38,372 bases of DNA, from contig JAFTCB010000056.1 of NCBI GenBank assembly GCA_017454905.1, positions 1 to 38,372 of the forward strand. The letters run 5' to 3'. The position numbers and the translations under genes are program-made. Every line of letters begins with the position of its first letter. Position 1 is the first letter of the stretch. Of the stretch, positions 1-38,372 are shown piece by piece. The DNA is from Bacteroidales bacterium. GTDB taxonomy: Bacteria; Bacteroidota; Bacteroidia; Bacteroidales; UBA932. The notes beneath the pieces are model-generated. The model did not search any database. It was given only the letters and a program-made list of their open reading frames with translations, and was not told the DNA's origin.

Positions 1-91
1 AAAAATGATGCATACCTGCGCCTACCCGTTATGTGACTGTTTTAAGAAGAAAATGGTCAAAATTGGGGCATTATTTGGGGCACTAGAAACA
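1..91. other. left-edge stretch with no supported gene
   Basis: No gene can be supported here. One plus-strand frame stays open from the left edge to a stop at the end of the tRNA terminator, but it has no recognisable protein character. The only structure is a near-repeat of TTGGGGCA at 63-70 and 75-82, spaced 12 nt apart, just before the tRNA terminator. It could be the tail of an element that uses the tRNA gene as an insertion site, but nothing in the window proves this. Confidence 0.4.
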
Positions 92-125
92 AAAAACGCC
101 TCGCAGGTATCTGCAAAGGCGTTTT
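92..125 (-). terminator. Rho-independent terminator of tRNA-Asp
   Basis: AAAACGCCT and AGGCGTTTT form a 9-bp stem. A second short pairing, GCAG with CTGC, lies inside the loop. On the minus strand the stem is followed by a T-rich run (TTTTTTGTTTC). It sits 3-4 nt after the tRNA 3' end, so it most likely ends the tRNA transcript. The symmetrical A/T flanks could also make it work on the plus strand. Confidence 0.75.
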
Positions 126-128
126 AAG

Positions 129-203
129 CGGTGCGGACGAGGCTCGAACTCGCGACCTCCGGCGTGACAGGCCGGCATTCTAACCAAACTGAACTACCAC
201 ACC
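129..203 (-). tRNA. tRNA-Asp (anticodon GTC)
   Basis: The reverse complement folds into a full cloverleaf. The acceptor stem GGTGTGG pairs with CCGCACC (one G-T pair) and is followed by discriminator G. The anticodon stem CCGGC/GCCGG encloses loop CTGTCAC with anticodon GTC (bases 166-168), which reads Asp codons GAC and GAU. The T-arm contains GTTCGAGC. The CCA end is not encoded, so it must be added after transcription. Its promoter and terminator are both visible, so it is probably a single-gene transcript. Confidence 0.97.
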
Positions 204-233
204 AGTGATTCGTTTTCGTTGCGAATGCGGATG

Positions 234-264
234 CAAAGATAGCTACTTTTTGGAAAAGTGCAAA
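234..264 (-). promoter_or_regulatory. Bacteroidetes-type promoter for tRNA-Asp
   Basis: On the minus strand a TTTG -33 box (261-264) is separated by 19 nt from a perfect TAnnTTTG -7 box, TATCTTTG (234-241). This matches the known primary sigma-factor promoter of Bacteroidetes. Transcription should start near 228, leaving about 25 nt before the mature tRNA. Confidence 0.85.
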
Positions 265-321
265 CTTCTTTCTGAAAATTTTTATTGCGGGGCGTGAATT
301 GCCATTATATATGGTTGGCAA

Positions 322-353
322 CTTGTTTCTGACCGTAAAAAACACTAATTTTG
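322..353 (+). promoter_or_regulatory. Promoter of the polysaccharide export operon
   Basis: CTTG (322-325), a 20-nt spacer and TAATTTTG (346-353) fit the Bacteroidetes -33/-7 pattern with one mismatch in the -33 box. The predicted transcription start, near 358-360, lies downstream of the ATG at 355. It therefore excludes that start and supports the ATG at 391. Confidence 0.7.
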
Positions 354-390
354 CATGATTATATACTTTTGCATAATAATATTACAGAAT

Positions 391-2907
391 ATGAAAAGAA
401 TCGGTTTGATTGTATTCTTGCTCCTGTCTTGCGCTGCGCTTACTACTTATGCGCAGATGACGGATGATCAAGTGATGCAATATGTTCAGTCCGCCTATGC
501 TTCCGGAAAGACGGAAAATGAAATTGGACAGGAACTGCTTGCGTTGGGTGTGTCAACGGAGCAGATCATGCGTGTCAAGAACAATTTTCAGGAGCAGACA
601 GGTAGTTCTCTCAGCCAGGAAGGCTCTACTTTTGGCGAAGATGAAGGATATTCCCGCAGCGGATCGGACTCCGGGAAGACCAATCAGTTATGGGATTCCG
701 GAAACCGCGTCAAGCAGGATCGGAACAGCCGCCGTCTGTCGGTTACGGATGAGAATAGAGACCGCGGCTCCTACGAACTCCGGCTCCGGGAATTGAACAA
801 GAGGAACCAGTCGGAGGCAGAAGGGGGAGAAGAACTTCCGGAGGAAATGAAGATTTTCGGCCATGATATCTTCAATGGCCGCTACATGTCCTTTGAGCCG
901 AATGAGAATCTGGCCACGCCTGCGAACTATCAGCTCGGCCCTGGAGACCAGCTGTTGATAGAGATTTTCGGATATAGCGAAGCATCATATTCCAAAACCA
1001 TTTCTCCGGAGGGTTCGATCAGCATCAGCGGAATCGGTCAGGTGCAGATCGGCGGCTTGACAATCAAGGAAGCTTCAGATAAGATCCGTAGGGCGTTGAT
1101 GTCCAAGTATGCTGGTATCGGCGGAAGTTCCCCGAATACTACCGTCAGCATTACCCTGAGGCAGTTCCGGACCATCCAGGTGAATATTGTCGGCGAAGTC
1201 CAGACGCCCGGCACCTATCGGGTTTCTCCTTTCTCGACCGTGCTGAATGCGCTTCATGCGGCCGGCGGCGTCACGGAGGCCGGAACCCTGCGTTCCATCA
1301 AGGTGATCCGGGGCGGTGAAACGAAGCTGGTCGATATCTACGGTTACCTCCTGGAGGGCCGTTCGGACAGTGATATGGTCCTGAAAGAGGGGGATGTCGT
1401 GCTGGCGCAGCCCTATGATAACCTGGTGCTTGTTTCCGGAAACGTCAAGCGCCCGATGTTCTATGAGATAAAGGATGGAGAAACGCTGACCCAGGTGCTG
1501 GAATACGCCGGAGGCTTCTCCAACAAGGCCTATCAGGAAGATTTCCGGGTCATCCGCCCGACCGGTGCCGAGCGCCAGATCTACACCGTCAAGAAAGCAG
1601 ACGCACCTTCTTTCGTCATGACTGACGGGGATGAGGTTTTCGTGGACGAAACCATGGAGCGCTTTGCCAACAAGGTGGAAATCAAGGGCGCCGTTTTCCG
1701 TCCGGGCATGTATGAACTGGGCGGGGACATCGCTACGGTCCGCCAGTTGGTCCGGATTGCCGGCGGCCCGAAAGAAGATGCCTTCACGGGACGGGCCGTC
1801 CTGGTCCGCGAGAAGGAGGATCTGACCTATGAGACCCTTTCCGTCGACCTGGCCGGCATCCTGGCGGGCAAGGCGGATGATGTCCTGCTTCGCAAGAATG
1901 ATATCCTGACCATCTCCAGCCAGAAAGAGTTGAATGATCAGGGGATCCTGACCATCAACGGTTATGTGATGAGCCCCGGAGTATTCCCTTATGCGGACAA
2001 TATGACTGTCGAAGACCTGATCCTGCTGGCCGGGGGCCTGATGGACGGTGCCTCCCTTTCGCGGGTTGACATTGCCCGGCGGGTGCTGGATCCTTACAGC
2101 ATGATGCCGAAAGATTCTATTGGAGAGACCTACAGCTTTGCCTTGAAAGATGGTCTGGCCGTCGACGGCGGCGAGCGCTTCCTGCTCCAGCCTTACGATG
2201 TTGTATCCGTACGCAGGAGCCCGGCATACCGGGCGCAGAAATTCGTGAAGATTGAAGGTGAAGTGGCCTTCCCGGGCGAGTATGTCCTGTTGAGCGAAGG
2301 AGAGCGTTTGTCGGATGTCGTGCGTCGTGCCGGCGGTCCTACGCAGCAGGCGTTCCTGCAGGGAGGCATGCTCTCCCGCGTTATGAGCGAGGAAGAAAAG
2401 AACCTGCAGGCGGCCAAAGAGAAAATGCTTAAAGCCGGAACCGGCCGGGGCGTTTCTTCCATTGGCCAGATTTCCGGAGATGAGTTTACCGTAGCTATCG
2501 ATCTGGACAAGGCCGTGGCCCGTCCCGGGTCCGATTATGACCTGATCCTTCGCGAAGGGGACCGCATCTATGTGCCGGAAAAACTCAGCACGGTCAAGAT
2601 CAGCGGCGATGTCCTGTACCCGAATACCGTCATCTATGTTCCGGGGCAGGGCGTCCGTTACTACATCAACAATGCGGGCGGCTATGGTGTCGGAGCCAAG
2701 AAGAGCAAGACCTACATTGTCTATATGAACGGCAAGGTGATGCCGGCAAGTTCCGGAAATGCTACGATCGAGCCGGGATGCGAGATCGTGGTCCCGCAGC
2801 GAACGGCGACTTTCGCCACATCTTTGTCTCAGGTGATGGCGATGACTTCCACTTTCACTTCCATGACGACGATGGTCGCCACGTTGCTTAATCTGTTTAA
2901 ACGATAA
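391..2907 (+). CDS. Wza-like outer-membrane polysaccharide export protein with SLBB repeats
   Basis: Predicted outer-membrane channel for exporting capsular or exopolysaccharide. From the ATG at 391 it has 838 residues. An N-terminal signal peptide ends either at a lipobox-like LLSC (residues 12-15) or after TYA before Q22. A polysaccharide export domain starts near residue 174 (YQLGPGDQLLIEIFGY). About six SLBB-type repeats follow, starting near residues 260, 344, 427, 517, 617 and 733, each with a G-x-V-x-x-P-G-x-Y-like core and an AGG turn. The C-terminus is a hydrophobic helix rich in Met, Thr and Ser, as expected for a Wza-type pore helix. Family members in Bacteroidetes are often this long because of repeated SLBB domains. 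An earlier ATG at 355 lies upstream of the predicted transcription start, so it was not used. The next gene overlaps its stop codon by one base, so the two are co-transcribed. Confidence 0.9.
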   Translation: MKRIGLIVFLLLSCAALTTYAQMTDDQVMQYVQSAYASGKTENEIGQELLALGVSTEQIMRVKNNFQEQTGSSLSQEGSTFGEDEGYSRSGSDSGKTNQLWDSGNRVKQDRNSRRLSVTDENRDRGSYELRLRELNKRNQSEAEGGEELPEEMKIFGHDIFNGRYMSFEPNENLATPANYQLGPGDQLLIEIFGYSEASYSKTISPEGSISISGIGQVQIGGLTIKEASDKIRRALMSKYAGIGGSSPNTTVSITLRQFRTIQVNIVGEVQTPGTYRVSPFSTVLNALHAAGGVTEAGTLRSIKVIRGGETKLVDIYGYLLEGRSDSDMVLKEGDVVLAQPYDNLVLVSGNVKRPMFYEIKDGETLTQVLEYAGGFSNKAYQEDFRVIRPTGAERQIYTVKKADAPSFVMTDGDEVFVDETMERFANKVEIKGAVFRPGMYELGGDIATVRQLVRIAGGPKEDAFTGRAVLVREKEDLTYETLSVDLAGILAGKADDVLLRKNDILTISSQKELNDQGILTINGYVMSPGVFPYADNMTVEDLILLAGGLMDGASLSRVDIARRVLDPYSMMPKDSIGETYSFALKDGLAVDGGERFLLQPYDVVSVRRSPAYRAQKFVKIEGEVAFPGEYVLLSEGERLSDVVRRAGGPTQQAFLQGGMLSRVMSEEEKNLQAAKEKMLKAGTGRGVSSIGQISGDEFTVAIDLDKAVARPGSDYDLILREGDRIYVPEKLSTVKISGDVLYPNTVIYVPGQGVRYYINNAGGYGVGAKKSKTYIVYMNGKVMPASSGNATIEPGCEIVVPQRTATFATSLSQVMAMTSTFTSMTTMVATLLNLFKR

Positions 2908-4079
2908 TGGAGATGGAAACCCAAGAGAATAAAGTGGTAGAATTTGACGGAATTGATTTCCGGGCTTTGTTCCGGAAGTTGATTGATAACTGGAAGGTTA
3001 TTCTGAAGTGGTGCGGCGTCGCTGTCGTGTTGGCTCTGATTGCCGGATTCAGCATTCCCAAAGAGTATACCGTTACTTCCCGTATGGCTTTGGAGTCTTC
3101 ATCCGGCGGGGGCGGGGGAACTTTGAGTTCCTTGGCCGGGCTTGCCGGTATCAATTTGGGATCCTTGACCAGCTCTTCCGATATGATGTCACCGGATCTG
3201 TATCCCGAGGTTTTAAACTCCACCCCTTTTGTCCTTGAGTTGTTCCCGAAAACGGTTTCATTTGAGGACAAGAAAGGGAAACAGGAGATGACTTACTATG
3301 AGTTTATCCGGGATCATACGCATAAACCGTGGTGGAACAAAGTTCTCCATGCTCCTTCCAGTTTGCTGGGTTGGTTTCTGGGCCTTTTCAGCCGTCATGA
3401 AAAAGAAGCAGATGCAGAAAAACCTTCATCCCTGGCAAATCTGGCCTCAATTGATCCCGCGCATTTAGATATGGAGCAAGTGGGAGTTGCTGAAGAGATG
3501 AGACGTCGTATTATCTGGTCCGTGGATAAGAAGACTTCCGTGATCCGTCTGGCTGTCAAAGCCCAGAATCCGGATGTTGCGGAGCAAATGTGCGCTGAAG
3601 TTATTACTCTTCTTCAGAAATATCTGACGGATTATCGGACGGAAAAGGCCCGCCGGGATCTTGCTTATTATGAGCAACTCTATGACGAAGCCAAAGCAGA
3701 TTACTACCAGGCTCAGCAGAAATACGCGAACTACCAGGACCGTAATCAAAGCATTATCTCCCAGCGGGGGAAGTCTGATCAGGAGCGACTGAGAAACGAG
3801 ATGTCCTTGGCTTTTTCATTGTATAACTCCTGTGCCCAGCAAGTTCAGACCGGTAAAGCGAAACTTCAGTTGGCGACTCCGGTTTTCACTGTCATAGATC
3901 CCCCTCAGTACCCCTATTTCGGAAAACCGAGGAAGATTACCATTTTATTCCTTTTTGTCTTCTTCGCTGCCATCCTGTCCTGCCTCTGGATTCTCTGGGG
4001 CCATGATGCCATCGCTTCGCTTCGCAAGGAGGACAAGAAAGAGCAGGAAACTGTAGAAGAAGACGGTTCCCAGGCCTAG
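2907..4079 (+). CDS. Wzz-like polysaccharide chain-length determinant / copolymerase
   Basis: Inner-membrane protein of 390 residues that probably sets polysaccharide chain length and partners the upstream Wza-like channel. It shows the Wzz plan: a short cytoplasmic N-terminus, a first membrane helix around residues 31-49 ([18 protein letters not shown]), a large periplasmic part with a long helical stretch rich in Tyr, Gln and Ala around 245-290, a Pro-rich segment ([13 protein letters not shown]), and a second membrane helix near 343-363. The C-terminus is short and charged and has no tyrosine-kinase domain, so any BY-kinase must be encoded elsewhere. The ATG overlaps the upstream TAA by one base; a second ATG at 2913 is also possible. 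Its base composition is visibly lower in GC than that of the next gene. Confidence 0.85.
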
Positions 4080-4082
4080 CTC

Positions 4083-6872
4083 GTGGAAGAATACATCGAA
4101 ATCAAAGGTGCCAGGGTCAACAATCTCAAGAATCTGACCCTGCGGATTCCCCGCGGAAAGTTTGTCGTGATTACGGGCATTTCCGGTTCGGGGAAGTCTT
4201 CGCTTGCCTTTGACACGCTGTACGCCGAGGGGCAGCGCCGCTTCTCGGAGAGCCTTTCCTCCTATGCGCGCCAGTTCCTCGGGCGCATGACGAAGCCGGA
4301 TGTTGACAGCATCGACGGCGTCCCTCCGGCCATTGCCATCGAGCAGAAAGTCACCACGCGCAATCCGCGCTCTACCGTCGCGACCACCACGGAAATCTAT
4401 GATTTCATGCGGCTGGTCTATGCCCGGATCGGCCGGACCTATTCCCCGGTTAGCGGCCGGGAGGTGCGCCGGGATGGCGTCCAGGACGTCATGGCATGGC
4501 TGGAACGCTCCGCTCCCGGGACGTTCTACATCCTGGCGGACCTGAAATGGGAGCAGAGGCAGGACCGGGTAGAAACGCTCCTCCAACTGAAGGAAGACGG
4601 CTACAACCGCCTGTTTGTCAGCGGCGAACCGCTCAAGATAGATGACGCCCTGCAGCGCGGGGCGGATCAGTTGTCCGACGCCTGGCTGCTGGTAGACCGG
4701 GCCCGTTTGTCCGGCGCCCCCGCCGGAGATACCCGGACGCGCTTGCTGGCTTCCGTGGCGGATGCTTTTTCCCGGGGGGACGGGACGATGGCCGTTGCCC
4801 CGGAAAATAAAGAAAGGCAATTGTTCTGCAGCCGCTTCGAACTCGACGGCATCACTTTCCGGGAGCCGGACGAGTATCTGTTCAGTTTTAATTCGCCGCT
4901 GGGAGCTTGCCAGACCTGCGGCGGCCTGGGCAAGATCATCGGCATCAGCGAGGATCTCGTGATTCCCGACAAGACCAAGAGCATCTACGACGGAGCCATC
5001 GCCTGCTGGCGCGGCGAGAAGATGAGCTGGTTCAAGGATATGCTGGTGGCTGAGGCTGACCATTACGGGATTCCCATTTTCGAACCTTACTGCAACCTTC
5101 CCCGCGAAGCGAAAGACCTGATCTGGAATACGAAATACGTCGAAGGCGAACCGCATACCTTCGTGGGTATCAATGATTTCTTCGCCTGGGTCGAAACCCA
5201 GCGCTACAAGATCCAGTATAAGTACATGCTCAGCCGTTTCAGCGGCCGGGCGACGTGCACGGCCTGCGGCGGCAGCCGCCTGCGCCGGGAAGCGCTCTGG
5301 GTGAAGGTCGGCGGCAAGAACATCCATGAAGTCCTGACGATGAACGTGGAGGAGGCCCTGGCTTTCTTCACGGAACTCGACCTGTCGGACACCGAACGGA
5401 GCATTGTCACGGATCCGTTCGCGGAAATCATTTCCCGCCTGCAGTGCATCATGGATGTCGGACTGGGCTATCTGACCCTGGACCGCGCCTGCAATACGCT
5501 GTCCGGCGGCGAGAGCCAGCGGATCAACCTCGTGACGGCGCTGGGCTCCAGCCTGGTGGGGTCGATGTACATCCTGGATGAGCCCAGCATCGGCCTGCAT
5601 CCACGCGATACGGAGCGCCTGATCAGTGTCCTGCGCCGGCTGCGGGACATCGGGAACACGGTCATCGTCGTGGAGCACGATGAGGAAATCATCCGTGCTG
5701 CCGACCTGCTGATCGACATGGGGCCGCTGGCCGGGGTGCATGGCGGCGAGGTGGTCTTTCAGGGACGGGCCGGCCAGGCACGACCTGCGGAGGCGGCGCG
5801 CTCCCTGACCCTCCAATATCTGCAGGGCGGTACACTCCGCTACCAGCGGGAAAAACGTTCCTGGCAATACAGCATCGTCGTAGAAGGCGCGCTGGAACAC
5901 AATCTCAAAGACATCGACGTGCGCTTCCCCCTCGGGGTGCTGACCGTCGTCACCGGCGTGTCCGGTTCCGGCAAATCCTCCCTGGTAGGCGATATCCTCT
6001 ATCCCGCCCTGTACCGCCGCATCCATGATGCCGGCGACCAGCCCGGTACGCACCGCGGCCTCTCGGGCAACCTGGACCGTATCACCCGGGTAGAGTATGT
6101 GGACCAGAATCCCATCGGGCGCAGTTCCCGCTCCAATGCCGTGACCTACCTGAAGGCGTACGATGCCATCCGCAAACTGATGGCCGCCCAGCAGGCCGCC
6201 AGGATTGCAGGCTTCACGGCCAATCATTTCTCCTTCAATACGGATGGCGGACGCTGTCCGGAATGCCAGGGAGAGGGTGTCGTGCGGATCGGGATGCAGT
6301 TCATGGCGGATGTCGAGATGGTCTGCGAAGAGTGCGGCGGCAAACGCTTCCGTCCCGAAGTCCTGGAGGTCCGCTACCGGGAGAAGAATATCGACGACAT
6401 TCTCAACATGAGCGTCGACGAGGCCGTGGAGTTCTTCGCCGCCGGCCCGGAGGAAGAGGCCCGGACGGTTGCTGCGCTGCTGCAGCCCCTGCAGGATGTC
6501 GGTCTGGGGTATATCAAGTTGGGACAGAGCAGCTCCACCCTTTCCGGCGGTGAGAGCCAGCGCATCAAACTGGCCTACTTCCTTTCCCTGAGCAAGGGGA
6601 AATCCAAGGCGGAGCGCATCCTCTTCCTGTTCGATGAGCCGACGACCGGCCTGCATTTCTTCGATGTGGAGAAACTACTGCAGAGTTTCGATGCGCTGCT
6701 GGCTGCGGGACACTCCCTTGTCGTTGTCGAACACAACGTCGATGTGATTCGTGCCGCGGACTGGGTGATCGACCTGGGACCGGATGCGGGAGACCGGGGA
6801 GGCCGGGTGGTCTTCGAGGGGACCCCCGAAGATCTCAAGCAAGCTGATACCTTCACAGCCAGATACTTATGA
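4083..6872 (+). CDS. uvrA: Excinuclease ABC subunit A (UvrA)
   Basis: DNA-damage sensor of nucleotide excision repair: a dimeric ABC-type ATPase that loads UvrB at lesions. The protein has 929 residues, close to the usual 940. It has two ATPase modules: Walker A GISGSGKS at 32-39 and GVSGSGKS near 625, with signature motifs LSGGESQR near 474 and 820, each followed by a DEP Walker B. Zinc-binding CxxCGG elements are present in the first half (CQTCGG, CTACGG) and in the second (CPECQGEG...CEECGGKRF). The segment after ARIG reads TYSPVSG rather than a cysteine pair, as I recall for Bacteroidetes homologues. The start is GTG at 4083, only 3 nt after the wzz stop, and the stop overlaps the next gene in ATGA. 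It is thus embedded in a polysaccharide operon, an unusual place for uvrA. Bacteroidetes often carry more than one UvrA, so this may be a paralogue. Confidence 0.95.
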
Positions 6873-7705
6873 AAAAGATTGCCGCTCTCACGATGGTCCG
6901 TAATGATGACTTCTACCTGCGCAGGTGGGTAGCGTATTACGGTGCCCAGCTCGGCAAGGAGAATCTGTATATTTTCTTTGATGGTATGGACCAGGTGATT
7001 GCGCCTTTCTGTGAAGGGACGCATGCGGCGTTGCATGAAAAGATCGGCACGCAGGTCGTTTCCGCGGAGAAAGGGCGGTTGAAGTTCCTGTCGGACCAGG
7101 CGGCAGCGTTGCTGAACCGCGGCTATGACCTGGTGATCGGCGTGGATGCCGACGAGTTTGTGGTGGTGGACCCCAGGCTGGGACTGTCGCTCCCGGAGTA
7201 TCTGTCCCGGCAGCGGATCGGTACCTCGCTCTCTGCGCTGGGACTGGATTTCGGCCAGAAATTAGGTGAAGAACCGGATATCACGGAGGCCGTACCCTTC
7301 CTGCAGCAACGCCATTATGCCCAGATCGGGACGCGCTATACCAAACCCTCGGTCGTCGCCAGGCCCTGTGTCTGGGGATCCGGCTTCCACCGGATCAAAG
7401 GACATAATTTCCATATCGGGAAGGACTTGTACCTGCTGCATTTCGGCTATTTTGACATGAAGCGCCTGCAGGACCGCTTCCAGGATGCCGACCGGCTCAG
7501 CCAGGGCTGGGGAGCGCACATGCAGAAACGTGCGCGCACCATCCGCTATGTCACGGATCTTCCGGCGCGGGACTTCGACCGCTGGACGCGGTTTGCCCGC
7601 ATCTGCCAGACGCTCTGCCGTCCGCCGTATGCCTGGAACAAGCCGGCGATGTTTGAACTGAGAATCGTGGTCCGTATTCCGGAACGCTTCCGGAATATCG
7701 TCTAA
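6869..7705 (+). CDS. Glycosyltransferase family 2-type protein
   Basis: Predicted cytoplasmic glycosyltransferase of 278 residues. The N-terminus [20 protein letters not shown], followed by YYGAQLGKENLYIFFDGMD, is typical of the Glyco_tranf_2_4 group. These enzymes have an 'MVRNE..fL..Wv.yh..lG' opening and a metal-binding DxD: here VDADEF at about residues 92-97. The middle contains a GSGFHRIKGHNF segment with histidines. Acceptor and donor sugars cannot be told from the sequence. Its ATG overlaps the uvrA TGA by 4 nt, so it belongs to the same transcript. Its stop overlaps the stop of the convergent GT14 gene. It probably decorates a surface polysaccharide or lipid-linked glycan. Confidence 0.75.
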   Translation: MKKIAALTMVRNDDFYLRRWVAYYGAQLGKENLYIFFDGMDQVIAPFCEGTHAALHEKIGTQVVSAEKGRLKFLSDQAAALLNRGYDLVIGVDADEFVVVDPRLGLSLPEYLSRQRIGTSLSALGLDFGQKLGEEPDITEAVPFLQQRHYAQIGTRYTKPSVVARPCVWGSGFHRIKGHNFHIGKDLYLLHFGYFDMKRLQDRFQDADRLSQGWGAHMQKRARTIRYVTDLPARDFDRWTRFARICQTLCRPPYAWNKPAMFELRIVVRIPERFRNIV

Positions 7706-8592
7706 TCCCGCTTCAGTTGTCGGAAGAGCCGGTCGATGATCCGGCCGTCCACCCTTTCGTCGAATTTCCGGGCCCACAGGTGCGGCTCGCGCATCAGCAA
7801 GTCCCAGTCCTCCTCGCGGAACACCCAGGGATGCCGGATACTCTCTCCCCGGGTCCAGTCAATGAAACGCATGTTCGCCGTGTTGTGGATGTCCTGGTTC
7901 TGGATGTGCTCCCCGGCATCCTGGAGCCGCTCCCGGAAGGGGGAATTCCAGATGACGGTAGCCAGGAAGACTTCGTCCGGCGTGTTGGTATGCCGGAAGA
8001 CCTTCTCCAGCCATTCTTTCTGTGAAAGCACATATTCCGCGCAGGCATGCGTGATGCTGAACCACTGCGAGGCAAAGCGGAAATCAATGCCCCGGTTGAT
8101 CCGGATCCCCAGCAGCATCTGCAGGCCTTTGGCAATGTTGTTGGCCAGGTTGGGCAGGAAGCTGCCGGCTCCTTCAGGGAAGAGGGTGAAATAGCGGAAC
8201 CGGTTTTTCGTCGTCGGCTTGAACTGCCAGTAGTTCAGGAATTCCTTCCCCGGGTGCTCCTCGAAGAAGGCATGGATCTCGTCCTGTGTCTTGATCGGGA
8301 GATCCATCCCGCTCAGCAGATGATAGAAGGCATAGTGCCCGGGCAGGGCGGCCTCCAGCAGGGCCAGTTCGGCACGCATGATGCTGACTCCGCCCCAGTG
8401 GACGGCAATCCTTGGCTCGACGGAATGCACGGCGGAATGGCTGCAGCATCCGGCGAGGGCCTCCGGCCCGAAATCAGCCTTGCGGTCGATGTGGACGAAG
8501 ATGTCATTGCGCGGATCGTCCAACAGGGAGAGTAGTTTCTTGAGCTGGCCGGGGTTGCAGTGCGCGAGAATGAGATAGGCGTGGCGGTTCAT
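7702..8592 (-). CDS. GT14-type beta-1,6-N-acetylglucosaminyltransferase-like protein
   Basis: Protein of 296 residues resembling the core-2/I-branching enzyme family (GT14). Visible marks are the N-terminal AYLILAHCNPGQLKKLLSLL, then DIFVHIDRKADF, the central YAFYHLLSGMDLPIKTQDEI and FASQWFSITHACAEYVL, and a late TPDEVFLATVIWNSPF. In bacteria these proteins transfer sugars onto surface glycans; the actual donor and acceptor are unknown. A perfect -7 box (TATCTTTG) ends 5 nt before the ATG, which supports this start and suggests a leaderless mRNA. The gene converges on the family-2 glycosyltransferase, and their stop codons share two bases (CTAA, 7702-7705). Confidence 0.82.
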   Translation of the reverse strand: MNRHAYLILAHCNPGQLKKLLSLLDDPRNDIFVHIDRKADFGPEALAGCCSHSAVHSVEPRIAVHWGGVSIMRAELALLEAALPGHYAFYHLLSGMDLPIKTQDEIHAFFEEHPGKEFLNYWQFKPTTKNRFRYFTLFPEGAGSFLPNLANNIAKGLQMLLGIRINRGIDFRFASQWFSITHACAEYVLSQKEWLEKVFRHTNTPDEVFLATVIWNSPFRERLQDAGEHIQNQDIHNTANMRFIDWTRGESIRHPWVFREEDWDLLMREPHLWARKFDERVDGRIIDRLFRQLKRD

Positions 8593-8597
8593 CTGGA

Positions 8598-8605
8598 CAA
8601 AGATA
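8598..8605 (-). promoter_or_regulatory. -7 promoter box immediately before the GT14 gene
   Basis: TATCTTTG on the minus strand matches TAnnTTTG exactly and ends 5 nt before the ATG at 8592. No convincing -33 TTTG is seen at the expected spacing. Transcription would begin at or next to the start codon. Confidence 0.55.
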
Positions 8606-8612
8606 CGCTTTT

Positions 8613-9524
8613 TCAGCGAACATTGTAGCGGTAATCATACGGCCCGTTGATGACCAGTTCAACCTCCTTCGTGCTTCCGCGTTCCATGGGGGGCAGGGGA
8701 CATTCGAAGGAGCAGGTTTTCCCGAAGATGACGCATTCGAGTTCCAGGCAGGGGCGCGGCGTCCCGAGGATATTTTCCGGGGTGTCATTGGGATAGCACC
8801 AGAGTTCGATGCCCGGTTTCTGCGGGAAATAGCCGACATCGCAGGGCAGGGCCTGCCAGGCACCGGCATCCAGCAGTTCGTTCGGACGGAATCCGCTGTC
8901 GCGGAGAATCTCAGCCGCAGCGGGCAGGTTGGTCAGGCGGACCCGCGGCTCCTCTACCAGCTCATAACCGTCCATCGTATTGCTGACGGTCGTGAGGACG
9001 ACCTTGCAGAGCAGCGGACGCAGCCGGATGTCCCCCCGGTCCGCTCCGGTCTGGCAGAAACCGCCCAGGATGGGGAAGTCCGGACTGTCGTCCGGGAACT
9101 GGAACTGCAGTTGCTCCATCGCATCGAAGCGCGCCAGCGCATTCAGGTTGAAGCGCCGCGGGCTGTTGGCGATGCCGACCAGGATCTTGTCTCCCGGAAG
9201 CGCATTCAGGCAGACCGTTTCCGAAGGACTGTCGCAGTGCATATAGGTCTGCAGGTTTTTCGTGCCTTCTGCATCATAAATAAAGAGGTCCAGTTGCCGG
9301 AGGGGCGCTCCGCCGGTCTGCAGCCGGACGGTGGTCAGGACCGAATCCCGGACCTGGACTTCCGGGACCGGGTCTTCGGACTCCGGGGCTGCCGCTGTGA
9401 TTTTGCGGCAGGAACCCATGAAGGCCGGCGGCAGGGTAAGCAGGAAGATGAAGAGAAATGATTTTGCACCGTGCAGGCACTTGAGACGCTGCCGGCTCCC
9501 GGGTAAATGTGTGTATGTTTTCAT
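8613..9524 (-). CDS. Fimbrillin-like (Mfa2/FimB-type) lipoprotein
   Basis: Exported lipoprotein of 303 residues from the ATG at 9524. The N-terminus is basic, followed by a hydrophobic stretch SFLFIFLLTLPPAF and a lipobox-like MGSC, so it is probably lipidated and surface-bound. The mature part matches the plan of Bacteroidales fimbrial anchor or minor subunits: LDLFIYDAEG near the start, a VGIANSP segment, and IRLRPLLCKVVLTTVSN before the second half. It has several extra cysteines. Reading from an upstream ATG at 9662 would add residues across the predicted promoter, so 9524 is preferred. It is separated from the downstream GT14 gene by about 20 nt that contain that gene's own -7 box. Alternatives are other FimA/Mfa-family adhesins; the exact family is uncertain. 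Confidence 0.65.
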   Translation of the reverse strand: MKTYTHLPGSRQRLKCLHGAKSFLFIFLLTLPPAFMGSCRKITAAAPESEDPVPEVQVRDSVLTTVRLQTGGAPLRQLDLFIYDAEGTKNLQTYMHCDSPSETVCLNALPGDKILVGIANSPRRFNLNALARFDAMEQLQFQFPDDSPDFPILGGFCQTGADRGDIRLRPLLCKVVLTTVSNTMDGYELVEEPRVRLTNLPAAAEILRDSGFRPNELLDAGAWQALPCDVGYFPQKPGIELWCYPNDTPENILGTPRPCLELECVIFGKTCSFECPLPPMERGSTKEVELVINGPYDYRYNVR

Positions 9525-9529
9525 GGCGG

Positions 9530-9561
9530 CAAAACTACGCGCGGAAAGCGTCGCCTCCAAG
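9530..9561 (-). promoter_or_regulatory. Promoter of the fimbrillin-like lipoprotein gene
   Basis: On the minus strand CTTG (9558-9561), a 20-nt spacer and TAGTTTTG (9530-9537) give the same arrangement as the promoter at 322-353. The -7 box ends 5 nt before the ATG, so the mRNA is probably leaderless or uses a later start. The -7 region, read as GTAGTTTTGC, also fits the GTANNTTTGC core targeted by CTnDOT-type elements. Confidence 0.65.
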
Positions 9562-9623
9562 AAATGATAAAAAACCTGCGGGAGAAATTTGTTTTTTTTA
9601 TCCGTTTGTCCGGAGAGTAAACG

Positions 9624-9654
9624 ATTATGGCCTGCATTTCCTGCAGGCCATAAT
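9624..9654 (-). terminator. Stem-loop after nqrF, probable terminator
   Basis: A perfect 13-bp inverted repeat (9624-9636 and 9642-9654) around a 5-nt loop lies 27 nt beyond the nqrF stop. The stem core is GGCCTGCA/TGCAGGCC with A/T ends. The T-run after it is poor (CGTTTACT), so efficiency is uncertain, but its position fits termination of the nqr operon. Confidence 0.6.
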
Positions 9655-9680
9655 GAAATCAAGGGTTCTTTGCCGGAAGA

Positions 9681-10955
9681 CTAACCTCCGAAGTTGTCGT
9701 AGAGAACATTCTCCGGCGGGACACCGAGCGAGTCAAGCAGTTTGTTGACGGAAGCCACCATCATAGGCGGGCCGCACATGAAGTACTTGATATCTTCGGG
9801 CGTCTCGTGGTCCTTGAGGTAGGTCTCGTACATCACGTTGTGGACGAAGCCCGGGGTGTACTTGACACCGGCGGCATCCGCAGCGGGATCCGGACGGTCA
9901 AGGGCCAGGTAGAACTTGAAGTTCGGGAACTCTTTCTCGATCTCGGCGAAGTCTTCCAGGTAGAAGGCTTCCACGAGGGCGCGGGCGCCGTAGAAGAAGC
10001 TGACCTTGCGGCCGGTCTTCAGGGTCTTGAAGAGCTGCATGATGTGGCTGCGGAGCGGGGCCATGCCGGCGCCGCCGCCGACGTAGATGTATTCCAGGTT
10101 GTCCGGATCATCCTTCGGAAGCAGGAACTCGCCGTAAGGGCCGCTGATCATGACCTTGTCGCCTGGTTTGCGGGTGAAGACATAGGAGGATGCGATACCC
10201 GGGTTGACGGGGAGGAGCTTCGGACCCTGCTCACGCGGTACGCTGCGGTCGAACGGCGGCGTAGCAATACGGACGTTGAGCTTGATGATGCCCTTCTCTC
10301 CAGGATAGGAGGCCATGGAGTAGGCGCGGATGGTGGGTTCGGGGTTGACGGATTCCAAGTTGAAGAATCCATACTTCTCCCAGTCGCCGCGGTACTCGGG
10401 CTCGACCTCGATGTCCTTGAAATAAAGATGGTAGGCCGGAATGTCGATCTGGATGTACTCGCCGCTCTTGAACTCGAGGTTCTCGCCCTCGGGGAGCTTG
10501 ACGGTGAACTCCTTGATGAACGTAGCGACGTTCTTGTTGGAGATCACTTCACATTCGAGTTTCTTGACGGACAGGGCGGATTCGGCGACCTGGATCTTGA
10601 GGTTGTCCTTGACCTTGACCTGGCAGCCCAGGCGCCAGCCGTCCTTGATCTGCTTGCGGTTGAAGAAGCCGACTTCGGTCGGGAGGATCTCTCCGCCGCC
10701 GTCCAGGACCTGGACTTTGCACTGGCCGCAGTTGGCCTTGCCGCCGCAGGCGGAGGGGAGGAAGATCTTCTGTTCGGCGAGGGTGTTCATCAGGGAGTTG
10801 CCCGGATTGACCTCGAGGGTCTTCTTGCCGTTGTTGATATCGATCTGGACCGTGCCCTGCGGGGTGATCTTGGCTTTCACGAAAAGAAGGAGGATCACCA
10901 GCAGCAGGGTCACGATGACGATGACTGCGATTGAAGCGAGAATGGTAGGTGTCAT
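9681..10955 (-). CDS. nqrF: Na+-translocating NADH:quinone reductase subunit F
   Basis: Electron-entry subunit of the Na+-NQR respiratory complex; it oxidises NADH at the cytoplasmic face. The protein has 424 residues, with one N-terminal membrane helix (about 5-26) and a 2Fe-2S ferredoxin domain whose cysteines lie at 70, 76, 79 and 111, the same positions I recall for the Vibrio protein. An FAD-binding domain with the RAYSMASYPGE motif follows, then an NADH-binding domain with YVGGGAGMAPLRSH and the C-terminal MCGPPMM. The C-terminal YDNFGG is typical of the family. The ATG is preceded by a strong AGGAGG ribosome-binding site overlapping the end of nqrE. It is the last gene of the nqrABCDEF operon. 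Confidence 0.97.
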   Translation of the reverse strand: MTPTILASIAVIVIVTLLLVILLLFVKAKITPQGTVQIDINNGKKTLEVNPGNSLMNTLAEQKIFLPSACGGKANCGQCKVQVLDGGGEILPTEVGFFNRKQIKDGWRLGCQVKVKDNLKIQVAESALSVKKLECEVISNKNVATFIKEFTVKLPEGENLEFKSGEYIQIDIPAYHLYFKDIEVEPEYRGDWEKYGFFNLESVNPEPTIRAYSMASYPGEKGIIKLNVRIATPPFDRSVPREQGPKLLPVNPGIASSYVFTRKPGDKVMISGPYGEFLLPKDDPDNLEYIYVGGGAGMAPLRSHIMQLFKTLKTGRKVSFFYGARALVEAFYLEDFAEIEKEFPNFKFYLALDRPDPAADAAGVKYTPGFVHNVMYETYLKDHETPEDIKYFMCGPPMMVASVNKLLDSLGVPPENVLYDNFGG

Positions 10956-10967
10956 AATGCTTTCCTC

Positions 10968-11582
10968 CTATAATTGAATACCCATGAAAATCATGAACGC
11001 CATACCCATCAGGCCCACCGTGATGAAGGTGATGCCGATGCCCTTGAGCGGGGCGGGCACGTTGCTGTAGGCCATCTTCTCACGGATGGCAGCGAGGCAG
11101 ACGATGGCCAGGTACCAGCCGATGCCGGAACCGAGCGCATAGACCGCGGACTCTCCGAGGCCCGTGAAATCACGCTGCTGCATGAAGAGGGAACCGCCCA
11201 GGATGGAGCAGTTGACCGCGATCAGCGGCAGGAAGATACCGAGGGAGGAGTACAGCGAAGGGAGGAATTTCTCCACGACCATCTCGACGATCTGCACGAA
11301 GGCGGCGATCACCGCGATGAAGATGATGAAGCTGAGGAAACTCAGGTCCACGTCGGCGAACTGGGGGCCGAGCCACTTGAGGGCGCCCGGCTGCAGCACA
11401 TACGTGTTGAGGAGCCAGTTGATCGGAAGCGTGCAGAAGAGCACGAAGATAACAGCGAGGCCCAGGCCGTTGGCTGTCTTCACATTCTTCGATACCGCCA
11501 GGTATGAGCACATACCCAGGAAGTATGCGAAGATCATGTTGTCAACGAAAATTGACTTGACGAATAAGCTGATGTATTCCAT
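10968..11582 (-). CDS. nqrE: Na+-translocating NADH:quinone reductase subunit E
   Basis: Integral membrane subunit of Na+-NQR, 204 residues with about six membrane helices. It helps form the sodium channel and, with NqrD, binds the intramembrane iron centre. Typical features are the N-terminal [20 protein letters not shown], a conserved [12 protein letters not shown] containing the cysteine expected to bind iron, and a second cysteine in [18 protein letters not shown]. It sits 12 nt downstream of nqrD and 12 nt upstream of nqrF. Confidence 0.96.
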
Positions 11583-11594
11583 AGGGCGTCGCGA

Positions 11595-12206
<612 letters not shown>

Positions 12207-12208
12207 GA

Positions 12209-12964
12209 TTATTCCTCCTCTTCGTTAGGGTTGACGGCAGCCGTTCCGAGGTGCTTCTCATAAGCATGGAACCAGACGTTGAGCGCCTCGCCCAGACCCT
12301 TGGAGGTCATCGTGGCGCCGGTGATGGCGTCCACCGCATTGGCGGCGCCGGTCTGCTCGGCGTTCTTGGCGAGGTTGAAGGGCTGTTCGGTGCCGAAGGC
12401 AACCTGCTTGCCGATGAATTTCTCACGGAACCAGGCTTCATCCTTGATCTTGGCGCCGAGGCCGGGAGTCTCGGACTCGTGGTCGAAATAGGCGCCGGCA
12501 ATGGTCTTGCCGTCCGGCTGCAGGGCGATATAGCCCCAGATCGGGCCCCAGAGACCGGCACCGTAGACCGGAATCACGCAGACACCGCTCTTGAACACAT
12601 AGACGGGAAGGGTGACGTCGCCGCCCTCCTTGATCGCCTTGTTCTGGGGTTTGAGGTTGTCCACCAGTTCGATCTTGGCCTTGTCGGTGGAGAGGGTGCC
12701 GTTCTGGGCGCCGTCCAGACCGATGGTATAGGCCCGGTCGATGTTGTCGGCATACAGCTGGAGCACGCCGGTATTCTTGGTGGCATAGAGTTCGTCCGTA
12801 GGCTTGATCTGCGCGGCGGACATCATCTGGCGGAGGGTCTCCGCCTTGGCGTTGGCGTCCTGCGACGGCTTCAGTTTCATCGCCGTGAAGGCAAGGACCG
12901 CGGCCACGACTACGACCACGAGGGTGGTGTAGATGACAGTATATGCGTTGCTGTTGGTATTCAT
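12209..12964 (-). CDS. nqrC: Na+-translocating NADH:quinone reductase subunit C
   Basis: Na+-NQR subunit carrying a covalently attached FMN on the periplasmic side. It has 251 residues, with a single N-terminal membrane helix (about 9-28) and a periplasmic FMN-binding domain. The attachment motif ITGATMTS places the modified threonine at residue 218. ETPGLGAKI, a conserved FMN-domain element, is present. The modification normally requires the flavin transferase ApbE, which is not in this window. The C-terminus is a run of acidic residues. It starts 2 nt after nqrB. Confidence 0.96.
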   Translation of the reverse strand: MNTNSNAYTVIYTTLVVVVVAAVLAFTAMKLKPSQDANAKAETLRQMMSAAQIKPTDELYATKNTGVLQLYADNIDRAYTIGLDGAQNGTLSTDKAKIELVDNLKPQNKAIKEGGDVTLPVYVFKSGVCVIPVYGAGLWGPIWGYIALQPDGKTIAGAYFDHESETPGLGAKIKDEAWFREKFIGKQVAFGTEQPFNLAKNAEQTGAANAVDAITGATMTSKGLGEALNVWFHAYEKHLGTAAVNPNEEEE

Positions 12965-12966
12965 AG

Positions 12967-14079
12967 CTAGGCGGTTTTGAGTTTCTTGGCCTTACGGGAA
13001 AGATGCGCGCTGATCACGCAGTGGTCGATCAGCGGAGCGAAGACGTTGCAGAGCAGGATGGCGAGCATCATGCCTTCGGCGTAACCCGGGTTGAACAGGC
13101 GTACCGTGATGCAGAGGGCGCCGATCAGGAAGCCATAGATCCACTTGCCGGCTTCGGTCTGGGCGGAGGTGACGGGATCTGTCGCCATGAAGACGATACC
13201 GAAAGCGAAACCGCCGTAGAGAAGCTGCATGTAGCAGGGGATCGTGGTGATACCGGCGAGGTCGCCGATACCGCCTACGAACAGGGCGCCGAGGATGCCG
13301 GCGCACATGATCTTCCAGCTGGCGATGCCGGTCCAGATGAGCAGGATGGCGCCGAGCAGGATGGCGATCACGGAAGTCTCACCGACGGATCCGGGGACCG
13401 TACCGATGAAGAGGTCCCAGAAACCGGTACCGTACTGGGCAGGGCCGTCCAGGGCGAGCGGCGTGGCGCCGGTGAAGCCGTCGACGAGCTGCTCAGTGGG
13501 CTTGTAGGAAATCCAGCAGTTGGAACCGGACATGTAGTTCGGGTAGGAGAAGAAGAGGAAAGCACGCGTGAGGATGGCCGGGTTCACGATGTTCATGCCC
13601 GTGCCGCCGAAGACTTCCTTGCCGAAGATGACCGCGAACGCGACGGCGACCGCAAGCATCCAGAGGGGAATGTCCACCGGGACGATGAGGGGAATGAAGA
13701 AACCGGAAACGAGGTAACCTTCGCTGACTTCCTCTCCGCGGATCTGGCAGGAGGCGAACTCGATGCCCAGACCGACGATGTAGGATACCAGGTAGAGGGG
13801 CAGGACCTTGAGGAATCCGTACCACCAGTTGCCGAGGATGTTGAGGGAGGTGTCTCCCACGGCGAGGCCGTGCTGGTAGCCGACGTTCCACATGCCGAAG
13901 AGCGCTGCGGGAACGGCGGCGATCACCACGAGGATGAGGATACGCTTGAGATCGATGGCGTCCCGGACATGGGAACCCTTGCGGGTGACGGTGCCGGGCA
14001 CGTGAAGGAATGTCTCAAAAGCGTCAACCGTAGAGTGCAGCCAGTAGAATTTGCCGCCTTTTTCGAAAATCTTGTTCAT
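12967..14079 (-). CDS. nqrB: Na+-translocating NADH:quinone reductase subunit B
   Basis: Large membrane subunit of Na+-NQR, 370 residues with many transmembrane helices. It binds covalent FMN, riboflavin and the quinone site, and takes part in sodium movement. The FMN attachment motif is GFTGATPLAL, with the threonine at residue 206. Other family marks are FGGTGMNIVNPAILTRAF and a C-terminal RLFNPGYAEGMMLAILLCN. It lies 4 nt downstream of nqrA. Confidence 0.97.
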   Translation of the reverse strand: MNKIFEKGGKFYWLHSTVDAFETFLHVPGTVTRKGSHVRDAIDLKRILILVVIAAVPAALFGMWNVGYQHGLAVGDTSLNILGNWWYGFLKVLPLYLVSYIVGLGIEFASCQIRGEEVSEGYLVSGFFIPLIVPVDIPLWMLAVAVAFAVIFGKEVFGGTGMNIVNPAILTRAFLFFSYPNYMSGSNCWISYKPTEQLVDGFTGATPLALDGPAQYGTGFWDLFIGTVPGSVGETSVIAILLGAILLIWTGIASWKIMCAGILGALFVGGIGDLAGITTIPCYMQLLYGGFAFGIVFMATDPVTSAQTEAGKWIYGFLIGALCITVRLFNPGYAEGMMLAILLCNVFAPLIDHCVISAHLSRKAKKLKTA

Positions 14080-14083
14080 ACTT

Positions 14084-15448
14084 TTAAGCCATTTCCTTGA
14101 GCATCAGGTCGATGCCCTGTTCGATCATTTCCTGGATGTTGTTCTTGCTCGGATCGACGAACTCGCAGGTGGCGAGATCCTCGGGGAGCACTTCGTAGAT
14201 GCCGAACTTCTCCATCTTCTCGATGTCGCCGGCCAGGCAGGCCTTGGCCAGGTAGACCGGATAGATGTCCATCGGCAGGACGCGGGAATAGTAGCCGTCG
14301 TTCATCAGGAAAGCGCGGGGGCCGCCGTGGAGGTTGGTGTCCATCGCGTACTTCTTGCGTTCCGGCATCAGCCAGGAGAAGTAGCTGCGGTCGGCGCTGA
14401 ACTGGTGGGCGCGGATCGGGTTGATCCAGCCCAGGAGCTCCTGCTCCGTACCTTCATGCAGGAGGGAGATCTGGTTGTCGAAGACACCGAGATAGCCTTC
14501 CTTACCGACGGTCTTGCCGCTGAGGACATCGCCGCTGATGACGCGGAGCGTCTCTTCGGCAGTGTTGCCGCAGAAGAAGGCGATCTCCTTCATCGGCATG
14601 CCGGGCACCGTCTCGATGTAGGCGGGTTCGACGGCCATCGGGCCGGTGACGGCGACCTTGCGGCGCACATCATACTTGCCGGTGGTGAAAAGCTTGCCGA
14701 TGGCGATGAGGGTGGTCATCGAGGCGGTCCAGACGGTCTCTTCCTTGCAGATCGGAGCGATGTGGCTGATCTGCACGCCGACGTTTCCGGCAGGGTGCTT
14801 CCCCTGGAATACGTGCAGTTCGCAATGCTGGAGACCGGCGAAGGGGGACGTCCCGCCGTTGCCGTCGAGGGCGACGTGGACCTTGCCGTCGGTGAGTTTG
14901 GAAAGCGCGCACACGCCTGCCTGGGCGGCCTTGAGCTCGTCACCGAAGCAGAACTTGCTGTCAGCTGCGAGCGGGGCGGTGCTGAACGTGGAAATGAAGA
15001 TGTCGCGCGGACGGACATCGGGGTCGGCGATGATGCCGTAAGGGCGCTGGACCAGCCAGGGAAACAGACCGCTCTGGAGGATGGCCTGGCGGACCTGGCC
15101 GGCATCCAGTTTGGCTGCGTCCTTGACTCCGAAGTCAACGCACTGCTGCTTGGCATCGGCCTCGACGAGGACGGCCAGCAACTTGCGCTTTTCGCCTCTG
15201 ACGATCTCCTTGACCTTGCCGCTGACCGGCGAAGTCACGAGGATGTCGGCGTTCTTCTTGTCTGCCATGACGGGGGAACCGCAGAGCACGGGGTCACCCT
15301 CCTTGACAAGAAGTCTGGGAAGGAAACCTTTGAAGTCAGTCGGTTGGACTGCCACGATGCCCGGCGCTATCGTCTTTGAGACACGGAGTGCTGCTTCTCC
15401 CGCGATGGGGATGTTCAGACCCTTTTTCAAAACGAAGTTTTGTGACAT
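14084..15448 (-). CDS. nqrA: Na+-translocating NADH:quinone reductase subunit A
   Basis: Cytoplasmic peripheral subunit of Na+-NQR, implicated in quinone binding. It has 454 residues, the usual length. The N-terminus has the LKKGLNIPIAGEA opening and a lipoyl-like barrel region (LLVKEGDPVLCGSPV, TSPVSGKVKEI). HVFQGKHPAGNVGVQISHI and an LGWINPIRAHQFSADRSYFS segment mark the middle and later parts. It is the first gene of the operon. A possible -7 box (TATCTTCG, 15486-15493) lies about 37 nt upstream. The uvrD-like gene is transcribed divergently. Confidence 0.97.
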   Translation of the reverse strand: MSQNFVLKKGLNIPIAGEAALRVSKTIAPGIVAVQPTDFKGFLPRLLVKEGDPVLCGSPVMADKKNADILVTSPVSGKVKEIVRGEKRKLLAVLVEADAKQQCVDFGVKDAAKLDAGQVRQAILQSGLFPWLVQRPYGIIADPDVRPRDIFISTFSTAPLAADSKFCFGDELKAAQAGVCALSKLTDGKVHVALDGNGGTSPFAGLQHCELHVFQGKHPAGNVGVQISHIAPICKEETVWTASMTTLIAIGKLFTTGKYDVRRKVAVTGPMAVEPAYIETVPGMPMKEIAFFCGNTAEETLRVISGDVLSGKTVGKEGYLGVFDNQISLLHEGTEQELLGWINPIRAHQFSADRSYFSWLMPERKKYAMDTNLHGGPRAFLMNDGYYSRVLPMDIYPVYLAKACLAGDIEKMEKFGIYEVLPEDLATCEFVDPSKNNIQEMIEQGIDLMLKEMA

Positions 15449-15485
15449 TGATTATGACGTTAATAAAATATGCTGAAATGCGACG

Positions 15486-15493
15486 CGAAGATA
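15486..15493 (-). promoter_or_regulatory. Possible -7 box for the nqr operon
   Basis: TATCTTCG on the minus strand differs from TAnnTTTG by one base and stands 37 nt before the nqrA ATG. No clear -33 box is visible at 19-21 nt spacing, so this is tentative. Confidence 0.4.
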
Positions 15494-15506
15494 CCACTTT
15501 TTTTTG

Positions 15507-15514
15507 TAATTTCG
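15507..15514 (+). promoter_or_regulatory. Possible -7 box for the uvrD-like gene
   Basis: TAATTTCG differs from TAnnTTTG by one base and ends 7 nt before the ATG at 15522. Transcription would start at or beside the start codon. The upstream poly-T stretch lacks a -33 TTTG at normal spacing. Confidence 0.4.
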
Positions 15515-15521
15515 CCCCGCT

Positions 15522-17993
15522 ATGATGGATAAAGTGAACACGATCTTGGAAGAGTTGAATGACGAGCAGAAAAAAGCCGTCTGTTGTGTGGATGGCCCGG
15601 TGCTGATCGTAGCGGGGGCGGGATCCGGGAAGACGCGCGTGCTGACCAGCCGCGTGGCCTATATCCTGGCTTTGCAGGAGAATGCCCGCATCCTGGCGCT
15701 GACCTTCACCAAGAAGGCGGCCGGAGAGATGAAGGAGCGGATCGCTTCCATGGTGGGGGACCGCAACGTGCGCCGGGTGGTGATGGGGACTTTCCACGCC
15801 GTGTTCGTGCGCTTCCTGCGTGAGTACGCTGCGTCGCTCGGATATCCCGAGAACTTCACCATCTACGACACCTCGGATTCGCAGAGTGCGGTCAAGGCCT
15901 GCCTCAAGGAGATGGGACTTGACGACAAGATCTATAAGCCCCGGGATGTCCTGTCCCGGATCTCCAAGGCCAAGAACAACCTGATCACGGTGAACGCCTA
16001 CCTGGCGAGCCAGGAGCTCCAGACGGAGGACTACCATGCCAAGAAACCGCGTCTGGGAGAAGTATACAAACTGTACCAGCAGAAGCTCAAGCAGAGCGGG
16101 GTGATGGATTTCGATGACATCCTGCTGAACATGAACTACCTGCTGCGGGACAACCCGGAGGCGCTGCACGCCATCGCTGACCGGTTCACGCACATCATGG
16201 TGGACGAGTACCAGGATACCAATGCCGCCCAGTACCTGATCCTCAAGAAACTGGCGCAGTTCCGGCGCAACATCTGCGTCGTGGGTGACGACAGCCAGTC
16301 TATCTATGCCTTCCGCGGGGCCAAGATCGAGAATATCCTGAATTTCAAGAAAGACTATCCCGAGTGCAAGCTCTTCCGCCTGGAACGCAATTACCGTTCT
16401 ACCCAGGTGATCGTGGACGCGGCCAATTCCCTGATCGCCCACAATGAGGGGCGTATCCCCAAGGAGTGCTACGCGATGGGAGAAAACGGGGAGCCGATCA
16501 AACTGCTCAAGGCCTATACGGAGCAGGAGGAGGCGGTGATGATCGTCTCCGGAATCCTGGACCGGATGCGGACGGAGCGTGCGCAGTATCAGGATTTTGC
16601 GATCCTCTACCGGACCAATTCGCAGTCGCGTGCGCTGGAGGAACAGCTCCGCCGGCGCAACATCCCCTATATGATTTATTCCGGCAATTCCTTCTTCGAC
16701 CGGGCCGAGGTCAAGGATATGATGGCCTATTTCAAGCTGGTCGTCAACCCGCGGGATGACGAATCTTTCCGGCGGGTGGTCAACAAGCCTGCGCGCGGGA
16801 TCGGGGACAAGGCGATGGCCACGGTGGAGGCGGTTGCGCTCCAGCAGGGCTGCCCGCTGTCGGAAGCGGCGCGCGAAGTGCCCAAGGTGCAGGCTTTCCT
16901 GACCCTGATCGCCAGACTGCACGCCCTGGTGCCGGTGACGGATGCGCATGAACTTGCGCGCAAGATTGCGGAGGAAAGCGGCTTGTATGCTTTCTATAAG
17001 CTGGATACCTCCATTGAAGGGATGTCCCGCCTGGCCAACCTGGACGAACTGCTGAACAGCGTGGCGCAGTTCATCGAGGAGCGGGAGGAAGAAGCGGAGG
17101 ATTACGTGGCCGAAGGCGGCCAGATGGACCTGGTCCGTCTGGATGACTTCCTGGAAAATGTCTCGCTGCTGAGCAATGTCGATGTGACCGAGGATGAAGA
17201 TACCAACAACAAAGTCGCGCTGATGACCGTCCACTCTTCGAAGGGACTGGAGTTCCCGTATGTGTATGTGGCGGGGATGGAGGAGAACCTTTTCCCGAGC
17301 ACGACGATGCTGTCCGCGCGTTCCGAAGTCGAGGAGGAGCGGCGGCTTTTCTATGTGGCCGTCACGCGGGCCAAGCGGGCGGTCGCCCTGGCCTTTGCCG
17401 GGACGCGGATGCGCAACGGCAAGCATGAGTCCAATGCCCCCTCGCGCTTCCTCCGGGAGATCGATCCGCAGTATATCGAGAATCCGCTGGAGGATGCCGA
17501 CTTCGACAACAGCGGCGTGACGCATGAGTGGGGCGGTTTCGGTTCCCGCTTTACCGGAGGAAGATTGAATCGATTCGGGGGAGGCAATAGCAGCTATGGC
17601 CGATCTTCTGACGTCCAATATGAACGGAAGGACACCGGCCGCCGGTTTGGCCAGCAGCCCTCGATGGGCGTAGCCACCCATGGCTTCGTAAATGGGAGGG
17701 GCCCGCAGCCGCAGGCTGTGGGAGGGATGAGGCCGAAGGCCGAACCCATTCGGGGGCTGGCTGGCCAACCGGCGGCCGGTGTCCGACAGACCTTGGCCGA
17801 TGCGGATTTCGTGGGGGTGCCGATGACGGAACTGTCAGTAGGACAGCGGATAGAACATAACCGTTTCGGCTTGGGAACCATCCTTGAACTCTCCGGACGC
17901 GCTCCTGAAATGAAGGCGAAGATCCGCTTCGACGTCCATGGCGAGAAACTGCTCCTGCTCAAATACGCGAAGATCAGGCCGGCGAAGGCCTGA
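15522..17993 (+). CDS. uvrD: UvrD/PcrA-type superfamily 1 DNA helicase
   Basis: ATP-dependent 3'-5' DNA helicase used in excision and mismatch repair and in clearing recombination intermediates. It has 823 residues. All SF1A motifs are visible: Walker A AGAGSGKTR near 31-38, AFTFTKKAAGEMKER-like motif Ia (here ALTFTKKAAGEM), DEYQDTN near 228, GDDSQSIYAFRGA near 258, RLERNYRSTQ near 287, VALMTVHSSKGLEFPYVYVAG near 565 (motif V; split over the conserved TVHSSKG) and EEERRLFYVAVTRAK near 605. The C-terminal tail is Gly/Arg-rich and ends in a compact domain (VGQRIEHNRFGLGTI). The linker between them, residues about 704-755, is encoded by a GC-rich palindromic element that keeps the frame open. 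ATGs at 15522 and 15525 are both possible starts. PcrA/UvrD naming within Bacteroidetes is loose. Confidence 0.93.
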   Translation: MMDKVNTILEELNDEQKKAVCCVDGPVLIVAGAGSGKTRVLTSRVAYILALQENARILALTFTKKAAGEMKERIASMVGDRNVRRVVMGTFHAVFVRFLREYAASLGYPENFTIYDTSDSQSAVKACLKEMGLDDKIYKPRDVLSRISKAKNNLITVNAYLASQELQTEDYHAKKPRLGEVYKLYQQKLKQSGVMDFDDILLNMNYLLRDNPEALHAIADRFTHIMVDEYQDTNAAQYLILKKLAQFRRNICVVGDDSQSIYAFRGAKIENILNFKKDYPECKLFRLERNYRSTQVIVDAANSLIAHNEGRIPKECYAMGENGEPIKLLKAYTEQEEAVMIVSGILDRMRTERAQYQDFAILYRTNSQSRALEEQLRRRNIPYMIYSGNSFFDRAEVKDMMAYFKLVVNPRDDESFRRVVNKPARGIGDKAMATVEAVALQQGCPLSEAAREVPKVQAFLTLIARLHALVPVTDAHELARKIAEESGLYAFYKLDTSIEGMSRLANLDELLNSVAQFIEEREEEAEDYVAEGGQMDLVRLDDFLENVSLLSNVDVTEDEDTNNKVALMTVHSSKGLEFPYVYVAGMEENLFPSTTMLSARSEVEEERRLFYVAVTRAKRAVALAFAGTRMRNGKHESNAPSRFLREIDPQYIENPLEDADFDNSGVTHEWGGFGSRFTGGRLNRFGGGNSSYGRSSDVQYERKDTGRRFGQQPSMGVATHGFVNGRGPQPQAVGGMRPKAEPIRGLAGQPAAGVRQTLADADFVGVPMTELSVGQRIEHNRFGLGTILELSGRAPEMKAKIRFDVHGEKLLLLKYAKIRPAKA
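17630..17784. repeat. 155-bp palindromic GC-rich element inside the uvrD-like gene
   Basis: Arms of 34 nt (17630-17663 and 17751-17784) are inverted copies. The first 16 bases pair perfectly, and the rest pair with two one-base offsets and one mismatch. Inside lie further hairpins: 17664-17670 with 17675-17681 (one mismatch), CAGCC/GGCTG at 17706-17718, GGCC/GGCC at 17731-17741, and AATGGG/CCCATT at 17691-17696 with 17745-17750. The element stays in frame and encodes a Gly/Pro/Gln-rich stretch. No clear target-site duplication is seen. It looks like a mobile palindromic unit (REPIN, MITE or coding palindromic element), but only one copy is in the window. Confidence 0.75.
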
Positions 17994-18018
17994 TTCCCTT
18001 TTCTTGATTTGGAATCCG

Positions 18019-18051
18019 CGAGCGGCTGCCTACTCGAACAGCAGCCGCTCG
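18019..18051. terminator. Stem-loop between convergent uvrD-like and thioesterase genes
   Basis: An 11-bp perfect inverted repeat (CGAGCGGCTGC at 18019-18029, GCAGCCGCTCG at 18041-18051) with an 11-nt loop spans the 3' end of the thioesterase gene and the short gap to the uvrD-like gene. One arm encodes the last residues of the thioesterase. There is no T-run on either side, so it may be a weak bidirectional terminator or an RNA-stabilising hairpin. Confidence 0.45.
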
Positions 18052-18785
18052 ATAAATACCTGATGATCGGCCGTCCGGCCTTCAACGATGTGGGAGCCGT
18101 CGGTGTCGACCGTATGGAAAAGCTCTACGGTGTCGCCGGGACGGGCTTCCTTGTTGAAGTTGATGGTCAATTCTTTAAGGAACTTGTTGTAAACAAGTTC
18201 TTCAGGCAAGGCGTCCATGGCCCAGACCGTGTACTTGACATTGTTGGCGTGCTGGTTGTAGTCCACGTCAGAGAAGCGTACACAGTGTTCCCCGATCTTC
18301 TCCAGCGTCACCCCGCGCGGGACGGCCACCTTGGCCGCTCGTTCCGTGATGGCATTGTCCGGACTTTGCGGGTCCGTCGAGACGATTTCCGACAAGAACT
18401 CTGCCCGTGCCACCCGGCGCTCGGCGAGGTTCATGACCACCCAGGAACTGGTGGAATTGACGGCTGCGTTGCCCGCTGCATCCAGCAACTGGTAGTCTCG
18501 GATAAAGAAGAGACCGTCCAACCCCTTGTGCCAGGTCAGCATCTTGATCTTCTCCTTGTGCATCACGGGACGCTCGAAACGGACGTGCTGGCGCGCCAGG
18601 ATCCAGGTGCAGCCGTAGGGGCCGAGCTGCTCGTCGCCGAACTTCAGGCAGTCGGCGCCGAAGACGGCCATGTGCTGGGCCAGGTCCAGGAAGGCCGCCG
18701 GCCGCAGGATATGCCGGATGTCCGTCATATAACAGGCGACGAAGGAGTCTTCGGTGATTTTATCTTTCAGGTAATCGGGTTGCAT
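18030..18785 (-). CDS. Acyl-ACP thioesterase
   Basis: Cytoplasmic enzyme predicted to hydrolyse acyl-acyl carrier protein to free fatty acid. It has 251 residues with two hot-dog folds, as in the FatA/FatB-like family PF01643. The N-terminal fold includes RPAAFLDLAQHMAVFGAD and the TWILARQHVRFERPV strand region. The C-terminal fold has the DVDYNQHANNVKYTVWAMD motif, with the Asn and His expected at the active site. Its start lies inside the 3' end of the nif3-like gene (26-nt overlap), pointing to coupled translation as the last gene of the recG operon. Chain-length preference cannot be judged. Confidence 0.88.
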   Translation of the reverse strand: MQPDYLKDKITEDSFVACYMTDIRHILRPAAFLDLAQHMAVFGADCLKFGDEQLGPYGCTWILARQHVRFERPVMHKEKIKMLTWHKGLDGLFFIRDYQLLDAAGNAAVNSTSSWVVMNLAERRVARAEFLSEIVSTDPQSPDNAITERAAKVAVPRGVTLEKIGEHCVRFSDVDYNQHANNVKYTVWAMDALPEELVYNKFLKELTINFNKEARPGDTVELFHTVDTDGSHIVEGRTADHQVFIERLLFE

Positions 18786-19554
18786 ATCGGATGGGGTTGG
18801 TATTGAGGGCGGTCTTGCAGACGCGCAGGCCGGGGCAGGATGCCGTCAGGTACTCCAGCAGGAGGTCCTGCGTAAACTGCTCGCTCTGGTAATGGCCGAG
18901 CTCGGCGAGGAGGACGCCCTGGTTCTCGAAATAATCATGGTAATGGAATTCGCCGCTGAGGAAACAGTCGGCGCCGGCGCGGACGGCATCCCGCATCAGG
19001 AAAGCTCCGGCCCCGCCGCACAGGGCGACACGTCGGATCTCCCGCCCGTCCGGGGCGGAATGCAGCAGGCACTCCACGCCGAAGGTGTCCTGAACGCGTG
19101 CCAGGAAGTCCGTGTCCCGCTCGGGTGCGGGCAGTTCGCCCACCAGGCCGGAACCGGCATCTTCTCCCTCTTTCGGGCAGAGCCAGCGGAGCTGCTGCAA
19201 ACCGAGTTTCCCGGCAATCCGGTGGTTGACGCCGCCGGGCGCGTTGTCCAGGCTCGTATGCGCGGAGTAGATGGAAATCCCGGATGCCAGTGCGTGGACG
19301 ACGCAGCGCTGCTGATAGGTCGCATCGGACACCTGCCGGAGCGCTTTGAAGATCAGCGGATGATGGGAAACAATTAAGTTACATCCGTTGTCAACCGCTT
19401 CTTTTACAATCTCTTCCGTGACATCGAGGCAGACCAGTGCCTTGGAGACTTCGGCCTCCGGAAAACCGACCTGCAGACCGGAGTTGTCCCACTCATCCTG
19501 CAGGCGGAGCGGGGCCAGCCGCTCGAGGGCGGCTATGATTTCGCGCAGCTTCAT
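18760..19554 (-). CDS. Nif3-like dinuclear metal centre hexameric protein (DUF34)
   Basis: Protein of 264 residues of the widely conserved Nif3/YbgI/YqfO family; proposed roles include metal-dependent hydrolysis, but the physiological function is unsettled. Diagnostic segments are the N-terminal APLRLQDEWDNSGLQVG, a VSHHPLIF metal-binding pair of histidines, SAHTSLDNAPGGVNHRIA, and a late SGEFHYHDYFENQG plus ELGHYQSEQ with further metal ligands. The length matches the short form without the inserted PII-like domain seen in longer Bacteroidetes homologues. Its ATG overlaps the yqeY stop by 4 nt. Confidence 0.92.
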   Translation of the reverse strand: MKLREIIAALERLAPLRLQDEWDNSGLQVGFPEAEVSKALVCLDVTEEIVKEAVDNGCNLIVSHHPLIFKALRQVSDATYQQRCVVHALASGISIYSAHTSLDNAPGGVNHRIAGKLGLQQLRWLCPKEGEDAGSGLVGELPAPERDTDFLARVQDTFGVECLLHSAPDGREIRRVALCGGAGAFLMRDAVRAGADCFLSGEFHYHDYFENQGVLLAELGHYQSEQFTQDLLLEYLTASCPGLRVCKTALNTNPIRYATRLPER

Positions 19555-20006
19555 CCCTGGGCGAGGAGTTGGCGGACGATCGTGGAGAGGGTGCGCCCGT
19601 CGGCCAGGCCGGCGAGCTGCTTGCTGGCGACGCCCATCACCTTGCCCATGTCGGCGGGCGATGCCGCGCCGGTCTGGGCGATGATCTCGCGGACCTTGAC
19701 TTCGATCTCTTCCGGCGTCAGCTGCCGGGGGACGTATTCCTCCAGCACTTTGGCCTCTGCCAGTTCGTTGTCGGCCAGTTCCTGCCGGTTTGCCGCCACG
19801 AACTGCTCGGCTGCTTCCTTGCGCTGCTTGATGAGTTTCTGGATGAGCTTGACGATGTCTGCGTCTTCCAGTTCCTTTTTGCCCCCCTCCGCCGTCTTGG
19901 CGAGGAGGATGGCGGATTTGATGGAACGGACGGCATTGGTCCGCTCATAATCGTGGGCCTTCATCGCCGCCATCAGATCTTTCTGTATTTGTTGTTCGAG
20001 TGCCAT
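19551..20006 (-). CDS. GatB/YqeY domain protein
   Basis: Small helical protein of 151 residues related to the tail domain of the amidotransferase GatB. Family marks are QKDLMAAMKAHDYERTNAVR at the start, IQKLIKQRKEAAEQF in the middle and a C-terminal MGKVMGVASKQLAGLADGRT. Proteins of this kind are free-standing and may affect tRNA-dependent amidation or aminoacyl-tRNA handling, but the role is not proven. It sits 13 nt after the S9 peptidase gene and overlaps the nif3-like gene by 4 nt. Confidence 0.92.
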   Translation of the reverse strand: MALEQQIQKDLMAAMKAHDYERTNAVRSIKSAILLAKTAEGGKKELEDADIVKLIQKLIKQRKEAAEQFVAANRQELADNELAEAKVLEEYVPRQLTPEEIEVKVREIIAQTGAASPADMGKVMGVASKQLAGLADGRTLSTIVRQLLAQG

Positions 20007-20019
20007 AACGGTTGCTTGT

Positions 20020-22239
20020 TTATTTCATCCAGCGGTCGAGCCAGTCATAGAAGACGCGGTGCCAGTAGAGCGAGTTCTGCGGCTGGAGGATCCAGTGGTT
20101 CTCTTCGGGGAAGACAACGAGCTTGGAGGGGACACCCATCATCTGGGCTGCGTTGAAAGCCGCCATGCCCTGCTCGTAGGGGATGCGGAAGTCCATCATG
20201 CCATGGATGCAGAGGATCGGGGTGTGCCACTTCGTGACCATCGTCGACGGAGAATTGGCATAATGGCGCTGCGCCTTGGCCGTGGAGGCGTAAGGGGCGC
20301 CGGCCTGCTGCATGCCGCCGAAGGTGATCCCGTCACCGGCAGGACCCGTCTGGCCGGGCTTGTAGGCATACTCGGTCAGGCCGCCGTTGTCCCAGTTGGC
20401 AAACCACATCTCCTCGGTGGTGAACCAAAGCTGTTTCTCGTCAAAAATACCGGCATGCGCGATGAAGCAATCATACAGGTCGCCGTGCAGACCTTCCAGC
20501 ATATAAGCAGAATAACCGCCGTAAGATGCGCCCACGCAGGCGAGCTTGCTCACATAGGGCTGGCTCTTGATGTAGCGGCCGGCGCTCAGGTAGTCCTGCA
20601 TATTGAGGCCCGGGTAGTCACCCGAGATCTGCTCCTTCCAAGCCTGGCCGAATGCAGTCGTACCGCGGCGGTTGGGCAGGATGACGATATAGCCCTGCTG
20701 GGCCATCAGCCGGTAGCACCAGCGATAGCTCCAATCCTGGGAATTGCTGCCCTGGGGGCCTCCCAGCACGATCTCGATGGCCGGATACTGCTTGGCTGGA
20801 TCGAACTGCGGGGGATAGAGCACCCAGCAGAGCATCTGCTGATGGTCTACCGTCTCCACGAACACGCGGCCGTCCGTGACATCGGAAAGCTGGTCCATGA
20901 TGTGCTTGTTCTCCGTGGTGAGCTGCTTGAAGTTCACGTCCTTGGCCGTAATCGTGACGGAGACCAGTTCGGTCGGGAACTTGAGGCAGTAGTAGGAGGC
21001 CAGCAGTTCCACGCCGTCCGTGCGGTCCAGGATGGCGAACGGGGAAAAGAAATCATAATTCCAGTCGGGCTGGGTGATGCGCTGGACATCCCCGTACAGG
21101 TCGGCGCAGTAGAGCGCCTGGATGCCTTCCCCGACCAGGGCGTTGAAGAAGATCTCATCGTTGTGCCAGACCGGGCCGGCCACATCGTGATCGAAATCCG
21201 GGATCAGTTCCCGCACGCTGCGGACCTTGACGCCGATGTCCTGGCCGTCCTGCGCTTCGCTGCCGAGTTCGGTATCGGCGACGAAGAGACGCTGCCGGTC
21301 GGCTTCATAGCCGTCCCGTTCCATCGAGATCCAGGCGATGTGCTTGCCGTCCGGGCTCCAGACGGGATCGGTGTCATAGCCGCCGTCCGTCTTGACGTCC
21401 AGTGTCATCCCGGTCAGGATATCATAGATGTAGATGGACGTGTTGGTGCTGAAAGCATACTGCTTGCCCACCTTCTTGCGGCAGGAATAGACGATGTGCC
21501 GGCTGTCCGGCGCCCAGTCCAGCTGTTCCGCACCGCCGAAAGGCTCGGTCGGCAGTTCATACAGCTCCTCCGTGCCCAGGATGTCGACGGAATTCTCCGG
21601 GGTGATGGTCCCGTTCACCAGGGTGGCGACATAGCTGCGGGGTACATCCGTCACCCAATGGTCCCAGTGGCGGTACATCAGGTCCTCCGTGGCGTAGGCC
21701 TGCGCCTTGTCGAGTGCCGGATCGCTGTCGGCGGGCGTCTGCAGCGCCGTGTTCTTGATGCTGCTGACGTAGATCAACTGCTGACCGTCCGGGGAAATCT
21801 TGTAGTCGCTGATCCCGTTGGGAATGTTGCTGAGTTGGACTTTCTTGCCGAGTTTGTTCCCCTTGAGGGGAGCGTTCCAGAGCTGTCCGCCCTGCAGGAA
21901 ATAAATGCTCTTGCCGTCCGTGGACCAGCGGGCTGCGTTCACGCTTTTGGCATAACGGGTGAGCTGGACCTTGCCCGATCCGTCCGGATTGCAGAGGAAG
22001 AGGTTGCGGCAGCTGCGGTTCTGGGCTACGTCGGTATAGGATACGCCGTAAAGGATCCTGCTTCCGTCCGGAGAAAGCTGCGGATCGGACAGGCGGCCGA
22101 GAGCAAGGAGGGTCTCCGGCGTCATCACGCCGTCCTCGATGCGGATGTCGGACGGCCCGATATAACCGCTGTCCTCTTTTTGTGCACAACTGATTGCCAT
22201 AATCAAACAGGTTAATGCGATGGTAATTCTTTTCATCAT
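20020..22239 (-). CDS. S9 family serine peptidase (prolyl oligopeptidase/DPP-type), lipoprotein
   Basis: Exported peptidase of 739 residues. The N-terminus MMKRITIALTCLIMAISC is a lipoprotein signal, with the lipidated cysteine at residue 18. The N-terminal half is a beta-propeller with repeats such as LSPDGSRILYGVSY, WSTDGKSIYFL, ISPDGQQLIYVSS and WSPDGKHIAWISM. The C-terminal half is an alpha/beta hydrolase with nucleophile Ser572 (GASYGGYS), Asp683 (MMDFRIP) and His715 (EENHWIL). The Asp-His spacing of 32 is typical, but the Ser-Asp spacing of 111 is about 30 longer than in DPP IV. It probably trims peptides in the periplasm or at the outer membrane. Its ATG shares one base with the recG stop. 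Confidence 0.9.
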   Translation of the reverse strand: MMKRITIALTCLIMAISCAQKEDSGYIGPSDIRIEDGVMTPETLLALGRLSDPQLSPDGSRILYGVSYTDVAQNRSCRNLFLCNPDGSGKVQLTRYAKSVNAARWSTDGKSIYFLQGGQLWNAPLKGNKLGKKVQLSNIPNGISDYKISPDGQQLIYVSSIKNTALQTPADSDPALDKAQAYATEDLMYRHWDHWVTDVPRSYVATLVNGTITPENSVDILGTEELYELPTEPFGGAEQLDWAPDSRHIVYSCRKKVGKQYAFSTNTSIYIYDILTGMTLDVKTDGGYDTDPVWSPDGKHIAWISMERDGYEADRQRLFVADTELGSEAQDGQDIGVKVRSVRELIPDFDHDVAGPVWHNDEIFFNALVGEGIQALYCADLYGDVQRITQPDWNYDFFSPFAILDRTDGVELLASYYCLKFPTELVSVTITAKDVNFKQLTTENKHIMDQLSDVTDGRVFVETVDHQQMLCWVLYPPQFDPAKQYPAIEIVLGGPQGSNSQDWSYRWCYRLMAQQGYIVILPNRRGTTAFGQAWKEQISGDYPGLNMQDYLSAGRYIKSQPYVSKLACVGASYGGYSAYMLEGLHGDLYDCFIAHAGIFDEKQLWFTTEEMWFANWDNGGLTEYAYKPGQTGPAGDGITFGGMQQAGAPYASTAKAQRHYANSPSTMVTKWHTPILCIHGMMDFRIPYEQGMAAFNAAQMMGVPSKLVVFPEENHWILQPQNSLYWHRVFYDWLDRWMK

Positions 22240-24380
22240 TATGAGATTTTGCTGTAGTCTTTGATTTCGTATTTATCTTTCCGCAATTCACGTACCAGCA
22301 GGGCATTCCCGGGCAGGCTGAGCTGGGGATCCGCTTCCAGGATGCGCTCGGCGCAGTTGCGCGCTTCTGTCAGCAACTGGCCGTCCCGGGCGAGGGAAGC
22401 GATGTTGAGGTGGATCGGGAGACCGCTCTGCTGCGTGCCTTCCAGGTCGCCGGGACCGCGCATCTTCATATCCTGCTCCGCGATCTCGAAGCCGTCTTCG
22501 GTGGCGCACATCAGGTCCAGGCGCTGCTGCGCCTCCTTGGAGGTCTTGACGTCCTTGACGAGGATGCAATAGGACTTCTCGGCACCGCGTCCCACCCGGC
22601 CGCGCAGCTGGTGCAGCTGGCTCAGGCCGAAACGCTGGGCGCTCTCGATCACCATCACCGACGCGTTGGGAACATCCACGCCCACCTCGATTACGGTCGT
22701 GGACACCAGGATCTGGGCCCGGCCGGCGACAAAGGCGGACATGTTGAAATTCTTCTCCTCATTGGTCTGCTGCCCGTGGACGATGGCCACCTTGTAGTCG
22801 GGCAGGGGAAAAGCGCTGACGATTTCCTCATAGCCCTTTTCCAGGTTCTGCAGGTCCATCTTCTCGCTCTCGAAAATGAGCGGGAACACCACGAAAACCT
22901 GCCGGCCGCGGGCAATCTCATCGCGCATGAACTTGTACATTGCGTTCCGGCGGTTCTGCCCGATGCACATCGTCTGCACCGGCTTCCGCCCCGGCGGCAT
23001 CTCATCGATCACCGAGACATCCAGATCCCCGTACAGCGTCATCGCCAGCGTGCGCGGAATCGGCGTTGCGGTCATGACGAGGATATGCGGCGGGACGGAA
23101 GGCCCTTTGTTCCAAAGCTTGGCCCGCTGGTCCACGCCGAAGCGATGCTGCTCATCGATCACGGCCAGCCCGAGATTCCGGAAAACCACGTTATCCTCGA
23201 GCAGCGCATGCGTCCCCACGATGATGCCGATACTTCCGTCCTCCAGCCCGGCATGGATGCCGCGCCGGTCCTTCTGGGTCGTGCTGCCGGTCAGCAGCGC
23301 GCACTGTACGGAAGTAGGTGCGAGATACTTCTGGATATTCGCGAAATGCTGCTGCGCCAGCACCTCGGTCGGCGCCATGATGCAGGCCTGGTATCCGTTG
23401 CCGATGGCCATCAGGCAGCTCAGCACCGCCACCATCGTCTTGCCGGAACCGACATCTCCCTGCAGCAGCCGGTTCATCTGGTGGCTGCTCATCAGGTCCG
23501 CACGGATCTCCTTGATCACGCGCTGCTGCGCCCCGGTCAGGGAATAGGGGAGTGCGTTGTAGCAGGCGTGGAAATCCGGCCCCACCTTGGGCATCGGGAT
23601 GCCGCGCTCTCCGCGTGAACGGATAAACTTCTGCTTCAGCAGCGAAAGCTGCAGGAAGAACAGTTCTTCGAACTTCAGCCGGTAGGTCGCCTTCCGGAGC
23701 GCATAACTGTCGGCCGGGAAATGGATGTTCTTCAGGGCGTAGGCCAGCGGGACGAGCCCCTTGTCCTGGAGGATGTACTCGGGCAGCGTCTCCTGGATCT
23801 CCGGCAGGCAGAGCGACAGGGCGGCGGATTGCAGCTTGCACATCACCTTGCCCGTGATGCCGCCGGTCTTGAGCTTCTCCGTACTGGGATACACCCCGGT
23901 CAGCGCGCCCTGCGACATGGCACCGTCCTGCGGGACATCCACCTCCGGGTGGACGATGTTCATCCGGTTCCCGAAAGCCTGCGGCTTGCCGAAAAACAGG
24001 AAGGTCGCGCCGGGTGCCAGGCGCTGGTAGTTCCACTTGACGCCCTTGAAAAAGACCAGCTCCATCCGGCCGGTCTCATCCTCGACCAGGACGGAAAGGC
24101 GCTTGACCGCCCCCCAGTGGATGGGGTCGCTTTCCTGCGAGACGATGGAACTTCCCGGCCCGTACAGGGTCCGGGAGACCACGCGCGCCTGCAGCTGGAC
24201 ATAGGCGAGATCCGGAGCAACCTGGGCGATGGGCGTGATCCCGCTCCGGTCGATATACCGGAACGGGTACAGGTGGATGAGGTCCGAGAGGGTCTCGATC
24301 CCGAGTTCGCTCCGCAGGAGCTGCGCCCGTTTCGGCCCGACTCCGCTGAGGTATTGTATGCTGGTGCCCAGTTCGCCCAT
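22239..24380 (-). CDS. recG: ATP-dependent DNA helicase RecG
   Basis: Branch-migrating helicase that remodels stalled forks and Holliday junctions. From the ATG at 24380 it has 713 residues. The N-terminal wedge/OB domain carries YLSGVGPKRAQLLRSELGI and LIHLYPFRYIDRS. The helicase core has Walker A GDVGSGKT, the motif II box DEQHRFG, MTATPIPRTLAMTLYGDL with DEMPPGRKPV, and the C-terminal HQLRGRVGRG with GPGDLEGTQQSG. A longer frame from 24425 would read through the terminator of the neighbouring gene and upstream of a -7 box, so 24380 is preferred. It heads a five-gene operon with the S9 peptidase, yqeY, nif3-like and thioesterase genes. Confidence 0.95.
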   Translation of the reverse strand: MGELGTSIQYLSGVGPKRAQLLRSELGIETLSDLIHLYPFRYIDRSGITPIAQVAPDLAYVQLQARVVSRTLYGPGSSIVSQESDPIHWGAVKRLSVLVEDETGRMELVFFKGVKWNYQRLAPGATFLFFGKPQAFGNRMNIVHPEVDVPQDGAMSQGALTGVYPSTEKLKTGGITGKVMCKLQSAALSLCLPEIQETLPEYILQDKGLVPLAYALKNIHFPADSYALRKATYRLKFEELFFLQLSLLKQKFIRSRGERGIPMPKVGPDFHACYNALPYSLTGAQQRVIKEIRADLMSSHQMNRLLQGDVGSGKTMVAVLSCLMAIGNGYQACIMAPTEVLAQQHFANIQKYLAPTSVQCALLTGSTTQKDRRGIHAGLEDGSIGIIVGTHALLEDNVVFRNLGLAVIDEQHRFGVDQRAKLWNKGPSVPPHILVMTATPIPRTLAMTLYGDLDVSVIDEMPPGRKPVQTMCIGQNRRNAMYKFMRDEIARGRQVFVVFPLIFESEKMDLQNLEKGYEEIVSAFPLPDYKVAIVHGQQTNEEKNFNMSAFVAGRAQILVSTTVIEVGVDVPNASVMVIESAQRFGLSQLHQLRGRVGRGAEKSYCILVKDVKTSKEAQQRLDLMCATEDGFEIAEQDMKMRGPGDLEGTQQSGLPIHLNIASLARDGQLLTEARNCAERILEADPQLSLPGNALLVRELRKDKYEIKDYSKIS

Positions 24381-24386
24381 AGCCCA

Positions 24387-24394
24387 CAAATATA
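24387..24394 (-). promoter_or_regulatory. -7 promoter box immediately before recG
   Basis: TATATTTG on the minus strand matches TAnnTTTG exactly and ends 6 nt before the recG ATG at 24380. The place of a -33 box is taken by the upstream terminator stem. A leaderless transcript is suggested. Confidence 0.55.
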
Positions 24395-24395
24395 C

Positions 24396-24423
24396 GAAAA
24401 AAGCGGCAGATGCCGCTTTTTTC
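24396..24423 (-). terminator. Rho-independent terminator of the lemA-DUF362 operon
   Basis: The inverted repeat GAAAAAAGCGGCA / TGCCGCTTTTTTC (13 bp, 2-nt spacer) lies 20 nt after the stop of the propeller/DUF362 gene. It is followed by or includes a T6 run on either strand. It separates that operon from recG and lies just upstream of the recG -7 box. Confidence 0.85.
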
Positions 24424-24443
24424 AAAATAGCCGTCCGGAAGAC

Positions 24444-26615
24444 TTACCGGAGTTGCTTGTAAATCAGGTCGATGGCGCTGTATTCGTGGTTCTCGTTCCA
24501 GTGCTCGTGCAGACCGAGCGGCTCCGTCAGGGGCTGGCCGTCCGCTTCAGGATCATAGGTCACGCCGCTGATGGTATCGGGAATCAAGGCCGCCTCTACG
24601 AGATACAGGTCGCTGTAGGGAAGGCTGCCCACCTCGGGCCATTCATTCACCAGCAGGTCCTGGCCCACGGAATCGATGGCCAGCGGATCCTGGGAGAACA
24701 GCAGGGAGCAGGCCCAGTCGCCGTTGAAAGGCGCCTTTTCCCATTTCGGTGCGGGCGCACCGTTGCAGTCGCGGGAGCCGTAGGTGCCGTCGATCAGGTA
24801 AAGCAGCGTCTTGCCGCCCAGGTCCTTGTGGCCGATGAAGTCCACCTGGCTGCTGTACTTGGCATGTCCCCAGCGCTTGTCGGGATTGACGCCGTTGTGC
24901 GAGTTCTGGTGCCAGTCCTTGTCCAGTTCGGTGGCGCCGTACCAGTTCTTGCCGGTGAGCGTGACGCCCGGGCCTGTGTGGATCTTGAGCAGGGCGCTGT
25001 TGATCACGTAGTCGGCATCCACGATGCACTTCGCCAGGCCGTACTGTTTCTCGCCGTAGCCGGGCGTGAAACGGATCGCGCCCTGGTAGAAGGAGACGCG
25101 GTCGCGTCCCTGTCCGCCCACGTTGTCCTCGTAATGGACCTTGGGGAAGGCGGCCTTGCAGCGCAGGTAGAGCGCGTCGGTCAGCCAGCGGCTCGGCTCG
25201 CAGACCGTGATGTCCTCCTGGCGAACGCCGGCGCCCTTGACGAGGCTCTCCAGCAGGGCGAGGGTCACATACGGGGAGCTGTTGAGCTCCTCGTTGTCGG
25301 CATAGGCGAAGGTATTGTTCATGTTGAGCTTGATGGTGATCTTCTCGCCCTTGACATAGGCATGCGCGCCCCGGCCGTGGCTCTCGTTGAACTGGGTGAA
25401 AAGGGCCTTCCAGGCCTCCTTGACGGACTTGGCGCCGGTCAGTTGCAGCAGGCCTTCGGTCACCATCGCACGGGCCTTGCCCTGGTCGTTCCAGCGCTCT
25501 TCCCACCAGTTGCCGGTCTGTCCGTCCCAGGTGGCGACGCCGGGAGCGTGGATCCAGGCGACGCGGCCCGGATGCAGGCCTTTGCCGACGCCCATCGGGT
25601 TGTTGGGCACGTCATTGTTCATGCGGGGTGTGCCGTCAGCATGGCGGGGACGCAGCACATCTACGCCACGGGCGGCATCCGGTTCGCTGACGATGTCCAG
25701 GTAGGTGCAGGGGCCGAGGTCGGGGTTCTCCCAGGAGCTGACCTGCCAGACGACCTGCTTGGAGGGGGTGATCTCAAAGAACTGCACGCTGCCGGGCCAC
25801 TCTTCCTGCGGACGTCCGGCCACCCAGTTGCAGATCAGCGTGTTGCCGTTCTGCAGGCGCGTGGCGGTCTGCAGGTTCCAGATGGGGAAGGGGAGATCGG
25901 CCTGTGTGACTTCCCAGACGACCTTGCCGTCCGCATCGAGTTCGCGCACGAAATGCTTGCTATCGCCGCCGGTCAGGTAGTGCCCGTCGGCCAGTTTGTC
26001 CACATGCCAGCAGAACTGGCCCGGAATGCGTTTGAGGATTTTCCCTTCCGGAGAGATTTCGAGGATCTCCTGCTCCTGCATCAGGCCGAGCACGAAATTG
26101 CCCTCCAGTGTGCGGCGTACGTGGCGGAACTGTCCGTGCGTACGGGTGTTTTCGGTCGGGACAATGATCTCCTTGACCATTTTGTCCAGTTTGGTGTTCC
26201 AGATCACGATCTTGCCCGGGGTGCCGTTGAGGGCGAAGTAGACGAGGTCCGGGGCCAGCGGCTGGCAGGAATGGGATTCCGTCCCCTGCGGGCAGATGTA
26301 TTTCCAGAGGTGCTCGCCTTTGCGGTTGAGCAGTCCGAGCTGCGACATGGCGGCATAGAGGATGTTGCCGTCCGGCAGGACGCGGACGTCATCGAATTCG
26401 AGGACGCGGTCCCACTGGTCGCGGATGGGCAGTGTGTATTCGAAGTCGATCTTGCCGTCCTTGATGATGCGGAGGGCCTGGCGGTCCGGGTTGCGCGTAT
26501 CCCATTCGCCGGTATAGACATATTCGGGATAGCGGGTGAGGCTGCGGTCCTGTGCGGAAATACTTAAAGTAAGGGAAGCCAGCAGGAGAACTGCCAGCAC
26601 TTGTAATCTATTCAT
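24444..26615 (-). CDS. Secreted beta-propeller/DUF362 fusion protein
   Basis: Exported protein of 723 residues with a signal peptide (about 1-21, ending near SISAQ). Residues about 30-330 look like a PQQ-type or arylsulfotransferase-like beta-propeller: FDDVRVLPDGNILYAAMSQL, VRRTLEGNFVLGLMQEQEI, WHVDKLADGHYLTGGD and ATRLQNGNTLICNW repeat with the pattern 'x-G-N-x-L'. From about residue 340 it resembles DUF362: GLHPGRVAWIHAPG, then ITIKLNMNNTFAYADNEE, DITVCEPSRWLTDA, YVINSALLKIHTGPGVTLTG, DGTYGSRDCNGAP and SQDPLAIDSVGQDLL. DUF362 proteins are poorly understood; no reaction can be given. The two-part architecture is unusual to me. It starts 6 nt after the 216-residue unknown gene, so it is the last gene of the lemA operon. 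Domain borders are approximate. Confidence 0.75.
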   Translation of the reverse strand: MNRLQVLAVLLLASLTLSISAQDRSLTRYPEYVYTGEWDTRNPDRQALRIIKDGKIDFEYTLPIRDQWDRVLEFDDVRVLPDGNILYAAMSQLGLLNRKGEHLWKYICPQGTESHSCQPLAPDLVYFALNGTPGKIVIWNTKLDKMVKEIIVPTENTRTHGQFRHVRRTLEGNFVLGLMQEQEILEISPEGKILKRIPGQFCWHVDKLADGHYLTGGDSKHFVRELDADGKVVWEVTQADLPFPIWNLQTATRLQNGNTLICNWVAGRPQEEWPGSVQFFEITPSKQVVWQVSSWENPDLGPCTYLDIVSEPDAARGVDVLRPRHADGTPRMNNDVPNNPMGVGKGLHPGRVAWIHAPGVATWDGQTGNWWEERWNDQGKARAMVTEGLLQLTGAKSVKEAWKALFTQFNESHGRGAHAYVKGEKITIKLNMNNTFAYADNEELNSSPYVTLALLESLVKGAGVRQEDITVCEPSRWLTDALYLRCKAAFPKVHYEDNVGGQGRDRVSFYQGAIRFTPGYGEKQYGLAKCIVDADYVINSALLKIHTGPGVTLTGKNWYGATELDKDWHQNSHNGVNPDKRWGHAKYSSQVDFIGHKDLGGKTLLYLIDGTYGSRDCNGAPAPKWEKAPFNGDWACSLLFSQDPLAIDSVGQDLLVNEWPEVGSLPYSDLYLVEAALIPDTISGVTYDPEADGQPLTEPLGLHEHWNENHEYSAIDLIYKQLR

Positions 26616-26621
26616 TCTCAG

Positions 26622-27272
26622 TTATTGTAGTGTGATGGTTATACTTCCTTTATAATTTGAAGGAGATTTCTTTTCCTTCCCGGACTGGCCGGGCTCGTTG
26701 CCGTACAGCAGGATTTCGTCCGGCCGGGCCGGATCCACTTCGAGGCAGCGGACGCCGTCGATATGCATCGTTCCCTGCCAGAGATCCAGCAGGACGCGGC
26801 GCGCCGCCTGCCTGCCGCTGCCCTTGTAGGGATGGACCCTGAATGGGAGCCGGCCTGCGTAGCGCACGCCCTTGAGCCCGCGCGGCTGGAAGGCAAGCCC
26901 CCAGGCGGTCACCCGGCCGGGCCGGGCCTCGGGGGTGAGGGTGTAGTCGACATGAATGTATTCCGGGGCGATGGTGTATTCCATCTCGAAGATGAAACGC
27001 TTATCCGGGCCGGCGGAGCACACGCTCTTGGCGTAATACTTCTCCGTCCTGGACGTGCTGCGGTCTTCCGTGGCGAGGATTTCCTCTGTCACATAGCCGG
27101 AGCCGTTCCGGTCAGTATCGTAGCAGAGGACCGGACGCAGGCTGGACACGAGGACCAGCGGGTCGAAGAATTCCGTCAAGCGGGTACGGTTCCGTGCCGC
27201 GAGGCTCCCGCCGGGAAGCAGGAGCACCGCGGAAAGGAAAAGAAGGATGGTAGATTGGGTTATGGTTTTCAT
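26622..27272 (-). CDS. Secreted protein of unknown function, 216 residues
   Basis: I do not recognise this family. The ATG at 27272 gives a clear signal peptide (ITQSTILLFLSAVLLL, cleavage near SLA-AR) and a mature protein with many predicted beta-strands: RPVLCYDTDRNGSGYVTEEI, FIFEMEYTIAPEYIHVDYTL, WGLAFQPRGLKGVRYAG. It has no membrane helix and two or three cysteines. The frame is open further upstream to 27869, but that part overlaps the Gly-rich coding end of the DUF2207 gene and is a shadow. It lies 17 nt after DUF2207 and 6 nt before the propeller/DUF362 gene, so it is very likely co-expressed with both and may work with one of them in the periplasm. Confidence 0.75.
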   Translation of the reverse strand: MKTITQSTILLFLSAVLLLPGGSLAARNRTRLTEFFDPLVLVSSLRPVLCYDTDRNGSGYVTEEILATEDRSTSRTEKYYAKSVCSAGPDKRFIFEMEYTIAPEYIHVDYTLTPEARPGRVTAWGLAFQPRGLKGVRYAGRLPFRVHPYKGSGRQAARRVLLDLWQGTMHIDGVRCLEVDPARPDEILLYGNEPGQSGKEKKSPSNYKGSITITLQ

Positions 27273-27289
27273 TATCAGTTCAATACAGC

Positions 27290-29008
27290 TTATCTTCCGC
27301 CTCCGCCGTGGCCGCCTCCGCTGAAGCCGCCGCCACCGCCGAAGGACGTGCCGCCGCCGAAGCCGCCCCAGCTGCCGCCGCTGCTGCCGCCGGAATAGGT
27401 AGAAGCGGTATAGGCACGGTTGCTGCTGGTGATGGCGCGGGCGAGGCTGTCCAGTTGGTTCAGGGCGCCGCTGAAGGTCGTGTAGTCGTACCCGATGGTC
27501 TTCTCGAAGAGCATCGGGTCGATGTCCTTGAGCTCCTTGGCAACCTTTTCTGCGATGCCGAACAGCGTGCCGTAGACCAGGTATTCCTGCCATAGGTGAA
27601 CCTCTGCGGTCATGCGCTCGTCGGACAGGGTGAAATCGGAAAGGTATTTCCTGAAGCCGATCAGGTGCTGGGTCTCGGTCTGTCCGGCCGGGGTGAAGCG
27701 GTCTCCGCTGGATGGCATCCAACCCTTGTCCCGGAAGGTCTGCTTGCCCATCAGGGTCATCTTGTCCGTCCAGCTGTGCAGACGGGATCTGTGCTCCTTG
27801 GACCAGGCGGAGAACTCCGTGTCCTGCAGGACGCGGTCTTCGCCGGAGGCTTCGAGCATCATGCTCCACAGGTCGCCGGCGATGGAATCAATGGGGGCCT
27901 TGCCCTGCTTGTCTTTGGAGAAAGTGATCTCGACCTTGCCGGCGGCGTCTTTGCGGACGTCGAGGTAGCCTTTGTAGATCATCCGGAGGATCTCCGCCGA
28001 GGCGAGGGCGTTCTTTTTGCGGTCTTCGCCGAGACGGGTCAAGGCATAGTCGGCGGCAATCAGATCGTTGTCCATGGGAATGTCATGGTACCACGTGACA
28101 GCCGTCTCCTTCGTGCCGAGCAATTGGCGTTTTTCTCGATTGCTGATCTTCCCGGAGGCCACCCGGAAGAACTTGCGGCCGGCGATCCATATCGTCAGTC
28201 CGGTGAGGAACAGTGCGATGCCATCGGCAATCGGGTCATCTTCTTCCTCATCATCGCCCCGGGGGCCGAAGTCCGCCCCTTCCATCGCCCGGTCCAGGAC
28301 AACCTGGAAATCCCGCTCCTGGACGCTGGGAGAAGAGAACAGGCCCTTCTCGAAGCGCAGCAGCGCAATGACGGAGCTATAATAGCCAAAGGGTTCGGAG
28401 GATTCAAAGACCACCGTGCCGTCTTCGTAGGCGGCCGTGCCGTAAAAGCCGAATCCCCAGACACGGGTGTTGGTGGTGTCCAGCTGGGCGTGTACGGAGG
28501 CTGTGTCCGTACGGACGGTCACGCGCACGTGCTTCGGGGGAGCGGCCAGTTCGTCCGAGACGAGCTGGAGATGGAGCATGTCGTAGTCGTTCAGCGTCTT
28601 GACCGCATTCTTCATGATGTAGAAGGCGTGGAAGACATGGTGCCCGTAATCCCCGATGCCCCAGCAGAGTTCGACACCGTTCTGCTTGTGCACGATGCCG
28701 CTGCGGCCGGTCTTCTGCTTGCGGCTGCGGTCCACGTCCCATTCGCCGGCATCGGCGAAGGGCTCGGCCCCGTTGTACATCTCGTCCAGGACCTTCAGGT
28801 TGGATATCTCGATGTCGCCGAGGTTCTCCCGGTTCAGGTACCATTCTGTAATCTGGTCGCCGGTATCGACGTCCCAGACCTCATGGATGCCGGCGATGCC
28901 CGCGGAATAGAGCGTCACCGTGATATCCAGGTCATGGACCTTCTGTCCATCAGCAAAAGCGGCAAAGGCCGGGACCCATGCCGCAATCAAGACAAGCAGA
29001 CGTCTCAT
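27290..29008 (-). CDS. DUF2207 family membrane protein with Gly-rich tail
   Basis: Protein of 572 residues with a signal peptide (RLLVLIAAWVPAFAAFADG) and an N-terminal extracytoplasmic DUF2207-like domain (VHDLDITVTLYSAGIAGIHE onward). A membrane helix follows near residues 262-280 (IADGIALFLTGLTIWIAG), then a cytoplasmic region with NREKRQLLGTKETAVTWYHD and a predicted folded part to about 535. The last 40 residues are almost only Gly, Ser and Phe, ending GGGHGGGGR. Proteins of this kind commonly stand next to LemA, as here (gap 2 nt), and are thought to form a cell-envelope module, but the function is unknown. A second, less certain membrane segment is not obvious. Confidence 0.82.
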   Translation of the reverse strand: MRRLLVLIAAWVPAFAAFADGQKVHDLDITVTLYSAGIAGIHEVWDVDTGDQITEWYLNRENLGDIEISNLKVLDEMYNGAEPFADAGEWDVDRSRKQKTGRSGIVHKQNGVELCWGIGDYGHHVFHAFYIMKNAVKTLNDYDMLHLQLVSDELAAPPKHVRVTVRTDTASVHAQLDTTNTRVWGFGFYGTAAYEDGTVVFESSEPFGYYSSVIALLRFEKGLFSSPSVQERDFQVVLDRAMEGADFGPRGDDEEEDDPIADGIALFLTGLTIWIAGRKFFRVASGKISNREKRQLLGTKETAVTWYHDIPMDNDLIAADYALTRLGEDRKKNALASAEILRMIYKGYLDVRKDAAGKVEITFSKDKQGKAPIDSIAGDLWSMMLEASGEDRVLQDTEFSAWSKEHRSRLHSWTDKMTLMGKQTFRDKGWMPSSGDRFTPAGQTETQHLIGFRKYLSDFTLSDERMTAEVHLWQEYLVYGTLFGIAEKVAKELKDIDPMLFEKTIGYDYTTFSGALNQLDSLARAITSSNRAYTASTYSGGSSGGSWGGFGGGTSFGGGGGFSGGGHGGGGR

Positions 29009-29010
29009 CC

Positions 29011-29559
29011 TCAGATCTTGAGAGAAGGCATTTCCGTCTTCTTCTCCTCGGTCTTGAGGTAATCACGTTCCTTGAAACCGAAGAGGCCCGCCACGAAGGA
29101 ATCAGGAATCTGACGGATGAGCTTGTTGTACTTGGTCGCAGTATCATTGTACACCATCTTGCTGGTACGGACCATGTTGGTGTACTGGTCGACGGCGTCC
29201 ATCGCCTTGGCGTAGTTCTCGTTGGCCTTGAGTTCAGGGTACTTCTCGACAACGACGTTGATGCCGGCGGCAACCTGGCCCATCAACCCTTCCTGGGCGT
29301 CGACCTGTTCCGCGGTGCTGTTGCCGTCGATGGGACGGCGCTGTGCGATCACGTCACGGAGCGAGTTATACTCATGCTCGTTGTAGCTCTTGATGAGCTC
29401 GACCATGCCCGTGAGGGCATCCCAACGGCTTTCCTGCTGGACACCGATGGTGCTCATGGCGTTCTTGCAAAGCTCGTCCTGGTTGACGAGTTTACGCTGG
29501 ACGGAGATCACCCAGAGAACAAGCAGGGCGATGACGGCGATGACGATAATGATAGTCAT
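29011..29559 (-). CDS. LemA family protein
   Basis: Protein of 182 residues with one N-terminal membrane helix (TIIIVIAVIALLVLWVISV) and a helical bundle outside the membrane. It has the usual LemA segments: VQRKLVNQDELCKNAMSTIG, QQESRWDALTGMVEL, AGINVVVEKYPELKANENYA and KMVYNDTATKYNKLIRQIP with FVAGLFGFKERDYL. LemA is widespread and of unsettled role. The gene opens an operon with the DUF2207 protein, an unknown secreted protein and the propeller/DUF362 protein. The upstream sequence holds a TACTTTTA box, only a partial match to the -7 consensus. Confidence 0.93.
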   Translation of the reverse strand: MTIIIVIAVIALLVLWVISVQRKLVNQDELCKNAMSTIGVQQESRWDALTGMVELIKSYNEHEYNSLRDVIAQRRPIDGNSTAEQVDAQEGLMGQVAAGINVVVEKYPELKANENYAKAMDAVDQYTNMVRTSKMVYNDTATKYNKLIRQIPDSFVAGLFGFKERDYLKTEEKKTEMPSLKI

Positions 29560-29609
29560 AATGCAAAAGGTTTATGGATTGACTTGTAAAAGTAATCAAT
29601 TCAACTGAG

Positions 29610-29642
29610 AAAAAAAAGAGGAGGGCCTGACCGGCCCTCCTC
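29610..29642 (-). terminator. Rho-independent terminator after susD
   Basis: A perfect 10-bp stem GAGGAGGGCC/GGCCCTCCTC with a 5-nt loop, followed on the minus strand by eight T (29610-29617). It lies about 36 nt after the susD stop and separates the susC-susD transcript from lemA. It is the strongest terminator in the window. Confidence 0.93.
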
Positions 29643-29677
29643 CCAGGCTCGGGATTCAACCAAATTGATAAACCAAA

Positions 29678-31825
29678 TCAATAACCAGGATTTTGCAGAG
29701 CCTGTTTTTCGTCAGCAGTCAGCGGCTTGCCGTCCTTGTAGATGTTGTCCAGGAAGTCCTGGGGAATCGGACGGTAGTAGTGCTTGGATGCCTTGAAGTT
29801 GCCTCCGTTGTCGCTGGCAGCGTATGTGGTGCCGTTGACATCCTTGGTGCTGCCGGTGATGTCGGTGAGGGTCTTGCTGTAGGCCTGGTCGTTGAACACG
29901 AGACGCTTCTCGAGGGTCTTGGTGCGGGCCAGATCCATCCAGCGGAGGTACTCGCCGTACATTTCGCGGGACTTTTCGTTGAGCAGGTAGCACATGGCCT
30001 TGTCGAACTCGGAGCTGTAGCCGAGTTTGTCCATGATGGCCTGGTCCTCTTTCGGGTAGCTGGCGCTGGTCACGACCGGCAGGACGGACGGCTTGGCGTT
30101 GGTGGCGTTGCGGTAAGCCTCGTCATCCCAACCGCCGAGAGAGTAGTAGTAGGAGTTCCAGGGATAGAAGGCACAGTTGGCTTGGAAGCCTTTGAGGCCG
30201 GACTTGTATGTGTTGTAGTGGTAAGCATTACCGCCGTCCACATAGGCATCGCGCTGCTCTCCGGCCTTGTACTGGGCACGGTCGCGGAGCGGCTTTAGGG
30301 TCGCGAGACCGGCGTCGATGTTGCCCTTGCGGATCTGGGCTTCGGCCTTGAAGAAGTAGTCCTCGGCAGAGCGGGCAAGTACGCCGTCACGGAAGCCGTC
30401 ACCGCGGTTGTTGGCCGGAACTGCACCGTCGAGATACTTACAGAGCGGAGCGAGCAGGGTGTTATAATCCGGGGTCATCGAAGTGCCGACCACATTGCCG
30501 TTCTCATCATAGATGTACAGGGCCATGATGTTCGGGATGAGCTTGCCGGTGTGGTAGTCCTCGCGGGTGTAGGAGCTGGAGCTCGGGGCCTTGGCGACGT
30601 TGACCTCGCTCTTGAAGTACTTCTGGCCGTAGTCTTTGCGGTTGATGATGTACATGGAGGAGAGGTACTCTCCGTCGTTGCTCGGGAAGTACACATTGTC
30701 CTTGTAGGTCGTGCCCTGGACATTGATATCCTTGCCCGTGGCGTTGTTGACGGCATAGGTGGTCTTGAAGGACTTCCAGAAGCGGGAGTCGTTTTCCAGG
30801 TCGTAGAGGAAATAGGCGTAGGACGGGGTGGTCTTCATACGCTGGTACTCGCGGGCGCCGGCCAGGTCGCGCTTCATCAGCGGGAAGGACTGGTACCAGG
30901 CGGTGAACAGGGCGAGCCCCCAGTGAGCCTTGCGGTTGTTGACGTCGGAGTCGGAACTTCCGGAAGAAAGGACGACCTCGGTGTTGGTCTCGGTGATCGA
31001 GGTATCGTAGGCCGTGAAGTTGTTGAACAGGTCGTTGAAGTCTTTTGCAAGCGGATGTGCGGCAATCACTTCGTCGGCATACTTGATGACGGCATCGAGG
31101 TCGGCACTCTTGTAGGAGCCGTTCCAGCCGTCATTGATCTCGGAAGCCCTCCAGAGGTGGGCCTTGGCGAGGTAGTGCGCGGCGGCGTACTTGCTCACCA
31201 GGTTCTTGTTGGCAAGGGAAGCGTCGGCCGGCAGCATCGCATAGGCATTCTCCAGGTCGGAGATGATCTGCTCATAGACATCCGCCTGGGCATTGCGTGT
31301 GAACTCGCGCTCCGGGGAAGTCGGCGGTTCGGTCACAAGGGGAATGTCTCCGAACTGCATGGTGAGGAAGAGATAGTTGAAACCGCGCACGAAATAGGCG
31401 GTGCCGAGGGCGACGCTCTTGGAGCCGGGTTCTGCATAGTAGATCACCGTGTTGGCCTGGGCGATGTACTTGTAGAGTTCGTTCCAGAAGGTTGTGATGG
31501 CCTGCGTGTTGGAGTTGACGCGAGGTTGGACGATAGATCCCAGACGAGCGTCGTAGTCGTTCCACATCCCATTGGATGCATCACCGGCGACCATGAACTC
31601 GTCCGTACCGTAGTTGGTGTAGCAGTAGCTGGACTCGTTGGAGAAGAAATAGTTGAAGTTCATATAGAGGCTGTTGGCGATAGACGCCTGTCCCTCCGGC
31701 GTGGAAAGCCAGTCGGTGGACGGAGCGTCGCGCTTGACTTCCTCCAGGAACTTGTCGGTGCAGGAGGTGGCGAGTAGCGCACCTGCCATCACGACACAGC
31801 CGAAAGCTTTGAAAATATGTTTCAT
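29678..31825 (-). CDS. SusD/RagB family outer-membrane nutrient-binding lipoprotein
   Basis: Surface lipoprotein that captures glycans or other nutrients and closes the SusC channel like a lid. It has 715 residues, long for the family (commonly about 500-650). The signal peptide MKHIFKAFGCVVMAGALLAT precedes the lipidated cysteine at residue 22 (ATSC). The N-terminal part has the expected TDKFLEEVKRDAPSTDWLST and a helical TPR-like core (FWNELYKYIAQANTVIYYAE, GTAYFVRGFNYLFLTMQFGD, AKAHLWRASEIND). The C-terminal part has KSREMYGEYLRWMDLARTKT and YYRPIPQDFLDN. The start lies 21 nt after the susC stop and is preceded by an AAGGA-like site. A T8 terminator follows. The ligand cannot be predicted. 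Confidence 0.95.
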   Translation of the reverse strand: MKHIFKAFGCVVMAGALLATSCTDKFLEEVKRDAPSTDWLSTPEGQASIANSLYMNFNYFFSNESSYCYTNYGTDEFMVAGDASNGMWNDYDARLGSIVQPRVNSNTQAITTFWNELYKYIAQANTVIYYAEPGSKSVALGTAYFVRGFNYLFLTMQFGDIPLVTEPPTSPEREFTRNAQADVYEQIISDLENAYAMLPADASLANKNLVSKYAAAHYLAKAHLWRASEINDGWNGSYKSADLDAVIKYADEVIAAHPLAKDFNDLFNNFTAYDTSITETNTEVVLSSGSSDSDVNNRKAHWGLALFTAWYQSFPLMKRDLAGAREYQRMKTTPSYAYFLYDLENDSRFWKSFKTTYAVNNATGKDINVQGTTYKDNVYFPSNDGEYLSSMYIINRKDYGQKYFKSEVNVAKAPSSSSYTREDYHTGKLIPNIMALYIYDENGNVVGTSMTPDYNTLLAPLCKYLDGAVPANNRGDGFRDGVLARSAEDYFFKAEAQIRKGNIDAGLATLKPLRDRAQYKAGEQRDAYVDGGNAYHYNTYKSGLKGFQANCAFYPWNSYYYSLGGWDDEAYRNATNAKPSVLPVVTSASYPKEDQAIMDKLGYSSEFDKAMCYLLNEKSREMYGEYLRWMDLARTKTLEKRLVFNDQAYSKTLTDITGSTKDVNGTTYAASDNGGNFKASKHYYRPIPQDFLDNIYKDGKPLTADEKQALQNPGY

Positions 31826-31846
31826 ATCCTTGATTCCTTTAGATGA

Positions 31847-34800
31847 TTAGAAACCGATGTTGACACCGAAGACAAAACCGCGGTTGAAGGAAGTCCCACC
31901 GAACTCGGCATCCATCCAGAAAGCGTTCTGGAAGATGGAGAACGGGTTCTTGAGCTGTGCGCTGAGTTTGACGTTGCTCAGACCGATGTTGTTCACGAAA
32001 TTCTTCGGGAGGCTATAGGCGATGGAAATCTGGCGGACCTTCAGGTAGGAGGCGTCGTTCTGGAAGCGGATGCCGGAGAAGGAGTCGCCGCCAGCCGTGT
32101 TGAAGTACGGACGCTGGTACATCTTGGCGTTGACCGTCGTGTTGTTATCGTTCCAGTAGCTCATCGAGCGGACAGGTTCGCGGCCGCCCTGGTACTCACC
32201 GTGCTGGGCGACGAAGCCGAGGTTGCCGTAGATGAAGATGCTGGCTTCCCAGTTCTTGTACGTGAAGGTGTTGGTGAAACCGATATTCCACAGCGGCCGG
32301 GTGTTGCCGATGATGACACGGTCGTAGTTGGAGTCGATCTTATAATCCGGTTTTCCTTCGGGACCGCTGATGTCCACGGGCTTGACCATACCAGGCTCGA
32401 ACTTGTGGCCGTTGGCATTGAATTTTTCCATTTCGGCGAGATCGGCGGCTGAGTTGGTCCACAGGCCGTCAGACTTGTATCCGTAGAGGACCTTGATGGG
32501 CTGGCCGATGAAGAGGTTGCTGCCGACCATGTCTTCCTTGCCGCTCTGGAGCTCGAGGATCTTGTCCTTGACGAAGGAGACGTTGAGCGTGGAGCGCCAG
32601 GAGAAGTCGCGGTTGTTGATGTTGATGGTGTTGAGGGTGAGGTCGAAACCGCGGTTCATGGTCTTTCCGACGTTGTCCTTCGTGGAGGTGAAGCCGGAGA
32701 TGGACGGCAGGGAGACATTGAAGATCAAGCCGTTGGTGTACATCTGGAAGAGGTCGATCACACCGCTGATGCGGCCTTTGAGGACGGAGAAGTCGACACC
32801 GATGTTGTACTGCTGGGTTGTCTCCCAGGTGATGTTCTTGTTGGCGAAGGAACTAGGCATATAATAGACCGTCTGCCCCTGGTTGCCGCTGACGGCGATA
32901 CCGCTGGTCAGGATGTCCTTGGTGGCGTAGGCGCCGACGGAATAGTTGCCGGTCATACCCCATCCGGCGCGGAGCTTGAGCTGGTCGATCCAGCGCACGT
33001 CCTGCATCCAGGGCTCCTGGTCCATTCTCCAGGCGAGGGAGACGGAGGGGAAGCCATGCCATTTGCGGCCGTCGCCGAGCTGGGAGGCGCCGTCATAACG
33101 GTAGGTGACCGTGGCGATGTACTTGTCCTTATAGGAATAGTTCACGCGGGCCATGTAGGAGGCGAGCTGGGTCTCGGTGAGGGTGTTGTAGTCCGGGGAG
33201 TTCAGCGTGCCGACAGACTTGGAGTTGAGGCCCCACCATTTCTGGTCCCATCCCATGAAGACACCGGTGCCGCTCATGTTGTAGAGGCGGGTGTTCATGT
33301 TGGACATGGCTTCCTGGAGGAGGGTCACGCCGATGCTGTGGTCACCGAAGGTGCGGGCGTAGTTGATGGTGTTGTCCAGCACCCAGTCGAAGTACTTGGT
33401 GGCGTTGGAGCTCACGTAGTCCTGTCCCTGGGAGATACGGTTGACGGACTCGGTGGACAGGTAGCGGTAGCTCTGGTTGAAACGGAGCTGCGGTCCGAAG
33501 TTGGAACGGAAGGTCAGGCCCTTGAGCGGCTCCCACATCTGACCGAAGTCGAATTGGGCGTAGAAGCTGGCTGACACATCGTACCGGAGGTTGGAAACGG
33601 CGGATTTGCCGACTTCATCGATGACGGTCGGGATGGTGGAATCGCCGCCCGGATAGATGATACGGTTGCCGTCGGCATCATAAGGAAGGGCGTAAGTGAA
33701 GATGTTGCGGCCCTTGCCGTGCAATGAGGAAGGAATGCTGGAAGAGATGGCATTGCCGTTATCGATACCGTATTCCTGGTCGGAGAAGCGAGCCGTGAGG
33801 GCGCCGCCCATCTTGAACCATTTGACCGGGTTGACGTCGACGTTGGTGCGGATGGTGTAACGGGTGTATTCCTGGCCGATGTTGGTACCCTTGTTGTTGA
33901 GGTAACCGATGGAGACATAGGCGTTCATCTTGTCGGTACCGCCGGAAGCGCTCAGGGAGTGCTCCTGGGTGACGCCGATGCGGTCGGTGAACTGGGTCCA
34001 GTCGGTGGAGGTCACCTTGGAGGGATCCCAGCTGCTGGAGGTAGCGCCGGAAGCCCACTGGTCGTAGGTCAGGCCCCAGCCCTTGAGGATGTTGGCCCAG
34101 GCCGTGGCGTCATCACCATAGGCGGTGAAGAGCTTGCGGTCGTTCTCGACGGTCGGCTGGTCGGCGCGGGGACCGAGGCCGGCATAGTAGTAACCCCAGC
34201 GGCGCCACTCGATGTATTCCTGTGCGTTCATCATGGGGACGACGTCGTAGATCTTCTCGGCCGTGACAGTGCCGGAGTAGTTGAGGGTAAGGCGGTCCTT
34301 GGTACCGCGCTTGGTGGTGATGAGGATGACGCCGTTGCCACCCATGGCACCGTAGATGGCGGTGGCGGAAGCGTCCTTGAGCACCTGGATATCCTGGATA
34401 TCCTGCGGGTTGAGCATATCCATGCCGATGTTCTTGGAGATCACGCCGTCGATGACGATGAGCGGGGCGTTGTTGGCGTCGGTGGTGGAGTTGATACCAC
34501 GGATGGTGATGCTTCCGACCTGTCCCGGACGTTCATTGGAAGTGATGTAGACACCGGCCGCCTTGCCCTGGAGGGCTTCCACGGCGTTGTTGGCCGGATT
34601 GGAGAGGAGTTGCTCGGAATTGACCGAAACCATGGCGCCGGTGACATCGCTCTTGCGCATCGTACCGTAACCGACGGCGACGGCCTCTTCGAGCAGGAGG
34701 CTGTCATCCTGAAGGGTGACGTTCATGGAAGCGGCGGCATTCACGCGGACGGTGACATAGCCGATGCAGGAGACCTCGAGGGTCGTGCCGGGAGCGACGC

Positions 34801-35011
34801 GGATCTCGAAGTTGCCGTCGATGTCGGTGATGACACCGTTGGTGGTGCCGGGCACGACGACGGAGGCTCCGATGATCGGTTCTCCGTTGGAATCCAGGAC
34901 TTTACCCTTGCTGAGGGATTGGGCGAAAGCCGACCCCCCCATAAAAAGCAAAGCTACGCAGGCCGTGAGCGCCATCAGCGCCCGACGTCCGGTTGAGAAA
35001 ATAGATTTCAT
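31847..35011 (-). CDS. SusC/RagA family TonB-dependent outer-membrane transporter
   Basis: Outer-membrane nutrient importer driven by the TonB system and paired with the adjacent SusD. From the ATG at 35011 it has 1054 residues; a TTG just upstream is less likely. A signal peptide ends near GSAFAQ. A carboxypeptidase-regulatory-like domain follows (GKVLDSNGEPIIGASVVVPG to SCIGYVTVRV), then LLEEAVAVGYGTMRKSDVTG before the plug, with ALQGKAAGVYITSNE, ITIRGINS and NPQDIQDIQVLKDASATAIY as SusC signatures. The remainder is the beta-barrel, ending FNRGFVFGVNIGF with the terminal aromatic needed for barrel insertion. It is preceded by a leader of about 130 nt containing a large stem-loop. The divergent hybrid sensor gene is its likely regulator. 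Confidence 0.96.
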   Translation of the reverse strand: MKSIFSTGRRALMALTACVALLFMGGSAFAQSLSKGKVLDSNGEPIIGASVVVPGTTNGVITDIDGNFEIRVAPGTTLEVSCIGYVTVRVNAAASMNVTLQDDSLLLEEAVAVGYGTMRKSDVTGAMVSVNSEQLLSNPANNAVEALQGKAAGVYITSNERPGQVGSITIRGINSTTDANNAPLIVIDGVISKNIGMDMLNPQDIQDIQVLKDASATAIYGAMGGNGVILITTKRGTKDRLTLNYSGTVTAEKIYDVVPMMNAQEYIEWRRWGYYYAGLGPRADQPTVENDRKLFTAYGDDATAWANILKGWGLTYDQWASGATSSSWDPSKVTSTDWTQFTDRIGVTQEHSLSASGGTDKMNAYVSIGYLNNKGTNIGQEYTRYTIRTNVDVNPVKWFKMGGALTARFSDQEYGIDNGNAISSSIPSSLHGKGRNIFTYALPYDADGNRIIYPGGDSTIPTVIDEVGKSAVSNLRYDVSASFYAQFDFGQMWEPLKGLTFRSNFGPQLRFNQSYRYLSTESVNRISQGQDYVSSNATKYFDWVLDNTINYARTFGDHSIGVTLLQEAMSNMNTRLYNMSGTGVFMGWDQKWWGLNSKSVGTLNSPDYNTLTETQLASYMARVNYSYKDKYIATVTYRYDGASQLGDGRKWHGFPSVSLAWRMDQEPWMQDVRWIDQLKLRAGWGMTGNYSVGAYATKDILTSGIAVSGNQGQTVYYMPSSFANKNITWETTQQYNIGVDFSVLKGRISGVIDLFQMYTNGLIFNVSLPSISGFTSTKDNVGKTMNRGFDLTLNTININNRDFSWRSTLNVSFVKDKILELQSGKEDMVGSNLFIGQPIKVLYGYKSDGLWTNSAADLAEMEKFNANGHKFEPGMVKPVDISGPEGKPDYKIDSNYDRVIIGNTRPLWNIGFTNTFTYKNWEASIFIYGNLGFVAQHGEYQGGREPVRSMSYWNDNNTTVNAKMYQRPYFNTAGGDSFSGIRFQNDASYLKVRQISIAYSLPKNFVNNIGLSNVKLSAQLKNPFSIFQNAFWMDAEFGGTSFNRGFVFGVNIGF

Positions 35012-35079
35012 CAAGCTTTAGGATTTTGGTTGAACTTAATAATATATAGTGGTTATTCCTTGTTTTTGCCTTTTGGGTG

Positions 35080-35120
35080 TATGGGGTGCATGCCGTCTGG
35101 TCGTTGACATGCACCCCGTA
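35080..35120 (-). other. Stem-loop in the susC mRNA leader
   Basis: An inverted repeat of 13 bp (35080-35092 and 35108-35120, core GGGGTGCATG/CATGCACCCC, one G-T pair) with a 15-nt loop lies between the predicted susC transcription start and the start codon. It is not followed by a T-run in the susC direction (TACACCCAAAAGGC), so it is not an obvious attenuator. A regulatory RNA structure, a protein-binding palindrome or an RNA-stability element are possible. Confidence 0.6.
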
Positions 35121-35146
35121 CCCTATCATTAACCAAATTCCAAAAA

Positions 35147-35154
35147 CAAAGTTA
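35147..35154 (-). promoter_or_regulatory. -7 promoter box for susC
   Basis: TAACTTTG on the minus strand matches TAnnTTTG exactly. It is 135 nt before the susC ATG and would give a leader of about 130 nt. No good -33 box is seen, which is usual for activator-dependent susC promoters. The A/T-rich stretch upstream, between this box and the divergent sensor gene, is the likely regulator-binding region. Confidence 0.55.
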
Positions 35155-35285
35155 TAGGATAGAAAAAGGAATAAGGGGCTGTAAATTATTCAATATCGGG
35201 GAGTAAAACAGTCAATCAGCCGGGAGATGCACATTTATGATGTTTTTTCGAATAAAAATCACTACTTTGTGTAAAAAGAAAAAAA

Positions 35286-38200
35286 ATGTCCCGGCGATCC
35301 CTTTGTTTCTTGGTCATTCTGTCGCTTTCCTCCGTTATGGCGGCCCAGGAGATGCGTCTGTCCAACCGTTTTGTCATTGACGTAGCCGTGGATGCACAAG
35401 ACCGTATCTGGGTGGCGACAGAAGAAGGTCTCAATTGCTACGATGGCATTACCATGAGGACTTTCCTGAAGTCGCCGGAAGGCCTGCCTGCCAATTCGTT
35501 GAACGGTGTGCTTCCTGACAGGGATGATCCGCTGCTCTGGGTCGCCACCCAAAAAGGAGGCCTGGCGTGCCTGGATCTGAGGACGGAAAGTTTTTCCGTA
35601 TACAGTGCCGACGGGCAGGAGGACAGCCTGCCGGATGATGATATTTCCCATATCGAACAGGCGCCGGACGGAACTGTCTGGGTCAGTACTTTTTCCAAAG
35701 GCATGGCCCGGTTGGATAAGTCGAGCGGCAGGTTCGAACGTTTTACCTCCGAGACCTTTGAAGGGATGAGGGATGTCCCTTTGCATACGTTCAAGTTCCG
35801 TGGCGACCAGATGATCCTGGGCTTTTGGGCAGGTGGTGTGAGTATCCTCTCTTTGTCTGACCATTCCCGGATCGATCTCCGCCACGACCCATCTGACCCG
35901 GGGTCTCTTCCTTCGGACTCGGTCCGCGCGCTGCTCGTGGACAGCCAGGGTAGGATCTGGGTCGGGACGATGGATGGACTGGCATTGTATTCCGGGGCCG
36001 GGCGCAGTTTTACAGTGTACAAACATCTGGATTCGGACCCGCACTCCCTTCCGGATGATGCGGTGTATGACCTGGCTGAAGATGCTTCCGGGAATCTGCT
36101 GGTCGCGACCGGAGGCGGTGTGGCCCGTGTGGATATCCATACCGGTTCTTTTGATCCGGGGGCCGCGTCGTTCGATCTTCTGACCCGGCCCGGGCGGATG
36201 GACCGTTCGGAAGTACGCGCTATCTCGACGGACCGGTTCGGTAATCTCTGGGTCGGCACCTATGGCGAAGGTTTGTATTTCCGGAACGGAAAGAATGTCG
36301 GAGCAGGTAAGCTTCAGGATGTCCCTCCCGGCCCGGGTTCCCGGGAGGTGCAGTCATTGACCGTGGATGAACAAGACCGCCTGGTGGCGGGATTCCATTC
36401 CGGTCAGGTCGGGATGGAGGGCGGAGAAATCGTCACCATCCCTTCGGGCGTCCATGCATCCGGTCCGGTCATGTCTCTCCTCCGGGACCGCGGCGGCGCC
36501 TGGTGGGTCGGAGACGGGACCGGCGGTTTAACCTGCGTCACCGGGCGCCGGAAAGTGAACATAACGCTTCCTGGTAATCCGCAGCAGGTCCGCGTGCTGT
36601 TGGAAGACGGTCCGCTCCTTCATGTCGGTACGGACAAGGGACTCTATTCCGTGGACCGTTCCAGCTGCAAGGTGCTCTCGCACAGGACTTATTCCGGAGG
36701 TCAGCTGCCGGATGATCTGATCCGCGCATTGCTGCTGGACAGTTCCGGCAGGCTCTGGGTCGGAACTTATGGCCACGGTTTATCTGTCTATGACCCTGAC
36801 GGGACCCTGCTTGTCCATTTTGATGGCAATTCCGGACTTCCCGCCGATACGGTCAATCATTTTTATCAGGATAGCCAGGGACGGATCTGGGTGGCGACGA
36901 CGGATGGACTGGTCCGGATAGCTTCCAGTCCTCATGTCATTCCTGCCACTGTTTCCTTATCTGACGGCTTGCAGGGTAATAATGTACGGGCCGTTACGGA
37001 GGACGATGCCGGCAACCTGTGGATGAGTACGAATGATGGTGTCGCTTGTCTGTTCCCGGACGGGAAGACCACTCTCTTCGACAGGCGGGACGCCCTGCCT
37101 GACGGCAACTACTTCAACGGGGCCGTGGCCCGCTCCGCCCGGGGGAGGATCTGGTTCGGCACGACGGATGGCATCGCGTGGATCGATCCCTCTGTCCTTT
37201 TGTCCGCCCCGGAACCTCCCCAGGTTGCCTTCCTGACTCCGGCATCCGGGTTTTCGACCGATTATCGCCACAATAATCTGCACGTGCGTTTCCGGGTCCC
37301 GGACCACGCCTTTGCCGGCAGTGTCGAATACGCCTACAGGATCCCTGATCTCGATCCGGCCTGGCATTCCTGCGGTCCGGAACTGGAGTTCCACCAGCTG
37401 CCATATGGACGGCATACCCTTCAGGTCCGCTCGCGCCTCCATTCCCGGGATTGGAAGGATGATTTTGTCTCCAGGGACCTGGTCATCCGTCCGCCGTTCT
37501 GGCTGACCTGGTGGGCCAAAGGTTTTTATATCCTGCTTTTCCTCTCGGCCCTGGCGTATGCGTTAACCCGCCAAGGCCGCCGGATGGCAAGGCGGAGTCG
37601 CTTGAAGCTGCATCAGGAAAGGCTCCTGCAGGAGCGGCAGGCCAGTGAGGAACGGCTTGTGTTCTATACCAATGTGACCCATGAACTCAGGACCCCGCTG
37701 ACGCTCATCCTGGGGCCGCTGGCGGACCTTGCCGAGGACAAGGAGATCCCGGCGAAAGCCCGCAGCCGGATCGGTAAGGTCAAGCAGAGCGCCCAGCAAC
37801 TGCTGGGGCTGGTCAATCAGTTGCTGGAATTCCGCAAGACTGAGACGAACAACCGGCGTCTGGCCGTGGAGTATGGTGATCTGTCTGCATTTGTGGATTC
37901 CATCGGGAGCCAGTTCCGGGATCTGTCCATAGACAAATCCGTGTCGGTCATCCTGGCGATTGAACCCGGCATCCGCTTGTGGTATGATGCCGAATTGCTC
38001 ACCATCATCCTTAATAACCTGCTCTCCAATGCCCGTAAATTCACCCCTTCAGGCCGGATCGTGCTTTCGCTCCAGCAAAAGGAGGACCGGGTGGAACTGT
38101 CAGTCAGCGATACGGGTGTCGGAATTGCGGCGGATGATCTGGAGCACATCTTTGACCGGTATTACCGGGCCGATGGCTCGGGCGAAGCCATCGGGACGGG

Positions 38201-38372
38201 AATCGGCCTGGCGCTGGTCAAGAACCTGTGCGACCTGCATCGGATTGGCCTGGACGTGAAGAGTGAGCCCGGAAAGGGGACGGAGTTCCGCTTGTCATTG
38301 AATCCGGCCGAAGAATACCCGGAGGCGCGCCGGGTCGGCCTGATGCCGGAGGAGGAGGAGGAGGAGGAGGAG
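35286..38372 (+). CDS. Hybrid two-component system sensor/regulator (partial, right end cut)
   Basis: HTCS-type sensor that probably controls the divergent susC-susD. At least 1029 residues are present; the window ends before the stop. A short signal peptide (LCFLVILSLSSVMA) leads to a periplasmic sensor made of about 12-13 propeller repeats with the 'D..G.lWvgT..GL..yd' pattern, for example DAQDRIWVATEEGL, DSQGRIWVGTMDGL, DRFGNLWVGTYGEGL, DSSGRLWVGTYGHGL and DDAGNLWMSTNDGV. A Y_Y_Y domain follows at about 640-735, a membrane helix at about 737-760 (WWAKGFYILLFLSALAYAL), and a histidine-kinase domain with phospho-acceptor His799 (NVTHELRTPL), N-box LNNLLSNARKF near 910 and DTGVGI near 943. 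The visible sequence ends in eight GAG codons, a linker after the kinase. The receiver and AraC-type DNA-binding domains expected in this family must lie outside. Confidence 0.93.
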   Translation, partial: MSRRSLCFLVILSLSSVMAAQEMRLSNRFVIDVAVDAQDRIWVATEEGLNCYDGITMRTFLKSPEGLPANSLNGVLPDRDDPLLWVATQKGGLACLDLRTESFSVYSADGQEDSLPDDDISHIEQAPDGTVWVSTFSKGMARLDKSSGRFERFTSETFEGMRDVPLHTFKFRGDQMILGFWAGGVSILSLSDHSRIDLRHDPSDPGSLPSDSVRALLVDSQGRIWVGTMDGLALYSGAGRSFTVYKHLDSDPHSLPDDAVYDLAEDASGNLLVATGGGVARVDIHTGSFDPGAASFDLLTRPGRMDRSEVRAISTDRFGNLWVGTYGEGLYFRNGKNVGAGKLQDVPPGPGSREVQSLTVDEQDRLVAGFHSGQVGMEGGEIVTIPSGVHASGPVMSLLRDRGGAWWVGDGTGGLTCVTGRRKVNITLPGNPQQVRVLLEDGPLLHVGTDKGLYSVDRSSCKVLSHRTYSGGQLPDDLIRALLLDSSGRLWVGTYGHGLSVYDPDGTLLVHFDGNSGLPADTVNHFYQDSQGRIWVATTDGLVRIASSPHVIPATVSLSDGLQGNNVRAVTEDDAGNLWMSTNDGVACLFPDGKTTLFDRRDALPDGNYFNGAVARSARGRIWFGTTDGIAWIDPSVLLSAPEPPQVAFLTPASGFSTDYRHNNLHVRFRVPDHAFAGSVEYAYRIPDLDPAWHSCGPELEFHQLPYGRHTLQVRSRLHSRDWKDDFVSRDLVIRPPFWLTWWAKGFYILLFLSALAYALTRQGRRMARRSRLKLHQERLLQERQASEERLVFYTNVTHELRTPLTLILGPLADLAEDKEIPAKARSRIGKVKQSAQQLLGLVNQLLEFRKTETNNRRLAVEYGDLSAFVDSIGSQFRDLSIDKSVSVILAIEPGIRLWYDAELLTIILNNLLSNARKFTPSGRIVLSLQQKEDRVELSVSDTGVGIAADDLEHIFDRYYRADGSGEAIGTGIGLALVKNLCDLHRIGLDVKSEPGKGTEFRLSLNPAEEYPEARRVGLMPEEEEEEEE

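Follow-up and report, generated by a model that had tools for sequence, protein, structure and literature searches.

The window analysed here, the whole stretch of 38,372 nucleotides from a Bacteroidales bacterium, contains on its plus strand an open reading frame of 823 residues (15522..17993) that, by its domain match, encodes a UvrD/PcrA-type helicase. The UvrD N and UvrD C domains occupy residues 12-625 and a PcrA/UvrD tudor domain occupies residues 773-818. In the linker leading from UvrD C to the tudor domain lies a palindromic unit, arms and core together (17630..17784, plus strand). Its two inverted arms are 35 nt each (left arm, 17630..17664; right arm, 17750..17784; both plus strand), are 83% complementary and enclose 85 nt; a search of this genome gave no further convincing match for the left arm. 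RNA folding of 17625-17789 gives -115.4 kcal/mol, lower than every one of 200 shuffles (mean -76.05, sd 4.24, z -9.28). An earlier note, made from the letters of this DNA, had proposed a palindrome at this place with arms of 34 nt about 87 nt apart, set in the linker after the helicase core, and both the palindrome and its placement are real. The note had also counted about 52 codons added in frame: the reading frame is indeed open throughout the unit, but its 155 bp do not divide evenly by three.

Next to the left arm, a conserved core (17666..17728, plus strand) matches the covariance model R1 with 77.3 bits. On the same strand, helix A (17672..17685) pairs AGCC at 17672-17675 with GGCT at 17682-17685, and helix B (17677..17696), interleaved with helix A, pairs CCCAT at 17677-17681 with ATGGG at 17692-17696; covariation and pair counts identify both as the helices of a pseudoknot. 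A core hairpin follows (17702..17722, plus strand; 17702-17710 with 17714-17722), identified by fold and covariation, and adjoining the core is a small hairpin predicted by the fold, GGCC-GAA-GGCC (17731..17741, plus strand), which is different or missing in other copies. The covariance search of the window returned a second, weak R1 match at 34330-34390 (13.2 bits, E 0.093), which is probably due to chance.

The UvrD linker is variable in both length and sequence across orthologues. This would leave room for a palindrome that arose by chance, a reading whose probability we consider negligible in view of the fold energy, the dispersed copies of the core and the covariation described below; the existence of a family refutes it. 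The nearest UvrD in the 37 genomes compared, that of G014, is 90% identical in protein and has no core match. Its linker, of 26 residues against 63 here, is only 37 residues shorter. G014 therefore fails as a clean empty site, and with the linker being hypervariable we dropped the UvrD copy as a dated insertion. A linker conserved without palindromic DNA, which the note had named as evidence against its proposal, was not found among the orthologues.

The recurring unit in this genome is the inner core (17666-17728), not the 155-bp palindrome. A genome search with a 175-nt region returned the full locus and partial matches, the best of which cover positions 50-119 of the query, that is, the core, while the arms of the UvrD copy gave only short weak matches elsewhere. 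The unit of 155 bp put forward in the earlier note thus stands as a palindrome, but what is repeated is the core, and the arms are mostly private to each copy. DNA of the window matched 26 of 61 genomes at E<=0.001, all 26 of them of the same genus, and none of 24 genomes of other families at that threshold. R1 is a covariance model of the 61-position core built on an alignment of 24 cores (A1). When 121 genomes of the genus were searched with it at E<=1e-4, with at most 44 matches scored per genome, 104 gave matches; this genome has 15, and other genomes have as many as 43. The core is therefore not confined to one copy. These counts, together with the in-frame copies and empty orthologous sites described below, support the earlier proposal that this lineage has a mobile repeat family able to insert into coding sequence.

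In named genomes, the core pattern was found in at least 120 stretches; among the 80 matches listed, 3 belong to Candidatus Cryptobacteroides and the remainder to Bacteroidales, Bacteroidia or Bacteroidaceae metagenome-assembled genomes, many of them titled after ruminants or other animals. Judging from the names of these matching records, the host genus is most likely Cryptobacteroides. The core had no match in plasmids or phages, and none in viral contigs, which were scanned with one exact pattern. A literature search, with subscription journals and preprints outside its scope, found no earlier report of the R1 family among the papers listed, as judged by title. A second palindromic family was also seen, with the core GACATGCCACCCCCGGC..GGGGG..GGGGGTC and arms that again differ between copies (L319:1656, L363:2697 on the minus strand, L325:437, L270:1626 on the minus strand, and L157:1446 and 2292); the sequence at L450:4287 seems to fall between this family and R1.

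Throughout the R1 family the core, ~60-70 nt long, has one architecture: an H-type pseudoknot, built of two helices that interleave (one pairing GCC-type with GGC-type, the other CCCNN with NNGGG), and after it the hairpin, with the small hairpin as an optional addition. Pairing holds in 92.6% of the cells in the alignment of 24 cores. Cells with changes on both sides number 66, where shuffles average 21.9 and 0 of 500 reached as high. A larger set came from 100 chosen sources, whose 106 matches contain 98 distinct cores. Here, 386 of 392 helix A pairs are Watson-Crick, a helix that lay outside the model to which the alignment was fitted; in the two elements that were fitted, whose counts therefore lean towards pairing, 488 of 490 helix B pairs are Watson-Crick, and the 845 hairpin pairs divide into 682 Watson-Crick, 71 G-U, 10 A-C and 82 other. 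G-U makes up only 3 of the 882 pairs in the pseudoknot helices, a scarcity of a degree that is unusual for a selected RNA fold. The pseudoknot is thus almost strictly Watson-Crick, which makes DNA at least as likely as RNA to be the relevant fold, and suggests that the folded form relevant to spread is single-stranded DNA. Unlike the pseudoknot, the core hairpin and the arms tolerate G-U: in the hairpin it is found largely at one position, the fourth pair being G-U in 15 of the 24 aligned cores, and among arm mismatches G-U outnumbers A-C by 186 to 105 (198/207 distinct arms). This excess, together with the hairpin G-U, hints at some RNA-level constraint, although a modest one.

Considering these pairings, it could be that the transcript itself acts, for example as an mRNA stabiliser, a terminator or a small ribozyme, and that pseudoknot and arms are selected in RNA. 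The covariation of an H-type pseudoknot, the complementarity that the arms keep through change and the distribution of G-U in arms and hairpin would all fit such a role. Nevertheless, we regard it as unlikely, since G-U is nearly absent from the pseudoknot, the core occurs in either orientation at one and the same site, relatives have empty sites, and 40 of the 61 copies spanned by an open reading frame run antisense to it. Likewise, no Rfam family matched the element at gathering score; two matches there were weak and far below it, and the sole match in the window is a tRNA elsewhere.

Comparison of orthologous spacers revealed sites that are filled in one species and empty in others. The spacer between carA and carB holds an element in G089 and only a few bases in G025 and G020. 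A second spacer of G089 is filled there and empty in seven relatives, and a spacer of G025 is filled there and empty in two. For a spacer filled in G007, the site is empty in three relatives that align to it on either side, and three more show the right flank only. Where G022 and G070 share an element in a spacer, G128 has adjoining stop and start codons at the same place, and where G026 holds an element, G071 has a short spacer. Neither arm is present in the empty alleles compared. Such empty orthologous sites are the pattern of a mobile element, although any single empty site may reflect loss instead of gain. No clear target duplication was seen by eye at these comparisons, in which the spacers are strongly diverged, and a non-exhaustive search found no parent transposon. 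In some of the spacers filled in one species, other species have a terminator-like hairpin or a member of a different palindromic family.

In addition to spacers, the element is found in frame within predicted open reading frames, namely those of RlmI, an RlmB/TrmH-type protein, TrmB, RsmE, KsgA, TilS, RNase R, MurB, YgiQ and an Fmt-type protein (10 proteins named by NCBIfam, some with scores below the curated cut-off). Among the 181 copies with enough flank (29 more lie too near an end), a long open frame extending 200 nt to both sides spans 61, compared with 292 of 597 random positions; genes are thus avoided, yet they are far from closed to the element. The 61 copies comprise 40 antisense to the frame, as noted above, and 21 in sense. 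A search of four ortholog sets (UvrD, RNase R, MurB and KsgA) gave 22 R1 matches in 74 loci. In UvrD these place the core in this genome (G000) and in G004 (antisense), and a separate scan also showed it in UvrD of G142 (L120); in RNase R it is antisense in G014, G142, G081, G108 and G008 and sense in G131; in MurB it is found in G007, in G033 and weakly in G062; the remaining matches lie in or near KsgA.

Several further observations were made while reading these genes. At first sight, many of the in-frame copies read lie in genes for RNA modification or RNA processing. TrmB of this genome (L007) shows two elements by eye, one N-terminal and a degenerate one further on. The MurB loop that has the element in G007 contains other in-frame repeats in G031 (L154), G023 (L157) and G079 (L156), encoding peptides of the CHSERSEESF and RHCEEQVN types.

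The apparent mobility of the family raises the matter of what moves it. One candidate is the REPIN/RAYT system, in which a tyrosine (Y1/HUH) transposase would recognise the cores as REP-like hairpins in folded single-stranded DNA and move them. The near-strict Watson-Crick pseudoknot fits a DNA fold of this kind, and Y1_Tnp scores above its cut-off in 58 of the 121 genus genomes, this one included, in proteins mostly of ~300-350 aa with few per genome, which we take to be RAYT-like. Some core variants start with CGTAG, near the GTAG tag of REPs (PMC3733652); this tag is not invariant in the R1 family, where CGTGG, CATAG and others occur. The earlier note had pointed to a REP-associated transposase as something to look for, and here such a link is not supported: the core was found at 0 of 40 RAYT-like loci, made up of 30 searched at E up to 0.1 and 10 further regions at E up to 1. 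Moreover, G026, G004 and G028, whose assemblies are 72-92% complete, carry copies but no Y1 match at threshold. We thus hold a RAYT as the mover to be possible but doubtful. As a separate observation, the RAYT-like gene of this genome (L483:1785-2714, minus strand) has long hairpins on both sides, at 1712-1783 and 2878-2921, which have the sequence AACCTTCGGAG in common and do not contain the R1 core.

The arms behave differently from the core. They are ~20-40 nt long, complementary to each other and mostly different from copy to copy. In a rank test on 211 distinct copies with intact helix B, some orthologues among them, the cognate right arm was the best of 211 partners for 156 left arms, ranked among the three best for 192, and fell in the upper 5% for 204; this per-copy test took the place of an earlier one that used duplex energies and a pooled threshold (146 of 211 copies). 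At arm positions 13-24 from the core, copies whose cores are 90-95% identical agree at 35%, compared with 29% for copies whose cores are 60-70% identical; the innermost 12 arm positions are more alike, at 47%. In G007, four copies with identical cores have different arms, 47-80% identical in gapped alignment where shuffled arms reach a mean of 60% and a 95th percentile of 73%: four of the six pairs are no more alike than shuffled arms, and two lie at or above the 95th percentile. Such privacy is not universal, because copies within G088 and within G033 share their arms, L137 of G088 being an exception.

Since identical cores in G007 are accompanied by differing arms, drift alone is a poor fit, and the arms may arise or change at insertion. 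It is possible that only the pseudoknot core is inherited, and that fold-back copying, the inverse copying of some sequence, gives each insertion a fresh pair of arms; at a later stage the core would flip and the arms would be rewritten by template switching. The G007 arms, the matching of each arm to its own partner only and the host-derived inverse copies in KsgA described below are in line with this. If the copied sequence were the target, the empty orthologous sites compared should contain one of the arms, and they contain neither; as a general rule, arms that are an inverted copy of the target site were rejected on this ground. Nor was another template found: in a search at E<0.05 of seven genomes, of 58-91% completeness, 15 arms of G007, G089 and G025 matched only where they themselves lie. 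With arms shared between copies in G088 and G033, and some likeness kept in two of the six G007 pairs, we consider an origin of the arms at insertion to be tentative and rather improbable.

The site in KsgA is informative for how the arms change after insertion. The relevant loop is readable in 16 genomes, of which 8 have clear elements, G128 has a degenerate one, G000 has a remnant by eye and the others have none. The arms of the eight species differ from each other and are complementary within each, with 169 of 200 cells paired. Double changes occur at 21 of 25 arm pairs. By cell, both partners differ in 39 cases and one partner in 5, and 31 cells are unpaired; 0 of 500 shuffles, a control that leaves relatedness in place, gave as high a count. 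This test, from which G128 was left out, uses eight related rows, which are few; slid controls reached at most 46% paired. Mirrored change of the arms was also found in RNase R of G014, G142 and G081.

The orientation of the core varies at the same sites. Three KsgA genes (G120, G070 and G022) have it in sense and five (G014, G081, G088, G131 and G026) in antisense, and in a tree of the rest of the protein, whose support is weak, each of the two clades contains both orientations. Some of the KsgA elements may have been inserted independently, in place of one element that flips. Opposite orientations were also seen at RsmE (G022 and G070), in the spacer before pyrF (G007 and G089) and in a spacer of G007 and G079, where the arms are unrelated. 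Taken together, mirrored arm changes and a core lying in both orientations are what template switching at inverted repeats would leave behind.

In addition, KsgA contains inverse copies of its own codons. In G088, codons of a conserved motif have an inverted copy of 18/18 bases 24 nt upstream; the copy has 16 bases in G142 and 14 in G131 and G026, and in G134, G014, G000 and G120 it has 8-10 bases at other offsets. We take this inverse copying of host codons, which does not involve the core, as independent evidence of template switching at KsgA. The VLEIGPG codons and the adjoining inverted copy form an in-frame palindrome, perfect or near-perfect, without the core in G142 (L510) and G088 (L506). 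The KsgA loop also holds, in frame, a third repeat, which contains GAGCGAAGCGAC as well as G runs and C runs; it lies beside the R1 element in G088 (L506), G131 (L508) and G026 (L518), and also in G103 (L509).

We propose that the unit in the helicase gene is a copy of a non-autonomous mobile palindromic repeat whose arms then evolve by template switching, a reading to which we give a probability of about two in three. Copies of the core would be spread by a transposition machinery, and in-frame insertions would survive in variable protein loops, the core being readable without stops. Once settled, the two arms would form an inverted repeat where the polymerase may change template during replication, as the pattern of change suggests. 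Such a switch would copy changes from arm to arm, giving fast drift of the arms with complementarity kept; it could also copy host sequence in inverse, and it could flip the core.

The best-known palindromic elements inserted in frame are those of Rickettsia. The R1 family works like the Rickettsia palindromic elements (RPEs), REPs and MITEs, but we do not assign it to any of them: the GTAG tag, the RAYT linkage and the shared ends do not hold for it, and RPEs were compared by description. RPEs are described (PMC10969869) as palindromic, ~150 bp long, divided into several families and inserted in frame in unrelated metabolic genes. By description, the likeness that the earlier note had drawn holds, the R1 element being a palindromic repeat of ~150 bp with many copies per genome and in-frame insertion in unrelated genes. 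Unlike RPEs, the family belongs to another phylum, has a conserved pseudoknot core that occurs in both orientations at one site, and has arms that are mostly private and change in concert. With REPs and REPINs mobilised by RAYTs, it has in common that the palindromes are short, numerous and in some cases within genes, and that Y1-type proteins are encoded in a part of the host genomes; it differs in its variable tag, in the absence of the core near the Y1 genes examined and in its arms, which are longer than the 5-13 bp given for the stems of GTAG REPs (PMC3733652). MITEs are small, have inverted-repeat ends and make in-frame fusions (PMC10969869), and R1 elements resemble them in these respects and in being apparently non-autonomous; unlike those of MITEs, their ends mostly have no shared terminal repeat, except among the copies of G088 and among those of G033.

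For template switching at inverted repeats, arm homogenisation and spacer inversion are the two recorded outcomes (PMC8604942). The R1 family resembles such quasipalindromes in that its two arms change together; its core is found in both orientations at KsgA and RNase R, which may reflect spacer inversion or independent insertion. The spacer inversions compared from the table of that source are of 3-5 bp and from yeast, whereas here a whole core of ~70 nt would be concerned, in bacteria.

In this large family of a Bacteroidales genus from animal guts, sites in different states, whether empty, filled, filled in the opposite orientation or degenerate, would allow the entry of the element and the reshaping of the protein to be measured. 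Identical cores with different arms pose a testable question on the origin of the arms. The family would also document, in nature and on an evolutionary time scale, how templates are switched at inverted repeats.
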